A stretch of DNA of 64,000 bases from Myxococcales bacterium (GTDB lineage: Bacteria; Myxococcota_A; Polyangia; JAAYKL01). This document shows, in pieces, positions 1 through 64,000 of this stretch. How positions within the stretch are numbered: position 1 is the first letter of the stretch; each line of letters begins with the position of its first letter. The DNA is taken from positions 1 through 64,000 of the forward strand of contig JAAYKL010000015.1 of the NCBI GenBank assembly GCA_012522445.1, written 5' to 3'. The notes under the pieces were generated by a model that did no database searches, had not been told where the DNA came from, and was given only the letters and a program-made list of their open reading frames with translations. The position numbers were made by a program, and so were the translations under genes.

Positions 1-2
1 AG

Positions 3-221
3 GCCATCATTTTGGCGGATGGCAGCTTGATCGGCGCAGCGGACTTGGACTTGGTCGACGCGGACCTGCCGCCGCTGCAGTCCTTGGCCGACGCGCGAGA
101 GGACTTTCAGCGGCAGTACATTTTGCAGGCGTTGGCGCGCAATGGTGGCAATCGAACCAAGACCGCCCAGGAATTGGACGTCGATCCGCGCACCATCTAT
201 CGCTATCTTGAGAAGGTGTAG
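3..221 (+). CDS. C-terminal end of a sigma-54-dependent (NtrC-type) response regulator, 5' partial
   Basis: The reading frame is open to the left edge, so only the last 72 residues are present. The end is a Fis-type helix-turn-helix: an alpha helix (REDFQRQYILQALARNGGN) followed by RTKTAQELDVDPRTIYRYLEK. This layout closes nearly all NtrC-family enhancer-binding proteins, which use it to bind upstream activator sites while an AAA+ domain (not in view) remodels sigma-54 holoenzyme. The recognition-helix part 'DPRTIYRYLEK' is more typical of myxobacterial two-component enhancer-binding proteins than of NtrC itself. The stop is at 219-221, eight bases before the next gene's ATG, so they may be co-transcribed. 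Target and signal are unknown. Confidence 0.85.
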   Translation, partial: AIILADGSLIGAADLDLVDADLPPLQSLADAREDFQRQYILQALARNGGNRTKTAQELDVDPRTIYRYLEKV

Positions 222-228
222 GCGGGGT

Positions 229-735
229 ATGCGGTGGTGGGTTATCGGTTGCTGGATATGGCTGTCATGTGTGTCGACGGGCTGCTTGGTCACCGACGAC
301 ATCGCGTTTGAATTGGCCACCAACCACCCCGGCCGCCTGGTGAGCCAACACCCGCCGAGCGACACCTTGGGCACCGCGCTCCCCGGCGAAACCAAAGAGT
401 TTACGGTGACCATCTGGGATCCCGACGACCGGGATGTCGGCAATTTTGACAGCCGCATCACCCTGGTGGAGCACCTCAACTCCGCGGTGACCGTGCGCAA
501 CACAATCTCCTGCCAGCCCCCGGTGACCGAAGAGGCAACGGCATTCCACAAAGGCGTCCTGATCACCTTTCGCTGTGCCATCGCGATGCGTGTGTTGTAC
601 CCGTCCACCGAAACCCTGTTGGTGGAGGTCGAGCTCTCCGACCGCCTCTACTTGCCGGGCAACGAGCTGCCAAAGGACGCCAACGCGCTGCGCGTACAAT
701 GGACTTTTGATCTGCTGCCATCGGAGACGCTGTGA
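229..735 (+). CDS. Predicted lipoprotein, function unknown
   Basis: A 168-residue protein. I chose the ATG at 229 because it opens directly into a signal peptide (MRWWVIGCWIWLSCVSTGC) with a lipobox ending at Cys19; a longer upstream frame would put about 30 arginine-rich residues in front of it. After the cysteine the protein is soluble, rich in beta-prone stretches (for example KEFTVTIWDPD and LLVEVELSDRLYLPG) and contains two further cysteines (near NTISCQPP and ITFRCAIA) that could form a disulfide. I recognise no catalytic motif. Its stop overlaps the GTG start of the next lipoprotein by four bases, so the two are probably translated together and may act together in the envelope. Confidence 0.75.
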   Translation: MRWWVIGCWIWLSCVSTGCLVTDDIAFELATNHPGRLVSQHPPSDTLGTALPGETKEFTVTIWDPDDRDVGNFDSRITLVEHLNSAVTVRNTISCQPPVTEEATAFHKGVLITFRCAIAMRVLYPSTETLLVEVELSDRLYLPGNELPKDANALRVQWTFDLLPSETL

Positions 736-2381
736 CGTCGGTGCGACGCGCGCTCTTGTGGGGTGCGGCGCTCTTGCTGTTCGCAGCTTGTCACATGAAC
801 GCCGTCGACGCCGACGAGTTCCACCCGTTCCACTGCAGCAACAACGCGGAGTGCGCGCCGGGCGTGTGCCACCGAGAGCTGCGCATCTGCACGTCGCCGT
901 CCGCATCGATGCCGCAGTATTGGGCGCACGTGGTGACGCCCCCCGAGGCATCCTCGCCGCCTGCGCAGTGGTTCCACTTTGCCGCGCTGCCGTCTCGCGC
1001 CGCCGTGCTGCGCCTGGAAACACCGGTGGAGATCGCGCCGCCGTTGGGCGACCTCAGCGGCACCGTGCTGTTTGCCAACCGAGATATTGTCGCGCCGGGA
1101 TTGCCCCTGGTGCTGTCCGTTTACCGCGTGTTCACCACGGGAACGCCGCCGCCTTTTTCGCTGTTGCCCGGGGCCTACGACGTATCGTTTTTCGCCGACG
1201 AAGCCACCGCGTTGCCGCCGTTGCGCTGGTCGCAGTTGCACCTCTCCCACGATGGCGTGTGGACGGACGCACAACGCGAAGCGGTAGCGCTCGATGAAAA
1301 CCCCACCGAGATCATCTCCTTTGCCGGACAACTGCGCCAACGCTTCTCCGCAGAGAGCGAAATATCGGCCGACGGGTTCGCGGTGGTGGCTGTAGACCCG
1401 GAGACGGGCGCCATCCTCTCGACGCGGGACGTCACGCGCTGTGCGGCCCTGTCGAGTTGTGGGCAGTTCTCGATTTTGTTGCCCGCACATCACGCGCATG
1501 TCGCGCTGCGCATCTCGCGCCCCGAAGAGCCGTTTCACCCCGACTTTCTCATCGATGTACCCGACGTGGCGCGGGCGCAGGGCAGCACATTTTTTGTGCC
1601 CCACTTGTTCGCCCCGTTGCGATTACAGGGCACGGTGCGCATGAAGCGCAGCGCCGAATCCACCGAATCCGCCGTGGTCACCCGCTGCCGCATTCACTTT
1701 GTCCGCGAAAACACGTCTCATGCCGACGAAGACGGCGTGCGCCAACAGCTCGAATACTCGGCCACTTGCCGCAACGACGGTCGCATCGGCACCTTTGAGG
1801 GCCGCGGCGATTTGTTTCTGTACCCAGGGGATTACCGCGTCACGGTGTTTCCCGAAGACATCAACGACCAGGGCACCAGCGATTGGTCGGTGTGGCAGGG
1901 CGCGTTGACGCTGGCAGCCGATGGTGGGGACACGGAGCTGGCCGCGTTGCTCGTTCGGCGCAAGCGGGTGTGCGGCACCGTCGTGGCCCAGGGGCAGCCC
2001 GTGCCGCATGCGCACGTCCTGGCGATGGCGCAGTTGGGCGAGTCCGAGACCGTGCGCGACAGCATGGGAGTGGCGGATGACCAGGGGCGGTTTTGCATCG
2101 CCGCCGATGTGGGGCGTTACGGATTGGTGGTGTCTCCGCCGCCGTCCAGCACCTTGCCCGCGCAGGTGGTGTCGCTCGATGTAACCGGCCCGGTGGCACG
2201 CGATGCCCTGCCCATCGAAATCGGGATGCCCGCGGTGGTGTCCGGCCGCGTGGAGGCCCCAGATGGCGCCACTCCCGCACTTTATGTGGATTGGTACGGC
2301 GAATTCGAGGGGCGCGCTGTCCATCTCTGGCGCTCCCACGTCGACGGCGATGCGTCGTTTTCGGCGCTGCTTCCGCCTTGA
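732..2381 (+). CDS. Large lipoprotein with carboxypeptidase-regulatory-like beta domains
   Basis: A 549-residue protein starting at GTG 732 and overlapping the previous stop (GTGA). It has a signal peptide with lipobox LLFAAC (Cys at about residue 20). Just after it lies a short cysteine-rich module (C-NNAEC-PGVC-RELRIC), a pattern frequent in myxobacterial surface lipoproteins. The rest looks like a chain of beta-sandwich domains; the segment VCGTVVAQGQPVPHAHVLA followed by a D-x-G-x-F turn (DDQGRFCIAA) is the signature of the carboxypeptidase regulatory-like fold, and the last 60 residues start another (VVSGRVEAPDG). No enzyme motif is visible. Likely an outer-membrane or periplasmic structural or adhesion protein; exact role unknown. 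Confidence 0.75.
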   Translation: MTSVRRALLWGAALLLFAACHMNAVDADEFHPFHCSNNAECAPGVCHRELRICTSPSASMPQYWAHVVTPPEASSPPAQWFHFAALPSRAAVLRLETPVEIAPPLGDLSGTVLFANRDIVAPGLPLVLSVYRVFTTGTPPPFSLLPGAYDVSFFADEATALPPLRWSQLHLSHDGVWTDAQREAVALDENPTEIISFAGQLRQRFSAESEISADGFAVVAVDPETGAILSTRDVTRCAALSSCGQFSILLPAHHAHVALRISRPEEPFHPDFLIDVPDVARAQGSTFFVPHLFAPLRLQGTVRMKRSAESTESAVVTRCRIHFVRENTSHADEDGVRQQLEYSATCRNDGRIGTFEGRGDLFLYPGDYRVTVFPEDINDQGTSDWSVWQGALTLAADGGDTELAALLVRRKRVCGTVVAQGQPVPHAHVLAMAQLGESETVRDSMGVADDQGRFCIAADVGRYGLVVSPPPSSTLPAQVVSLDVTGPVARDALPIEIGMPAVVSGRVEAPDGATPALYVDWYGEFEGRAVHLWRSHVDGDASFSALLPP

Positions 2382-2406
2382 CAATCCCGAGCTTCGCGCA
2401 TAGGTT
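2378..2406 (+). promoter_or_regulatory. Sigma-70-like promoter for the microprotein gene
   Basis: TTGACA at 2378-2383, a 17-base spacer, then TAGGTT at 2401-2406. The -35 box overlaps the stop codon of the upstream lipoprotein gene. Transcription would start near 2413, about 60 bases before the microprotein start. A small dyad (GGGCC at 2428-2432 and GGCCC at 2439-2443) lies in the leader. Confidence 0.6.
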
Positions 2407-2471
2407 TCGGCTTCATTTTTTACGGCGGGGCCAATGAAGGCCCTCGCGCGATGCCAAAAAACGGAGCGATC

Positions 2472-2582
2472 ATGTACATTCCACGCCGACGCAATACCAA
2501 GACAGACCGCAAGCGCTGCGTGCGCAAAAACGCCAAACTCAAGGCCAAGAACCGCCGCCGCATCGTCCGCGTTTCACGCTAG
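2472..2582 (+). CDS. Very basic 36-residue microprotein, possibly RNA-binding or ribosome-associated
   Basis: Starts at ATG 2472, preceded at 5 bases by GGAG (2463-2466); an in-frame ATG at 2451 lacks such a site and would add seven residues. The product is 36 residues with 11 Arg and 6 Lys, one Asp and no Glu; it has one Cys (16). Key stretches are RRRNTKTDRKRCVRKN and AKNRRRIVRVSR. Composition and length recall small ribosomal proteins (bL34, bL36, Thx, the AURKAIP1/COX24 type) but I cannot match it to any of them. It has its own promoter just upstream and is followed by the convergent RNase J gene. Function is not known; RNA or ribosome binding is inferred only from charge. Confidence 0.6.
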   Translation: MYIPRRRNTKTDRKRCVRKNAKLKAKNRRRIVRVSR

Positions 2583-2604
2583 CTAGGCCTGCGGTTATCC
2601 CTCG

Positions 2605-4251
2605 CTATTCCCCTCTTTTCAGCACGAGTTCGAGATAGGGCACCGCGCCCCACTTCTTTTGTAAAAATCGTCGCAGTTGGTTTTTCAGGCGGTTGAACGC
2701 GTCCTCGTTGGTCCAGGCCTCATCGGACGCGGTGTCGTTGAGGCGCACCGCGACGGCGTGCCGCACTTGGGCCTCGGTGGCGGGATCGAATGCGCCGCAG
2801 CTCTGCCACCGGACGATGCGGATGGGGGCGTTGTCCGCGTGGGGTTGCTGCGCGGCCTCGATGAAGAGATAGCCGCCCTCGGCCATGATGGCGCGCTCTG
2901 TCAGGTTGCCGTGGGTCAGCGGGCGCTGTTGGGCCACCGCGACGCGGCCTGTCGGCAGGGCGTTGGGTTGCGCGGTGAGCGTGTGCCCATCCCAGGTGGC
3001 GGTGTCGCCGTTGCGCAGGACCGCGGTTTGGGGCACGCCGCTGCGCCGGGCGATCTCTTCAGCGGCCACCAGGTGCGCGTAGGTGCCGTGGGCCGGTAGA
3101 TAGGCCAGCGGGGCCACGCGCCGGATGGCAGCTTGAATTTCGGAGACGGTGCCGTGCCCAGAGACGTGCAGCGTTGGATGGGTGCCGGGGTGGTACACGC
3201 GCGCCCCGCGGATCAAAAAATTGTCGATCATTTGGCTGACGGGCACTTCGTTGCCCGGGATGACGCGCGACGAGATGACGACGGCGTCACCGGGTCGCAC
3301 GTCGAGGTGCGGGTGCGTGCCCGTGGCCAGGCGCTGCAATCCCGAGCGCGGCTCGCCCTGGGTGCCGGAGATGAAGGCAGCGGTGGCGTCGCGGGGCAGG
3401 GTGTCGATGTTGTGCGGGGCAACGCGCTGGGCCAGGTGCGGTAACGCGCGGCCAACGGATGCTGCGAGCTCGATGTTGGTTTGGACGGAGCGCCCGGAGA
3501 AGGCGACGCGGCGTCCCTTGGTGCCCGCCATGGCCGCGAGGCGGTGGAGCAAGGCGATGTTGGAAGAGAAGAGCGCCAGATAGATGCGTCCCGGTGTCGC
3601 GTCGAAGATGTGGGCGACGGTGTCGAGCAGGGCCGGTTCGCCGTGACCGACGTCGGTCTCAAGGGCCCCGGTGCTGTCGCCGATCATCACCTCGGCCATG
3701 GGCGCTGGGGTGTCGCTGTCGCCGCTGTTGGCATCGCTGGTGGCGGCGTGGCGGTAGTCGCCGGTGACGAAGATGCGCCGCTCGCCAGCCTCGATGAGGT
3801 AGCCGTAGCTATCGACGATGGAGTGGGTCACGGGCAGCGCTGTGACGCGAAACGTGGGGGTGGTGATGACCTTGCCCGGAGAGAGGGCGTTGAGGGCGAA
3901 GCGCTTGGCGGCGCCATACTCGGAGAGCCGGGACTGGGCGAGGCGCAGGGTGTAAGGGCCGCCGTACACCGGCGCGTCGATGGCGGGTGGCAGGTGGGGC
4001 AGCGCGGCGATGTGGTCCTCGTGGCCGTGGGTGAGCAAGATGGCCTCGAGGTGCTGCGCGCGGTGCTGCAGCGCGTCGAAGGCGGGGTGGTAGTAGTCGA
4101 CGCCCAGGCGGGGTTCGGCGCAAAACTGAACGCCGCAGTCCAGCATGAGCAGGGCCTCGCCGCATTGTACCAGCAGGCAGTTCATGCCGATTTCGCCAAA
4201 GCCGCCCAGGGGTGTGATGTGAAGGGTCGCGGGTGTGTGCAGGGTATTCAT
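2605..4251 (-). CDS. rnj: Ribonuclease J family (metallo-beta-lactamase/beta-CASP) nuclease
   Basis: A 548-residue protein, the normal RNase J length. The N-terminus reads GGFGEIGMN (residues 16-24), the family's opening motif, followed by the zinc-binding HGHEDH at 75-80. Later family motifs include VTGDYRH, FSGRSV and the C-terminal HVSGHG (His in the beta-CASP/MBL core) and PAHGTYAHL. RNase J combines endonuclease and 5'-3' exonuclease activity and acts in mRNA turnover and rRNA maturation in the cytoplasm. It is the last gene of a minus-strand run, 66 bases after the rRNA methyltransferase gene, which fits an RNA-metabolism theme. The identification is secure; the degree of exo- versus endo-activity cannot be read from sequence. 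Confidence 0.93.
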   Translation of the reverse strand: MNTLHTPATLHITPLGGFGEIGMNCLLVQCGEALLMLDCGVQFCAEPRLGVDYYHPAFDALQHRAQHLEAILLTHGHEDHIAALPHLPPAIDAPVYGGPYTLRLAQSRLSEYGAAKRFALNALSPGKVITTPTFRVTALPVTHSIVDSYGYLIEAGERRIFVTGDYRHAATSDANSGDSDTPAPMAEVMIGDSTGALETDVGHGEPALLDTVAHIFDATPGRIYLALFSSNIALLHRLAAMAGTKGRRVAFSGRSVQTNIELAASVGRALPHLAQRVAPHNIDTLPRDATAAFISGTQGEPRSGLQRLATGTHPHLDVRPGDAVVISSRVIPGNEVPVSQMIDNFLIRGARVYHPGTHPTLHVSGHGTVSEIQAAIRRVAPLAYLPAHGTYAHLVAAEEIARRSGVPQTAVLRNGDTATWDGHTLTAQPNALPTGRVAVAQQRPLTHGNLTERAIMAEGGYLFIEAAQQPHADNAPIRIVRWQSCGAFDPATEAQVRHAVAVRLNDTASDEAWTNEDAFNRLKNQLRRFLQKKWGAVPYLELVLKRGE

Positions 4252-4317
4252 CGCGCGGATAGTACCACCAACGGCGGCGTTCTCCGTGCGGGTTTTTTAT
4301 GCGGTGGCAAAAAGTGT

Positions 4318-5511
4318 TTACCGCCGGTGGATGCGGCAGAGCAAGGTGGTGAGGTAGTCGCCCTGGGCAAAGCCGAGCGGCACGGGGTGGTCCATGCCCG
4401 CTCCCATGCGCTGCAGCACTTGCACGGAGCGTTTTCTTTCGTGGGCGGCGTCGCGCACGGTGCCTTCAAAGGCGTCGCGGTGGATGTGGCTGGAACACGA
4501 AGCCGCCAGGTAGTAGCCCCCGTCGCACACGCGCAGAAGTGCGGCGGCGTGCAGGGCGCGGTAGGCCTTGAGCGCCGCAGTCACCGAGGACTCATTGGGG
4601 GCAAAAGAGGGCGGGTCGGCGATGACGATGTCGAACGGGGCGTCGGTCGCGCGCGTTAAAAAGGCGTCGACGCGTTCGGCGTGTACGCGGTGGTGGCGTG
4701 GGTCGAGCCCATTGGCGCGCCAAGTTTTTTCGGCCAGGTCTAAGGCGGGCTTGGCCAGGTCCACGGTGACGACCTCGCTGGCGCCCCCGAGCCCTGCGGC
4801 CACCGAGAAACCGCCGGTGTAGCCGTAGAGGTTGAGCACGCGCGGCGCGGGCAGGGCGGCACAGAGCGCGCGGATGGCGAAGCGCGCTTCACGGTGGTCG
4901 AGGAAGAGGCCGGTCTTTTGTCCGTCGTGGAGGTTGACGGCCAGGGTCATGCCGCGTTCGCTCACCATGAGGATGCGCGGCGGCAGCTCCCCCGCCAGGG
5001 GCAAGAGTTGGCGCGTGGGGCCGCGGCCTTGGCGGAGGGCCACGTGGGGGATGTTTCGGCGCGCCAAGGCGGGCAGGAGCGCGTCGACGACGGTGTCGCG
5101 GTGGGCGTCGATGGCGTCGTTGTCGAGGATGACGATGGCGTAGGGACCGTAGCGATCGACCACGAGCCCCGGCAATCGATCGCCCTCGCCGTGGATGAGG
5201 CGGCTGGCGTCGGTGTGGGGCGGTACGGCGACTTCGCGCAACCCCAGGGCTTCGTCGATGCGCGCTGCAAACAAGGCGGCGTCTAGGGGGCGGTTGACCA
5301 GCGAGAAAATGCGCACGGCGATGGGGCCGTTGTCCCACAAGCCCTTGGCGATGAAGCGGCCGCGCCGATCGAGGACGTCGACGACGGTGCCGGCAGGTGC
5401 TTGCAGCGGTGTGAGCGCCTCCCGGAACAACCAGGGATGTCCGTGGGCGATGGCGCGCTCGAGGTTTTTCTTGAGGCGCACCGCCGGGGTGGATGCGGGG
5501 CGGGGCGTCAC
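4318..5511 (-). CDS. rlmI: Class I rRNA large-subunit methyltransferase, RlmI-like
   Basis: 397 residues from GTG 5511, whose GTGA overlaps the stop of the upstream dNTPase gene by four bases. An N-terminal PUA-like region (LERAIAHGHPWLFREAL, then VVDVLDRRGRFIAKG) precedes a Rossmann methyltransferase. Motifs: NLYGYTGGFSVAAG (SAM-binding loop, as NxFSYTGGF in RlmI), VTVDLAKPALDLA (acidic strand 2), IVIADPPSFAP (catalytic DPP motif) and the AASCSSHIHRDAF segment with the candidate catalytic cysteine. RlmI makes m5C1962 in E. coli 23S rRNA. The family is certain; the exact target base is inferred. The open frame extends far upstream of 5511 but that part only mirrors the dNTPase gene in another frame. 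Confidence 0.88.
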   Translation of the reverse strand: MTPRPASTPAVRLKKNLERAIAHGHPWLFREALTPLQAPAGTVVDVLDRRGRFIAKGLWDNGPIAVRIFSLVNRPLDAALFAARIDEALGLREVAVPPHTDASRLIHGEGDRLPGLVVDRYGPYAIVILDNDAIDAHRDTVVDALLPALARRNIPHVALRQGRGPTRQLLPLAGELPPRILMVSERGMTLAVNLHDGQKTGLFLDHREARFAIRALCAALPAPRVLNLYGYTGGFSVAAGLGGASEVVTVDLAKPALDLAEKTWRANGLDPRHHRVHAERVDAFLTRATDAPFDIVIADPPSFAPNESSVTAALKAYRALHAAALLRVCDGGYYLAASCSSHIHRDAFEGTVRDAAHERKRSVQVLQRMGAGMDHPVPLGFAQGDYLTTLLCRIHRR

Positions 5512-6557
5512 AGCACGAACCAGCGACGCGGGATGAACAGGGTGTCGTAGAGATTGATGGCGTAGGCGTCGGTCATGCCGGCGATGAAGTCGCGCACGTC
5601 GTCTTCGGGGATGCCATCGCGCAGGGCGGCGGGCCAAAACGACTGGTAGAAACGGTCGAGGTCGTCGAGGAAGAAATGCCACAGGCGCGCAATCACATCG
5701 CTGGTCTTGCGAAACTCGGCGTGCACCGATTCGTTGTAATACACCTTGTCGTACAAGAAGTTGCGCACGGCCTCCAGGGTGTGCGCCATGTCGCGGGTCA
5801 TTTTGATGGCGGCGCAGTCGCCTTGCAGCGAGGTGGCGACCACATCGGAGATCATGGTGGAGAGACGGCCGGAGTGCTGATCGCCCAACACCTTGCGCAC
5901 AAAGGGCGGTACGTCCGCAGGCTTGATCACCTTGGCCCGCAGGGCGTCGTCGAGGTCGTGGTGCACGTAGGCGATGAGGTCGGCGATGCGCACGATTTGC
6001 CCTTCGAGGGACTTGGGCAGGGTTTGCGGCGGCACGTCGAGTAGGGGCCCCGCGCCCTTGGAGTGATTGAGGATGCTGTCGAGCACGGGCGCCGTGAGGT
6101 TGAGCCCGCGGCCGTCGCGTTCGAGGTGCGCCACGATGCGCAGGCTTTGCTGTTCGTGGCGAAAGCCCGCGGGGTGCAGTTGGGTGAGGGTGTCCTCGCC
6201 TGCATGGCCAAAAGGGGTGTGCCCGATGTCGTGGGCCAGGGCGATGGTCTCGGTGAGGTCTTCGTTGAGCCGGAGCGCGCGCGCCAGGGTGCGGGCGATG
6301 TGGGCCACCTCCATGACGTGGGTCAGGCGGGTGCGGTAGTGGTCGCCCTTGGGCCACAAGAAGACCTGGGTTTTGCCCCGCAGCCGGCGAAAGGCCTTGC
6401 TGTGCACCACGCGGTGGCAGTCGCGCTGGAAGGCCGTGCGCACCGCACAGGGGGCTTCGGGCACAGCGCGTGAGTCTTGGTAATCGGCGGAGAGGGCCGC
6501 CTGGGAGCAGAGGGTGTCGCGCTCGCGTTGTTCGGAGGCTTCGCGCAGGTGGCTCAT
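5508..6557 (-). CDS. dgt: dGTPase-like HD-domain deoxynucleotide triphosphohydrolase
   Basis: 349 residues, starting at ATG 6557. The sequence carries the dNTPase layout: CHRVVHSKAFRRLRGKTQV, RTRLTHVMEVAHIARTLAR with the first HD-domain His, then ALAHDIGHTPFGHAGE with the metal-binding His-Asp, and a later LNHSKGAG stretch. Such enzymes cut dNTPs to deoxynucleosides and triphosphate and help set dNTP pools. The length matches the shorter, broad-specificity type-2-like branch rather than E. coli Dgt (about 505 residues). The start overlaps the previous gene's stop by four bases (ATGA), and the stop overlaps the methyltransferase start, so it sits in the middle of a tightly coupled operon. Confidence 0.9.
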   Translation of the reverse strand: MSHLREASEQRERDTLCSQAALSADYQDSRAVPEAPCAVRTAFQRDCHRVVHSKAFRRLRGKTQVFLWPKGDHYRTRLTHVMEVAHIARTLARALRLNEDLTETIALAHDIGHTPFGHAGEDTLTQLHPAGFRHEQQSLRIVAHLERDGRGLNLTAPVLDSILNHSKGAGPLLDVPPQTLPKSLEGQIVRIADLIAYVHHDLDDALRAKVIKPADVPPFVRKVLGDQHSGRLSTMISDVVATSLQGDCAAIKMTRDMAHTLEAVRNFLYDKVYYNESVHAEFRKTSDVIARLWHFFLDDLDRFYQSFWPAALRDGIPEDDVRDFIAGMTDAYAINLYDTLFIPRRWFVL

Positions 6558-7777
6558 GGGGTGGGGGCTCCGATGAAGTAGAGGTTGCCGTCGTCCGCGC
6601 CCACGAGCAGTTGGCGCGTGGCGGTGATGGCGACGGTGGTGTCGATCTCGCTGCCCAGGTTTAGGCGCCACAAGATGGTGCCGCTGGCGGCGTCTAGGGC
6701 GTAGAGGTGGCGGTCGCGGGAGCCCACGAAGAGCACCCCGTCGCTGTCGAGCATCGGCGTGGCCCGGATGCTGTCGCCCGTGGCGGTGCGCCAAATTACG
6801 TTGCCGTCTTCGGCGTGCAAGGCCACCACTTCGCCGCGCATGGTGCCGACAAAGAGGCGCTGCTCGTCGGGGCTTACACTGACGCCGGTGTCGATCGATG
6901 CGCCCAGCGCGGTTTTCCAGCGCAGTCCACCCGCGGGCAAGAGGCGGTACACGTGGCCGTCGCTGCTACCGAAGACCGCGTCGTCGCCCTCGAGGATGGC
7001 CGCCGCGCCCTGGATGATGCCGCCGGTGCCAAAGGCAAACAGCGCGGTGCCGCTGGGAGAGGCGGCGTACAGGCGGTGGTCGTGGCTGCCCACGATGATG
7101 GTGTCGTCGTGCCGGATGGACGGCGGGGCGCTGACGTGGCCGCCCGTGAGGAGCTTCCACTTGCGCTGTCCGCCCGACGAGAGGGCGTGCAGGCCGTCGC
7201 CGCCGGTGTAGATGGTGCCGTCTTCGGCGATGGCCGCGGGGGAGTCGGCGTCGTGGCGCATGCGGTAGGTGAAGCGCAGCGTGCCGTCCGAGGTGAAGGC
7301 GCGAAAGGCATCGTCGTCGCAGCCCACGTAGACCACGCCGCTCTGGCTGATGGCGGCGGTGGCGAAGCAGGGCTCTGGACAGATGAAGCTCCAGCGCAGC
7401 GCGCCGTTGCGCCGCAGTGCGTTAAAGGAGCCGTCGGTGGAGCCGATGTAGATGCTGCCGTCGGGCCCGATGATGGGCGATGCGGCGATGCGGCCACCGG
7501 TGGTGAAGGTGCGCAGCACGGTGGGGCGCTCGCGGGGACCCGGCGCTTGGGCGCGAAAGAGGCGCTGCGGCCCTCCGCCCGCCATGGCGAAGGGGATGTT
7601 GGGGATCTCCGGCGCCTGGGTGCTTTCGAGGGCGTCGTCGTCGGGCGTGGGGGTGGTGGCTACGTCGCTGGCCGAGGGCTCCGCGGGTTGCTTGGAGCTG
7701 GGACCGCAGGCGGTCAGCAGCAGGACGAAAAAGCCCAGGATGGCGCGGCGAATCGGGGTGGTGCGTACGTGTGTCAT
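6554..7777 (-). CDS. PQQ-like beta-propeller lipoprotein (BamB-like fold)
   Basis: 407 residues. The ATG at 7777 opens a lipoprotein signal peptide (MTHVRTTPIRRAILGFFVLLLTAC), lipobox LLTAC. A Pro/Thr/Asp-rich linker of about 50 residues follows, then at least seven propeller blades with the repeat G-x-I-Y-I-G-S-x-D-G-x-x-x-A-L (for example GSIYIGSTDGSFNALR, GVVYVGCDDDAFRAF and GVLFVGSRDRHLYALD). This is the fold of BamB and of quinoprotein-like scaffolds, but no PQQ-binding residues can be singled out, so an enzyme is unlikely. It lies between lysA and the dNTPase gene with a four-base overlap to the latter. Possible roles are outer-membrane assembly or protein-protein scaffolding. Confidence 0.8.
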   Translation of the reverse strand: MTHVRTTPIRRAILGFFVLLLTACGPSSKQPAEPSASDVATTPTPDDDALESTQAPEIPNIPFAMAGGGPQRLFRAQAPGPRERPTVLRTFTTGGRIAASPIIGPDGSIYIGSTDGSFNALRRNGALRWSFICPEPCFATAAISQSGVVYVGCDDDAFRAFTSDGTLRFTYRMRHDADSPAAIAEDGTIYTGGDGLHALSSGGQRKWKLLTGGHVSAPPSIRHDDTIIVGSHDHRLYAASPSGTALFAFGTGGIIQGAAAILEGDDAVFGSSDGHVYRLLPAGGLRWKTALGASIDTGVSVSPDEQRLFVGTMRGEVVALHAEDGNVIWRTATGDSIRATPMLDSDGVLFVGSRDRHLYALDAASGTILWRLNLGSEIDTTVAITATRQLLVGADDGNLYFIGAPTP

Positions 7778-7808
7778 GCCCGGCGGTTTTAGCACAAATC
7801 CACGGGGT

Positions 7809-9107
7809 TTAGAGCGGCAATTCGTTGGCCAGCATGTGCGCCATGGTTTGGCGCTGGCGGATGCACTGCACGCGGCCGTCGGTGCGCAGCAACAGCTCGG
7901 CGGCCTGCAGGTGGGAGTTGTAGTTGAACGGCGACATGGACGCGGCATAAGCCCCCACGCCGCCGATGACCACCAGGTCGTCGATGTCGGGCTCGGCCAT
8001 TATCCGCGGCGCGATGCGTCCCGTTGCATCGATGGTTTGCGCGTCGCCGCTCTCGCAGCAGCGCCCCACCACCACTTGGGGGCGGGCGTCGGCGGGCATG
8101 TCATTGGGGGCGAAGTCGCTGGAGCGCAGGTGACCGTCTTTCGAGATGACCCAGAAGGGATGGCGGGCGCCGTAGAGCAGGGGGCGCGTATTGACCTCCA
8201 TGCCGCCGTCCAGCAGCACGAAGCGATGGCCTTGGGCGCCGGTTTGCTTTTTGTCGATGACGCGGGTGAGCAAGTAACCGGCATTGGCGAGGTAAAAGGT
8301 GCCCGGCTCCACCTCGGTGTGCAGCCGCCGCCCGGTGCGCTGGTAAAAGTCGAGGACGCGCGCCTTGGCATATGCCCCCAGTGCCTGGATGTCGGCATCC
8401 GCCTCGTCGGGCATGCGCGCCACTTTGAAGCCGCCGCCGAAGTTCACCCTTGTGGCCTGGGGAAACCACTGCGCGAGGATGTCGAGCTGCCGGTCGACGT
8501 TTCGCCGCCACGCTTCGGGGTCGCCACCGGAGCCGATGTGGACATGCACCGTGTCGAAGACGACGCCGCGCTCTGTGGCCAGGCGTTGCACCGCTGCCAT
8601 GTCGGAGAGGTGGACGCCAAAGGAGGAGTCGTGGTCGCCGGTGTTGCGCGTGGCGCTTTCGCCCGATCCCTCGCCGGGGTGTACGCGCATGGCGAGGGGG
8701 ATGCGGTGGGCCGCGGCGAAGTCGGCGATGCGGGCCAATTGGCGGTGCGAGCAAACGTTGAAGCGCAGGCCCTCGGTCATCATTGTCTCAAGGTCTTTTA
8801 AATTGGCGTCGTCTTGCACCTCTTGGGTGGTGAGCATGATGTCGCGCCAGGGAATGCCCGCCAGGTGAGCGCGCCGGGCTTCGTTGAGGGAGCTGGCGTC
8901 GATGTGGATGCCCTGCTGGTGGATGAGCTGCAACAGGGCCCGGTTGGCGTTGGCCTTCATGGCGTAACCGACGCTGAGGCCAAAGGCGCTGGGCATGGCC
9001 TTTACCTCGGCGCAGCGGGCGAGGATGGCGGCTTCATCGTACACGTAGAGCGGCGTGGTGTGGTCGCGGGCAATTTGGGCAAACTGCGCACTGGAGATGG
9101 TGTTCAT
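7809..9107 (-). CDS. lysA: Diaminopimelate decarboxylase
   Basis: 432 residues, ATG at 9107 with AAGGA upstream. It belongs to the fold-III PLP decarboxylases: YAMKAN holds the PLP lysine (Lys51), HIGSGG is the phosphate/His region, VNFGGGF the glycine loop, EPGTFYLANAGYL the Glu-Pro-Gly turn, and the C-terminus has CCESGD, the active-site cysteine/glutamate motif, followed by GGVGAYAASMSPFNYNSH. It removes CO2 from meso-diaminopimelate to give L-lysine, the last step of lysine synthesis. It is 28 bases downstream of the large signalling gene and 31 bases upstream of the propeller lipoprotein gene, so probably in their operon. Confidence 0.9.
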   Translation of the reverse strand: MNTISSAQFAQIARDHTTPLYVYDEAAILARCAEVKAMPSAFGLSVGYAMKANANRALLQLIHQQGIHIDASSLNEARRAHLAGIPWRDIMLTTQEVQDDANLKDLETMMTEGLRFNVCSHRQLARIADFAAAHRIPLAMRVHPGEGSGESATRNTGDHDSSFGVHLSDMAAVQRLATERGVVFDTVHVHIGSGGDPEAWRRNVDRQLDILAQWFPQATRVNFGGGFKVARMPDEADADIQALGAYAKARVLDFYQRTGRRLHTEVEPGTFYLANAGYLLTRVIDKKQTGAQGHRFVLLDGGMEVNTRPLLYGARHPFWVISKDGHLRSSDFAPNDMPADARPQVVVGRCCESGDAQTIDATGRIAPRIMAEPDIDDLVVIGGVGAYAASMSPFNYNSHLQAAELLLRTDGRVQCIRQRQTMAHMLANELPL

Positions 9108-9135
9108 GGGATTCCTTATCGCTTGGGGAGCGGGG

Positions 9136-12100
9136 TTAAAACGATGGTTTCAGCGTGTTGGTTTTGCCGTCCTTGATGCTCACCATGCGCAGGACGCGGC
9201 TGTTGCCCTTAATGAAGGTGACCTCGTGGAGTCCGGGCGAGAGCTTGATGGTGGTGGGGGCGTTGCCGCGCGGTTGGCCGTCGACGAGCACCCGGATGGG
9301 TTCGGTGACGCCAGCGGGCAGCTCGATGCGCAGGGTGCCGGCGGGCTCGGCGCTCTTGGCTGGGGCTTGTGCTGGCTGTGCCGGCTGCGCTGCTGGGGCC
9401 GGGGTCTTGGCCGGGGCCGGAGCCGGGGTGTCTTTGGGTTTCGCGGTTTCGCGGGGCCGGGGTGTCTCCCGGGGGCGCGTGGTCTCAGGGGCGTTGGCGT
9501 CTCGTTGGCGCCGGGTGCGGGGCGGACGCGTGGCGAGAGCGGCGGCGTCTTCGCGGGCCGTATCTGGGGCGATGCCCGGGGTGTCACTGGAGGTTGCCAC
9601 AGCGGCGTCGGTGTCCGGCGCGGTGCTTGTTATGGCGCCGGTGTCAAGCGCGGCGGGCGCAGCCAAGGGCGCGGGGGAGTCCGTTGTTTGTGGGGACGGG
9701 GCGGCTTGCTCCCATGGGCGCGCGACGATGGCGAAGACCAAGAGCGCGGCCGCCAACAGCAGCAGCGCCACGAGCCAACGGTTGTGCCGCGGGGCCGGGG
9801 CGATCTCGATGTCTTCCTGGTGCGGCGGTGGTGGCGGGGCAGCGGCGGCAATGGCGCGGGCGGCGGGGGTGTCGACCACCTCGATGTCGCCCAAGTCGAT
9901 GGGATCGGTTTGGGTGCCGGCCAACGGCGGGGCAGCGGCTTGGGTTGTGTCCACTTTGGCAACCGCGGCCTTGGCGCTCGCGGTGAGCGGCGCGACCCAT
10001 TCGCCCAAGGCCAGGGACTGCCACTCCACGGTGTTGCGCGCAATGGGTGTGCGGTCTTCGTCGGGGGGCGGCGCATCCAACGACTGTATGGCGCCAGCGC
10101 GCAGCAGGTCGAGGAGCAGGCTCTCCATGGCGTCTCCGGAGAGCGTGCCGTCGGCGACCAGGTCGGTGGGGGCAACGCCTTGGGCCAAGCGCTTCACCGG
10201 GTCGCGCATCTTTTCGGGGGCCTCTTGTGTGTAGGCGACCACCACGTCGTCGTCGAGTTGCACGCGGCGTATCTGCAGCATGGCGCCGTCGGTGATCTGC
10301 GCCACGGTTTGGTTGCGGCGTCGGCAGACCGCGTCGATGGTGTCTCGGGTGGGCGCGGTGAAGTGTTCGCGGGTGCCCCCGGTGGCGGCCAGCACGGTAA
10401 AGCGACCGCCGGCGATGCCCAGGAGGCGCTCCAGCGCGCGTTCTCCGGAGGCGAACGAACCGTCGACGCCGGTCATGGTCACAGCGGTCAATTTTCCCTG
10501 GCGAAACGCCACGTCAAAATCGGTCCAGCTCTCGCGAAAGAGCACGTTGGCATCGGGGCGGCGGCTGCTCACGGCCAGGAGCAAGTCGACGACGCCGACG
10601 CGCTCCACGCGGCCCGTGACATCGGCGGTTCCCTGGAGTTGGCGGTTGAGCACGAGCTTGGGCCGCAGGGCGCGCAGGGTGCGGGCGAGGATGTGGCGGC
10701 GCTGGGCATCCTGGATGGGGGCGCGATCGGTGGTCTCTTTGGCTGCGTGCTGCGGGGCCATCACGTCGGCCTTCCAGGAGAGCAAGATCACGGGGATGTC
10801 GCGCAGGCGGTAGTCGACGCGCAGACGGTTGCGCAGCTCCCAGCCGTCCATGCCCGACAGGAGGATGTCGGTGAACACCAGGTCGGGCGGGTAGGCCCGG
10901 ATGCTCTCCAGGGCTTCGAAGCCGTCGGTGGCGGTGCGCACGTTGACGCCGGCGTCCTTGAGCACCTGAGAGAAGAGCGCGCGAATGTTCGGGTCGCTGT
11001 CGGCCACCACGGCGCGCAGATTTTGCAGGGCCCGCACGCCTTCTTCGTCGGGCAGGTCGAGAATGTCGGCGCCCGGGGCGTCGCTGTCGTCGGCCAGGGT
11101 CATCAGGTCGACTTGTTCGGCGGTGGCGGGAGCAAAGCGGATTTTGCCGCGAGAACCCTGCATGGCGGTTTGTCGCACCTGCGCCACCAGTGACCAGATG
11201 TTGGACAACATGCCCGCCTCATTAATAATGCGGAAGCGCTCGTTGGCGGTCTCGGTGGTGGCGGCGTCGAGGGTGCCTTGGCGCAGCTCGTCGACGATGA
11301 ACTCGAAGAGCTCGAGCAGGGTGGGATCCTTGAGGCCGCGCTGGATGCGCATGCCTTCGGCGTTGGGTCCGGTGAGGGCGCGCACCCGGGCCAGCAGGGT
11401 TTCGTTGTCGATGGGTTTGGCGATGACGTCGGGGCGCACCCGGGCCAGTTGGGCCGAGATTTTGAGCAGCGGGATGTAGTCGGAGAGGGGCTCCAGGGAG
11501 AGCTGGTCGGCCACGGTCATTCCCCAGGGCGCCGGATCGTCGAGGTCGATAATTACGAGCTCGGGGGCCTCGGCCAGGACGCGCGGCAGCAGGGTGGCGG
11601 GGTCGGTGAATTCGACGGGTACAAAGTTCGCTCCCCTGAGTACGAAGGATATTTTTTTGCGCACATTGGCGTCCTTGACACCGATAAAAATCGCCAGTCC
11701 CGCATCTTGCAGGGGCTTGGGTCTCTCTGTTACCGCAGGTTTTTCGGCGGCTCTTGGCTTCTCTGCCGGTGGCGCTTTCTCTGCCGGTGGCTCTGGCTCT
11801 GCCGGTGGCGCTGGCTCTGCCGGTGGCGCCTTCTCTGCCGGTGGCGCTGGCTCTGCCGGTGGCGCTGGCTCTGCCGGGGGCGCTGGCTCTGCCGGGGGCG
11901 CTGGCTCTGCCGAAGACGCTGGCGCTTTGGCGATGGGTTTCTCTTCCCGCTTGGCGGAGGTGCCGGGCGGTGGCGACACCTGGATGGCCGCCGCGTATGC
12001 GGTCTCTTTGAGTGATTCGAGGACGGCAATTTCTGCTTCTAGCCAGTCCAAATCTTCGGGGGTGGGCGGGGTGGTTTGCGCGCGGATGTCGTCGAGGCGC

Positions 12101-12345
12101 TGCAGGTACTTTTTGGCCCAATCCGTAATGTCCAACAGGCCGTACACCGCACCCGCACCTACCAAGCTTTTGGCAATGCGCTCCAAACCGTCGAGGGGCC
12201 AACGGCCGCCATAGGTTGTACCGGTTTCAACGGCGCGTTTTACCCGCTCGATTTCGCGGCGAAAGCCATCGAACTTGCGATCAAATGTCGCCAAAAAATT
12301 TATTTGTCGTTTTGCTTCTAACTTCGTCATCAAACCCGCAGCCAT
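9136..12345 (-). CDS. Degenerate-Hpt / double receiver / PATAN-like / TM / PEGA signalling protein
   Basis: 1069 residues; start ATG 12345 is favoured by GGAGG five bases upstream over a second in-frame ATG at 12330. Domains in order: residues 20-115 helical, with AKSLVGAGAVYGL at 58-70 matching the Hpt core but lacking the phosphorylatable His; 146-200 a run of PPAE repeats; about 216-325 a receiver-like domain (VIIDLDD with the Asp, Lys in IAKPI); about 436-535 a second receiver (VVADSDPN, VFTDILLSGMDGW, VILLSWK); about 565-645 a PATAN/DUF4388-like domain (LNRQLQGTADV ... FASGERALERLLGIAGGRFTVL); a helical stretch; one membrane helix at about 855-878; an Ala/Pro/Thr linker; and a PEGA-like end from about 1000. 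Probably a membrane-bound output or scaffold protein. First gene of a long minus-strand operon. Confidence 0.8.
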   Translation of the reverse strand: MAAGLMTKLEAKRQINFLATFDRKFDGFRREIERVKRAVETGTTYGGRWPLDGLERIAKSLVGAGAVYGLLDITDWAKKYLQRLDDIRAQTTPPTPEDLDWLEAEIAVLESLKETAYAAAIQVSPPPGTSAKREEKPIAKAPASSAEPAPPAEPAPPAEPAPPAEPAPPAEKAPPAEPAPPAEPEPPAEKAPPAEKPRAAEKPAVTERPKPLQDAGLAIFIGVKDANVRKKISFVLRGANFVPVEFTDPATLLPRVLAEAPELVIIDLDDPAPWGMTVADQLSLEPLSDYIPLLKISAQLARVRPDVIAKPIDNETLLARVRALTGPNAEGMRIQRGLKDPTLLELFEFIVDELRQGTLDAATTETANERFRIINEAGMLSNIWSLVAQVRQTAMQGSRGKIRFAPATAEQVDLMTLADDSDAPGADILDLPDEEGVRALQNLRAVVADSDPNIRALFSQVLKDAGVNVRTATDGFEALESIRAYPPDLVFTDILLSGMDGWELRNRLRVDYRLRDIPVILLSWKADVMAPQHAAKETTDRAPIQDAQRRHILARTLRALRPKLVLNRQLQGTADVTGRVERVGVVDLLLAVSSRRPDANVLFRESWTDFDVAFRQGKLTAVTMTGVDGSFASGERALERLLGIAGGRFTVLAATGGTREHFTAPTRDTIDAVCRRRNQTVAQITDGAMLQIRRVQLDDDVVVAYTQEAPEKMRDPVKRLAQGVAPTDLVADGTLSGDAMESLLLDLLRAGAIQSLDAPPPDEDRTPIARNTVEWQSLALGEWVAPLTASAKAAVAKVDTTQAAAPPLAGTQTDPIDLGDIEVVDTPAARAIAAAAPPPPPHQEDIEIAPAPRHNRWLVALLLLAAALLVFAIVARPWEQAAPSPQTTDSPAPLAAPAALDTGAITSTAPDTDAAVATSSDTPGIAPDTAREDAAALATRPPRTRRQRDANAPETTRPRETPRPRETAKPKDTPAPAPAKTPAPAAQPAQPAQAPAKSAEPAGTLRIELPAGVTEPIRVLVDGQPRGNAPTTIKLSPGLHEVTFIKGNSRVLRMVSIKDGKTNTLKPSF
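11757..11915 (-). repeat. 18-base tandem repeat coding for PPAE(P/K)A units
   Basis: About nine imperfect copies of an 18-base unit (plus-strand sense GGCTCTGCCGGTGGCGCT) within the large signalling gene. In the coding sense they give a Pro/Ala/Glu linker between the Hpt-like domain and the first receiver. Copies differ by Glu/Lys swaps. Such in-frame repeats can change length by slippage without breaking the frame. Confidence 0.85.
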
Positions 12346-12374
12346 GGCATCCTCCCAAAAAAACGTCGATCGCG

Positions 12375-12403
12375 ATTATCCTTCGATAGGCGGATTGAGG
12401 CAA
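12375..12403 (-). promoter_or_regulatory. Predicted promoter of the signalling/lysA operon
   Basis: Reading on the minus strand: TTGCCT (12403-12398), 17 bases, GATAAT (12380-12375). The predicted start is about 25 bases before ATG 12345, leaving room for the GGAGG site. Confidence 0.5.
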
Positions 12404-12440
12404 GCTCCCCACGCCAACAATACAGCACGCAGGGGCGAGA

Positions 12441-12469
12441 TTTACACGCGGGCGCGTTTCATATATACA
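12441..12469 (+). promoter_or_regulatory. Predicted promoter of ileS-lspA
   Basis: TTTACA at 12441-12446, 17-base spacer, TATACA at 12464-12469, giving a leader of about 80 bases. A small dyad, ACGTT-N7-AACGT (12476-12492), sits right at the predicted transcription start and may be an operator or a 5' hairpin. I do not see a T-box leader. Confidence 0.5.
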
Positions 12470-12555
12470 GGCGCGACGTTGCATTGTAACGTGCCCCTCT
12501 TCATCAATCCGCCCATCCACGACGGGATGCGGCGCCGCAACACCGAGGTTCCCAA

Positions 12556-15378
12556 ATGACCGACAAGTACAAAAACTCCATCTGTCTGCCCAAGACCGAC
12601 TTCCCCATGAAGGCCGCCTTGAACAAGCGCGAGCCCGAATTTCTGCACTTCTGGACCGAGAACGATATCTACCAAAAGGCGCTGGAACAAAACCAAGGCG
12701 GCCCGGCCTTTGTCTTCCACGACGGCCCGCCTTACGCCAACGGCACCATCCACCACGGCCACGTGCTCAACAAGGTGCTCAAGGACATCGTCGTCAAATA
12801 CCGCCTGCTCAAGGGGTCGCCGGTGCATTACTACCCCGGCTGGGACTGTCACGGCCTGCCCATTGAGCTCAACGCCGAAAAAGACCTGGGCAAACCCAAG
12901 GACACCGACGACAAGCTCTCCATCCGCCGCCGCTGCGCCGAGTACGCTCGCCAGTGGATCCGCACGCAGATGTCCGAGATGCAGCGCCTGGGCGTCTTCT
13001 CGCTCTGGGACGCGCCCTACCTCACCCTGGACCCCGCCTACGAACAAGTGATCGCCGAACAGCTCGCCCTGGTGGTCGAAAAAGGCCTGCTCTACCGCGG
13101 CAAGAAACCCGTCTACTGGTGCGCCGACTGCGTGACGGCCCTGGCCGAGGCCGAGGTCGAGTACTTCGACCACACCTCGCCGTCGGTTTACGTGAAGTAC
13201 CCGGTGAAAACCCAGGCCGCGCTCCGCGAAACCCTGGGGCTCCCCGACGACGGCAAACCCCTCTCCCTCATGATCTGGACCACCACGCCCTGGACCCTGC
13301 CCGCCTCGCTGGTCATCGCCGTGCACCCGCGCTACGCCTACCGCGCCTTTGCGGTGGAGGGCGAATACGTGGTCTTCGCCGAGGAGATGGCCGAAGCGAC
13401 CTTTGCCGCGGCCAAGCGCAGCGGCGTCCCGAGCGGACAACCCGTCAACGGCGCGCAGCTCGTGGGCACGACTTGCACCCACCCCTTCATCGAGCGCGAC
13501 ATCCCCGTGTTCACCGCCGATTACGTAACCCTGGAGGCCGGCACCGGCTGCGTCCACACCGCCCCGGGCCACGGTCAGGACGACTACCGCCTGTGCGCCG
13601 AGCACGGCATCGACCCCTACGCCCCGGTGGACGAACACGGTCGCTTCGAACCCGAGGTCGCGCAGTGGGCGGGCCGCAAGGTCACCGAGGCCAACGCCGA
13701 CATCGTCCAGCACTTGGCCGACGTGGGCGCCCTGTTCAATCCCACAGGCCAGCGCATCCAACACCAGTATCCCTGCTGCTGGCGCTGCAAAACCCCCATC
13801 ATCTTCCGCGCCACCCCCCAGTGGTTCATCTCCATGGACAACACCGGCCTGCGCGAACAAGCCCTGGCCGAGATCGACGCCACCCGCTGGATCCCGCCCT
13901 GGGGCCGCGACCGCATCCACGGCATGGTGGAGCAGCGCCCGGACTGGTGCATCTCGCGCCAGCGCCTCTGGGGAGTGCCCCTGCCCTTCTTCTTTTGCAC
14001 CGACTGCGGCGAGTCCCTGGTGGACGCCGACATCATCCGCCACGTGGCCCGCATCTTTGGCGCCCACGGCAGCGACGAGTGGTTCCGACGCGACGCCGCG
14101 GACCTGCTGCCCGAAAAAACCACCTGCACCTGCGGTAGCCGCACCTTCACCAAGGAAGAAAACATCGTCGACGTCTGGTTTGAGTCCGGGGTGAGTTGGG
14201 CGGCGGTGGCGGCCCAGCGACCGGGCATGTCCGTTCCCGTCGATCTCTACCTCGAGGGCTCCGACCAACACCGCGGCTGGTTTCACACCGCCCTGCTAAC
14301 CTCGGTGGCCACCACGGACAAAGCCCCGTACCGCGCGGTGCTCACCCACGGCTTCATCTGCAACGAGGACGGCAAAAAATACTCCAAGAGCCAAAAGAAC
14401 TTCGTGCCGCCGGGGCAAACCGTCGAGCGCGAGGGCGCCGAAATTCTGCGCATGTGGGTGGGCTACGAGGACTACCGCTCCGACATCGTGTACTCGCCGG
14501 GCATCATCAAAAGCCTGGTCGATTCCTACCGCAAAATCCGCAACACCTTTCGCTTCATGCTGGGCAACGTGAGCGACTTCAACCCGGACACCGACGCCGT
14601 GCCCCTGTCCGAGATGCCCGCCCTGGACCGCTGGATGCTCGGCCGCTTCGCCGCCTACTTGCGCCGCCTCGACCAGGGCTACGACGCGTACAACTTTCAC
14701 CACATCTTTCACCGCACCATCGACCTAGTGACCGGCGACCTCTCGGCCTTTTACCTCGACATCATCAAGGACCGCCTCTACTGCGAGCTGCCCGCGGGCG
14801 TCCTGCGCCGCAGCGCGCAAACCGTGCTCTACATCATGGCGCGCGACATGGCCCGGGCGCTGAGCCCCATCTTCAGCTTCACCGCCGAAGACGTGTGGCG
14901 CAGCCTGCCCAAGGCGCAAGACACCCCGGTGTCGGTGTTTCTGGCGGGCTTTCCCGAGGCGCCGGGCGACTGGGACGACGACGACCTGCAGGCCCAGTGG
15001 CAGGTGCTGCGCGACGTGCGCCGCGAGGTGACCCGCGTGCTCGAAGACATGCGCCGCGACGGCCGCATCGGCAACGCGCTCCAGGCCGAGGTCACCGTCA
15101 CCGCAAATCGCGAAACCCACGGCGTGCTGGCGGAGATGGGCGAAGCGCTGCTCACCGAGGTCTTCCTCGTGTCCCGCACCACCCTGGCGGCGGGCGAGGG
15201 CGACACCGCGGTCACCGCCACGCCCTCGGAGGCCCCCAAGTGTCCCCGCTGCTGGCGCATGGGACACGGCATCGGCAGCGACCCGGCCCACCCCGCGCTG
15301 TGTACGCGCTGCGCCCAAGTGGTTACGGCGCTGGTCGACAGCGGGCAACTCACCCTGCCCCAGGAGGTGTCCCCATGA
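12556..15378 (+). CDS. ileS: Isoleucyl-tRNA synthetase
   Basis: 940 residues, the usual bacterial length. The class I signature HHGH is at 66-69 (in GPPYANGTIHHGHVLNK) and the second, KYSKS, at 608-612. The editing (CP1) domain lies between, with TTTPWTLPASLVIAVHP and GTGCVHTAPGHGQDDY. The C-terminal zinc module is present: Cys896, Cys899, Cys916 and Cys919 (CPRCW ... CTRC), the bacterial type sensitive to mupirocin-like inhibitors rather than the eukaryote-like resistant type. It charges tRNA-Ile with isoleucine in the cytoplasm. Its TGA overlaps the lspA ATG by four bases; the ileS-lspA pairing is common across bacteria. Confidence 0.96.
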   Translation: MTDKYKNSICLPKTDFPMKAALNKREPEFLHFWTENDIYQKALEQNQGGPAFVFHDGPPYANGTIHHGHVLNKVLKDIVVKYRLLKGSPVHYYPGWDCHGLPIELNAEKDLGKPKDTDDKLSIRRRCAEYARQWIRTQMSEMQRLGVFSLWDAPYLTLDPAYEQVIAEQLALVVEKGLLYRGKKPVYWCADCVTALAEAEVEYFDHTSPSVYVKYPVKTQAALRETLGLPDDGKPLSLMIWTTTPWTLPASLVIAVHPRYAYRAFAVEGEYVVFAEEMAEATFAAAKRSGVPSGQPVNGAQLVGTTCTHPFIERDIPVFTADYVTLEAGTGCVHTAPGHGQDDYRLCAEHGIDPYAPVDEHGRFEPEVAQWAGRKVTEANADIVQHLADVGALFNPTGQRIQHQYPCCWRCKTPIIFRATPQWFISMDNTGLREQALAEIDATRWIPPWGRDRIHGMVEQRPDWCISRQRLWGVPLPFFFCTDCGESLVDADIIRHVARIFGAHGSDEWFRRDAADLLPEKTTCTCGSRTFTKEENIVDVWFESGVSWAAVAAQRPGMSVPVDLYLEGSDQHRGWFHTALLTSVATTDKAPYRAVLTHGFICNEDGKKYSKSQKNFVPPGQTVEREGAEILRMWVGYEDYRSDIVYSPGIIKSLVDSYRKIRNTFRFMLGNVSDFNPDTDAVPLSEMPALDRWMLGRFAAYLRRLDQGYDAYNFHHIFHRTIDLVTGDLSAFYLDIIKDRLYCELPAGVLRRSAQTVLYIMARDMARALSPIFSFTAEDVWRSLPKAQDTPVSVFLAGFPEAPGDWDDDDLQAQWQVLRDVRREVTRVLEDMRRDGRIGNALQAEVTVTANRETHGVLAEMGEALLTEVFLVSRTTLAAGEGDTAVTATPSEAPKCPRCWRMGHGIGSDPAHPALCTRCAQVVTALVDSGQLTLPQEVSP

Positions 15379-16043
15379 GCGCACCCGCCAAAATCGCCGC
15401 CCTCAAAAAACCCGTGGTGGCCGCCCTCATCATCTTTGTGGTGACCCTGGCCGCCGACCAAATCACCAAGCAGTGGGCCTACCACACGCTGGTCAACGAG
15501 GAGTTCCACGCGCTCACAGACGCCCACCCCGCCTGCACGTCGCCGGACGCCGAGCTCGATCGAGCGCGCCTCGTGTACCGCACCGCCGCCCCCATTGAGG
15601 TGGTGCCCCACATGTTTAACTTTCGCTACGTCGAGAACTGCGCCAACGCCTTTGGCATGCTGCAAAAAGTCCCCGCCAAGGTGCGCTTCCCCTTGCTGCT
15701 CGTCATCTCGTTTCTCGCCTGCATCGTCATCCCCTACATGTTTGTCAAAACCCCCAGCGATCACCGCTTCATGCTCTACGCCCTGCCCTTTGTGCTCGGC
15801 GGCGCCCTGGGCAATCTGCTCGATCGCATGATCTACCGCTTCGTCATCGACTTCGTAGATTGGTACGTGGTGCTGGGCGGCAAGGAATACCACTGGCCCA
15901 CCTTCAACATCGCCGACGTCGCCATTGTCATCGGCATCGGCCTGATGATTTTGCAGATGCTCCCCGGCGGACGCAAAAACACCCCCGCGGACAGCGCCAA
16001 AGAAGCGGACGCCCCGCCAAAGAAAACGCCGGGTAACGCGTAA
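15375..16043 (+). CDS. lspA: Lipoprotein signal peptidase (signal peptidase II)
   Basis: 222 residues, with four predicted membrane helices (about 13-34, 104-124, 133-148, 178-196). The aspartyl-protease pair is Asp159 (in FVIDFVDW) and Asp181 (in TFNIADVAI), and GNLLDR at 146-151 is the family motif. The usual NxGAAFG stretch is varied to ENCANAFGML. It is longer than E. coli LspA (164) because of a roughly 35-residue periplasmic insert after the first helix (HALTDAHPACTSPDAELDR, with one Cys) and a Lys/Pro-rich tail. It cleaves prolipoproteins before the lipidated Cys, which suits the many lipoproteins in this window. An ATGA overlap couples it to ileS. Confidence 0.93.
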   Translation: MSAPAKIAALKKPVVAALIIFVVTLAADQITKQWAYHTLVNEEFHALTDAHPACTSPDAELDRARLVYRTAAPIEVVPHMFNFRYVENCANAFGMLQKVPAKVRFPLLLVISFLACIVIPYMFVKTPSDHRFMLYALPFVLGGALGNLLDRMIYRFVIDFVDWYVVLGGKEYHWPTFNIADVAIVIGIGLMILQMLPGGRKNTPADSAKEADAPPKKTPGNA

Positions 16044-16186
16044 TGCCTTCTCGCTTCGGCATATTGGGCTGGGTGATTGGGGCCCTCATGGTTTTGGCGG
16101 CCATTCGCAAAATTTACGCCCTATTGCAACGCCGCCGCCTCTTTCGCAAAAACGCCAAAAAATCCCCCAAAAACCCACAACGGTGA
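16043..16186 (+). CDS. 47-residue membrane protein with basic tail, unknown
   Basis: A short frame whose ATG shares its A with the lspA stop (TAATG), which suggests translational coupling. It encodes one membrane helix (FGILGWVIGALMVLAAI, residues 5-21) followed by a strongly basic cytoplasmic tail (RRRLFRKNAKKSPKNPQR). Orientation by the positive-inside rule puts the tail in the cytoplasm. I do not recognise a family. It may be a genuine small membrane protein or a translated leftover; the overlap and helix-plus-basic-tail design favour the former. Confidence 0.5.
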   Translation: MPSRFGILGWVIGALMVLAAIRKIYALLQRRRLFRKNAKKSPKNPQR

Positions 16187-16281
16187 CGCCGGACACACAG
16201 CGTTACAAAAAGAACCAACCGCGCCAGCCCAACGCCCGCGCCATGGGTTGTGCCCGCGCCGCCTTCTGTGCGTGCGCCATC

Positions 16282-16311
16282 TTGAAGCCCTAGCGTGTTG
16301 TGGTGTATATC
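16282..16311 (+). promoter_or_regulatory. Promoter for the acyltransferase gene, suggesting a leaderless mRNA
   Basis: TTGAAG at 16282-16287, 18-base spacer, TATATC at 16306-16311. The -10 box ends six bases before ATG 16318, so transcription would begin at or next to the start codon. No ribosome-binding site precedes the ATG, which agrees with this. Confidence 0.5.
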
Positions 16312-16317
16312 TGCCGC

Positions 16318-17094
16318 ATGATGCGAAGCGCGGTGCGTTTTTTCAAAGCCAGTTGGATGGTATTTTGGTGGTTTTCCGCCTCCTTAATTTTCTGGATGCC
16401 CATCTCCATTACCGGCCTCTTCGGCCCCCGGGGCGTCGTGGCCTTTCACCTGTGCCAGGCCTGGGTGTGGCTCGGCAGCACCGTCACCGGCATCCGCTTC
16501 TCCATGGCGGGCAATGCGCAGCTCGACCGCAGCCGCTCCTACGTCATCGTCGCCAACCACCAATCGATTTACGACATCCCCGCCCTCATGCTGCAGTTGG
16601 GGGTGCCCTTTCGCTGGGTCATCAAAAAAGAGGTGCGCCTGGTGCCCATGTTTGGCTGGGGTCTGTACGCCGCCCGGCACATCTTCATCGACCGCTCCCA
16701 ACCCAAGGCCGCCATTCAAAACCTCAACAACGCCGTGTCCGCCCTACCCAAGGGCATCTCGGTGGCCATTTTCCCCGAGGGTTCGCGCAGCGCCGACGGC
16801 ACGCTCAAGACCTTCAAAAAGGGCGCCTTCCTCGCCGCCATCCACGCGGGGCTGCCCATTTTGCCCGTCACCGTCAACGGCAGTTGGCGCACCATGCCCG
16901 ACAAAAACGCCCTCGATTTTTATCCCGGACCGGTACAGGTGCACATCGGCACGCCCATCGAGACCAGCGCCTACACCCGCGACACGCTCAGCGATCTCAT
17001 CCAAGCGGCCCAAGACGCCGTGGCCCAACACCTCGATCCCGACTACCCGCATCCCCGACAAGCGCCCCATCCCAAACCCGCCGTTGACGGGTAA
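16318..17094 (+). CDS. plsC: 1-acyl-sn-glycerol-3-phosphate acyltransferase (PlsC family)
   Basis: 258 residues from ATG 16318; a GTG at 16300 would lie inside the predicted promoter, so I reject it. Two membrane-associated helices (about 5-30 and 38-55) precede the acyltransferase motifs: NHQSIYD at 80-86 (NHx4D, catalytic His-Asp) and FPEGSRS at 152-158 (glycerophosphate binding), with KGAFLAAIHAGLPILPVTVNG as motif IV. It adds the second fatty acid to lysophosphatidic acid on the inner membrane, making phosphatidic acid. The tail is Pro/His-rich. The gene stands alone between the lspA group and the ribbon-helix-helix gene. Confidence 0.88.
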   Translation: MMRSAVRFFKASWMVFWWFSASLIFWMPISITGLFGPRGVVAFHLCQAWVWLGSTVTGIRFSMAGNAQLDRSRSYVIVANHQSIYDIPALMLQLGVPFRWVIKKEVRLVPMFGWGLYAARHIFIDRSQPKAAIQNLNNAVSALPKGISVAIFPEGSRSADGTLKTFKKGAFLAAIHAGLPILPVTVNGSWRTMPDKNALDFYPGPVQVHIGTPIETSAYTRDTLSDLIQAAQDAVAQHLDPDYPHPRQAPHPKPAVDG

Positions 17095-17130
17095 CTAAAT
17101 GTCGCATAAGGTATAGACTTGTAAGCCAAT

Positions 17131-17149
17131 GTGACACGTTTCGTGCCAC
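17131..17149 (+). promoter_or_regulatory. Dyad operator candidate upstream of the ribbon-helix-helix gene
   Basis: GTGACACG (17131-17138), TTT, CGTGCCAC (17142-17149): an inverted repeat with one mismatch out of eight and a three-base centre. It lies 17 bases before the start codon and just ahead of the strong ribosome-binding site GGAGGAGG (17154-17161). Ribbon-helix-helix proteins often bind such dyads and repress themselves; autoregulation here is inference. Confidence 0.45.
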
Positions 17150-17165
17150 TGGCGGAGGAGGGCTC

Positions 17166-17369
17166 ATGAACATGAAGAGCGACAAACGAAAACAAAGCCT
17201 CTATTTTCCCGAGATCATGCTCAAAGAAATCACCGAGGAAGCCGCGCGACAAGACCGTTCGCTGTCGTGGATCGTGCAGCAGGCCTGGCGCATCGCCCGC
17301 AAGGACATTGCACAGTTTCCATCGGTCAATGATCTGGTAGCAGACGAAGATGAGGATGATGACGCGTAG
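17166..17369 (+). CDS. Small ribbon-helix-helix-like protein with acidic tail (TIGR04563-like)
   Basis: 67 residues. Residues 9-15 (KQSLYFP) form the strand that pairs in dimers of ribbon-helix-helix regulators; helix A is about 16-29, the turn is RSLSW (31-35) and helix B about 36-50. It ends in EDEDDDA. From memory it resembles a family of myxobacterial short proteins (TIGR04563), known only by sequence. No toxin gene follows, so a toxin-antitoxin pair is not supported. Its last 44 bases overlap, antisense, the 3' end of the DinG-type helicase gene. A strong GGAGGAGG site and a dyad lie upstream. Confidence 0.72.
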   Translation: MNMKSDKRKQSLYFPEIMLKEITEEAARQDRSLSWIVQQAWRIARKDIAQFPSVNDLVADEDEDDDA

Positions 17370-19290
17370 CGTCGCGCTGTTCCTGCCACCACTGGCGCAC
17401 CGGTTCGGGGGCGTCAAAGAGCGGGCAATCGGGTAGCGAGGCCAAAAACGTGCGGCCGTATCCCTTGGCGCGCAACCGCGCATCCAAAATCGCCACCATC
17501 CCCCAATCCTGGGCCGTTCGAATCAGGCGGCCAAATCCCTGCTTGAGCTGTAAGGCGGCCAGCGGCACCTGGTAGGTCCGGAAGGGCTCCTGCCCCTGGG
17601 CCTTGATGCGGGCAATGCGGGCCGCGGTCACCGGATCGCCGGGGGGCGTAAAGGGCAGCTTGTCGATGATGACCAGGCGCAGCGCGTCGCCGGGGATGTC
17701 CACCCCTTGCCAAAAACTCGACGTGGCGATGAGCACCGACGCCGGAGAGGCCAAGAATTGGGCGATGAGCGTGGACTTGGGGCCCTCGCCTTGCAGCAGG
17801 AGCGGTCCGTCGTAGCGGGTTACCAGGTGTTGGTAGTAGTGCTTCATGGCCGCCACCGACGTGCAGAGCACCAGGGCACCGCCCCCGGACATGGTTACCA
17901 ATTCCCAAATTTCATTGGCCGCGGCGTCCAAAAAACCCGGAGCGCGCGGGTCGGGCATGTGGGCGGGCACGTACAGGGCGGCTTGCCGGGCGTAGTCGAA
18001 GGGAGCGGGCAGGGTGCGGGTCACCACGTCGAAGTCGATGCCCAGGCGCGAGGCCACAAAGTCGAAGGCGCGGTTCACGGTGAGGGTGGCCGACACGAGC
18101 GCCACCGCCTCGCGGGCGAAGAACACCGACTCGCGAAACACTCCCGACACGTCGATGAGCGAAGCCCCGAGAGACACCGAGCGCGCGTGGTTTTCCACCC
18201 AGTACACCTTGCTGTTGTCGCGGTGCTCCACAATTTCGCCCAGGGTGTTGCGCGCCGTCAAAATGCGGTGGGCCATGTGGTCGACCCCCGCGTCCTCGCC
18301 CTCGTGCAGGCGCAGCGACAACTCCACGGACTCCAAGGCCGCGTCCAGGCGGTGCCACAAAGGCAGGGCGGTCTCGGCTACGTCATCGAAGGAGAGCGGC
18401 GTGCGCCCCGGGGCCCCGCGAAAACAGGCGAAGAAGCTTTTGGCGAACTTCACCGCTTCTGCCGCGGTCCTCTTGCGGGGCAAGGCCTGGGAGTCGACAG
18501 CAAAGGACGCCGCCGTCACCACGCGGGACACGTCTTGCATCAAGCGCTCGATCCCCGCCGAAGAGAGCCGCAGGCCAAAGAACTCCGTCGCGATGTCCTC
18601 GAGCAGGTGCGCCTCGTCGAAGACCACCACTTCGTGGTCCGGGAGGATTTGTCCGCCCTGCCGTCGGGTGGCCAGGTCCGCGCAGTAGAGGTGGTGGTTG
18701 ACCACGACGATGTCAGCGCTGTGGGCCATGCGGCGCGCGCGGGTGACAAAGCACTCCTCGAAGAACGGGCACAGGGCGCCGATGCGGGTCTCCCGGGTGG
18801 AGCACACCTCGTTCCAGATGGCGCTGTCGTCGCTCAGGCCGTCGATCTCCATGCGATCGCCGGTGGTGGTCTCCTCGGCAAAGCGCTGGAGGCGCGCCAC
18901 TTCGGCGGCGGGGTAGCCCAGGCTCTTGGGGGACGTGAGGAACTGCTTCAGGCGGGTGCGGCAGAGGTAGTTGTTTTGCCCCTTGAGGTAGACGCAACGC
19001 CGCGAGATGCCCAGGGCCTCCTGCAAGAAGCCCAGGTCCTTGAAGAAGATTTGCTCTTGCAGGTTTCGCGTGCCGGTGGAGATGACGGTCTTGCGGCCGC
19101 TGACGATAATGGGCGCCAGGTAGGCGATGGTTTTTCCGGTGCCGGTGCCCGCCTCGGCCAGCAGGACGCCGTTTTGGTCGAGGATATCGGCCACGGCTTT
19201 AGCCATCTCGCGCTGGGCGTCGCGGATTTCGTAATGCGCCAGGGCCCGGGCCAGCGGACCGTCGCGGTGGAAGATGTCGTCGGGGCGCAT
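17326..19290 (-). CDS. dinG: DinG/Rad3-type superfamily 2 DNA helicase with Fe-S cysteines
   Basis: 654 residues. I start it at ATG 19290, which shares a base with the stop of the upstream small gene (TAATG); a TTG at 19299 is possible. Motif I is AEAGTGTGKT (about 45-54), motif II VVVFDEAHLLED (about 218-229), with C-terminal helicase motifs SSFWQGVDIPGD and LKQGFGRLIRT. Four cysteines between motifs I and II (near NYLCRTR, NEVCSTRE, ALCPFFEEC) match the Fe-S cluster of XPD/DinG helicases. It unwinds DNA 5'-3', acting on D-loops, R-loops or quadruplexes. It closes the minus-strand run with GT51, alr and the small membrane protein. Its 3' end overlaps the convergent ribbon-helix-helix gene by 44 bases. 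Confidence 0.9.
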   Translation of the reverse strand: MRPDDIFHRDGPLARALAHYEIRDAQREMAKAVADILDQNGVLLAEAGTGTGKTIAYLAPIIVSGRKTVISTGTRNLQEQIFFKDLGFLQEALGISRRCVYLKGQNNYLCRTRLKQFLTSPKSLGYPAAEVARLQRFAEETTTGDRMEIDGLSDDSAIWNEVCSTRETRIGALCPFFEECFVTRARRMAHSADIVVVNHHLYCADLATRRQGGQILPDHEVVVFDEAHLLEDIATEFFGLRLSSAGIERLMQDVSRVVTAASFAVDSQALPRKRTAAEAVKFAKSFFACFRGAPGRTPLSFDDVAETALPLWHRLDAALESVELSLRLHEGEDAGVDHMAHRILTARNTLGEIVEHRDNSKVYWVENHARSVSLGASLIDVSGVFRESVFFAREAVALVSATLTVNRAFDFVASRLGIDFDVVTRTLPAPFDYARQAALYVPAHMPDPRAPGFLDAAANEIWELVTMSGGGALVLCTSVAAMKHYYQHLVTRYDGPLLLQGEGPKSTLIAQFLASPASVLIATSSFWQGVDIPGDALRLVIIDKLPFTPPGDPVTAARIARIKAQGQEPFRTYQVPLAALQLKQGFGRLIRTAQDWGMVAILDARLRAKGYGRTFLASLPDCPLFDAPEPVRQWWQEQRDATRHHPHLRLLPDH

Positions 19291-19598
19291 TAAGTCCAAT
19301 GGCTGACAAAGAGGTAGAGTTGTACCAGTGCCGTGGCGGCGATCACCCCCAAGACCACCGGGTCGTGGCCCGAGGCGCGGTCGTGGCGCGCGGCTTCGGC
19401 TTGTTCGGCGGCGGTGGCGTTCGGATCGCGGCGCACGTCTCGCACCAATGCCCGGGCGGCCCGGCGGTTGCCCACCTGGTAGGCGCGCTGCAAGGCCAAG
19501 AGGCGTTCGGTGGGGCGTTGGGTGTCAGGGCGGGGGGCGTTCGCAGTCATGGGCGTGTTGTACCGCTGTCGTTCGGGGCGCGTCCAGCGCTTTGTCAC
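19290..19598 (-). CDS. Small tail-anchored membrane protein, function unknown
   Basis: 102 residues if it begins at GTG 19598 (GTGA overlap with the alanine racemase stop), or 86 from ATG 19550. The middle is an alanine/arginine-rich helical pair resembling one TPR-like unit (LLALQRAYQVGNRRAARALVRDV), then a short linker, and one membrane helix at the C-terminus (PVVLGVIAATALVQLYLFVSHW). The design suggests a cytoplasmic helical hairpin fixed to the inner membrane. I have no family name. It overlaps its neighbours on both sides by 4 and 1 bases, so expression is coupled to alr and dinG. Confidence 0.65.
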   Translation of the reverse strand: MTKRWTRPERQRYNTPMTANAPRPDTQRPTERLLALQRAYQVGNRRAARALVRDVRRDPNATAAEQAEAARHDRASGHDPVVLGVIAATALVQLYLFVSHWT

Positions 19599-20788
19599 GG
19601 CACCCAGCGACGCGGGGCGCAGGGGGCGGCGCGGGTGACAATTTCGTAGTGAATGGTGCCCGCCAAGGAGCCCAGGTCAGCGGCCTGGATCGCCTCGTCG
19701 CCGCTTTGTCCGAGCAGCACCACCTCGTCGCCTGGCGCCGCGTCGACAATGTCGGTCACGTCGATCATCGTGAGGTTCATGCAGATGCGGCCCAGCACCG
19801 GCGCGCGCACGCCGCGAACCAGCACATGGGCGCGGCTCGAAAAGTGTCGGTCGTAGCCGTCGGCGTAGCCCACCGGCAAAATGGCCACGCGCGAATCGTG
19901 GGTGGTGCGGAAGGTGCGGCCGTAGCCGATGTACGACCCAGCGGGCACCGTCTTGATTTGGCGGATGCGGGTCTTCCAGGTCATCACCGGGCGCAGTGCG
20001 ATTTGGTCGCGCCCCAGCATGCCCGCCGAGACGCGGGTTTCCTTGGAGGGCCACAGCCCGTACAGACCGATGCCCACGCGCACCATGTCGAAGTGGGTGG
20101 CGGGGAACAAGATGGCCGCAGCGGTGCAGGCGGTGTGGGACAGGGGCACGGACACGCCCTCCGCGGCGAGCTGGGCGCGCAATTCCGAAAACCGCGCCAG
20201 TTGCGACTCGGCGTAAGTGTGGTCGGTGGTGTCCTCGATGTCGGCGTAGTGGGTGTAGAGCCCCTCGACGGCGATGCCCGCGGCGACCAGTTGCTGCGCG
20301 GCGTTAATGAGCTGCGCGGCGTCGAAGCCCTGGCGGTGGGTGCCGGTCTCCACCTTGAGGTGGGCGCGCGCCCCGGTTTGTCCCGCACAGACCCGGACCA
20401 GCGCGTCGGCGGCCCCCGGAGAGGCCACGGTCAGGCACAGCCCTGCGTCCACCGCCTGCCGCATCGACTCGGGCGGCGTGGGCCCCAGCACCAAGATGGG
20501 CGCCGTCACCCCCTGGGCGCGGAGCGTCAGTCCCTCGCCCGCGTGAAACACCCCGAGCCAATCGGCACCCGCGGCCAAAGCGGCCTGGGCGATGGGCACC
20601 ATCCCGTGTCCGTAGGCGTTGGCCTTGACCACGGCCATGAAGCGGCATCCCGGCGCCAGCAGGCTTCGAAACAGGGCCACGTTGTGCGCCAGGGCGCCCT
20701 GGGACAGTTCGATCCAGACGTCGGGCTCCCACCCGGAGAGGCGCGCAGAATCTTCGAGGCTTTCGTGACTTTCGGGGTTCATGGACAT
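19595..20788 (-). CDS. alr: Alanine racemase
   Basis: 397 residues, fold-III PLP enzyme. The PLP lysine is Lys55 in AVVKANAYGHG; YIGYGRTFRTT and ILPVGYADGYDR are the C-terminal beta-domain motifs with the catalytic tyrosine region, and VLGRICMNLTMIDVTD is also conserved. An ATG six bases further in (20782) is an alternative start, but AGGA is better spaced for 20788. It converts L-Ala to D-Ala for peptidoglycan. The N-terminus has about 20 extra residues before the barrel. It lies 32 bases after the GT51 polymerase gene, another wall gene. Confidence 0.93.
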   Translation of the reverse strand: MSMNPESHESLEDSARLSGWEPDVWIELSQGALAHNVALFRSLLAPGCRFMAVVKANAYGHGMVPIAQAALAAGADWLGVFHAGEGLTLRAQGVTAPILVLGPTPPESMRQAVDAGLCLTVASPGAADALVRVCAGQTGARAHLKVETGTHRQGFDAAQLINAAQQLVAAGIAVEGLYTHYADIEDTTDHTYAESQLARFSELRAQLAAEGVSVPLSHTACTAAAILFPATHFDMVRVGIGLYGLWPSKETRVSAGMLGRDQIALRPVMTWKTRIRQIKTVPAGSYIGYGRTFRTTHDSRVAILPVGYADGYDRHFSSRAHVLVRGVRAPVLGRICMNLTMIDVTDIVDAAPGDEVVLLGQSGDEAIQAADLGSLAGTIHYEIVTRAAPCAPRRWVP

Positions 20789-20820
20789 GCTTTGTCATCC
20801 TTACCGGCAGGTCACCGGCG

Positions 20821-23196
20821 TTACGGTTCGTCGAAGTCGTCGTCGGATTTGTCCCAGGCCGCGTCGCCGGACCAGTCGTCGGCAGCCCCCGACAGCCCCA
20901 AAGAACCGTGGGCCGGCGGCAGGCGCGGATCCGGCAGGGGATCGCCCTCGCGGTAAAAGACCACCTTCTCGGCCAACCCCTGTTCGTATTCGTTGCGGCT
21001 GATGCGCCCGCGCTTGAGCATCACCCCCATCACCTGGTGGAGCAACCGCATCTGCTTGGCCGACAACTGGCCGGACTCGCGGGTTTTGTGCCGCGCCACC
21101 GGATTGGGCAACAGCTTGATGAGGTACACCGACTCGACCAGGTTCAGCTCCTGGGGCTCGCGACCGAAATAGTGCTTGGCCGCATCGAGGACCCCGTAAA
21201 TCGAGGGCCCGAACTCCACGATGTTTAGGTACATCTCGAGGATCTCCTCCTTGGTGAAGTGGCTCTCGAGGTACCAAGTAAAAAACAGCTCTTGCAGTTT
21301 GCGCGCCACGGTGCGCTCCCGGGACAAGAAGAGATTCTTGGCCAACTGCATGGTGATGGTGCTGGCCCCGTGAAAGGCGCCGTCCTTCTTGAGGTTCATC
21401 TCCATGGCCCGGCGCATCTCCGGCAGGGTCATGCCCTTGTGGGTGTAAAACTTTCCGTCCTCGGTGGTGAGCACGGCTTCGACGACATAGGGCGAGATCT
21501 CGTTGAGCGGCGCCCAGCGCTCCGTGCCCGGTCCCGTAATGAGGCGAAAGCGCTGACCGCTCTCGTTGTAGGCCATGTAGGCAAAGGGCACGCGAAACTC
21601 GGCCGGATCTGGCAGCGCGCCGAAGTCCGCGATTTGACAGCGGTTTTGCAGATCGCCCTTCAACACCGTGGCCTCGGGATTGAGAATGTCGAGGCCCAGG
21701 TGCAGTTGAAACGAGAGCTGGCCGTCCAGGCGCACCCCGGAGATTTGCGGGCGCAACGCCTGGGGAATGGCCGTGAGCAACTGGCGGCAGGCGGTGGAGG
21801 GGAGCTCGGCGGTGAGGTCGACTTTGAGCGGCGAGGGTTGCCAGGTGCCCGCCAAGGCCAAGCGCGCCAAGCCCTGGGAGATGTGCCAGCGCTCGATGTG
21901 CAGGTTTTTTTCCGCCCGGTGCCACGCCACCTTGAGGTCGATTTGGCCGTTGAGCGCCTCCAGGGGCGAGGCGCTGATGCGCGGATGCTGCAGCCCCACG
22001 CCCGCCAAGGCCACCTGTCCCTCCACGCCGACGGTGGCGCGATCCGCGGGGACGGTGATCCGCAGGCGGCCATCGGCCATGGCGCTCTCCAACTGCAGGG
22101 CGGACAAGGCGGGAAAATGGCGAAACAGCGCCGCAGAAAAAGGCTGCAGGGCCATGTCTGGCAACTCCAGCGCCGCGGTCAGAACCCGATCTTTGTCCAT
22201 GCGCCCCTCCGCGTTCCAGCGGGAGTTCGACCGGGGCAATTTGCCGCTGCCCGAAAACAGTACCGCGCGATCGGCGCCGCGGTGCCAGCGCCCGTCCGCC
22301 TCTGAGATAATGATGTTGTCTCGGGCTTCGGGATACAACACCGTGGCCTGGGACGCGCGCCACTCCACGGCGGCATCCACGGCCTTGACACCGGAGGATG
22401 CCTCGGAGGCCTGGGACGCATCTCCGCGCCACAACCCCAGATTTTCGAGGGCTTGTGCACCTTCTCGCGCGATTTGCTGCAACTGCGCCACATCGCCGGG
22501 GATCTCGTAGGTGGGCTTGTTCAACTGCACCGCGAGGCGGCGCTCGTCGAAATGCCAGGTCGCCTGGGCCGGTGTGCCGCGGGCCAAGTACAAGTCGTGG
22601 TGCTTCAGGCGATACCCGCGCATCTCCAACACAAACTCCTTCGGCGTCTGGGCGTGTCCGGAGAAGCTGTCCACGGTGGCCTCAAAGGAGCCGATGTGCA
22701 CCACCGCCATCCCCGACGTGATGTGGATGTCGGGCAGCTTTCGCTCCGGGGATACTGTCGCGTTGGCAGGGGCGCCCTGGGCGGACACCGGGGGTTCCGG
22801 TTGCGAGACGCGGCCCCAAAAAGCCTTCCAGTGCTGGGGTTCGGCCCCACCGGCCCCTTCGCCCACCAGCAGGCGCAACCCGTCGATGCGCACCTCGGTG
22901 ATGTCGATCTCGCCCTTGATCAACGGGCCAATGCGCAGGTGCACCCCCAGGCGCTCCGCGGTCATCAAGGGCTGGGCGTCGGCGGCGGGCAAGACGCTGA
23001 GACTGGAAAAGACCACCGACGTTAAAGAAACCTGGACCTTTTCGTAGCGCAGCAATACGCCGTAGCGCGACTCAATGCGCGGCAGCACCATCTCGACGAC
23101 GCGTCGATCGGTCCCCGACTGAAAGAAAAACAACACCAACAATGCAATGATGAGCAAAGAGATGGCGATCGTGAGAATCCAGCGTTTGGGTCCCAT
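20821..23196 (-). CDS. Peptidoglycan glycosyltransferase (GT51) fused to an AsmA-like N-terminal region
   Basis: 791 residues. A single N-terminal membrane helix (residues 5-27) leads into about 500 residues of AsmA/DUF748-like beta-rich sequence (VQVSLTSVVFSSLSVLP, GEIDITEVRIDGLRLLVGEG, PLKVDLTAELP). The GT51 domain follows at about 545-715: TTEDGKFYTHKG with the catalytic Glu, GASTITMQLAKNLFLS, RKLQELFFTWYLE and KEEILEMYLNIVEFG. There is no transpeptidase domain, so it would polymerise glycan strands from lipid II only, like MtgA, but with a very large periplasmic arm. The tail is Asp/Trp-rich. MtgA is normally about 240 residues, so the N-terminal fusion is the notable part. Followed by alr. 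Confidence 0.85.
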   Translation of the reverse strand: MGPKRWILTIAISLLIIALLVLFFFQSGTDRRVVEMVLPRIESRYGVLLRYEKVQVSLTSVVFSSLSVLPAADAQPLMTAERLGVHLRIGPLIKGEIDITEVRIDGLRLLVGEGAGGAEPQHWKAFWGRVSQPEPPVSAQGAPANATVSPERKLPDIHITSGMAVVHIGSFEATVDSFSGHAQTPKEFVLEMRGYRLKHHDLYLARGTPAQATWHFDERRLAVQLNKPTYEIPGDVAQLQQIAREGAQALENLGLWRGDASQASEASSGVKAVDAAVEWRASQATVLYPEARDNIIISEADGRWHRGADRAVLFSGSGKLPRSNSRWNAEGRMDKDRVLTAALELPDMALQPFSAALFRHFPALSALQLESAMADGRLRITVPADRATVGVEGQVALAGVGLQHPRISASPLEALNGQIDLKVAWHRAEKNLHIERWHISQGLARLALAGTWQPSPLKVDLTAELPSTACRQLLTAIPQALRPQISGVRLDGQLSFQLHLGLDILNPEATVLKGDLQNRCQIADFGALPDPAEFRVPFAYMAYNESGQRFRLITGPGTERWAPLNEISPYVVEAVLTTEDGKFYTHKGMTLPEMRRAMEMNLKKDGAFHGASTITMQLAKNLFLSRERTVARKLQELFFTWYLESHFTKEEILEMYLNIVEFGPSIYGVLDAAKHYFGREPQELNLVESVYLIKLLPNPVARHKTRESGQLSAKQMRLLHQVMGVMLKRGRISRNEYEQGLAEKVVFYREGDPLPDPRLPPAHGSLGLSGAADDWSGDAAWDKSDDDFDEP

Positions 23197-23295
23197 GGGC
23201 GGCAGTTTTCCACGTGTTGGCGTGGTTGTCCATCAATTAGCGATTGGGGAAATGGCGGCGCCCCGCAGGGGCAAGGGTGGGAAAGCGCGGGTGGG

Positions 23296-25416
23296 TTAGA
23301 GTACCGAGATGCCGGCCAACACGTAGTCAGCGCTGTAGATAACGTCGCATTCGGTCACGCCCCACCAACCTTCGGCGTAGGAGTCTTCGGGGATGAAGTT
23401 GCCGTCCCAGATGCTCGGCTGCTCCCAGTGCCACATGGCGTGGGGCGGGGTGCCGGTGCGGGTGGTCTCGGGGTTGTCCCACAGCAGGGCCTTGGCCGGG
23501 GCGCCCGGTGCCAAGAAGCAGTTGTTGATGGCGTTGGGGCCGGACAGGAGGTAGCCCGGTGCCGGCGGGAAGAACTCACCGGTTTTGTTGATCATGTCGT
23601 TTTGGTGGTAGCCCCACTCCATGTGGTAGAAGCGGGTCGGCGGGCGGGTGCCCACACCGGTGGTCATCGAGTAGCCGTTGGGGTTGCGACCGTTGAGCCA
23701 GTGCCACAGGTCCCGCGCGGCGTGGAGGTATTTTTCGTCCTCGGTCAGCTTGTATACCGCGGCGAAGATATGAACCTTCTCGGCGAGGTTGGCGTTGTGG
23801 CCCCAGTAGTAGTCGTAGAGTTCGTCACAGGTGCGGTAGCCGTCTTTTTCGATGCGCGGGAATGCGAGATCCGCGGCTTTTACCATGCGCTCTTTGGCGA
23901 TGGCGCGGATGTCTTCGGGGGTCTCGGCATCCTGGGCCAAGCTGATGAGGCCGTAGCGGCTGATGTTCACCCAAGAACCGCGGAAGATGCCCTCTTCCAG
24001 GCTGCTGACGAGTTCGTGGTTGATGAGGGTTTTGACCACTTCGAGCGCCGAGGCGTCGCGCAGGCGCGTCCACATTTCGACGGCGGCAACAAAGCGCCCA
24101 GGCACGTCACCCCGGCCGTCGGGACCGTCGTCCCAGCGGGGCTGCTCGCTACCGTGTTTGTCTTTGTAAGCGGTTTTGTCGGGGTTTACCGATGTGTCGG
24201 GGCAGCCGTTGGGCAGCGTCGGACGCTCGCCCGTGGTACCGGGATTGGCCGCGGCCCAGCGGTGGTCTTTTTCGTCCACCGGGTGGTCATTGGGGTTCTC
24301 TTGCAGCCACTTCCAACCCAAGCGGGCGGCTTTTTCGTAGTCAGCGGCGATGGCGGCGTAGGGGGGGAATTGTTTGTAAATTTGCGCGGCTTGCGCGAGA
24401 ACGGCCACGGCCTTGGCCGTCGCTGCCGAGCTCACACCGCGAATCCAGCGGACGCTCATGTCCTGATCGGCCGGTCCCAGACCATCCCAACCGTGCACGG
24501 CTTCGCTGTGGCGGAAGGCGCCGTTCTTTTGCTGCAGCGACATGATCCAGTCGAGGCCCCAGGTGCTCTCGTCGATGATGTCCGGCACGCCGTTGCCCGA
24601 CTCGGGGATGTTTTGGTCGCCGTCTTTAAACATCTCGGGAGCCCACTCGTAAGCGTAGAGCAAAATTTGCGTGGAGGGCGCGGTAGAGGGGATGTACATG
24701 TCGTAGTTGCCCGCGTCGAACCAGCCTTTTTTCAGCTGCTCGCCCGGCCACCACTGTTTGTCGGGGCTGTCTTTCCAGTTGAGTTTTTTGTCGGGGTAAA
24801 AGGTGTAGTCCCAACCCACGTCGTTGTGCGCGTGGGAGACGCCCTTGCGGGGATAGGCGGCGCCGCGCCAAACGGCGTAGGGCTCCACCAGGGCGGTGCG
24901 GGTGCGCTGGAAGTAAAAGCTCTTCAGGCCCACCACCACAGCGTCGTCGTAATAGAGCGAGCGGAAATCGCCGATCTTAAACGGGTCGCTGTTGAGCAGC
25001 GGGTTGGAGGCGCCGCCCGCGGTGCGGATCGTGTAGGTGCCCGGCGTCTTGAGGGCGGTAATATCGACCTGCCAGACGGGGTCTTGCGAGGCTTCGTCGA
25101 GGCCGTATTCGCGAACGAGGTCGTCGGTGACGGTCAGGACGACGTTGCCCGCTTGGTCGACCACTTGCGCGCCCGCGGGATCAACGTTGAAGATGACGAT
25201 TTTTTTCCAGTCGGTGACGTAGCCCACCAAGTCGACCTTGACGGCTGGCACGTTGACGCCCGGCATGGCCGGACGGGGTTCCGACTGTACGGTGTCGCCC
25301 ACTTTGACGACGGCCACCGAACTGGCGGGTGGATTCTGCTGGGACGGCTGTGAACCGCCACAGGCAGCCGCCACGAGCCCTGCAACAAACAAAATGACGA
25401 GCCCTGCTCTTTTCAT
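23296..25416 (-). CDS. Glycoside hydrolase family 9 lipoprotein (cellulase/exo-glucosaminidase-like)
   Basis: 706 residues. Signal peptide with lipobox LVAAAC (Cys19), so surface or periplasmic and lipid-anchored. Residues about 55-165 are the Ig-like domain often found before GH9 catalytic domains. The (alpha/alpha)6 domain follows: GWFDAGNYDMY (232-242), NGVPDIIDE, QDMSVRWIRGVSSAATAKA, NPNGYSMTTGVGTRPPTRFYH, and near the end E689 (GVTECDVIYSADYVLAG), the likely acid. In most GH9 enzymes the first motif is DAGD, the second Asp being the base; here it is D234-A-G-N237, with another Asp at 239. Substrate may be cellodextrin or chitosan oligomer. Well-placed promoter upstream; no neighbour on this strand. 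Confidence 0.85.
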   Translation of the reverse strand: MKRAGLVILFVAGLVAAACGGSQPSQQNPPASSVAVVKVGDTVQSEPRPAMPGVNVPAVKVDLVGYVTDWKKIVIFNVDPAGAQVVDQAGNVVLTVTDDLVREYGLDEASQDPVWQVDITALKTPGTYTIRTAGGASNPLLNSDPFKIGDFRSLYYDDAVVVGLKSFYFQRTRTALVEPYAVWRGAAYPRKGVSHAHNDVGWDYTFYPDKKLNWKDSPDKQWWPGEQLKKGWFDAGNYDMYIPSTAPSTQILLYAYEWAPEMFKDGDQNIPESGNGVPDIIDESTWGLDWIMSLQQKNGAFRHSEAVHGWDGLGPADQDMSVRWIRGVSSAATAKAVAVLAQAAQIYKQFPPYAAIAADYEKAARLGWKWLQENPNDHPVDEKDHRWAAANPGTTGERPTLPNGCPDTSVNPDKTAYKDKHGSEQPRWDDGPDGRGDVPGRFVAAVEMWTRLRDASALEVVKTLINHELVSSLEEGIFRGSWVNISRYGLISLAQDAETPEDIRAIAKERMVKAADLAFPRIEKDGYRTCDELYDYYWGHNANLAEKVHIFAAVYKLTEDEKYLHAARDLWHWLNGRNPNGYSMTTGVGTRPPTRFYHMEWGYHQNDMINKTGEFFPPAPGYLLSGPNAINNCFLAPGAPAKALLWDNPETTRTGTPPHAMWHWEQPSIWDGNFIPEDSYAEGWWGVTECDVIYSADYVLAGISVL

Positions 25417-25430
25417 GTCTCTTCCCTTTC

Positions 25431-25480
25431 TGTTAGCTAGTTAGCTGGTTTTTTACTAATTTTGCATTTTGCATTTTATC
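25431..25480 (-). repeat. Short tandem repeats in the leader of the GH9 gene
   Basis: Two pairs of direct repeats lie between the -10 box and the ATG of the GH9 gene: TTTTGCAT twice (about 25459-25476, plus sense) and GTTAGCTA/GTTAGCT (25432-25447). They could bind a regulator. No known motif is recognised. Confidence 0.4.
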
Positions 25481-25503
25481 TGTGTCCGCGCGGCTCTTGT
25501 CAA
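25475..25503 (-). promoter_or_regulatory. Promoter of the GH9 gene
   Basis: On the minus strand TTGACA (25503-25498), 17 bases, GATAAA (25480-25475), with TAAAAT an alternative two bases further. The -35 box is a perfect consensus. It gives a leader of about 50 bases. Confidence 0.6.
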
Positions 25504-25564
25504 CCGTTCAACCGTACAATGCACCGGTAAAGTGACTTTCCGCGACAGCGGGAGCGGGATTTTT

Positions 25565-25578
25565 CCACTTAACAGTGG
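25565..25578 (+). promoter_or_regulatory. Short palindrome upstream of nifU
   Basis: CCACT-TAAC-AGTGG, about 100 bases before the nifU start. It might be an operator for an Fe-S-responsive (Rrf2-type) regulator, but no regulator gene is near and the dyad is short. Confidence 0.25.
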
Positions 25579-25679
25579 CTCCGTGCGCAAAACATGGTTA
25601 TTTGAAGGGCGGATACCCGGGCAAACACCACCTGTTTCCGGTGTCCCCAATCGACCTTATCGGCCAGAAGGAGGCCAAA

Positions 25680-26534
25680 ATGGCTTGGAATTATTCAGAA
25701 TTGGTCAAACAACATTTCTTTCAGCCCAAAAATGTCGGGCGCGTTGAAAACGCTGACGGCACGGGCGACGTTGGCTCCATCGCTTGTGGCGACGCCCTGT
25801 CGCTCACCATCGCCGTAGACAAAAACACCGACATCATCACCGACGCCAAGTTTCAAACCTTTGGGTGTGGCAGCGCCATCGCCGCCTCGTCCATGCTCAC
25901 CGAAATGATCAAAGGCAAAACCCTCGACGAGGCCTTAAAGGTCTCCAACGCCGACATCGCCAAAGCCCTGGGCGGACTGCCACCCGAAAAGATGCACTGC
26001 TCGGTCATGGGGCGCGAGGCCCTGGAAGCGGCAGTGAACAATTACCGCGGCATCACCCCGGAGGCCCACGACGAAGAGGAGGGCCGCGTCATCTGCACCT
26101 GCTTCGGCGTCACCGAGGGCAAACTGCGCCACGTCATCGCCGAAAACGACCTGCGCACCCTCGAGGACATCACCAACTACACCAAGGCCGGCGGCGGTTG
26201 CGGCGCCTGCATCGACGAACTCGAAATCCTGCTCGAGGAGCACCTGCAACAAAAACCCCACACACCAACCCCCACCGCGGCGCGCCAGCCCCTAACCAAT
26301 CTGCAGCGCATCTCCCTCATCCAGGAGCTGCTCGACCACGAAGTCCGCCCCATTCTGCAGGAGGACGCCGGCGACTTAGAGCTCGTCGACATCGACGGGC
26401 TTCGGGTGACCATCCGCATGGTGGGCCAGTGCTCTGGCTGTCGGGCAGCGGGCCTCACCACCAAGTGGATCGAGGACAAACTGCGCGAAATCGTCGACCC
26501 CGCCATCGAGCTACACGTCAAAGAGGATCTATAA
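25680..26534 (+). CDS. nifU: NifU-type Fe-S cluster scaffold, full three-domain form
   Basis: 284 residues. ATG 25680 follows AAGGAGG by five bases; the frame runs further upstream but has no such site. Three domains are visible. Residues 1-125 are the IscU-like scaffold with Cys36, Cys63, Cys107 and the Asp after Cys36. Residues 136-190 hold the permanent [2Fe-2S] domain with Cys139, Cys141, Cys174 and Cys177. The C-terminal Nfu domain (about 205-284) has GQCSGCRAAG. The cysteine positions agree almost one for one with Azotobacter NifU. It builds clusters with sulfur from NifS, whose gene starts four bases later. No nitrogenase gene is in view, so a general role is likely. Confidence 0.94.
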   Translation: MAWNYSELVKQHFFQPKNVGRVENADGTGDVGSIACGDALSLTIAVDKNTDIITDAKFQTFGCGSAIAASSMLTEMIKGKTLDEALKVSNADIAKALGGLPPEKMHCSVMGREALEAAVNNYRGITPEAHDEEEGRVICTCFGVTEGKLRHVIAENDLRTLEDITNYTKAGGGCGACIDELEILLEEHLQQKPHTPTPTAARQPLTNLQRISLIQELLDHEVRPILQEDAGDLELVDIDGLRVTIRMVGQCSGCRAAGLTTKWIEDKLREIVDPAIELHVKEDL

Positions 26535-26537
26535 AAT

Positions 26538-27695
26538 ATGAAACGGGTATATGCCGACAACAACGCCACCACCCAGGTGGCCCCCGAAGTACTCGATGCC
26601 ATGATGCCGTACCTGACCGAAAAATACGGCAACCCCTCGAGCATGCACGAATTTGGCGGACAAGTGGGAAAGGTCATCGAAGACGCCCGCGAAAAGGTCG
26701 CCCTGGCCCTGGGCGCGCAAAACGCCACCGAAATCGTCTTTCTTAGCTGCGGCACCGAGTCCGACAACACCGCCATTCGCTCGGCCCTGGCCACCAAAAA
26801 GGACCGCCGCAAAATCGTCACCACCCGCGTCGAACACCCGGCGGTGCTCACCCTGTGTCGCCACCTAGAGCGCGAGGGCTATCAGGTGCGTTACCTGCCC
26901 GTCGACCGGCAGGGCAACCTCAACCTCGACGATCTGCGCGACGCCATGGACGACCAGGTGGCGGTGGTCTCCATCATGGCGGCCAACAACGAAACCGGCG
27001 TCCTCTATCCCGTGGCCGAGGCCGCGCGCATCGCCCACCAACACGGCGCCCTCTTCCACACCGACGCGGTCCAAATCATGGGCAAGGTGCCGCTAAACCT
27101 CCAAGAGACCGACATCGACCTGCTGTCTATCTCCGGACACAAAATCCACGCGCCCAAGGGCATCGGCGCCTTGTACATCCGGCGGGGCAGCCGATTTCGC
27201 CCGATGATCCTCGGCGGACACCAGGAGCGCGGGCGGCGCGGCGGCACCGAAAATGTGCCGGGCATCGTGGCCCTGGGCAAGGCCGCCGAGTTGTCGCTGC
27301 AGCACATCGACGACGAGCAGACCCGCGTGCGCGCCCTGCGCGACCGCCTCGAAACCGCCTTGCTGCGCATCCCCAACAGCATCGTCAACGGCGACCGGGA
27401 CAACCGACTGCCGGGCACCCTCAACATCAGCTTCGAGTTCGTCGAGGGCGAGGCCATGCTGCTCATGCTCGACCAAGTGGGCATCTGCGCCTCCTCGGGG
27501 TCGGCGTGCACCTCGGGCACCCTGGAGCCCTCCCACGTGCTCCGCGCCCTGGGCGTACCCTTCAGCTTTGCCCACGGCTCACTGCGCTTCTCCTTCGGCC
27601 GCTACAACAACGACGCCGACGTCGACCACATCATCGAAACCCTGCCTCCCATCATCGAGCGCCTGCGCGAAATCTCGCCCTTTAAGCCCGCTTAA
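26538..27695 (+). CDS. nifS: Cysteine desulfurase, NifS type
   Basis: 385 residues, a fold-I PLP enzyme. MKRVYADNNATTQVAPEVLDAM is the standard opening; AANNETGVLYPV and FHTDAVQIMGK bind PLP; the PLP lysine is in LSISGHKIHAPKG (about 203); the sulfur-carrying cysteine is in ASSGSACTSGT (about 325), in the short loop of the NifS/IscS class I enzymes. It moves sulfur from cysteine to NifU as persulfide. The start is four bases after the nifU stop. Length and motifs agree with NifS more than SufS. Confidence 0.94.
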   Translation: MKRVYADNNATTQVAPEVLDAMMPYLTEKYGNPSSMHEFGGQVGKVIEDAREKVALALGAQNATEIVFLSCGTESDNTAIRSALATKKDRRKIVTTRVEHPAVLTLCRHLEREGYQVRYLPVDRQGNLNLDDLRDAMDDQVAVVSIMAANNETGVLYPVAEAARIAHQHGALFHTDAVQIMGKVPLNLQETDIDLLSISGHKIHAPKGIGALYIRRGSRFRPMILGGHQERGRRGGTENVPGIVALGKAAELSLQHIDDEQTRVRALRDRLETALLRIPNSIVNGDRDNRLPGTLNISFEFVEGEAMLLMLDQVGICASSGSACTSGTLEPSHVLRALGVPFSFAHGSLRFSFGRYNNDADVDHIIETLPPIIERLREISPFKPA

Positions 27696-27830
27696 GCCCG
27701 CACCACCTGCCTTTTGCCGCACCCTTTTGCGCGTTTCCACGCTTCAAAAACCGCGGCGCATGTGCCATCTTTGAAGGCGATCACCGACGAACAATCGTCT
27801 TTGCCGCAACCGCAATAAGGAAGTAACGCG

Positions 27831-28562
27831 ATGGAATTTGTTGCCCTGGGAATCGGCGATGCGTTTTCGCAGCATTATTACTCTTCGTGCTTGATGATTC
27901 ACCACCAAGGCGCGCAGCTCCTCCTCGACTGCCCGCACCCCATCCGCAAAATCATGTACGAGGCGGGCCAAACCAGCGGCATTGCCATGGACGTCGACAC
28001 CATCGACGCGGTGCTGCTCACCCACCTGCACGCCGACCACGCCAGCGGCATCGAGGGCCTGGGCTTTTACGGGCGACACGTCATCCAGCGCCAGCTCACC
28101 CTGGCGGCCCACCCCGACGTGCTGGGCGGCCTGTGGTCCGGCCAACTCGAACACGTCATGGCGCCCCTGTGCGACCCCCCGGCCGACCGGCGGCGCTTCA
28201 GCGACTACTTCAACGCCATCGAGCTCAGCGACACCGCCGAAACCGCCATCGGTCCCTTCGCCGTTCAGTGCCGCAAAACGCGCCACCACGTACCCACCAC
28301 CGCCTTTCGCATCCGCGCTGGCGGGCGCACCCTGGGCTACAGCGCCGACACCGCCTTCGACCCCGAACTCATCGACTGGCTCTCCGCCGCCGACCTCATC
28401 ATCCACGAGTCCAACTACGGCAGCCACACCCCCTACGAAAGCCTGCTGGCCCTGCCCCAGGCGCTGCGCGACAAAATGCGCCTCATCCACCTGCCCGACG
28501 ACTTCGATCGCGACGCCAGCCGCATCGAACCCCTGCGACAAGGACGGCGCTACATCATATGA
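27831..28562 (+). CDS. Metallo-beta-lactamase-fold hydrolase, RNase Z/phosphodiesterase-like
   Basis: 243 residues. THLHADHASG (65-70 metal-binding HxHxDH) and later His residues in KTRHHVPTTAFRI, the Asp of GYSADTAFD and the His of IIHESNYG complete the two-metal site. This is the RNase Z/cyclic-nucleotide-phosphodiesterase side of the superfamily, but the exosite arm of tRNase Z is not visible, so the substrate is open. It lies 135 bases after nifS on the same strand and its stop overlaps the next ATG by four bases. An AAGGA site precedes the ATG. Confidence 0.75.
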   Translation: MEFVALGIGDAFSQHYYSSCLMIHHQGAQLLLDCPHPIRKIMYEAGQTSGIAMDVDTIDAVLLTHLHADHASGIEGLGFYGRHVIQRQLTLAAHPDVLGGLWSGQLEHVMAPLCDPPADRRRFSDYFNAIELSDTAETAIGPFAVQCRKTRHHVPTTAFRIRAGGRTLGYSADTAFDPELIDWLSAADLIIHESNYGSHTPYESLLALPQALRDKMRLIHLPDDFDRDASRIEPLRQGRRYII

Positions 28563-28855
28563 TGTCGCTCACCTGGCTCGAATTTCTCGGCTGGATCCCC
28601 GCCGTGGTGTTTCCCCTGGCCACCGTGGTGCAGTTCGTCGCCCTCATCCGCGCCAAAACAGCCGATGGGGTGAGCCGCACCACCTGGGCCCTCTTCGGCG
28701 TCGCCAACGTGGCCATGTATTTGTTCGCCGAAAAATACCTCGCCCTACAGGCCATCTTCGCATTTCTGGGCACGGCGGCCCTCGACTTCGCCATCGTCGC
28801 CTACGCCACCTGGCTCAAACGACAGCGTTCCCAGCAATCGCCAAACGCGCGTTAA
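28559..28855 (+). CDS. PQ-loop / SemiSWEET-like three-helix membrane protein
   Basis: 98 residues from ATG 28559 (the very next codon is also ATG). Three membrane helices: about 6-26 (LGWIPAVVFPLATVVQFVALI), 40-60 (TWALFGVANVAMYLFAEKY) and 63-86 (ALQAIFAFLGTAALDFAIVAYATW). The first carries the Pro...Gln pair of PQ-loop proteins (FPLATVVQF) followed by RAKTADGVS, as in SemiSWEET sugar transporters, which work as dimers of such triple-helix bundles. Substrate unknown. ATGA overlap couples it to the metallo-beta-lactamase-fold gene. Confidence 0.7.
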   Translation: MMSLTWLEFLGWIPAVVFPLATVVQFVALIRAKTADGVSRTTWALFGVANVAMYLFAEKYLALQAIFAFLGTAALDFAIVAYATWLKRQRSQQSPNAR

Positions 28856-28882
28856 GTCCCCAAACAACGCCGTAGGAAACGC

Positions 28883-29575
28883 TCAGCGCGGCGCGGCGCG
28901 ATCGCCGAAGATGGCAGTACCCACCCGGACAATGGTCGCGCCCTCGGCGATGGCCACCTCGAAGTCGTGGCTCATGCCCATGGAGAGATGGGGTAGGCGC
29001 GCTGGACCTCCCAGGCGATCCCGCAGGGTGCGCAGGGCGCGAAAGTAGGTGCGGGTGTCCTCGGGTTCGAGCTCGAAGGGCGGCAGGGTCATCAGGCCGC
29101 GAACCCGCAACGACGGAAAGGCGTCGAGTTGCTCGAGCAGGGCGGCGGCTTCCTCGGCGCAACAGCCCGATTTTTGCGCCTCCCCACCCACATTGACCTG
29201 GAGCAGCACATCGACGGTGCGGGACAGGGCCTGGGCGCGCTGCTCCAAGGCTTCGGCCAGGCGCACCGACGCCACGGTTTCGAGCAGGTGCACGTGGGGT
29301 ACGACAAACTTGGCCTTGTTGCGCTGCAGGGCGCCGATGAAATGCCAGCGGATGTCCGGCAAGTGGGCGAGCTGTTCGGCTTTCTCCACGAGCTCTTGCG
29401 CGTAGCTCTCGCCGAATTCGCGCTGCCCGGCCTCGTAGGCCTCCTGGAGGGCCGACGCCGGGTGAAACTTGGACACGGCCACCAACGCGACGCTCGACGG
29501 GTCGCGCCCGCAGCCCTGGCAAGCCCGCGCAATGGCCCCGCGGATGTCCGCGAGTCTGGTACCGATATCGCTCAT
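28883..29575 (-). CDS. yggS: YggS/PROSC family PLP-binding protein
   Basis: 230 residues. Lys36 in LVAVSKFHP binds PLP; GENYAQE is replaced by FGESYAQELVEK; WHFIGALQRNKAK and LLQVNVGGEAQKSGC are family motifs, as is SMGMSHDFEVAIAEGATIVRVGTAIFG at the end. These proteins hold PLP and help keep B6 vitamers in balance rather than acting as a racemase. The ATG at 29575 overlaps the maf stop by four bases. Confidence 0.92.
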   Translation of the reverse strand: MSDIGTRLADIRGAIARACQGCGRDPSSVALVAVSKFHPASALQEAYEAGQREFGESYAQELVEKAEQLAHLPDIRWHFIGALQRNKAKFVVPHVHLLETVASVRLAEALEQRAQALSRTVDVLLQVNVGGEAQKSGCCAEEAAALLEQLDAFPSLRVRGLMTLPPFELEPEDTRTYFRALRTLRDRLGGPARLPHLSMGMSHDFEVAIAEGATIVRVGTAIFGDRAAPR

Positions 29576-30186
29576 GGGTGCAAAAAGGACGGCAAGGCGC
29601 CCTGGCGCTGCAATTCTCGCACGACCCGCGAAATGGGCAAGCCCACCACGTTGAAATAATCGCCGACCAGGCTGTGCACGAGGAAGGCGCCGATGCCCTG
29701 GATGGCGTACGAACCGGCCTTGTCGCGCCCTTCGCCACACGCGGCATAGGCGGTGATTTGCGCGGCGCTCAACGCGTGAAAGCGCACGTCGGTCCGCACA
29801 AAATCGGCGTGCCATTCGCCCTGGTGGCGGCCCACCGCATAGCCGGTCACCACGCAGTGGGTGCGCCCCGACAATCGCGAGAGCATGCGCTCGGCCTCGG
29901 CATCGGAGGCGGGTTTGCCCAGCACCTCGTCGTCGACAATGACCACGGTGTCGGCTCCCACGACAAAGGGCCGGCGTCCCTGGGCAGCCAATTGGGTGGC
30001 CACCCGCAGCGCCTTCTCGCCCGCCAGCCGCACGGCGCTGGACACCGGCGTCTCGTTGGGCAGGGGCGTTTCGTCGATGTCCGCCGCGATGACCTCGATG
30101 GCGATGCCCATCTCTTCGAACATGCGCTTTCGGCGGGGCGAGGCCGAGGCGAGGACAATCGGGGCTTCGATGGGCGCAGAGGACAT
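29572..30186 (-). CDS. maf: Maf-family nucleoside triphosphate pyrophosphatase
   Basis: 204 residues. LASASPRRKRMFEEMGI is the N-terminal Maf motif with the SxRR nucleotide loop, VVGADTVVIVDDEVLGKP holds the catalytic Asp, GRTHCVVTG and DKAGSYAIQGIGAFLV complete the site. Maf enzymes hydrolyse non-standard or canonical NTPs (dTTP, UTP or modified bases) to monophosphates and can affect septum formation. Residues after SASPRR suggest the YhdE-type dTTP/UTP branch, but this is not secure. Overlaps yggS by four bases and follows the epimerase gene after 12. Confidence 0.9.
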   Translation of the reverse strand: MSSAPIEAPIVLASASPRRKRMFEEMGIAIEVIAADIDETPLPNETPVSSAVRLAGEKALRVATQLAAQGRRPFVVGADTVVIVDDEVLGKPASDAEAERMLSRLSGRTHCVVTGYAVGRHQGEWHADFVRTDVRFHALSAAQITAYAACGEGRDKAGSYAIQGIGAFLVHSLVGDYFNVVGLPISRVVRELQRQGALPSFLHP

Positions 30187-30198
30187 GGCGGTAGGCCG

Positions 30199-31167
30199 TT
30201 ACTTATTGGCGTGGGGATTGGCGCCGTGTTGCGCCAGCAGCCAGTCGCAGGTTTTGGCGATGCCCGCCTCGATGTCCACCTGGGGCGCGTAACCGAGCAC
30301 CGCAGCGGCGCGAGAGAGGTCTGCGGCGGTAATGGCGACATCCCCGGGCTGGTCGGGCTTGTGCTCCACGATGGGGGTGCGGCCCAGGCGCGCGGCGATG
30401 AGGGAGACCAAGCGGTTTAACGATGTGGGCGTCTCGCCGCCGAGGTTGAGGATTTCAAAGCCCGCGCAGCGCTCAATGGAAGCGCGGATGCCCGCCACAA
30501 TGTCGCTGATGTAGGTGTAGTCGCGGCTGGATTCGCCGTCGCCGAACAGCGAGATGGGGGCGTCGCGCAACATGGCGTCGGCAAAGAGGTGAATCGCCAT
30601 CTCCGGGCGTTGCCGGGGGCCGTAAACCGTGAAGAAGCGCAGGGCGTGCACGTGCAGGCCGTAGAGGTGGTGGTAGGTGTAGCACAGGGTCTCGCCCGCC
30701 ACCTTGGTGGCCGCGTAGGGCGAAATGGGGCGCATGACCGGGTCGGTTTCGCGAAAGGGCACGTCGGTGCGCCCGCCATACACCGACGACGACGAGGCGA
30801 AGACCAGCTTGGACACCCCGTGGACGCGGCAGGCCTCCAGGATGTTGAGGGTGCCCCGGATGTTGACCTCTTCGTAGATGGCCGGATTTTCAATAGAGGG
30901 CCGTACCCCAGCCCAGGCCGCGAGGTGCACCACGACGTCGGGACCCGCTTGAAATAGGCGCGACAACAGCGGCGCGTCGAGGATGTCGCCTTCGACCAGG
31001 GAGAACCCCGGCGCCGACTGCAGGGGCGCGACGTTGGCCCGCTTGATGGCGGGGTCGTAAAAGGCGTTGAAGTTGTCCAGGCAGGTCACTTGGTGCCCGT
31101 CCGCCAGGAGGGCCTCGCACAGGTGGGCGCCGATGAAGCCCGCGCCGCCGGTGACCAGGATGTGCAT
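30199..31167 (-). CDS. NAD-dependent sugar-nucleotide epimerase (UDP-glucuronate/UDP-glucose 4-epimerase type)
   Basis: 322 residues from ATG 31167, whose ATG shares a base with the panD stop (TGATG). Short-chain dehydrogenase fold: GGAGFIG (7-13) binds NAD; Ser127-128 in [10 protein letters not shown], and Tyr151/Lys155 in YAATKVAGE are catalytic. [19 protein letters not shown] and [12 protein letters not shown] are typical of UDP-glucuronate 4-epimerases. Product would be a precursor for capsule, O-antigen or lipopolysaccharide. Pairing with panD, maf and yggS looks like chance operon packing rather than pathway logic. Confidence 0.85.
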
Positions 31168-31556
31168 CAGACCGCGCGCAGGGGGCCCGGAACTTCGCGG
31201 TAACGCTGGTTGACGATGCGGTTGTCTTTGTCGACCAATACCACCGTGGGCTCGTAATTTTTTAGTTCGTCTGCATCGTAGTCGGCAAACGTGGCGATGA
31301 TCACCAGGTCGCCGGGCTCGTTTTGATGCGCCGCCGCGCCGTTGATGCACACCGTCCCCGAACCCGCCGGGCCAGCCAGGGCGTAGGTTTCGATGCGCGT
31401 CCCGCGCGTGACATTCCAGATGTGGACTTTTTCGTGGCACAAAATATCTGCCGCGCGCAGCAAATCAGCGTCAATCGTTACGCTGCCTTCGTATTCGAGG
31501 TCGGCGTGCGTGACCGTCGCGCGGTGAATTTTGGACTTAAACATCGTTCGTTTCAT
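31167..31556 (-). CDS. panD: Aspartate 1-decarboxylase proenzyme
   Basis: 129 residues, with a GAGGAG site eight bases before ATG 31556. The protein cleaves itself between Gly24 and Ser25 (EYEGSVTID) to make the pyruvoyl cofactor; Lys9 and the [14 protein letters not shown] and [16 protein letters not shown] segments are conserved. It makes beta-alanine for pantothenate and coenzyme A. Typical length. No other pantothenate gene is near. Confidence 0.95.
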
Positions 31557-31631
31557 CGCAAAGGCTCCTCAGCGGGACGGCGTGTCGTTCGGCAAAAGGC
31601 TGATACCACCGCCGTTCTTCCCTGACACGGC

Positions 31632-31661
31632 CTTATACTTGATAATCACGAAAACATGCAA
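31632..31661 (-). promoter_or_regulatory. Promoter of the panD operon
   Basis: On the minus strand TTGCAT (31661-31656), 18 bases, TATAAG (31637-31632). The leader would be about 70 bases and includes the GAGGAG site. Confidence 0.55.
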
Positions 31662-31694
31662 TGTCCGCATGCGAAAGTTTTGCGGGGATGACGG

Positions 31695-33188
31695 CTACAG
31701 GCGAATGACGAGAAAACGCCAGGTGCCGCGGCGGTAAATCTGCAGCAGAACGTCGTCTCCCTTGCGCAAGTCGGAGAGACGCTTGTGAAACGAAGCCACA
31801 TCGGTCACCGCCTCGCGATTTACCTCGACGATGATGTCGCCTTCGCGCAGTCCCCTGGCCGCCGGACCGTCGGGCTTCACCGCCGACACCACCACGCCGG
31901 ATTTCACCGCATCGGCCTGGAGGCGGCGCTTCAGGTTGTCGTCGAGGGGCACCACTTCGATGCCGAGCTGTTTCGCGGCCTCAGCGTCCTTCCCCGCACC
32001 CTTGCCCTTGCCCGCGCCGGAAACGCCTTCACCGTCGTCGGCCATTTCGCCAATCTCCACGGTCACTTTGGCGGGTTTTCCATTGCGCAGCAGGTCGAAC
32101 ACCACCTTTTGGCCGGGCTTCAACACCGCCACCCGCGCCGGCAATTCGCTCGCGTTTTTGACCTTCTTGCCCGCCACACCGACGATGATATCGCGCACCT
32201 GCACACCCCCCTTTTGGGCCGGCGAGTCCGCCACAATCTCACTGACCAGCGCGCCGTCGGCATTGGGAGCGCCCAAGGCCCGCGCCAGATCCGCGTCCAT
32301 GGGTTGAAAGGTCACGCCCAGCCACCCGCGGGTCACCTTGCCGCTCGACTGAATCGACGCGATGACGCTGCTCGCCAAATCCGACGGAATGGCGAACCCG
32401 ATGCCCTGCCCGGTGCGCGTAATGGCGGTGTTGATGCCGATGACCTCGCCCTTGAGGTTGAACAGCGGTCCCCCGGAGTTGCCCGGGTTGATCGACGCGT
32501 CCGTCTGGATGAAGTCGTCGTAGGGGCCGGCGCCGATGATGCGCTCCTTGGCCGAGATGATGCCTTCGGTCACCGTGTGATCGAGTCCAAAGGGATTGCC
32601 GATAGCCACCACGCGGTCGCCCACGCGCATGTCCGCCGAGCTGCCAAAGGTCACCGTGGGCAAGCCCGAGGCCTTGTCGAGCTTGAGCAGCGCCACGTCG
32701 GTGCGCTCATCCGAACCCACTAGCTTGGCCGAAAACGTGCGGCTGTCGTGCAGCTTCACCTCGATCTCGTCGGCGTCCTTCACGACGTGGTGGTTGGTCA
32801 CCACCAGGCCAGATGCATCGATGATGAAGCCCGAACCCATCGACTGGCGCTGACGCTCCGCAGGACGACCAAACGGCCCGCCTTCCTGTCCCTGGGGTCC
32901 GAAAAAGAATTCGAACAAATTGCCGCCGGGCATGCCGCCGCGCATCCGCACCTTCTGCGTAATCTGAATATTCACCACCGCGTCGCCCACCCGCTCCACC
33001 AGCGGTGCCAGCGATATTCGTGGGTCGTAAGTCAGGGGCGTCAACGGCGCCGTTTTTTCGCTTTGGGCCCGCGAAGTTTTTCCTGTCTCCGCCGTTTTGT
33101 TTTTTGCTCCGGTGGCCCCACAGGCGACAAGGGCGATCACCATCATCAAGCCAAAGGCCATCCACCAATGTGTTTTATTTCGTTTCAT
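31695..33188 (-). CDS. degP: HtrA/DegP-family periplasmic serine protease, lipoprotein form
   Basis: 497 residues. ATG 33188 is preceded by GGAG and opens a signal peptide with lipobox ALVAC (Cys23), so unlike E. coli DegP this one seems lipid-anchored. The chymotrypsin-like domain has His134 (TNHHVV), Asp164 (RTDVALL) and Ser238 (GNSGGPL). Two PDZ domains follow (about 300-385 and 410-495), separated by a Gly/Lys-rich linker (GAGKGKGAGKDAEA). It degrades or refolds damaged periplasmic proteins. A Phe-rich loop (FEFFFGPQGQEGG) is the regulatory LA loop seen in DegP/DegQ. A single-gene unit, divergent from deoC. Confidence 0.92.
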   Translation of the reverse strand: MKRNKTHWWMAFGLMMVIALVACGATGAKNKTAETGKTSRAQSEKTAPLTPLTYDPRISLAPLVERVGDAVVNIQITQKVRMRGGMPGGNLFEFFFGPQGQEGGPFGRPAERQRQSMGSGFIIDASGLVVTNHHVVKDADEIEVKLHDSRTFSAKLVGSDERTDVALLKLDKASGLPTVTFGSSADMRVGDRVVAIGNPFGLDHTVTEGIISAKERIIGAGPYDDFIQTDASINPGNSGGPLFNLKGEVIGINTAITRTGQGIGFAIPSDLASSVIASIQSSGKVTRGWLGVTFQPMDADLARALGAPNADGALVSEIVADSPAQKGGVQVRDIIVGVAGKKVKNASELPARVAVLKPGQKVVFDLLRNGKPAKVTVEIGEMADDGEGVSGAGKGKGAGKDAEAAKQLGIEVVPLDDNLKRRLQADAVKSGVVVSAVKPDGPAARGLREGDIIVEVNREAVTDVASFHKRLSDLRKGDDVLLQIYRRGTWRFLVIRL

Positions 33189-33306
33189 AAGGGCTCCCTG
33201 TTCGGGGCAACGGCGATGTCGCGCGCCCATGCGGCGGCACGCCTTGCGGTTCATATGCGTAAAACCACTGAGGCACTCGATTATTTCCCACGCCGGAAAA
33301 CTGGTC

Positions 33307-33312
33307 TACACT
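33307..33312 (+). promoter_or_regulatory. -10 element placed for a leaderless deoC mRNA
   Basis: TACACT ends seven bases before ATG 33319. A -35 box is weak (TTTCCC 17 bases before). No ribosome-binding site is visible between. Confidence 0.35.
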
Positions 33313-33318
33313 GGGCCC

Positions 33319-34053
33319 ATGACATCTCTTACCACAGCACAAATTGCCGACCTCTTCGACGACTGCCTCAACCTACTGCCGCACCCCACGCGTCCGGCGG
33401 TGCCGCCCCTCGACGCCGACTGCCCAATGCCTCAGCGCATCGAGCACACCCTGCTGCGCATCGACGCCACCCAAGAAGCCCTAAACGCCCTATGCCAAGA
33501 CGCCCAGACCCACGGGCTGCGCGGCGTATGCGTCAACCCGCGCGACGTCGCCCACTGCACCAAAACCCTGACGGGCAGCGACATCCGCGTCGTCTCTGTG
33601 GTCGACTTTCCGCTGGGCTGCGGCACCCACCAAGACGTACAGGCGCAGACCCGACGCGCCATCGACGCCGGGGCCGACGAAATCGACATGGTCATGGACG
33701 TGCGCAGCGTGCAAGGCGACGGCCGGCACGCCCTGGAGCGCCTCATGATCGTCGTGGCCGCAGCGGCGGGCAAACCCGTCAAAGCCATTTTGGAGACCGG
33801 CTGCCTGTCCGAGCGAGACATTGTCCGGGCCTGCGCCATGGCCTGGCTGGGCGGCGCCCACTATGCCAAGACCAGCACGGGCTACGGACCCCGGGGCGCC
33901 TCGGTGCGCGACATCTCCCTCATGCGACAAGCCCTCGGACGGCGCATGCGCATCAAGGCATCCGGCGGCATTCGCAACCGAAGCGACGCCCTGCAAATGA
34001 TCGCGGCGGGCGCCGACGTCATCGGCACCTCCAACGGCCCGGCCTGCTGTTAA
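33319..34053 (+). CDS. deoC: Deoxyribose-phosphate aldolase
   Basis: 244 residues. The Schiff-base lysine is Lys184 (AHYAKTSTGYGPRGAS), assisted by Lys213 (IKASGGIRN), and VVDFPLG and DEIDMVMDV hold the conserved Asp. IEHTLLRIDAT is the family opening (usually IDHTLL). It splits 2-deoxyribose-5-phosphate to acetaldehyde and glyceraldehyde-3-phosphate. It has about 40 residues before the barrel, longer than most. Lone gene; transcription seems to start at the ATG. Confidence 0.93.
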   Translation: MTSLTTAQIADLFDDCLNLLPHPTRPAVPPLDADCPMPQRIEHTLLRIDATQEALNALCQDAQTHGLRGVCVNPRDVAHCTKTLTGSDIRVVSVVDFPLGCGTHQDVQAQTRRAIDAGADEIDMVMDVRSVQGDGRHALERLMIVVAAAAGKPVKAILETGCLSERDIVRACAMAWLGGAHYAKTSTGYGPRGASVRDISLMRQALGRRMRIKASGGIRNRSDALQMIAAGADVIGTSNGPACC

Positions 34054-34107
34054 CACTGCGAAAAACTCTGTCGACGATTCGTTACGGGCGCTTCTGCGTA
34101 CCGTTCG

Positions 34108-35568
34108 TTACGGGCACTGTAAATCGCCCACATCGCTCACCCCCGCATCGCCGCATGCATCGGCCAGCAGGTGCGAAATCGACGTGTTTTCGATGAGTGG
34201 CTGTGGGGAGAGCCCCGCCCAAAGCGCGCAAACTGCGCAGTAGGGCAGCGACAAATTTTGGATGATCTGCACATCCGCGACGCCGGATGCTGGCCCGATC
34301 TCCTGCAGCGAAACCAGCGCATCAAGGCGGGACAACTCCGTGTTGGCGTAAATCTCCAAATACCCGCCAATGCGGGCCAAGGCCCCCAGTCCGGTGAGGG
34401 CGACCAGGGCTGGGTTGCCCAAAATCGCGCAGTTGCCGCCTATTTGCACCAAGTTGTTGAGGCCCGAAAAGTGCTGCAAGCTCGCATTGCTCGACGCGGT
34501 GAAGTTCCCCTGCACCGTACCCAAGGCATTGAGCCCCTGAAACGAAGCCAGGGCATCGTTGGCCGACACCTCCAGTGCGCCTGCGGTGTGCAATTGCGAG
34601 AGACCGCTAAGCGAGGCGAGCCGGTCGTTGTTCACCAGGATCAACGCGCCGGGCAAGGTGCGCAAGCCCGACAGCCCCGTCAGATCGACAAGCCAGGGAT
34701 TGGAGCGAATCTCGAGATCTGCGCCCAGCGTGTGCAACGAGTGCAACGCGCCCAGCGAAGCCAGCGTGTCGTTGCGCAAAATGCGCACAGCGCCCTGCAC
34801 CGCCGTAAGCGACGACAGCCCCTGAAACGACGTGAGACGGGGGTTGTCCGCCACAATCACCTCGGCCTGCACGTGGGACAACTGCGACAAGCCGCCCAAA
34901 TCGACCACCAGAGGATTGTCGCGCACCGTGAGCTGGCCCCCAATCTCGCGCAGCGCATGCAGGGCGGGAAACGTCACCAACGCGCCATTCTCCGCTATCT
35001 GCACATCGCCGGTCACCTCCACGAGAGAGGGCATTTCCAAGGATGTCAGCGCGGCGTTGTGCTCAATGCGCAAGTCGCCGTAAATGATGCGTAAGTCGTT
35101 GATTTCGAGATTGTGCACGCCCGGCGCAGTGATCTGCAAATCGCCCACCAGGCAGGTGTGACCGTCCAGGGCGCGCGCATCCAACGTGTTGCGGACAAGA
35201 ATGATGCCCTGCAGGCAATCGGCGGTGTCCGTATCCGGCGCAACGTCTGTATCGGTCGCCGTGTCGTCGCTCGCGGTGTCGTCGGAGGTCGCGGTGTCAC
35301 CGTCTTCGAGTCCGGTATCGCTGCCCGGCGGCAAGTCGCTGTCCGTGTCGCCGTGTCCCGGCGTTGTCGTGTCCGTACCTGGCGGATGGATCGTGTCGCT
35401 GCCCAGCGGGAAGTCACTGTCCGACGGCAAGTCACTGTCCGGTGGCAAGTCACTGTCCGACAATAAGTCGCTCTCCGTGTCGCCCAAAGAAACGGCGTCG
35501 CTGTCTGCGCAAGAACCGCTGCTCACGGCACATAACAACACCCATATCATCCATAATACGCGCTTCAC
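34108..35568 (-). CDS. Lipoprotein with receptor-L-domain-like repeats and an SD-rich stalk
   Basis: 486 residues from GTG 35568, chosen because GGAG lies seven bases upstream and because it opens a signal peptide with lipobox SSGSC (Cys at about 19). Residues about 30-110 are a low-complexity stalk of Ser/Asp/Pro/Thr with a repeated SDSDLP unit, as in cell-surface stalks. The rest is about 13 beta-helical repeats of the receptor L-domain type, each near 23 residues (for example LTGLSGLRTLPGALILVNND and FSGLNNLVQIGGNCAILGN). Two pairs of Cys near the end may cap it. Probably exposed on the outer membrane for binding. No enzyme motif. Isolated gene. Confidence 0.78.
   Translation of the reverse strand: MKRVLWMIWVLLCAVSSGSCADSDAVSLGDTESDLLSDSDLPPDSDLPSDSDFPLGSDTIHPPGTDTTTPGHGDTDSDLPPGSDTGLEDGDTATSDDTASDDTATDTDVAPDTDTADCLQGIILVRNTLDARALDGHTCLVGDLQITAPGVHNLEINDLRIIYGDLRIEHNAALTSLEMPSLVEVTGDVQIAENGALVTFPALHALREIGGQLTVRDNPLVVDLGGLSQLSHVQAEVIVADNPRLTSFQGLSSLTAVQGAVRILRNDTLASLGALHSLHTLGADLEIRSNPWLVDLTGLSGLRTLPGALILVNNDRLASLSGLSQLHTAGALEVSANDALASFQGLNALGTVQGNFTASSNASLQHFSGLNNLVQIGGNCAILGNPALVALTGLGALARIGGYLEIYANTELSRLDALVSLQEIGPASGVADVQIIQNLSLPYCAVCALWAGLSPQPLIENTSISHLLADACGDAGVSDVGDLQCP
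35393..35470 (-). repeat. 18-base repeats in the stalk of the L-domain lipoprotein
   Basis: Four or five copies of an 18-base unit with core AAGTCACTGTCCG (plus sense), coding for SDSDLP/SDSDF. Copy number could vary by slippage in frame. Confidence 0.7.
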
Positions 35569-35691
35569 GTTTTTGCTCCTGTTGGGCGTAAGTCGCCCGC
35601 AGCATTGGCGCAACCCGCCGTTGTGCCGGTAAGTCTACAACCAATAATGTAACGGAGACGGTAAAAGGACGGGATAAAAATCAGCCGTATA

Positions 35692-36693
35692 TCAGTCGGA
35701 GATGCGCGGCTTGGTGGGGAAGTTGAAGACGACACCGAGGATAATGCTTTGGTTGGCATTCCAGGTTTGGTCCTCTTTGTCGATACGCTTATCGGGATAG
35801 TTGCCCTTGCCACCGGCTTCGGTGGTCCAGAACAGGTCGCCATTGGCGTCGGAGGCGAGCACCCACTGGGCCCCAGCCTGTCCGGATTCGTCGCTGCCAC
35901 CGGCGTTCCACTTAAAGGGCGTTAGGCGATACTCGAGGTTTAGGCCGATCCAGTCGTTGAAGTAAGCCGTAAATCCGAGGCCGAATGTCGGCGCTCCCTT
36001 CACGCGTGTCTTTTTGTCGTTGAGGCGTGCCCCTCCCTGCATCAGGCCCAAATCACCGCAGGGGTATTCGCCCGCCCGAACTTCGTCTTCGACAGCCGTG
36101 CAGTCTTTCCGCTGTTGAAAGATCACCACACCGCCACCGACAAACAAGTAGCCGTCGATGCCGACAAAGGCTTTTTCGAAGATCGACATTTTTCCGCGGA
36201 AGGGCACCAGTGCCAACTGCGCCATCACCATGCTCTGCAATCGGGACACTTGGTTTTTAAAGTTCGCCGCGCCGGTGTAACTCGGCCAGTTACTATCGGA
36301 TGGCACCGTGGGAGAACCGCCGATGTCGCGAGACTTGCCGATGTGCTTGGTCAACGAGGTGGGGGTGTTGAACGCGTAAAAGCCCACAACGCCCACGCCC
36401 AACCAGTCGGTAACGTTGAACTCAAGTTTCAAGCCCGGCATGAAATTGTGCATGTACTCGTTCAACAAGGTGTAGCCAAACTGGGGACCCACCGAGAATC
36501 GCAGGTTGCGATATTGCACCATTTTGCGCACGGCGGCTTGTCCGGCCAAAGGCCCTTCCAGCAAAATTTCCTGCGCCGATACCTTGGGGGCAGCGCCCCA
36601 GACACTGAAAAACAGTGCTCCCAGCAGCAGGTAACGCGCCAAAAATCCCATCGTTTTGTTACTGTCGTTACGCATTTTCATTTCTGCTTTCAT
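35692..36693 (-). CDS. Outer-membrane beta-barrel protein, myxobacterial type (first of a pair)
   Basis: 333 residues with a signal peptide (cleavage about VSAQE). Two in-frame ATGs at 36681 and 36675 are alternative starts. It shows alternating amphipathic strands with aromatic ends (LRFSVGPQFGYTL, LGVGVVGFYAFN, YLFVGGGVVIFQQ, TFGLGFTAYFNDWIGLNLEYRL) and ends in SIILGVVFNFPTKPRISD. From memory it fits the outer-membrane beta-barrel domain family seen in myxobacteria (TIGR04565-like), some of which sit near gliding-motility genes. A transporter or motility link cannot be shown from here. Five bases downstream of its paralogue. Confidence 0.72.
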   Translation of the reverse strand: MKAEMKMRNDSNKTMGFLARYLLLGALFFSVWGAAPKVSAQEILLEGPLAGQAAVRKMVQYRNLRFSVGPQFGYTLLNEYMHNFMPGLKLEFNVTDWLGVGVVGFYAFNTPTSLTKHIGKSRDIGGSPTVPSDSNWPSYTGAANFKNQVSRLQSMVMAQLALVPFRGKMSIFEKAFVGIDGYLFVGGGVVIFQQRKDCTAVEDEVRAGEYPCGDLGLMQGGARLNDKKTRVKGAPTFGLGFTAYFNDWIGLNLEYRLTPFKWNAGGSDESGQAGAQWVLASDANGDLFWTTEAGGKGNYPDKRIDKEDQTWNANQSIILGVVFNFPTKPRISD

Positions 36694-36698
36694 CCTTT

Positions 36699-37676
36699 TT
36701 ACTTCGGCAACTTGTATTCGAAAGTAAAGGGAAGGAAAAGGCTCACGCCAAGCTGCAGCATGACATTGTTGGTCAACTTGCGGTTCGGGTCTGTCCAGCG
36801 ATCTTTTTGGGAGCGCATTTCATCAGACGAATAGGTCACGATACTTTCGATTTCTTCGGGGTAAATGTAGTCGCGGAGTTCCAATGCAATGGCCAGAAAT
36901 CGCGTCAGGTAGAGGCGGCCGCCAATGCCCACGTTGAAACTAAATTTTACACCGTAATCAAAATCGCGATATTCGGGGTCGATCACGGGGATGGGGCGGG
37001 TGGAAATCACGCCAGCGCCGCCCACCAACCAAACGTCCCAGTGCAAAATCCAGTTTTTCAAGAACGCGAATTTTCCGTACATGGGCACATAGGTAAAGTT
37101 GGCCTGAACACCCCAGAAATAGGAGTTAATCGGAACCGTTTGGTGCGTGGCACGGCTAATTTGATAGTTGAGGTCGGTTTCGTTTTCGAGGAAGCGGTAC
37201 CAGTTGAAGCTCACGCCCACGCCGATCACTTCGGTGATGTAATAATCGGCTGTCAGCGTCAGGGACTGGTGCTGCACATAGGGGTCGTTGAGTGAAAAAC
37301 CAAACATCGGCTGAAAGTCAACGCGACCCTTGCGCAGCGCATACACCTGCTGGACGGCCCAAATCGGGTGGCGCTTGACGAGGTCGGTCTCTTTCGAGGC
37401 CGCCGCCTTGCCTTTTCCCTTGCCCTTACCGTCGGTGTCTTCGGGTTCGGCCTCTTCGCCAAAATCGTCGTCAAGGCCCGCCAGAATGTCTCCGCCCAAA
37501 ATATCGTCGCTGCCGCCCTCCGATGACATCACCCCCCCGTCAGCAGCATCATCTACCAGGGAGGAGTCCACTTCATCTTCGTCGAATGTCATATCATCCT
37601 CATCAGCCATTGCTGCAGCCGGAATGAGGATGAGACCAATGAACAATAACGAAAGCTCGATGCGGGTTCTTTTCAT
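36699..37676 (-). CDS. Outer-membrane beta-barrel protein, paralogue with acidic N-terminal stalk
   Basis: 325 residues from ATG 37676 (GAGGA upstream). After the signal peptide (ends AAAMADED) come about 60 residues rich in Asp/Glu/Gly and a KGKGKGK stretch, then a barrel region (DFQPMFGFSLNDPYVQHQSL, YITEVIGVGVSFNWYRF, WDVWLVGGAGVISTRP, FSFNVGIGGRLYLTRFLAIALELRDYIY) ending in VSLFLPFTFEYKLPK. It is like its downstream neighbour in fold and in the sequence around 'NDPYVQHQ/NEYMHNF'. The pair shares one promoter. Role unknown; the acidic stalk may face the periplasm and bind partners. Confidence 0.72.
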   Translation of the reverse strand: MKRTRIELSLLFIGLILIPAAAMADEDDMTFDEDEVDSSLVDDAADGGVMSSEGGSDDILGGDILAGLDDDFGEEAEPEDTDGKGKGKGKAAASKETDLVKRHPIWAVQQVYALRKGRVDFQPMFGFSLNDPYVQHQSLTLTADYYITEVIGVGVSFNWYRFLENETDLNYQISRATHQTVPINSYFWGVQANFTYVPMYGKFAFLKNWILHWDVWLVGGAGVISTRPIPVIDPEYRDFDYGVKFSFNVGIGGRLYLTRFLAIALELRDYIYPEEIESIVTYSSDEMRSQKDRWTDPNRKLTNNVMLQLGVSLFLPFTFEYKLPK

Positions 37677-37771
37677 CGCCAATTCCTCTCGCGATCTATT
37701 GGTGTCCAGTTCTCTGTTGTGTAACTATTGAAAATCATTTCACTTTTTACAGGTTTTGTCTTTGGCTGAAG

Positions 37772-37801
37772 ACTATAGCACAACGAACAAAGGGGAATCA
37801 A
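37772..37801 (-). promoter_or_regulatory. Promoter of the barrel-protein pair
   Basis: On the minus strand TTGATT (37801-37796), 18 bases, TATAGT (37777-37772), in the AT-rich region 37683-37900. Leader of about 90 bases. Confidence 0.55.
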
Positions 37802-37900
37802 TATATTCTTTCCACTCCACTTAAAATTCATATCGAGTTCATAATTCGCGTGTTATTCCAGTTTTACTAAAATTAAATCTCTGCCATTCGCATGAAAATG

Positions 37901-39166
37901 TCATTCATCATCTGCATCGCGGTGAAACAGTGCGTCCACAAAATCGGCGGCCGAAAAGGCCCGCAAATCGGACTTGGCCTCGCCGATGCCGATAAATCGA
38001 ATGGGGATCTTTCGCTCGTGGCAGATCCCCACGATGACCCCGCCCTTGGCCGTCCCGTCCAGTTTGGTAAGAATGACGCCGGTCAACGGCAACGCGTCGC
38101 CGAATTCCCGCGCCTGCTGCAGAGCGTTTTGCCCCGTGGTGGCGTCCACGGTCAATAGCACTTCGTGGGGTGCGCCCTCCAGAGCCTTGCCCATAACGCG
38201 GTGAATCTTCTTCAGTTCTTCCATCAGGGGCGCCTGGGTGTGCAGGCGACCGGCGGTGTCCGCAATGACCACGTCGGCACCGACCTCAATGGCGCGCTTG
38301 ACCGCGTCGTGTACGACCGAAGCGGGATCAGCGCCTTCTTTTTGGGGCGGGACCACCTCGCTACCGGTGCGCCGTCCCCAGATCTCAAGCTGGTTGACCG
38401 CCGCAGCGCGAAAGGTGTCGCCAGCCGCCAGGACAACCTTGAGCCCCTGCTCGGTCAACTGCGACGCCAATTTGCCAATCGTCGTGGTTTTTCCAGCGCC
38501 ATTGACGCCCACCACCATGATGGTGAAAGGCTTTTTGCGCGCGGGATCCCACGCGGGGGCTTCGACCGTTAACGCATGCTGAATCTCAGCGCGCAGCAGC
38601 TCCCACACCGCATCGGGTGATTTCAGTTCGTCTTTGTCGAGGGCACCTTTCAAAATCGAAATCAACCACTCGGTTGTGCCAGCGCCGATATCCGCTGTGA
38701 TCAAAACTTCTTCGAGTTCGTTCAACAGGTCGGCGTCAATTTCCTTCTTTTCTTTAAAAACACCGGCAATTTTGTCGATAAATCCGCCGCGCGTCTTCGC
38801 CAATCCCTGGCGCAGCTTTTGCAGTTTTCGATCGCGGCGCGCTTCGCGCAAGCTATCGGCAGCAGCGGTCTCAGCGGCTTCGTCCAAGCGGACGCCCTCG
38901 GCCACGGGCTCCTCGGGAGCCGGCTCCTCGACAGCATCGGTCGCGTCTGCCCCATCGGCGGCTTCGGTTGCCTCGACCTGCTCGGCGGCCTCTGTTTCGC
39001 CACCGGTTTCTGTGGCGGTGTCTCCCGCTGGTGGGGTGTCATCCTCCGCTGGCTTTTCGGGGGAACCGGGTGCCCCGGGAGACAATTGAGACGGCGCTTT
39101 TCTTTTGAAAACAAAAAGCCCGATTAAAACCAATGCGATGACCACAATGACGACAATGATCTGCAT
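37901..39166 (-). CDS. ftsY: Signal recognition particle receptor FtsY with an N-terminal membrane helix
   Basis: 421 residues. A membrane helix fills residues 2-20 (QIIVVIVVIALVLIGLFVF), then an acidic Glu/Ala/Pro/Thr region of about 75 residues, then the NG domain. GTPase motifs: GVNGAGKTTTIGKLA (P-loop), DTFRAAA, DTAGRLHTQ, TKLDGTAKGG, with FIGIGEAKSDLRAFSA at the end. E. coli FtsY lacks a true membrane helix; a membrane-anchored form is known in several other bacteria. It docks the ribosome-SRP complex at the translocon. SD GGAGGT lies before the ATG. Confidence 0.94.
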   Translation of the reverse strand: MQIIVVIVVIALVLIGLFVFKRKAPSQLSPGAPGSPEKPAEDDTPPAGDTATETGGETEAAEQVEATEAADGADATDAVEEPAPEEPVAEGVRLDEAAETAAADSLREARRDRKLQKLRQGLAKTRGGFIDKIAGVFKEKKEIDADLLNELEEVLITADIGAGTTEWLISILKGALDKDELKSPDAVWELLRAEIQHALTVEAPAWDPARKKPFTIMVVGVNGAGKTTTIGKLASQLTEQGLKVVLAAGDTFRAAAVNQLEIWGRRTGSEVVPPQKEGADPASVVHDAVKRAIEVGADVVIADTAGRLHTQAPLMEELKKIHRVMGKALEGAPHEVLLTVDATTGQNALQQAREFGDALPLTGVILTKLDGTAKGGVIVGICHERKIPIRFIGIGEAKSDLRAFSAADFVDALFHRDADDE

Positions 39167-39233
39167 TGTTCTACCTCCGATGCTGTGGGTGGCAGCGTTC
39201 GCCCAAGCGCGATCCGTTTCTTACGAAGCTGCT

Positions 39234-39261
39234 TTATTACATTTTCTCGTTTGTTTCACAA
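39234..39261 (-). promoter_or_regulatory. Promoter of ftsY
   Basis: On the minus strand TTGTGA (39261-39256), 16 bases, TAATAA (39239-39234). The rest of 39167-39416 holds no gene that I can support. Confidence 0.45.
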
Positions 39262-39416
39262 CTGCTTATAGCCCTGCGCACCTCTTGGGTTCCCCAAGAA
39301 GCCCTTCTTTCCCGGGCCGCCGATCCCCGTTCTGCGTCCTTCGGCTTTACGGAATGCCGCTTATCTGCAAAAATACCCCATGATTCGCTAAATGTACCCA
39401 GAGTGAACTGACCAAA

Positions 39417-40733
39417 ATGCTCGAAAGAATCGGAAATTGTCGAATTGTCGAAGAGGTCGGCGCGGGCGGCATGGCGGTCGTCTACAAGGCGATCCAGGAG
39501 CCCCTGGGGCGCGTCGTGGCCATCAAGGCCCTCAAAACATCCATCGCCATCGAACCACAATTTTCGGAGCGCTTCGAACGCGAGGCCAAATTCATGGCCT
39601 CCTTGCAACAAGAAAACATCATCAACGTTTATGATTTTATTAAGTATTCCGGCACGATGTTCATCGTGATGGAGTATGTCGAAGGCATCGATCTTTACGA
39701 TTTGCTCGACAATTTCACCAGCGTCCCGGTCGAGGTGGCGGCCATTATCGCCCTACAAGTGGCCCGCGCCCTCAACCACGCCCATTTCCGCGGCATCATC
39801 CACCGCGACATCAAACCCGCCAACGTCATGGTCTCCAAACGCGGCGACGTGAAGCTCATGGATTTCGGCATCGCCCGCGACGAGTCTCTGTCGGATTTAA
39901 CCGAAACCGGCACCGGACTCGGCACCCCTTCCTATATGTCGCCCGAACAAATCCTGGGCGAAAAGCTCGACGGCCGCACCGACGTCTGGTCCCTCGGCGT
40001 GGTCTTTTACCAAATGCTCACCGGGAAAAAGCCCTTCATCGAAGACAAAAAAAGCTCGGTGTTGCAAAAAATCCGCCTCGAGCGCTACGTGCCCGTCCGC
40101 AAACTCAACCCGCGCGTTCCCCGCATGTTGGAGCACATCGTCGGCCACTGCCTCGAAAAGCAAACCGCCGATCGCTACTCCTCCATGCAGGCCTTCATCC
40201 ACGACCTAGAAGACTTCCTCGCCACCCGCGTCGGCATCAACTACAACGCCTACCTCGTGCGCTACCTGCAGGAGCACAGCGTCATCTCCGAAGACGAGGC
40301 CAGCGGCATCCTCACCACCGACGCCGTACGCGAAGGACAAAAAGCCGTGCGCGAAGACCGCCGCGTCATCCAGGGCATCGGCCTCTTCATTGCGGCCACG
40401 CTGGCCCTGTTCCTCCTGGCGGGCCTCACCATCCAACTGACAGCCGAGGACCCCAACCTCGCAGAGACCGCCAGCACAACCCAGCTCAATCCCGATGAAG
40501 TCGGTTATCTCAAAGTGGTGGTCAACCCTTGGGCGCGCGTCGTCATCGACCAACGCGACGTAGCGCTCACCCCAACCGCCACGCCCATCGTGCTCTCTCC
40601 GGGACGCCACATCGTCGAATTCATCAACCCCTACTTCGACACAAAAAAACGCGAAATCGACATCGAAAAAGGCAAAACCACATTCCTCGTCGAAACCCTC
40701 GAAAATCGCGCCGCACAGGAGGCGTCCCCATGA
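39417..40733 (+). CDS. Membrane Ser/Thr protein kinase with extracytoplasmic PEGA-like domain
   Basis: 438 residues. The kinase domain (about 5-265) is complete: GAGGMA glycine loop, VAIK with Lys37, HRDIKPAN with Asp131, DFG at Asp149, GTPSYMSPEQ and DVWSLGVVFY. A membrane helix follows at about 318-340 (GIGLFIAATLALFLLAGLTI), then a PEGA-like domain of about 65 residues (VGYLKVVVNPWARVVIDQRDV ... LSPGRHIVEFINPYF). So the kinase is cytoplasmic with a periplasmic beta module, as in many myxobacterial kinases. Its stop overlaps the LysM-like gene by four bases, suggesting a kinase/periplasmic-partner pair. Confidence 0.9.
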   Translation: MLERIGNCRIVEEVGAGGMAVVYKAIQEPLGRVVAIKALKTSIAIEPQFSERFEREAKFMASLQQENIINVYDFIKYSGTMFIVMEYVEGIDLYDLLDNFTSVPVEVAAIIALQVARALNHAHFRGIIHRDIKPANVMVSKRGDVKLMDFGIARDESLSDLTETGTGLGTPSYMSPEQILGEKLDGRTDVWSLGVVFYQMLTGKKPFIEDKKSSVLQKIRLERYVPVRKLNPRVPRMLEHIVGHCLEKQTADRYSSMQAFIHDLEDFLATRVGINYNAYLVRYLQEHSVISEDEASGILTTDAVREGQKAVREDRRVIQGIGLFIAATLALFLLAGLTIQLTAEDPNLAETASTTQLNPDEVGYLKVVVNPWARVVIDQRDVALTPTATPIVLSPGRHIVEFINPYFDTKKREIDIEKGKTTFLVETLENRAAQEASP

Positions 40734-41653
40734 TGCGGCACCGGTGGCAAACGTTATTCATCGCAGTCCTGTTGGGCATTGTTTCTCTCCAACTGAACGC
40801 CCACACCCACGTGGCCAAGACCGACGAAACCCTCCAAATGCTCGCGCGCTACTACTACGGCACACCCGACAAAGACATGGTCATCCGCGCCGCCAACGGC
40901 TTCATGCACCCCGATGATGGCTCGCTGATGAACGGCGAGCACGTCAATGTTCCCGGCGTCATTTACCACCGCGCCAAGGCCGGCGAAGACTGGTACGGCA
41001 TCGCCGCGCAATACCTGGGCACCACGCGCCGCGGAAAGTTCTTGGCCGAGCTCAACGGCAGCCATCCCGACAGCCTGCTCGATGCGGGGCGCATCATCAA
41101 AGTGCCCTACCAACTCCTATACATCTTGGCGCCCAACGAAACCCTCAAGAGCGTGGCCAAAATGTTTCTCGGACCGGCCTTTACCGAGGAGTGGCTACAG
41201 GACTACAACCTGCGCCGCAAAAAGAAGTACGGTGCCGGAGACGCCTTGCTGGTGCCGCTGCTCAACATCGAATTCACCCCTGAGGCGCGCGAGGCCATCG
41301 ACCAAAAGCAAGACATCGAGGCCAGCGAACAAGACCGCCTCTTGCAGCAGGAAGCCACGCAACGCATCGCCAAAATCCGCGCTGCCTACGAATCGGGCAA
41401 GTATATCGAGGCCATCGCCATCGCCCAGCAGCTCCTCGGTACCGGGCGCCTCGCCAACCCGCAAAAGGTGGGCATCTACCGCTACCTGGCGTTTTCCTAC
41501 GCGGCCTTCGACGAAATGGACATGGTGCGCAGCGCCTTAAACGAAGCCCTCAAAATCCAGCCGGGCATGGAGCTGTCGCCCATCACCACGTCGCCCAAAA
41601 TTTTGCGCATTTTTCAAACCCTGCAGCAACAGCAACAACACCCTTCGAAGTAG
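40730..41653 (+). CDS. Secreted LysM-like / TPR-like protein paired with the kinase
   Basis: 307 residues. ATG 40730 follows AGGAGG by seven bases. Signal peptide (MMRHRWQTLFIAVLLGIVSLQLNA, cleavage about 24). Three LysM-like units: TDETLQMLARYYYGTPDKDMVIRAANG, KAGEDWYGIAAQYLGTTRRG, and LAPNETLKSVAKMFLGPAFTEEWLQDYN, each preceding a short hydrophobic beta strand (VNVPGV, IIKVPYQL, ALLVPLL). A helical TPR-like end follows (RIAKIRAAYESGKYIEAIAIAQQLL, YRYLAFSYAAFDEMDMVRSALNEAL). LysM domains bind glycan, usually peptidoglycan. Overlapping the kinase gene, it may carry cell-wall state to the kinase's PEGA-like domain; this is inference. Confidence 0.75.
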   Translation: MMRHRWQTLFIAVLLGIVSLQLNAHTHVAKTDETLQMLARYYYGTPDKDMVIRAANGFMHPDDGSLMNGEHVNVPGVIYHRAKAGEDWYGIAAQYLGTTRRGKFLAELNGSHPDSLLDAGRIIKVPYQLLYILAPNETLKSVAKMFLGPAFTEEWLQDYNLRRKKKYGAGDALLVPLLNIEFTPEAREAIDQKQDIEASEQDRLLQQEATQRIAKIRAAYESGKYIEAIAIAQQLLGTGRLANPQKVGIYRYLAFSYAAFDEMDMVRSALNEALKIQPGMELSPITTSPKILRIFQTLQQQQQHPSK

Positions 41654-41674
41654 CGCTGTCGCACAGGTGGGGCG

Positions 41675-43903
41675 CTAACGCCGTTGGTAGCGCTCTGCCG
41701 TGTACTCGATCGCAGCGCGCTGATGGTTGTACTGCGCTTTCATGTCTTCCAGGACGTCGGGGTGGGTGCGCGACAAGTCGGTTTGCTCGCCGGGATCATC
41801 GCCGAGGTGAAACAATTGAAAGCGGTTGCCAGTGATGGTGTGGATCAGTTTGTAAGGCCACGCGATCAGCGCGTTCATCGGCGGCATGTATTCGCCCTCG
41901 GGCTGCTCGATGTAAATGGGATCGGGCGTGCCGCTCCCTTGGCGCATAATGGGCAGCAGGCTCTTGCCCCGCAGTTGGGGTTCGGCGGGCAGCGAGAGCA
42001 GGTCGAGCACCGTGGGCACCAGATCGATGTGTCCCACCGGCGTGGCGATGCGTTGGGGCGCCAATCCGGGGACGCGAAAGATCCAGGGCACCCGCATAAT
42101 TTCGTCCCAGAGCGCGCGGCCGTGAAATCGGATGTTGTGCTCGCCAAAGGCCTCACCGTGATCGGCCGTCAACATCACAGCGGTACGATCGCGCAAGCCA
42201 CGGGCCGAAAGCGCAGCGAGAAGCTCGCCGATTTGGGCGTCGGTGAAGGCCACCTCTCCGTCGTATCGCGCGCGGCTGTCACTGCCAAACACCGAAAACT
42301 CTTTGTGCGCCAGGTATTCCTTGTGCGGATCCATGTAATGCACCCAGAGAAAGAATCGCCCGGCGGTGAAGGTGTCGTCGTTGAGCCAACGCACTGCCGC
42401 AGCCGTGCTCTGATCACCGGTGATGCGCAAGTCGGGCTCGTCGCCGCCCCGCCCCGCCACAATCTCGAAGCGGTCAAAGCCCTGTTGCAGCCCCGAGCGC
42501 GCAAAATACGGATGCGCCTGCACGCTGCCCGTCTGCAATCCCGCATCGTGCAGCATCTCGGCCAGCAGGCGATTTTTGTCGCTGTAGCGCGACAGGTGAG
42601 AGGCGTTGCAAAACGTTTCGGTGGGATAGCGGCCGATGAGCATGGGCCCGATGGCGCGTCCGGTAAAAGACGACAGCGACCAGGCGTGGGTGAACACGAC
42701 GCCCTCCTGGGCCAATGCATCGATGTTGGGGCTGATGTTGCGCGCATAGCCGGTAAAGCCCAAATCGTGGCGCAGCGCGTCCACCGAAATGAACAGCAAC
42801 GACAACGCGGGGTCTAGGGCCGGATGATCGCTGACCGCGGGGACGGGCGCTTCGGTCGCGCGTTCGACAGTGGCCCGCTGCACGGCATCGGCGCCGGAGC
42901 AGTCTTGGTCGATGCCATCTCCGGGGATATCGATGGCCCCCGGGTGGACGTCTGCGCGGGTGTCGTCGCAATCACCGCCGCCAAAATACGGTGAGAACCC
43001 GTCGCCATCGGCGTCGAACGTGCGCCGCAACAACGACAGCGTTCGGTGCGTTATGGCGGTTTGGGTTTCCAATTGCACCGTGCAAGGCGCGCAATGGTTG
43101 AGCCCCGTTATCGCGCGCACAAAACCGCCGACGCAAATGCCAACGACGAGCAACAGCGACAACCGAGCCACCTGCCACTTGGGCGTGGGCGCGGGTACGC
43201 ACAGACCCAGAAGGATCGCCGCGACCATCCACAGCAGCGGCCATAAAAACGAGAGGTCCAGGGCTTCGCGCTTGAGCAGCCCCCAAAAGCCCCAAAGCCC
43301 CTCTCCCGCTTCGGACGACAGTGCAATGGAGAGCCCCAAAAGAAACAAATGCAGCGCCAGCAAGCCGAAGAAGACGGGCACAAATCGCTCCCGCACCCAG
43401 CGCGCCGGCCAGCGCGATGCCAACCATGGGCACGACCGCCGCAACAGCAAGACCCCCAAGACAGCGACGAGCAACGTGCCCGCCGTGCACAGCAACGCCG
43501 CCAATCCCATGTGAACGAACTTGCCCATGGCCACGCGCACGACGTGATAGGTGAACGCGAACCATCCCCCGGCGATCACTGGCCCGAGCAGTGCGTATGA
43601 CAAGAGCGATCGGCGCGAGACCTCGGTGCTGTCGCGCAACGCCGCAAACCACTGCCGCGGTGACCAGCCCAAAGGGCCCAGCAACAAACGCAGCCCTGCA
43701 AGCACAACGACGGCCACGGGCACCGCCACCAACGACATCAGTCCCGCGTTGTAAGATACGGTCCACCACAGGGTTTCGCCATCGCCGCGCAACAGGGCTT
43801 CAACGGCGCCATATATCCCCGCCGCCACCACGGCCGCCCAAAAGGAAGACGAGATGCGAAAGCCCAGAGTTGCCGTTGAGGGACGAGGGGGGAGTGGACT
43901 CAT
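41675..43903 (-). CDS. Membrane sulfatase-superfamily protein with a MopE-type metal-binding motif
   Basis: 742 residues. Five to seven membrane helices cover about 15-265. Then about 297-337 holds a Ca-binding-like motif: DADGDGFSPYFGGGDCDD, with PGAIDIPGDGIDQDCSG, of the MopE/thrombospondin-3-like kind common in myxobacteria. The alkaline-phosphatase/sulfatase domain follows (about 365-740): LLFISVDALRHD, SLSSFTGRAIGPMLIGRYP (nucleophile a Ser/Thr here, as in LtaS/EptA-type enzymes, so no formylglycine), DRTAVMLTADHGEAFGEH, WVHYMDPH. The layout suggests a phosphotransferase acting on lipids or glycans outside the inner membrane. ATGA overlap with the AI-2E permease. Confidence 0.78.
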   Translation of the reverse strand: MSPLPPRPSTATLGFRISSSFWAAVVAAGIYGAVEALLRGDGETLWWTVSYNAGLMSLVAVPVAVVVLAGLRLLLGPLGWSPRQWFAALRDSTEVSRRSLLSYALLGPVIAGGWFAFTYHVVRVAMGKFVHMGLAALLCTAGTLLVAVLGVLLLRRSCPWLASRWPARWVRERFVPVFFGLLALHLFLLGLSIALSSEAGEGLWGFWGLLKREALDLSFLWPLLWMVAAILLGLCVPAPTPKWQVARLSLLLVVGICVGGFVRAITGLNHCAPCTVQLETQTAITHRTLSLLRRTFDADGDGFSPYFGGGDCDDTRADVHPGAIDIPGDGIDQDCSGADAVQRATVERATEAPVPAVSDHPALDPALSLLFISVDALRHDLGFTGYARNISPNIDALAQEGVVFTHAWSLSSFTGRAIGPMLIGRYPTETFCNASHLSRYSDKNRLLAEMLHDAGLQTGSVQAHPYFARSGLQQGFDRFEIVAGRGGDEPDLRITGDQSTAAAVRWLNDDTFTAGRFFLWVHYMDPHKEYLAHKEFSVFGSDSRARYDGEVAFTDAQIGELLAALSARGLRDRTAVMLTADHGEAFGEHNIRFHGRALWDEIMRVPWIFRVPGLAPQRIATPVGHIDLVPTVLDLLSLPAEPQLRGKSLLPIMRQGSGTPDPIYIEQPEGEYMPPMNALIAWPYKLIHTITGNRFQLFHLGDDPGEQTDLSRTHPDVLEDMKAQYNHQRAAIEYTAERYQRR

Positions 43904-45090
43904 GAATCGGAGGGCGCAGTTGGCGTAGAGGACGGTTGGGCTGGTGACGCCGTGTCGGGGGATGGTGCTTTGACTTCCCCAGGGGGAATGGTGGGCGGAC
44001 CATCGCCGCGGTACAGCGCGCTCTCGCGGTAGCGCTCCAGGCTAAACAACACCAACACCTTGACCACCGCCGTGGTGGGCACCGCCAACAAGACGCCGAG
44101 AAAGCCAAACATTTCGCCGCCCGCCATCAGGGCCAAGATGATCCACAGCGGCCGCAAGCCGAGCTGTTTGCCGAGAATTTTGGGCGTGACAAATACCGCG
44201 TCCAGCGCCTGCACCGATCCGAAGACAATCACCACGCCGAGCACCGGCGTCCAGCCCTTGAGCTGCAGCAAGGACAGCGACAACGCCAGCACAAATCCCG
44301 TGGCGGCGCCGACATAGGGAATGAAGCACAGCAATCCCGTCAACAAGCCCACGGTTAAGGCCATCGGGATGCCCACAATCCAGTATCCCGTGGCATACAA
44401 GACGCCCAACACAATCATCACCATGAACTGACCGTGGAAGAAGGCCGACAGGCTGGTGTCTACGTCTGTGGCCAGCGTGTTGGTCACCCGGCGGTACTTG
44501 CGCGGAATTAAGCGCTCTGTAACGGCGAGGATGGCCGGGTAATCTTTGAGCAAAAAGAACAAAAAGACCGGGAACATGAGCGATCCCAAAAAGAAAAACA
44601 GCGCCGAGAACGTGGCGTTGAACACGAACTCGGCCAAGCGGCTAGCGGGTTCCAGCGCCTGGTGTCCCTGCTTGCTAAACTGCACCAGGATTTGCTGAAA
44701 CAGCTCGTCCCAATTTCCCGTCACTTTGATTTCAATGTCGAGCTTTTGCTCGAGCCACGGAATGGCCCGATCGCTCAAGCGGTCGACCAGGGCCGGCAGA
44801 TGATCGAAGAAGGTGCGCAACTCATCGATGAGCGCTGGCGTTACGAAAAGCACGATGCCGAAGATCAGCAAGAGCAGCGCCACAATGGTGATAATGGTGG
44901 CCACGGTGCGGCCGATAAAGCGCGTCGACGACAGACGCGTCACCACGGGATTGAGCAGGTACGAAATCAGGAAAGACAGGATCAACAGCGTGGCCAAGCG
45001 CTGTAGCTGCGACACCAGGGCGAGGAAGGCGACAAGGCCCAAAAAGCCGATGCCCCAGCGCTTTAAAATTTGAATGGTGTTGGGCTCCAT
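43900..45090 (-). CDS. AI-2E/PerM-family membrane permease
   Basis: 396 residues, about eight membrane helices: LLVAFLALVSQL, LLILSFLISYLLNPVV, IITIVALLLLIFGIVL at the start, then the large loop, then LGVLYATGYWIVGIPMALTVGLLTGLLCFIPYVGAATG with the family motif F(I)PYVG, and PLWIILALMAGGEMFGFLGVLLAVP. This family includes TqsA and sodium/proton antiporters; the actual substrate varies. The tail after about 360 is Pro/Ser/Thr-rich. It is eight bases after the small lipoprotein and overlaps the sulfatase gene by four. Confidence 0.85.
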   Translation of the reverse strand: MEPNTIQILKRWGIGFLGLVAFLALVSQLQRLATLLILSFLISYLLNPVVTRLSSTRFIGRTVATIITIVALLLLIFGIVLFVTPALIDELRTFFDHLPALVDRLSDRAIPWLEQKLDIEIKVTGNWDELFQQILVQFSKQGHQALEPASRLAEFVFNATFSALFFFLGSLMFPVFLFFLLKDYPAILAVTERLIPRKYRRVTNTLATDVDTSLSAFFHGQFMVMIVLGVLYATGYWIVGIPMALTVGLLTGLLCFIPYVGAATGFVLALSLSLLQLKGWTPVLGVVIVFGSVQALDAVFVTPKILGKQLGLRPLWIILALMAGGEMFGFLGVLLAVPTTAVVKVLVLFSLERYRESALYRGDGPPTIPPGEVKAPSPDTASPAQPSSTPTAPSDS

Positions 45091-45098
45091 ATGCTCAC

Positions 45099-45419
45099 CT
45101 AATCGGGAATGGCGCGCAATTCGATGGACACCATCTGCACCGTGTCAGGCACCACCGTCAAGAGCTGATAGTGATCGAAAAAGCCGTCATGACGCACCAA
45201 GATGCGGTGTTCTCCCGCTGGCAACAACACGCCGTGCTCGTGAAACATGCCGATGGGGCCCAGGCGCTGCGCATTGATTTCGAGCCATGCCGTTTCTTGT
45301 TCGCAGGTGAAGCGCACAGCTCCCCGGGGCGTGGTGTCTCCCCGAGGCGTGGCCGCACCGCATGCCCCGAGCAAAAAGGCCAGGGCCAGGGCAGCGAAAG
45401 GCAGGCGGTACATCAACAT
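45099..45419 (-). CDS. Small lipoprotein with a PEGA-like fold
   Basis: 106 residues (ATG 45419, or 45413 two codons in). Lipobox LLGAC (Cys20). After it come a Thr/Arg/Pro/Gly stretch (AATPRGDTTPRG) and one beta-sandwich resembling PEGA (RFTCEQETAWLEINAQRLG, then LLPAGEHRILVRHDGFFDHYQLLTV). PEGA proteins are surface-located. It sits five bases after guaB, so it shares that operon, with no obvious link to GMP synthesis. Confidence 0.65.
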   Translation of the reverse strand: MLMYRLPFAALALAFLLGACGAATPRGDTTPRGAVRFTCEQETAWLEINAQRLGPIGMFHEHGVLLPAGEHRILVRHDGFFDHYQLLTVVPDTVQMVSIELRAIPD

Positions 45420-45424
45420 GCCCG

Positions 45425-46933
<1,509 letters not shown>

Positions 46934-46935
46934 TC

Positions 46936-46965
46936 ATCCTAGCGAAGCCCGCCTATTTTTGTAAA
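46936..46965 (-). promoter_or_regulatory. Promoter of the guaB operon
   Basis: On the minus strand TTTACA (46965-46960), 18 bases, TAGGAT (46941-46936). Leader of about 35 bases, ending in the AAGGAGG site of guaB. Confidence 0.5.
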
Positions 46966-47035
46966 GAGAAACCAAACAAGACGCGCGCCATACACAAAAC
47001 CTGTTTTCGGGGAATTTGCGGATATAAAATAAAAT

Positions 47036-47067
47036 GGCCCGTCATCAAGGGCGGTTGATGACGGGCC
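47036..47067 (-). terminator. Hairpin terminator, probably for the pseudokinase operon
   Basis: Perfect 13-bp inverted repeat (GGCCCGTCATCAA at 47036-47048 and TTGATGACGGGCC at 47055-47067) with loop GGGCGG. On the minus strand it is followed by ATTTTATTTTAT, so it fits Rho-independent termination of minus-strand transcripts, those that come from the 47443-50562 operon some 375 bases earlier. Confidence 0.55.
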
Positions 47068-47442
47068 GGGCAAGAGAAGAGAACCAGCAGGTAAGAGGAG
47101 CCCAAACAAGCAATCCAAATAAGCACAAACGTTAAGAAATTAAGACATCCAAATAAAGCCGCTGATTATCAAGTGGAGCGCGCGTTATTGCGAAGTAAGT
47201 GCGCGCTCTGCACTATGCCTATTGCAATCGCGGTGCCACTTTTTGCGGTTGTGTTTGAAAACGGGGCAACCCACTGATTTTACGTCAAAAATCCTTCTTG
47301 TTAACGCAGGGCAAAAAACCCGCATCTGAGCGCTTCACGCAAGAAGCGCGCGCGTCAATGACATCTATGTCAGGAACTGATGCGCAGCTATGCATTTTTT
47401 TCATAGTGCGCGCACATCCGGTGCTGCGCCCGCAGGTAGGCG

Positions 47443-47757
47443 CTATAGCGTGGTGGGACCGCGGACCGGCCGATCGCTGATATTGCCGCCGATTTCGTTG
47501 TCGTCGGCGTTGTTGGTGCCGGCGTCTCTCGGATCGCTATCGGAGGAAACCGGTAGGGTGGTTTGGGTATCGGGCTTGGCCTTTTCGCCGGTCGCCGCGC
47601 TGAGATCCGAATAGCAGAGGCCATCGATATGGCAAATCCACTCCGGCGGACAATCTGTCGCCGCATCTGTACACTCCATTTTCCCCTCTGGGGGATCGGA
47701 GTCACAAGCCGCCACGAACAAACCAAAAAGAATGCAGGTGACCCATCGATTCAACAT
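47443..47757 (-). CDS. Small lipoprotein with a four-cysteine motif
   Basis: 104 residues from ATG 47757 (GAGG five bases upstream); a longer frame to 47787 has no site. Lipobox FVAAC (Cys18). After it a cysteine cluster ECTDAATDCPPEWICHIDGLC, the same kind as in the 732-2381 lipoprotein, then a low-complexity Thr/Ser/Asp region. Such Cys-rich caps occur on many myxobacterial surface proteins. It starts seven bases after the TPR-like gene and is the last in the pseudokinase operon. Confidence 0.65.
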   Translation of the reverse strand: MLNRWVTCILFGLFVAACDSDPPEGKMECTDAATDCPPEWICHIDGLCYSDLSAATGEKAKPDTQTTLPVSSDSDPRDAGTNNADDNEIGGNISDRPVRGPTTL

Positions 47758-47764
47758 GACAACC

Positions 47765-48634
47765 TCAAAATGTTCCGCCCACCACAAAACCGTTGGGGGC
47801 TACGTTGAAAGACATATCGAAATGATGCGCTGGCGGGGCGTCTTTTTGCTGTCGCATTTTTTTGGATTTGACCAACAACACGACGCCCGGAACCAGCAAG
47901 CCAGCGGTCAATAGGTACCCCACGCTGGCGCCCGAAGCAAAGCGCATGCTGCGCTCGTCGTAATACTGAAAGTCGTCCCAGGAGGTGGCGTCTTGCGCGT
48001 CGTTCTGGGCGGATTTGGCCATGATGGTAAACGTAACCCCCAGGGCCAGCGGCGCCGCGCTCACTCCGAGCAGGGTAATGCCCGCAACCTTGTATTTTCG
48101 CGCTTTTTCCTCTTGCGCTTGGCGGGCCTCGCGTTCGCGTTGCAACACATTCATGTCGTCGGACATGGATTGTTCCTGGGCCGCCGCCAATGCCGCGAGG
48201 CGCTCTTGCTCAGCTCGCTGGGCCTCGGCCTCTTGTTTGGCAATTTCGTCGGGGGTCGGTCCATCCAGGGGCAAATTGTGCTCGAGCTTCGCGATCATAT
48301 CTGCGATTTCGGGCGTGGCGCTGTTGCCGGGGTTTTCGTCGCGAAACGCGCGCATGGTGGGCAAAATTGTGTCTTTGTCCTCCACCTCTTCGGCCAGCGT
48401 TTGAATGTTAAACACGGTGTTGGGATGTGGGGTCATCTTCAACGAGCACAAAAAACGCTCGACAGCTTCGGCCCTTCGGCCGCGCTCCACCATGGATTGT
48501 GCCTCGCTGAAGTAGCGGCCTGCGCGTTTTTGCGCCGCTGCTTCATTGGCCGGTACCGTTGGACACTTGTTGCCCTGTGCCAAGGCGGTGCCTGCCACGG
48601 ATAAAACAAACAAAATCATAAATAGGCGTTTCAT
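47765..48634 (-). CDS. Exported TPR-like protein with two C-terminal membrane helices
   Basis: 289 residues. Start at ATG 48634, six bases after GAGG; the ATG at 48640 sits against that site and is less likely. Signal peptide cleaved about TALAQG. Residues 30-95 form helical repeats of TPR type (AAAQKRAGRYFSEAQSMVERGRRAEAVERFLCSLKM, then PNTVFNIQTLAEEVED). A long charged coiled coil follows (about 120-175, QEAEAQRAEQERLAALAAAQEQ). Two membrane helices come at about 180-205 and 230-252. The end is basic then short beta. Between the pseudokinase and the small lipoprotein, it may tether the complex at the membrane. No family name known to me. Confidence 0.7.
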   Translation of the reverse strand: MKRLFMILFVLSVAGTALAQGNKCPTVPANEAAAQKRAGRYFSEAQSMVERGRRAEAVERFLCSLKMTPHPNTVFNIQTLAEEVEDKDTILPTMRAFRDENPGNSATPEIADMIAKLEHNLPLDGPTPDEIAKQEAEAQRAEQERLAALAAAQEQSMSDDMNVLQREREARQAQEEKARKYKVAGITLLGVSAAPLALGVTFTIMAKSAQNDAQDATSWDDFQYYDERSMRFASGASVGYLLTAGLLVPGVVLLVKSKKMRQQKDAPPAHHFDMSFNVAPNGFVVGGTF

Positions 48635-48642
48635 ATACATCC

Positions 48643-50562
48643 TCAGTTGCCAAATGGGTTGTCAGCCAGACCGCGGGGTTTCTTTTTGACAGGCGCCTTG
48701 GGCTTGGCGGCTGGTGCCTTTACCGGTGCGGGTTTGGGTGCCGCAACGGGCTTTTCCACTTTGGGCTCGGGCGCCGGGGGCGTTGGCACCTCTTCGGAGG
48801 CGGGGAGTGTCTCGGCCGTATCTTCCGGTGCGGTCGTTTCGGTATCTCGGGCAGATTTTGGCTCGGTGTCGGAATCGCCCGCCGAGTCGGATGTTGCCAC
48901 CGAATCGGATGCCTCGGATGCCGCGGCAGTATCGACCTTGGCGCTGTCTTGCGGCGCGGGGGTCGGTGTCGTTGGAGCATCCCCGTCAGGCAAAGGCGTG
49001 GATTCTCCAGCAGGGGTTACGTCGGTGTCGTCGGGCTTTCCGGTGGCGCAGCGATAAACGCCGATGGCCAGGGCGCTCCACAACAACAGCCCGAGGATGC
49101 CAGCAATTAATAGCTTGGGAGAAAATGTCTTGGTGGTGGTCGGAGCGCTGCCCACCGGTGGTGGGGGAGGGCCCGGTGGAGACGTCATGGACACCGACTC
49201 GAGATCATCGGTGTCGATGTTCACCGTGGTGGAATGCCGCGCTGCGGAATCGGCGCCCGCGGCGGCTGCGCTGTCAATGGTTTGCAGCGAGATCTCGGTG
49301 GTGTGCAAGTCGGCAAACAGGGGATCGGATGCTGGCGCCAGGGAAGATGTCACCTCAACTCGCTCAATTGGGGGCGGCGGCGGCGGCGTTACCGGGGTGG
49401 CCGGAGGGGCTTGTGTCGGTGCGGCCGGAGGCGTTGTTGCCGGGGGGGCCGGAGGCGTTGTTGCCGGGGGGGCTTGTGCCGGTGCGGCCGGGGGCGCTTG
49501 TGCCGGTGCGGCCGGGGGCAATACCGCTGGCGCACCAAATACCGTCTTGGCGGTGGCGGGAACGGCTGCGGGTTGTGCTGGGGTGGCGGAAGCCGCAGAC
49601 GCTGGTGCCGATGCCGATGCAACATCTACCATAGGGGGAGATGCCTGGGCTTGCGGTGTGGCCGCTGTTGGCGTTGCCGCTTTGGTGGCGGGCGCTGTTG
49701 CGGGTGCCGCTGCAGATGTCTGCGGAGCGGCCTTGGCATCTCCTGCGGCTGCCCATTGTTGCATTTCGGTTGCCGCCGCCTCGACAGAGGGCCAGCGCGC
49801 AGCGGGATCCCCTGTGAGCGCGCGCCGAACAAACGCCACAACTTCGGGGGGATAACCGGTCAACACCGGAAAATCGGGTTGCGCCTGGATAATTTTTTGC
49901 ACGACTTCATCGTTGTTGCGGCCGACAAAGGCGCGGCGACCGTAAAGCATCTCGTACATAATGATGCCCACGGCCCACTGATCGGATTGGGGGGACAGCG
50001 CTGGCGTGGCGCCCAGTTGTTCGGGGGCGCGGTAATAATCGCGCGCAGGCACTCGGCTGGCGTCATCTAGCGGAACGGTCAACAACCGTGCCTGCAACTT
50101 GTTTTCGGCGGTCTCGCCCACGGCGATCATCTCGGGCATCACCTGCCCCCAGGGCTGTCCTGCGACGTGCATGGCGTGAAGCCCCTGCAGCAGCGGGGTG
50201 AGAATTGCGACCATTTTGTCGATGGGAGGGCGTCGGTTTTTTTGCATCCATTCCCGGAGGCTCACCAAGCGCACCACTTCGGGGAAATGAAATACCGCAA
50301 AACGCGGAATGGCGCCGGGATCGGCGACGAACTCCAGCGGTGTCAAACACGGATGGTCGGGCAACGCCACCGTGGAACCCAGCACCACCGTGGAACCGAA
50401 AATGCGGACAAACAGCGCCTGGCCCGTTTCTTTATCGGTGCATTCGTAATAGCCCCCAAAAGAATCTTGGCACAGCAAGTTGCCGGTTTCAAAGCGACCG
50501 GCCATCACTTTTCCGGAGTACAATCCTCGGCTGGCTTTTTTAAATGATATGGTTGCAGTCAT
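48643..50562 (-). CDS. Membrane pseudokinase with long Ala/Pro linker
   Basis: 639 residues. Residues 20-275 have the protein-kinase fold but not its catalytic residues. The ATP-binding Lys is replaced by Arg53 (ALFVRIFG); HRDxKxxN is replaced by the PWGQVMPEMI stretch (137-146), so no catalytic Asp or metal-binding Asn; DFG is missing (LLTVPLDD at 160-167). The activation-segment end (YYRAPEQL, 177-183) and SDQWAVGIIMYEMLYGRRAF, which hold the fold, are kept. A 200-residue Ala/Pro/Thr region follows, then a membrane helix at about 495-517 (LLIAGILGLLLWSALAIGVY) and a Ser/Asp/Pro-rich exterior part ending KKKPRGLADNPFGN. Probably a scaffold. Promoter overlaps that of the OmpR-type gene. Confidence 0.82.
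   Translation of the reverse strand: MTATISFKKASRGLYSGKVMAGRFETGNLLCQDSFGGYYECTDKETGQALFVRIFGSTVVLGSTVALPDHPCLTPLEFVADPGAIPRFAVFHFPEVVRLVSLREWMQKNRRPPIDKMVAILTPLLQGLHAMHVAGQPWGQVMPEMIAVGETAENKLQARLLTVPLDDASRVPARDYYRAPEQLGATPALSPQSDQWAVGIIMYEMLYGRRAFVGRNNDEVVQKIIQAQPDFPVLTGYPPEVVAFVRRALTGDPAARWPSVEAAATEMQQWAAAGDAKAAPQTSAAAPATAPATKAATPTAATPQAQASPPMVDVASASAPASAASATPAQPAAVPATAKTVFGAPAVLPPAAPAQAPPAAPAQAPPATTPPAPPATTPPAAPTQAPPATPVTPPPPPPIERVEVTSSLAPASDPLFADLHTTEISLQTIDSAAAAGADSAARHSTTVNIDTDDLESVSMTSPPGPPPPPVGSAPTTTKTFSPKLLIAGILGLLLWSALAIGVYRCATGKPDDTDVTPAGESTPLPDGDAPTTPTPAPQDSAKVDTAAASEASDSVATSDSAGDSDTEPKSARDTETTAPEDTAETLPASEEVPTPPAPEPKVEKPVAAPKPAPVKAPAAKPKAPVKKKPRGLADNPFGN
49390..49520 (-). repeat. 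Repeats coding for PPAAPAQAPPA units in the pseudokinase
   Basis: Imperfect tandem repeats of about 24 bases (plus sense GGTGCGGCCGGGGGC core) in the linker. They encode alternating PPA/APAQA units and could be unstable. Confidence 0.7.
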
Positions 50563-50629
50563 GAAATTTTATATGGCAGCGGGTTTCCACAACGGCATTT
50601 TCGCCGCTCCTGTCGGCTGCGTTTCGGGC

Positions 50630-50637
50630 ACTATAAT
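50630..50637. promoter_or_regulatory. Shared -10 region of two divergent genes
   Basis: Plus strand TATAAT (50632-50637), a perfect -10, with a weak -35 CTGTCG 16 bases before; minus strand TATAGT (50635-50630) for the pseudokinase gene, leader about 62 bases. The two boxes overlap, so the genes may exclude each other. Confidence 0.4.
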
Positions 50638-50783
50638 CTAAAACATCGTCTTTCGTCTATTCCCTTACCGTAAATCCGGCAGATAAACCGCCAGAACAAA
50701 CCGCGCCCGCTGCTGCCGATGCGCGATGCCACAAGGCCAACTTTACCGGCCTTTTGAATTCTGATAAAAATCAAGGCAACGCC

Positions 50784-51479
50784 ATGGAGCCAAAAAAACG
50801 CATCCTTATTATTGAAGACGAACGCGATCTCATTTTGGGACTCAAAGACGCGCTCGAATTCGAAGGTCACGCCGTAGAGTCCGCCGAAACCGGCTGGGCC
50901 GGGGTGGCCAAAGCCGAACATTTCGAACCCGACCTCATCGTCCTCGACCTCATGCTGCCCGACATCAACGGCTTTCAAGTCTGCGAAGAAATCCGCAAAA
51001 AAGATCACTTCACGCCCATCCTCATTTTGTCGGCACGCGCGCAAGAGAGCGACATCATCCGCGGGCTGGAAGCCGGTGCCGACGACTATGTCACCAAGCC
51101 GTTCTCCGTGGGGGAATTGCTCGCCCGGGTGCGGGCCATTTTGCGACGCGCCGAGGCGAGCCACAAAAAGAAACAGCGTTTCATCACCGTGGGCGATGTC
51201 ACGGTGAATGTGCAAAACCACACCGCCACCATCCGGGGCACCAAAACCATCACCCTGGGATTTTACGCCACCGCCATCCTAACCGTGCTGGACGACCGCC
51301 GCGGCGAACTCGTCACCCGCGACGAAATTCTCGACGCTGTCTGGGGCGAGGATGCGTCCCCCACCAACCGCACAGTCGACAACTTCATCCTCAAACTGCG
51401 CCGCGTTATCGAAAAAAATCCGGCCAACCCCAAACACATCCTCACAGTGTACGGACAGGGCTATCGCTTACTCGTTTGA
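50784..51479 (+). CDS. OmpR/PhoB-family response regulator
   Basis: 231 residues from ATG 50784 (AAGG eight bases upstream). Receiver domain: IIEDERD (acidic pair), phosphorylated Asp55 (VLDLMLP), LSARAQ and KPF with the conserved Lys (about 105). Winged-helix DNA-binding domain at 130-231, with LVTRDEILDAVWG, NRTVDNFILKLRRVIE and ILTVYGQGYRLLV. No histidine kinase gene follows, so it is an orphan in this window. A DUF2179-type gene starts 28 bases after. It shares an intergenic region with the pseudokinase operon; a regulatory link is possible. Confidence 0.92.
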   Translation: MEPKKRILIIEDERDLILGLKDALEFEGHAVESAETGWAGVAKAEHFEPDLIVLDLMLPDINGFQVCEEIRKKDHFTPILILSARAQESDIIRGLEAGADDYVTKPFSVGELLARVRAILRRAEASHKKKQRFITVGDVTVNVQNHTATIRGTKTITLGFYATAILTVLDDRRGELVTRDEILDAVWGEDASPTNRTVDNFILKLRRVIEKNPANPKHILTVYGQGYRLLV

Positions 51480-51494
51480 TACGCGCTTTGATGT

Positions 51495-51500
51495 TATAAG
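51495..51500 (+). promoter_or_regulatory. -10 element placed for a leaderless DUF2179 mRNA
   Basis: TATAAG ends seven bases before ATG 51508. The -35 box is weak. No ribosome-binding site is visible. Confidence 0.3.
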
Positions 51501-51507
51501 CAGGCCT

Positions 51508-52065
51508 ATGGTTGAATCCGTCATCATCAATTGCTTCATTATTTTTTTCGCCCGCATCGCCGACGTCTCGCTGGGAACCCTGCGCACTCTTTCCATGGTG
51601 CGCGGCGACACGGTGCGCTCTTGGTTCCTCGGCTTTTTCGAGGTCCTCATCTGGATCGCCGTTATCTCACAAATCATCGATTCCGTCCGAGACACCCCCT
51701 TGTACGCCCTTTTTTACGCCTCTGGGTTTGCCACCGGGACTGCCGTGGGCATCAAAATAGAGCGGCGGCTGGCCATTGGCGAACGCGTTGTGATGCTCTT
51801 TACGCGCAAAGGCGAGCAAATCGCGAAGCACTTGAGACAAAATGGATTCCCGGTCACGGAGTTCGAAGCCCGCGGGCAGGAAGGCAAAATCTCCCATCTG
51901 TTCATCAAGACCCAGCGCAAGGATGTGCAAGGCGTCGTGGCCATGGCCAACGAGCTGGACCCCGATTGCTTCGTCGTGGTGGAGCAAGTCGAGACCCTGT
52001 CGCGCATCAATCCGGTGTTGTCGCCGCGCACTGGGTGGCGTACCCAAGGGCGAAAATTCAAGTAA
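51508..52065 (+). CDS. UPF0316/DUF2179-type membrane protein
   Basis: 185 residues. Three membrane helices (about 5-17, 35-55, 63-80) with the family pattern INCFIIFFARIADVSLGTLRTLSMVRG, then EVLIWIAVISQII and ALFYASGFATGTAVGIKIERRLAIG. The C-terminal soluble domain (DUF2179, about 90-180) has VVMLFTRKGEQIAKHLRQNGFPVTEFEARGQEG. DUF2179 domains are found in YitT-type proteins and may bind nucleotides or cyclic dinucleotides; this is not settled. Next to an OmpR regulator and the pseudo-peptidase/barrel gene, five bases ahead. Confidence 0.82.
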   Translation: MVESVIINCFIIFFARIADVSLGTLRTLSMVRGDTVRSWFLGFFEVLIWIAVISQIIDSVRDTPLYALFYASGFATGTAVGIKIERRLAIGERVVMLFTRKGEQIAKHLRQNGFPVTEFEARGQEGKISHLFIKTQRKDVQGVVAMANELDPDCFVVVEQVETLSRINPVLSPRTGWRTQGRKFK

Positions 52066-52069
52066 TCCC

Positions 52070-54925
52070 ATGCGGCATGTGTGGCACTGGCGCAGAGGCG
52101 GCCCATGGCTAGTGGTGCTCGCTTTATGGCTGTTCGCGTCGCCATCCGGAGCGCAGGCCACACCCCCTGTGCGCAACACTGTCGTCCTGGACGCCGCCTT
52201 TGACAAAGCGCAAAAACACCTGCGCGGCACCGCCCAATGGACCATCACCAACGACACCGGCACCACCCTGCACCAGCTCCCCTTTTGGCTCTACCCCAAC
52301 CGCTTGGCCCACCCTGGCGCTGGCCTCGCCGACTGCGAAGCCCCGTGGATCTACCCGCAGGGCAACAGCCGCGGCCGCATGGACATCACGGACTTCGACA
52401 ACGGCGAACAACGCGACACGCCATCTCCGGGGTTGCGCTACGATGCCATGCCGGTACCGGGCACGCCCCGCAACGCCGAACGCATGATTGTCTACGTACC
52501 CCTCGCCGACCCCCTGGCGCCCGGTGCCCAAGCCGAGATCACCTTGCACTTCACCACCGAGATCCCCGTGCGTCGCGCGCGCTTCGGCCGCTTTCGCGGT
52601 GCGGTGACCCTGGCGGACGGCTGGTATCCGCGCCCTCTGACCGACCTCACCGGGCGTGCCACCGCGCTGCCGCCGGCACCCATCGACGCCCAGGTCTCTG
52701 TTCGGCTCCCCCCCAAGACTGCGGGGCTCTTGGTCGACATCATTCACGAGGCCCAGGCGAACCCCCAAACCCTCGCCGCACAGTTCACCGACATCGATGA
52801 ACTGCTGCTCGCAACTTCCTCTCGCGGCCACCGGCACACCGAGACAACCGCGGGCATTCGTTGGGCGTTTTTCAGCGCGACCCATTTACCACGCGAACCC
52901 AACCCCGACGAGCCCGCGCCGGAAACAACCCGCCGCGCCCCGGATGTGGCATCGCCGTCCCATGGGGTGCGCAACATCGGCCGCACCGATCGCTTGACCC
53001 GCATACGCACGACCCTGCACAGCGCTGTGGACGCCCTGCGCGACTTAGCCCCCACCTTGCCCTTGCCGCGATCGCTGACCATTGTCGAAGCCCCGTTGCG
53101 CGATCGCCTCGTCCAACGCAGCGGCGACGTGCTGTTGGTGTCCGACCACCTCTATCAATTGGCCCCTTTCGAACCGCTCCTGCGGCGACATGATGCCGCC
53201 CTCGCAACGGAGCTGCTGACCGCCCTCGTGTATCCCGCGCTGCGCCGCACCGAATCCCCCGTGGATGCCGCGCTCTTTGCCGAGGTGATCGCCGATGTGG
53301 CCCTGCGACAACACCTGAAAAAGTCGCAACAGCCGATTCACTCCCTGCAGCGCACCCTGGGATTTGCCGCCTTTGTGCCCTTTGTCGATAGCTTGCTCTA
53401 CGCGCCGCAAATCCCGTTTGAGGGAACCTACAGCCACCAGCGCGAAGTGCCAGATCCGCTACGCGATGCGGTCAACCGCTTCATGAACACCCTGCCAAAC
53501 GGACGGCGCATCGCCGCCAAGTACGAGGACATTTTGGGCGACGAAGCGGTGGTCAACGGCCTGGGCCTGTGCTTGGCCGCAAAAGTCTCGTGCGCAGAAA
53601 CGCTGGATGGTGCCCTGGGTGACTTTCGCAAAACATTTCGCGCCCAGTGGTTTGGCCCGCATCCCGTGGTGGCCTATCGCATTGCCGAGACCGCGCAGAC
53701 ACCGCAGCCGAACGAGGGCTTTCTCCACCGCATCACCGTGGAGCGCCTCGGCGACGACATCGCCGAACCGGTCACCGTGCGCCTAATCGACAAAACCGGG
53801 GCACAGACGGAATTGCAGTGGGCGGGCGAAGGCCAACGCGGCACCGTAACGTGGATCTCCCCGGGGCCCTTGCGCCGCGCCGTGCTCGATCCCAACGAGC
53901 GATTGCACGAAACCCCAAGCTTGACGAGTGGGCATCCGCGCGCCGACAACGACACCGCATTGCCCCTGCGGCCACCGCTCCTGACGCGCCTCTTGCTGTG
54001 GTTCGACAGCGTCGCACTGGACCCCACCATCGACGTGGCCTTCGCGCTGCGGCGCAAGTACGACATCGCACAAGCCTGGCATTTGTCCGCTACCTACTCG
54101 CCGCGCACCATCGGCGGCAACCTCAGCTATCTGCGCTACTTCGGCGCCAAGTCCACCCTCAACGACAAGACCGCCTGGGCGGGTCCCGAGCTCTCCTTGC
54201 GCTACCACCGACCGGTAGACGCCGGCGACATCGGCGCGCTCCATCCCTCACCCGGCGCTTGGGTGACCACCTGGGGCGTTGCGGCGGGCACCAACACCCG
54301 CCAGTACTTTTTCGACCCCCAAAAAGGCCGCGCCATCCACGCCTGGCTCGGGTGGGGGGCCGGGCGCTTCGACGACGGACAGCGCGTCCTGTACGGTCAA
54401 ACCTCGCTGCGCTTTGCGCGCGTCATCAGCCCCGCCATCGGACACACACTGGCCGCCACCGCGGGCATCGACGCCCTCACCGGAACCGTGCCCCACGCCA
54501 GCTTGATCACTTTGTCGCATCGCGCCGCCCTGCGCGGTTTTGATGTCCACGAAATTTACGGCCGCGCCGCTGCCTTTGCCGTCCTCGAATACCGCCACAC
54601 GCTCCTCTCCCGCACCGCCATCTCCATGCCCCTACGCACCCGCCTCGACCGCTTGCAAGGCGTCGCGTTTGCCGCTGCGGGCACCGCCAGCCACCCCACA
54701 GATTACGCGGGACTCTTCGCCAGCGATCGCATCTTCGCTGAAGCGGGGTATGGCCTACGCCTGCACTGGCTGCTGTTTGGCGCCCTGCCGTACTTGATGG
54801 CCGTGGACGTCGCCGTGCCCTTCTGGCCCCATGATCGCAGCTTCGTCGTCGCAACCGAAAACGGCGACAAGCGACATCATCGCGCGCCCGTCCGCTGGGT
54901 TTTTGGCGTCACACAGGCCTTTTGA
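52070..54925 (+). CDS. Pseudo-M1 peptidase fused to an outer-membrane beta-barrel
   Basis: 951 residues with a signal peptide (cleavage about SGAQATPP). Residues 30-215 look like the beta-sandwich N-domain of M1 aminopeptidases (LDAAFDKAQKHLRGTAQWTITNDTG, LHQLPFWLYPNRL). Between 290 and 460 is a helical region like a gluzincin core, but the zinc motif HExxH is replaced: ATELLTALVY at about 377-386, with FAEVIADVALRQHL where the second Glu helix would be. The final 310 residues are beta strands ending with aromatic residues (LSYLRYFG, GPELSLRYHRP, FAVLEYRHTLL) and finish in VRWVFGVTQAF, with a terminal Phe as in outer-membrane barrels. I read it as a dead peptidase used as a binding domain on a barrel. 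No such fusion is known to me. Confidence 0.72.
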   Translation: MRHVWHWRRGGPWLVVLALWLFASPSGAQATPPVRNTVVLDAAFDKAQKHLRGTAQWTITNDTGTTLHQLPFWLYPNRLAHPGAGLADCEAPWIYPQGNSRGRMDITDFDNGEQRDTPSPGLRYDAMPVPGTPRNAERMIVYVPLADPLAPGAQAEITLHFTTEIPVRRARFGRFRGAVTLADGWYPRPLTDLTGRATALPPAPIDAQVSVRLPPKTAGLLVDIIHEAQANPQTLAAQFTDIDELLLATSSRGHRHTETTAGIRWAFFSATHLPREPNPDEPAPETTRRAPDVASPSHGVRNIGRTDRLTRIRTTLHSAVDALRDLAPTLPLPRSLTIVEAPLRDRLVQRSGDVLLVSDHLYQLAPFEPLLRRHDAALATELLTALVYPALRRTESPVDAALFAEVIADVALRQHLKKSQQPIHSLQRTLGFAAFVPFVDSLLYAPQIPFEGTYSHQREVPDPLRDAVNRFMNTLPNGRRIAAKYEDILGDEAVVNGLGLCLAAKVSCAETLDGALGDFRKTFRAQWFGPHPVVAYRIAETAQTPQPNEGFLHRITVERLGDDIAEPVTVRLIDKTGAQTELQWAGEGQRGTVTWISPGPLRRAVLDPNERLHETPSLTSGHPRADNDTALPLRPPLLTRLLLWFDSVALDPTIDVAFALRRKYDIAQAWHLSATYSPRTIGGNLSYLRYFGAKSTLNDKTAWAGPELSLRYHRPVDAGDIGALHPSPGAWVTTWGVAAGTNTRQYFFDPQKGRAIHAWLGWGAGRFDDGQRVLYGQTSLRFARVISPAIGHTLAATAGIDALTGTVPHASLITLSHRAALRGFDVHEIYGRAAAFAVLEYRHTLLSRTAISMPLRTRLDRLQGVAFAAAGTASHPTDYAGLFASDRIFAEAGYGLRLHWLLFGALPYLMAVDVAVPFWPHDRSFVVATENGDKRHHRAPVRWVFGVTQAF

Positions 54926-55000
54926 ACCGCGGACAATACCGTGAAATCTCGTGGGGGATTTGCGCCAGGAGCGTTTGCGGTGGGAGCCTTTGCGGCGGGA

Positions 55001-55786
55001 TCAGTCGAGGCCGCAGATATCGGTCAGCCGGTCCATGCTGTTTTCAAATGCGGTCCACACCGTCGAAGAGCGCTTGCGGTGTTCGGAGAGGCGCACCTCG
55101 GCCTGGTGGGCGTCGATGAGTTGCGGGCCCAGTTTTTCGAGGATGCGCACGTGCGCTGTCATGATGGTCGCGAGGGGTTCAACGGAGATATCGGCGTTTT
55201 TGAGCGCTTCGAGCTGTTGGTGAAAAAGCGCGGGCGCCGCAGCGGTGTCCGGGGGAAAGCGCTTGAGCTGCTGGCCGATTGTTTCGCATTCGGCTTCAAT
55301 TTTGGGGGTGTTGCGGCAGGCGTCGCGCAGGCGCACCATCGATCCCGCGTGTTCTTGTCCGGCGGTGGCAGCGGCGGCACGGGCGGCATCCCGCGCCTTT
55401 AGATCGGCTTGCACAGCGGCAAACACGTCGTACAAATCGGTGAGCGTGCGCTGCACATCGGTGGCCACCGGCTGCACGTCGCCGGATGTCAGCGACAGCT
55501 TTGCCAATTGCTCCAAGACGACCGACGCGGTGCTGGCGCCCTTATCGGCACCGAATGCCACCACGGTTTGATCGATGCTCATCAATGCCCCGTGGGCCGC
55601 GCCGAGATCGGATACATGCCGCCGCAGCATTTCGTTGAGCTGCGTGCACTCCTTGCCCTTGGTTTGGCAGGAGAGCATTCCCAAGACCAGCACCAGGCCC
55701 CACAAAATATACCTCAGGCGTATTTTTTTAATCTGAAAGCTGTTTTGCCAGGTGTACACGGCCTCCCCTTCCTTCGCACCGGTCAT
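55001..55786 (-). CDS. Lipoprotein with helical domain, unknown
   Basis: 261 residues from ATG 55786; the frame continues to 55948 but the upstream part has no signal. The lipobox is LGMLSC (about residue 40), preceded by basic IKKIRLRYILWG, so an N-terminal part of 24 residues is long and the true start may be a later non-ATG codon, for example GTG after GGGGAGG at about 55755. After the Cys it is helical with heptad-like patterns (LNEMLRRHVSDLGAAHGALM, ATDVQRTLTDLYDVFAAVQADLKARDAARAAAA, LFHQQLEALKNADISVEPLATIMTAHVRILEKL). The tail EHRKRSSTVWTAFENSMDRLTDICGLD repeats such helices. Possibly a periplasmic helical bundle. No known family. Confidence 0.62.
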   Translation of the reverse strand: MTGAKEGEAVYTWQNSFQIKKIRLRYILWGLVLVLGMLSCQTKGKECTQLNEMLRRHVSDLGAAHGALMSIDQTVVAFGADKGASTASVVLEQLAKLSLTSGDVQPVATDVQRTLTDLYDVFAAVQADLKARDAARAAAATAGQEHAGSMVRLRDACRNTPKIEAECETIGQQLKRFPPDTAAAPALFHQQLEALKNADISVEPLATIMTAHVRILEKLGPQLIDAHQAEVRLSEHRKRSSTVWTAFENSMDRLTDICGLD

Positions 55787-55990
55787 CAAACGAAAATTGC
55801 ATTTTATGTCTAACAAATGCCGATTAACCCGGTGTTTTTGCGCGTATTTGTATTTGCCACATTCTGCACAATCCCGTTTCTGAGCGCAATAGATCATTTT
55901 GCGCGCATCTCTTCTTGTAAGTAACGAAAAGAAAAGGCATGTTAGCAATCCGCATGACGCACATTCTCGTCACATGAGGAGGCTCAACCA

Positions 55991-58384
55991 ATGAAATTCG
56001 GTTATTTCGACGATGCCAATAAAGAATATGTCATCACGCGCCCCGATACCCCCCAATCCTGGAGCAACTATCTGGGTTCCACGCGCTATGGTGCGGTCAT
56101 CACCCACAACGCTGGCGGTTACGGGTTTTACGAATCCGGGGCACGGGGACGCTTTTTGCGGCTGCGCTTCAACGCGGTTCCCCTCGATCAACCCGGGCGC
56201 TACTTCTACCTGCGCGATCAAGACAACGGCGACTACTGGTCGGCGTCCTGGCAACCGGTGGGCAAACCCCTCTCCGAATGCCAGTACGAATGCCGCCACG
56301 GCACCGCCTACACGACCATCTCCTCTGCGTATGCGGGCATCGCCAGCGAAACGACCTACTTCGTCCCGCTGGACCAAACCTTCGAATACTGGAAAATCCG
56401 CCTCACCAACAACAGCGATCGCGAGCGGCGCATTTCCCTGTTCTCGTACTGCGAATTCGCCAACCAGTGGGACACCTACCAAGACCAAGTCAACCTGCAG
56501 TACTCCCTCTTCATCTCCTCCGGGCGCCTCGAAAACAACATGCTGCGCATCGCTGTCCAGGACAACTTCACCGAGGAGGGCAACGACGAGCTGGTATACG
56601 GAGACGCCCGCCACACCTGGATGGCGCTCATCGGCGCTGATATCGCTGGTTACGACACCAGCCGCGACGCCTTTTTGGGCACTTGGGGCGGCTACCACAA
56701 CCCCAAGGCGGTCATCGAAGGGCGCTGCAGCAACAGCGACGCCTACGGCGATTCGAGCTGTGGGGTGCTGAACGCCGAAGTGGTGCTGCAACCCGGTGAG
56801 AGCCGCGAAATGGCCATCATGCTGGGCATCGGCGACGCGCGAACTGTCGGCAAGGCCACCGTGGCCCAGTACGGCACCCTGGCCAAGGCCGATGAAGAAC
56901 TCGCGCGCCTGAAACAAAGCTGGCACAGCCGCCTCGAGAGCCTCGTCGTCGAAACCCCGGACGCCGCGTTCAACTCCACTGTTAATGTATGGGGGCTCTA
57001 CAATGCCCTCATTACCTTTGCTTGGTCCCGCGCCGCCAGCCTGGTGTACAACGGCGAACGAGACGGCCTGGGCTTTCGCGACTCCGTGCAAGACATCATC
57101 GCCATCAGTGCTGCCATTCCCGAAGCCGCGCGCGAACGCCTCGAGCTCATGCTCACCGGACAGCTCTCCAACGGCGGCGCTATCCCCGTCATCCGCCCCT
57201 TCGAGCACCGTCCGGGACACGAAGCACCCCCGCCGGACAGCGAATACCGCTCCGACGACTGCCTGTGGTTCTTCAACGCCGTACCGGCACTTGTCGGCGA
57301 AACCGGCGACTTCGACTTTTACAACAAACGCCTGCCCTACGCAGACAAAGGCGAGGACACCGTGTTCGGCCACTTGCGCCGCGCCCTCGAATTCAACCTG
57401 GAGCGCATGGGCAAACACGCCCTGCCCTGTGGTCTCTCCGCCGACTGGAACGACTGCCTGCGCCTGGGCTACTTCGGCGAAAGCCTCTTTGTCGCCTTCC
57501 AACTGCGCTATGGCTTTACGGTCTACGCGGACATCGCCGAAAAACTGCAACGCCCCGAAGAGGCAAAATGGGCACTGGCAGAGCGCGACATCCTCGACGC
57601 GGCCATCCAAAAGCACTGCTGGGACGGCGAGTGGTTCATCTGGGCCATCGCCGAAGACGGCACGGTGTACGGCACCAAGGATTACGAAGAGGGCCAAGTC
57701 TATCTCAACACCCAGGTGTGGTCGGTTATCAGCGGCGCCGCGACGCCCGAACAGGCGGCCAAGGCCATGGAGACCGTCCACCAAAAGCTCGCCACCCCCT
57801 ACGGCCTCATGCTCTGTGCGCCTCCCTTCCACAAAACCTCCTCCAAGGTGATGAGCGCCGTGGTGTACAACGCGGGCATCAAAGAAAACGCCGGCATCTT
57901 CAACCACACGCAGGGCTGGGGCGTGATGGCCGAATGCCTCCTCGGCAACGGCGACCGCGCTTACGAGTACTGCCGCGCTGCCATGCCCGCTGCATACAAT
58001 GATCGCGCCGAAATCCGCCAGCTAGAGCCCTATGTCCAGGGGCAAACCACCTATTCCACCTACTCGCCTCGGGCGGGCAATACGCGCGTCTCCTGGCTGA
58101 CCGGTGCCGCGGCGTGGGCCTATTACAGCGCCGTACAGCACATTTTGGGCATCCGTCCCGACGTCGACGCCCTGCACATCGACCCCTGCATCCCCTCGAC
58201 CTGGCCCGGCTTTACCGCCAAGCGCCGTTTTCGCGACTGCGACATCGCCATCGAAGTCAAAAACCCCTCGGGCGTGTGCCGCGGCGTCACCTCCCTCACC
58301 CTCAACGGCGAATCCCTGCCCGGAACCGCCATCCCCGCCGCCAAACTCAAGGCGCAAAACACCGTCGTGGTCGTCCTGGGCTAA
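55991..58384 (+). CDS. GH94 disaccharide phosphorylase (chitobiose/cellobionate-like branch)
   Basis: 797 residues, no signal peptide, so cytoplasmic. AGGAGG precedes ATG 55991. The N-terminal beta-sandwich opens MKFGYFDDANKEYVITRPDTP; the (alpha/alpha)6 barrel has GLGFRDSVQD and SADWNDCL with catalytic Asp488, and the end has LTGAAAWAYYSAVQHILGIRPDVDALHIDPCIPSTWPGF. GH94 enzymes split beta-1,4-linked disaccharides with phosphate to a sugar-1-phosphate and the other sugar. Features such as EGRCSNSD and the short active-site loop, judged from memory, fit chitobiose or cellobionic-acid phosphorylase better than cellobiose phosphorylase. It may work on products of the GH9 enzyme, which is far off at 23296-25416. 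Confidence 0.88.
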   Translation: MKFGYFDDANKEYVITRPDTPQSWSNYLGSTRYGAVITHNAGGYGFYESGARGRFLRLRFNAVPLDQPGRYFYLRDQDNGDYWSASWQPVGKPLSECQYECRHGTAYTTISSAYAGIASETTYFVPLDQTFEYWKIRLTNNSDRERRISLFSYCEFANQWDTYQDQVNLQYSLFISSGRLENNMLRIAVQDNFTEEGNDELVYGDARHTWMALIGADIAGYDTSRDAFLGTWGGYHNPKAVIEGRCSNSDAYGDSSCGVLNAEVVLQPGESREMAIMLGIGDARTVGKATVAQYGTLAKADEELARLKQSWHSRLESLVVETPDAAFNSTVNVWGLYNALITFAWSRAASLVYNGERDGLGFRDSVQDIIAISAAIPEAARERLELMLTGQLSNGGAIPVIRPFEHRPGHEAPPPDSEYRSDDCLWFFNAVPALVGETGDFDFYNKRLPYADKGEDTVFGHLRRALEFNLERMGKHALPCGLSADWNDCLRLGYFGESLFVAFQLRYGFTVYADIAEKLQRPEEAKWALAERDILDAAIQKHCWDGEWFIWAIAEDGTVYGTKDYEEGQVYLNTQVWSVISGAATPEQAAKAMETVHQKLATPYGLMLCAPPFHKTSSKVMSAVVYNAGIKENAGIFNHTQGWGVMAECLLGNGDRAYEYCRAAMPAAYNDRAEIRQLEPYVQGQTTYSTYSPRAGNTRVSWLTGAAAWAYYSAVQHILGIRPDVDALHIDPCIPSTWPGFTAKRRFRDCDIAIEVKNPSGVCRGVTSLTLNGESLPGTAIPAAKLKAQNTVVVVLG

Positions 58385-58385
58385 A

Positions 58386-58406
58386 GGGGCTCGGCCCCCG
58401 GGTTTT
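58386..58406 (+). terminator. Weak hairpin after the GH94 gene
   Basis: GGGGC-TCG-GCCCC (58386-58398) then CGGGTTTTC. A five-bp stem with a three-base loop and a short T stretch; only a weak terminator. Confidence 0.35.
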
Positions 58407-58500
58407 CTCCGGGGTTCTCACCGCGCTCCATCTTTCGCAAACCCCTTGTATTCAAAGCTCTTTTCAGCGGATTCGAGCCCCGCAGAACTGCGCTTAAGCA

Positions 58501-58528
58501 TTGACATCTTTGTCTATCCATATACTGT
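58501..58528 (+). promoter_or_regulatory. Promoter of gyrA
   Basis: TTGACA at 58501-58506 (consensus -35), 16 bases, TACTGT at 58523-58528. Leader about 25 bases. Confidence 0.55.
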
Positions 58529-58558
58529 TCAAACACTCACCTTGGGAAATGAACGTCA

Positions 58559-61198
<2,640 letters not shown>

Positions 61199-61207
61199 GA
61201 GACCGCC

Positions 61208-63616
61208 ATGGGCATTGCTATCGGCATCGATCTCGGAACCACCAACTCCTGCGTCGCCGTCGTCCAAGGCAACCAAGCCAAAATCATCGAAGACGTCGCC
61301 GGGCACCGCATCCATCCATCGGTCATCTCCTTTCATCCCAACGGCGAGACCCTGGTGGGACACACCGCGCGCGACCGCCTGGTCATCGACCCCGCCAACA
61401 CCATTTATTCGTTTAAGCGCCTCATTGGCCGCGACCTGGGCACCCAGGAGATGCAAGAGCTCATCGCGAGCTTCCCCTTTGAGGTCATCGACAAAAACCG
61501 CATCCCGGTGCTCAAGACGCGCCAGCGCGAGACCACCCTGCCCGAGGTGAGCGCCATCATGCTCAAGTCCCTGCGCAGCATGTGCAAGGAGACCTACGGC
61601 ATCGACATCAACGAGTGCATCATCACGGTGCCCGCCAACTTCACCGACGTGCAGCGCGCCTCCACCAAGATCGCCGGGCGCATCGCGGGCTTCAACGTGC
61701 TGCGCATCCTCAACGAGCCCACCGCTGCGGCCTTGGCCTATGGCTTTGGCGCCGAACGAGAAGAGCGCATCGCCATTTACGACTTCGGCGGCGGCACCTT
61801 TGACATCACCATCATCTCGCTGATGGGCGATGTCTTCGAAGTGTTGGCCACGGCTGGCGACACCTTCTTGGGCGGCGACGACTTCGATGCCAAAATCGTC
61901 AAAGATATGCTCATGCAGTTCAAAAAAGAGCACGGCTTCGATCCCAGCGACGACCCCGTGGCCATGCAGCGCCTGCGCTCCGTTGCCGAGCGCGCCAAGT
62001 GCCAGCTCTCTACCATCAACGAAGTCCAGGCCACCTTGCGCGAACTTGCCCGTGACAAAAAAGGCCAGCTCATCGACTTTTCATTTTCCATGACCCGCGA
62101 GCGCTTCGACCAACTCATCCACTCTCTCATCGAACGCAGCCTCGCCACCTGCGAAGAGGCGCTGAGCATCGCCAAGCTCTCGGTTCACGACCTCGACAAC
62201 ATCGTCATGGTGGGCGGCACCACCCGGATTCCCCGCATTCGCCAAGAGGTCGAATCGTTTTTCAAAAAGAAACCGCGCACCGAGATCAACCCCGACGAGG
62301 TGGTGGCCATCGGCGCTGCCATCAACGCCTTCTCCCTCACCGGCGAGCCCCTGCCCGAACACCTGAAACCCGCGACGCGCCAATCCACTGTCGACCCCTT
62401 CTCCCGGCGCTCGCTAAAGCCCGACGTCACACCCCCCGCCGCCGTCTCAGAGCGCGCGGTCTCCCCATTTCGCTCAGCGCCCAAAATTGCCCCTGCGTCG
62501 GCCGCCTCCCTGCCCGCTGCCGACGACCCCTTCGCCGATCTGCCCGCGCCCAAAGAAGCCAAACTCGACGCACCCTTCGCCGAGGATAGCGCGCCGATAT
62601 TCTCCGATCCATTTGCCGAAAAACGCCATGCGCCGCCGGCACCACCACTCAAAAAAGACACCCCGCCCACCACCTCGCCCTCTCCCGAAGAGGACGACAC
62701 CTGGGGCGATTTGCCCGCACCCATGCCCCCACCGCCCAAGGCCAGCGACGACCCATTTGGCTTGGACAGCGATCTACCCATACCCGTGCCCCGGGACCCG
62801 GCCGCCGACGATTTCGACGCCGGGCTGAGACCCACAGCAACCCACGCCCCGGCGGAAACCCACACCGAAGAAATCACCGATCTCGAAGAGTTCGAGGAGA
62901 TCGAAGAAATCGAAGAAATCACGGACAACGGCGACGCCCTGGACGCACCATCCCACGGCGCCTTCGACGACTTTGGCAGCCTCGATTTCCCCGTGGCACC
63001 ACCCGCGGCCGAACGCGCCAGCGCCACAACGCCGGACAGCATGCAGGGCTTGCCGCCCGTACTCCGCGCCGATCCCATGCCCACCGCTGCTGCACTGGAG
63101 CCAGACCTGCTCAAGCCCCTCGATCAAGTGGTGGGCGAAGATGGCAAAGAAGCTGTCCCCGAACAGCACGAAGCCTTTGTGGTGCCGATCAAACAAACCG
63201 CTCCGGCGGTATTGCTCGACGTCACCCCACGCGCCCTCGGCGTGGCCACGGCGGGCGGCTATTGCGACATCATCATCGAGCGCAACGCGGCCATCCCCAT
63301 CGAGCAATCGCGCACCTTCACCACGTCGCGCAACGACCAAACCGAGGTCACCATCGAGGTTTATCAGGGCGAATCGCGCAAAACCGAGGAGAACACCCTG
63401 CTGGGCAAAATCTACCTCACCGACATCCGCCCGGCGCTGCGCGGCGAAATTACCATCCGCGTCACCTTCGAAATCGACACCGACGGCATCCTCAATGTCG
63501 ATGCTGTCAACGAAGAGAGCGGCATGGCCCAATCCACGAGCATTCAAATCTCCGGCGGATTGGATGAAGCGCAAATCGATTCCCTCGTGAAGAAGTACTC
63601 CGACAATGACGAATAG
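61208..63616 (+). CDS. Hsp70-like chaperone without a lid and with a roughly 275-residue acidic linker
   Basis: 802 residues, GGAG before ATG. The ATPase domain (1-380) is complete: [40 protein letters not shown]. From about 382 to 655 there is a low-complexity insertion rich in Pro, Asp, Ala and Glu with DPFADLP/DPFGLD units and a run of EEIEEIEEI. The substrate-binding beta domain then appears (about 655-790), opening [22 protein letters not shown], the normal linker motif. The helical lid of about 100 residues is absent: it ends [18 protein letters not shown]. So it could not close over clients as DnaK does. Its stop overlaps a J-domain gene by 11 bases. Myxococcus SglK is a known Hsp70 variant for motility; a tie is speculation. 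Confidence 0.85.
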
Positions 63617-64000
63617 AGACCCGGCATTCGACAATTACGTGCTCAAAATCCACGCTGTGTTGGAGCGCCTCGACTACTACCGCCTGCTGGGCGTGGCTCC
63701 CGACGCCACTGTGGGCGATGTCAAAAAGGCCTTTCTGTCCATCACCACCCGCTTTCATCCCGATCGAAACCGCAACGCCGACAAGGCGGTACAAAAGGCC
63801 ATTTACGATATCTTCAAACGCTTAAACGAAGCCTACCGCGTGCTGTGCGATGCCGAAAAGCGCAAGCTCTACGACGCCGACCTCAAGATGGGCACCGTGC
63901 GCTTTCGCACCGACGTCCGCATGTCGATGATCCCCAAAACCCCCGAGGACACCATCCGCAGCAAAGAGGCGCGACAATTCTACCTCTCCGCCCTCAAAAG
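63606..64000 (+). CDS. J-domain protein, 3' partial
   Basis: 131 residues are in view; the frame is open at the right edge. The J domain covers about 23-85: DYYRLLGVAPDATVGDVKKAF, HPD at 51-53 in TRFHPDRNRNADK, and LNEAYRVLCDAEKRKLYDADL. After it a polar linker (KMGTVRFRTDVRMSM) and the beginning of a helical region (KEARQFYLSALK) that may be TPR. J proteins stimulate the ATPase of Hsp70. The ATG lies 11 bases inside the Hsp70 gene, so the two are coupled, and they most likely form a dedicated pair distinct from the general DnaK/DnaJ system. Confidence 0.85.
   Translation, partial: MTNRDPAFDNYVLKIHAVLERLDYYRLLGVAPDATVGDVKKAFLSITTRFHPDRNRNADKAVQKAIYDIFKRLNEAYRVLCDAEKRKLYDADLKMGTVRFRTDVRMSMIPKTPEDTIRSKEARQFYLSALK

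Follow-up and report, generated by a model that had tools for sequence, protein, structure and literature searches.

A putative M1 pseudopeptidase joined to an Omp85-type barrel in Myxococcota

Overview

The protein encoded at 52070-54925 of the window (the whole stretch of 64,000 nucleotides analysed here) joins two parts: residues 34-612 form a three-domain body of the M1 aminopeptidase type, and the C-terminal barrel is of the Omp85 type. The defining feature of the Omp85 superfamily is the homologous membrane barrel (PMC4104836), and by this feature, which the protein has, it belongs to the superfamily, while its body is, judging by the aligned residues, a non-peptidase M1 homologue and not an active M1 peptidase. 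Fusions of this kind are, as far as their sequences tell, conserved across Myxococcota and make up an apparently undescribed family.

The gene and the parts of its product

The open reading frame is by homology a real gene, because full-length homologues exist. Its translation reads as first described, with a signal peptide (MRHVWHWRRGGPWLVVLALWLFASPSGAQA), an M1-type N-domain, a helical region, a run of amphipathic strands and a last residue Phe. Searches with the single sequence were nearly empty: the Pfam scan of the 951 residues gave no match, the NCBIfam scan only a weak one (Omp85_fam, E 0.025), and phmmer against PDB sequences nothing useful, so that the protein comes without ready annotation. 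The predicted structures are AlphaFold models built from 30 sequences, the full-length one with pLDDT 84.6 and pTM 0.81. The parts are as follows.

52070-54925, + strand: pseudo-M1-Omp85 open reading frame, encoding 951 aa
52070..52159, + strand: signal peptide, residues 1-30, likely cleaved between AQA and TP (read from the sequence; hydrophobic helix 11-23 in the model)
52169..52879, + strand: M1-type N-terminal beta domain, residues 34-270 (M1-only HMM, hhalign, structure match)
52892..52981, + strand: poorly ordered linker, residues 275-304 (pLDDT <50 over most of it)
52982..53659, + strand: pseudo-catalytic helical domain, residues 305-530 (hhalign, Foldseek, VIA)
53189..53203, + strand: degenerate zinc motif H374-D-A-A-L378, the HExxH equivalent (hhalign, column counts)
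53282..53284, + strand: E405, in the column of the third zinc ligand, Glu (hhalign; acidic in most homologues)
53372..53431, + strand: residues 435-454, where conservation within the pseudo-catalytic domain is highest, F-x-P-x-x-D-x-L-x-Y-A-P-Q-x-x-F-x-x-x-Y
53669..53905, + strand: M1 domain III-like beta sandwich, residues 534-612 (matched here by active M1s through the family HMM; hhalign)
53906..53977, + strand: linker leading to the barrel, residues 613-636, conserved as GHPxxDNxxLPxRPP (homologue conservation)
53978..54922, + strand: Omp85-type beta barrel, residues 637-951, with C-terminal Phe (14 strands predicted)
54530..54553, + strand: loop-6 LRGF and the following conserved Glu, residues 821-828 (conservation; aligned with RGF of PF01103 proteins)

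An M1 body with a lost active site

The family profile, which was built without any true M1, was aligned by hhalign with a profile of 11 active M1s of the same phylum at a probability of 99.7 (E=1.1e-26, 526 columns), spanning residues 34-635 of the query. Active M1s of the phylum match the family HMM with E down to 5.6e-28 over the N-domain (about model positions 20-250) and domain III (about 470-600), and their HExxH falls between these two matches, as expected; an M1-only HMM in turn matches the window protein at E 2.4e-16 in the N-domain and domain III. With the predicted structure, the best Foldseek matches were all M1 (IRAP, ERAP1, PfA-M1 and tricorn F3, E about 1e-14), and VIA gave Z of 19-22 to M1 peptidases, with 21.8 over 431 aligned residues for tricorn F3. 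N-domain, catalytic-domain fold and domain III follow each other in order, residues 305-530 occupying the position of the M1 thermolysin-like domain, and the fold search and the profile homology agree in bearing out the M1-type fold of the original prediction. The protein shares the N-domain, the position of the catalytic domain and domain III with M1 aminopeptidases (PF01433; PepN, ERAP1, tricorn F3, LTA4H and active M1s of the same phylum such as L100 and L103), while it differs from them in its added barrel, in a spacing of the two zinc helices that is longer by about 8 residues, and in having no PF01433 match and no HExxH, GAMEN or catalytic Tyr.

The profile alignment pairs H374-D375 with the His-Glu of HExxH, and E405 with the third ligand of the zinc, so the HExxH-x18-E site of active M1 enzymes is replaced by H374-D-A-A-L378 ... 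E405. Among 30 aligned homologues, position 374 is His in 29 and position 405 is Asp or Glu in 26, while position 375 is variable (D 14, R 8, Q 3, E 3, H 1, G 1) and position 378 holds only Leu, Val, Ile or Ala, the second zinc His being lost from all 30, in line with the missing zinc site of the original prediction. HExxH is absent from the zinc-site position of every homologue examined, and at T380, the alternative place for the second His in the hhalign register, no conserved His is found among the aligned homologues. The original prediction had placed ATELLTALVY where HExxH should be; the zinc site is indeed incomplete, but its true equivalent is H374-D375-A-A-L378 with the first His retained, and ATELLTALVY (379-388) continues this helix, one or two turns downstream. 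An HEEDH in L012 and L038 was also considered as a zinc site and was rejected, being unconserved, limited to one lineage and some 130 residues downstream of the zinc helix.

Other catalytic motifs are missing as well. The stretch aligned with the exopeptidase motif GAMEN reads RLVQRSGDVLLVSD, GAMEN itself being replaced by LVQRSGDVLLVSD, and the family consensus at this position is LAxxxPGxVLVSDR. The Tyr of the M1-set VYxRTA aligns with the Tyr-free query stretch NTLPNGRR, in a gapped alignment of moderate certainty. With zinc ligands, GAMEN and catalytic Tyr lost, the M1 active site is, as judged from these alignments, dead. The strongest constraint in the pseudo-catalytic domain is found in region 425-490, where residues 435-454 are nearly invariant and D440, Y444 and D487 are invariant among the aligned homologues.

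An Omp85-type barrel

Whether modelled within the full-length chain or alone, residues 637-951 fold as a barrel; the barrel-only model has pLDDT 88.3 and pTM 0.84. Compared with BamA and TamA, the predicted structure has VIA Z of 20-22, and the barrel alone gives Z 22.2 for BamA (268 aligned) and 20.1 for TamA, with Sam50 also matched; together with the terminal Phe, these fold matches agree with the outer-membrane barrel proposed before. Profile searches narrow it to the Omp85 type specifically: hhalign of the barrel profile with six PF01103 Omp85 proteins gave E=2.3e-15, and of nine weaker barrel-profile matches that were scanned with Pfam, eight were PF01103 proteins, including a ShlB/FhaC protein and a POTRA protein. 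PF01103 itself is weakly detected by Pfam in 3 of 30 family members and not in the query. The Omp85 loop-6 motif, (V/L/M)RG(F/Y), is present as LRGF at 821-824, with R822 invariant, Phe or Tyr at 824 in 29/30 and E828 in 29/30. The protein resembles BamA and TamA in the fold of its barrel, the RGF of loop 6, the C-terminal motif and the last Phe; unlike it, they carry POTRA repeats, and they have 16 strands against the 14 predicted here.

Both AlphaFold models place nine strands before loop 6 and five after it, with one loop hairpin, counted as 14, which suggests a barrel of 14 strands rather than 16. From the barrel start to the FPTRG motif there are 160 residues in the genome's own BamA and 111 here, whereas the other stretches are similar (74 and 73 for the next, 139 and 131 for the last), so that the barrel of the studied protein is short by about 49 residues on the N-side of the FDPxxG motif. 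This shorter N-side spacing would fit the loss of two N-terminal strands, and in the models such an apparent loss suggests a lateral seam unlike that of BamA.

No POTRA (PF07244) is found at the studied locus, while it is found at C79 and C71 of the same genome. Because PF07244 is absent and residues 34-612 are M1-like, the protein is by domain content not a POTRA-Omp85. The genome, which is 88% complete, also encodes a BamA with five POTRA domains and another POTRA-Omp85; since it has this BamA of its own, the fusion protein is an additional Omp85. Neither TamB nor an M1 enzyme was found in this 88% complete genome. A pairing of the fusion with an active M1 partner was also considered and rejected, there being no PF01433 match in the own genome and in several other carriers (incomplete MAGs), and the active M1 (HEMMHHWWG) encoded next to the L032 homologue belongs to a different M1 type and was taken as coincidence.

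Comparison with known systems

In the survey of Heinz and Lithgow 2014, ten bacterial Omp85 subfamilies were recognized, none with an M1-like module (PMC4104836). WD40-Omp85, Metallo-Omp85 (PF00149) and noNterm resemble the window protein in joining an Omp85 barrel to a non-POTRA N-terminus, although they carry a propeller, a PF00149 domain and no module, respectively, and in no case an M1-like one (PMC4104836). Neither an M1-Omp85 fusion nor a 14-strand Omp85 is described in the titles and abstracts searched, a set that leaves subscription papers outside, and the original statement that no such fusion had been described thus stands against both this literature and the Omp85 survey (PMC4104836). 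PlpD has an enzyme-fold N-domain on an Omp85 barrel, with the domain in the periplasm (PMC11116518), as is proposed here, but the domain is a patatin lipase rather than a dead M1, and PlpD is classed with POTRA-bearing Omp85 proteins. Bacterial M1 pseudopeptidases would be added by the window family to a class so far known mainly from eukaryotes. TAF2, for instance, is an M1 homologue with a binding role, and it is eukaryotic, soluble and barrel-free. The M1 fold also serves for binding rather than, or besides, cutting in the yeast protein Tma108 (PMC11266112), which is likewise eukaryotic, soluble and barrel-free and, unlike the window protein, keeps nearly all active-site residues.

Topology and possible function

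In Omp85 barrels, the N- and C-termini are both periplasmic. PlpD, an Omp85 protein with an enzyme-like (patatin) N-domain, keeps this domain in the periplasm (PMC11116518). The original prediction of a surface protein is therefore not followed, as Omp85 topology, the even number of predicted strands and the periplasmic domain of PlpD (PMC11116518) all point to the periplasm. From the even strand count and the periplasmic N-terminus we infer that the M1-like body would lie in the periplasm, under the barrel.

Active M1 enzymes hold an extended peptide by its N-terminus and backbone. Moreover, the M1 homologue Tma108 was reported to bind nascent chains through its substrate pocket (PMC11266112). 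By analogy, the dead M1-like body may stand in the place of POTRA and hold client chains for an assembly or translocation barrel, a reading to which we give a little less than an even chance. The catalytically dead M1 body would then have replaced the usual periplasmic POTRA repeats, its former substrate cleft would hold client chains that are unfolded or extended, or their N-terminal peptides, and leave them uncut, and the body would, in the manner of POTRA, hand them to the barrel, which would help to insert or export them at the outer membrane. That clients bind in the former cleft is a guess, since conservation peaks at 435-454 and not at the zinc site itself. The fullest form of the proposal, an eleventh Omp85 architecture in which a 14-stranded insertase or translocon uses a dead aminopeptidase to grip clients in the former cleft as a substitute for POTRA, is rather doubtful. 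Omp85 proteins insert and export outer-membrane proteins and have been described as 16-stranded with POTRA domains; if the proposal is true, an unrelated fold that binds peptides can take over the part of POTRA, and the family offers a test, made by nature, of which strands of the barrel are needed for the lateral gate.

The main rival is a role like that of PlpD, in which the M1-like body would likewise be periplasmic but the protein would serve in structure or in lipid homeostasis, perhaps as an oligomer, and would handle no client polypeptide. Such a lipid or scaffold role is unlikely, though still to be taken seriously: PlpD is a homodimer and a plpD- strain has an altered membrane lipid composition (PMC11116518), and the conserved linker and the 435-454 stretch could be protein contacts here. 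The linker speaks against surface display, in which the barrel would export the M1-like domain in the manner of type Vd autotransport for binding of peptides or partners outside, since it is highly conserved and not a variable tether. Against the lipid role, the M1 fold is one that binds peptides rather than lipids. Passenger and barrel do follow each other in one chain, and TpsB and related Omp85 barrels translocate proteins (PMC4104836), but POTRA is wholly absent, the prototype PlpD keeps its domain inside (PMC11116518), and a folded body of about 580 residues is too large to pass such a pore, which makes surface display improbable.

Cryptic catalysis is, like surface display, less likely than the PlpD-like role. 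The retained H374 (His in 29/30) and acidic 405 (26/30), with D440, Y444, D487 and Y454, could form a different metal or catalytic site, and the invariance of D440, Y444 and D487 speaks for it; nevertheless, residue 375 is D, R, Q, E, H or G depending on the homologue, unlike a general base, the second-His column is aliphatic, and GAMEN and the catalytic Tyr are gone, so that a hidden enzyme seems quite improbable. Recent degeneration of a working M1-Omp85 protease would account for the clear M1 homology and has hardly any likelihood, as the motif is kept in no homologue of the sampled phylum and the body is full length and stop-free across many genera.

Distribution and genome context

Of 39 related genomes, 28 have a match; 12 of the 13 other genomes of the taxonomic family are among them, and some of the distant matches are true M1 enzymes that are matched by the N-domain only. 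With the own genome included, 13 of 14 genomes of the taxonomic family have a homologue, most matches there being full length at 36-41% identity, against about 25-30% farther out. Within the phylum sample of 113 genomes, both halves are found in 18 and HExxH at the zinc site in 0, and all 18 strong barrel-profile matches carry the M1-like part. The last residue is Phe or Tyr (FGITQTF, FQQYF) in nearly all complete homologues, with L044, L053 and L058 as exceptions. Homologues named in a scan with one conserved peptide pattern come from MAGs labelled Myxococcota, Deltaproteobacteria, Sandaracinaceae, Polyangiaceae and similar, a single-pattern scan with which members outside Myxococcota are compatible. 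Shorter and very divergent phylum members (L094, L095, L096, L097 and L098) have a reduced N-domain with a matching core and barrel.

The neighbouring genes of the homologues in close relatives are not conserved and hence give no hint of a partner and no operon inference. An operon with the upstream DUF5698 gene and a response regulator was considered and dropped, as neither is kept beside the homologues. The former, at 51502-52065 (+), encodes a DUF5698/UPF0316-like membrane protein and ends 4 bp before the studied gene. In addition, 13 Sandaracinaceae-like loci among L040-L061 have, next to the fusion gene, a gene that was judged by eye to be class II glutamine amidotransferase-like, as at L051:1741-3081 (-). 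Elsewhere in the window, the gene at 48643-50562 (-) encodes a protein kinase-like product (PF00069, E 4.7e-12, residues 95-262) in which VAIK, HRD and DFG are not visible by eye, probably a pseudokinase; it also has a long region rich in Pro and Ala, and a likely TM segment. As well, a DnaK-type ATPase is encoded at 61208-63616 (+), with PF00012 over residues 4-380 and a long acidic, Pro-rich insert before its C-terminal part.
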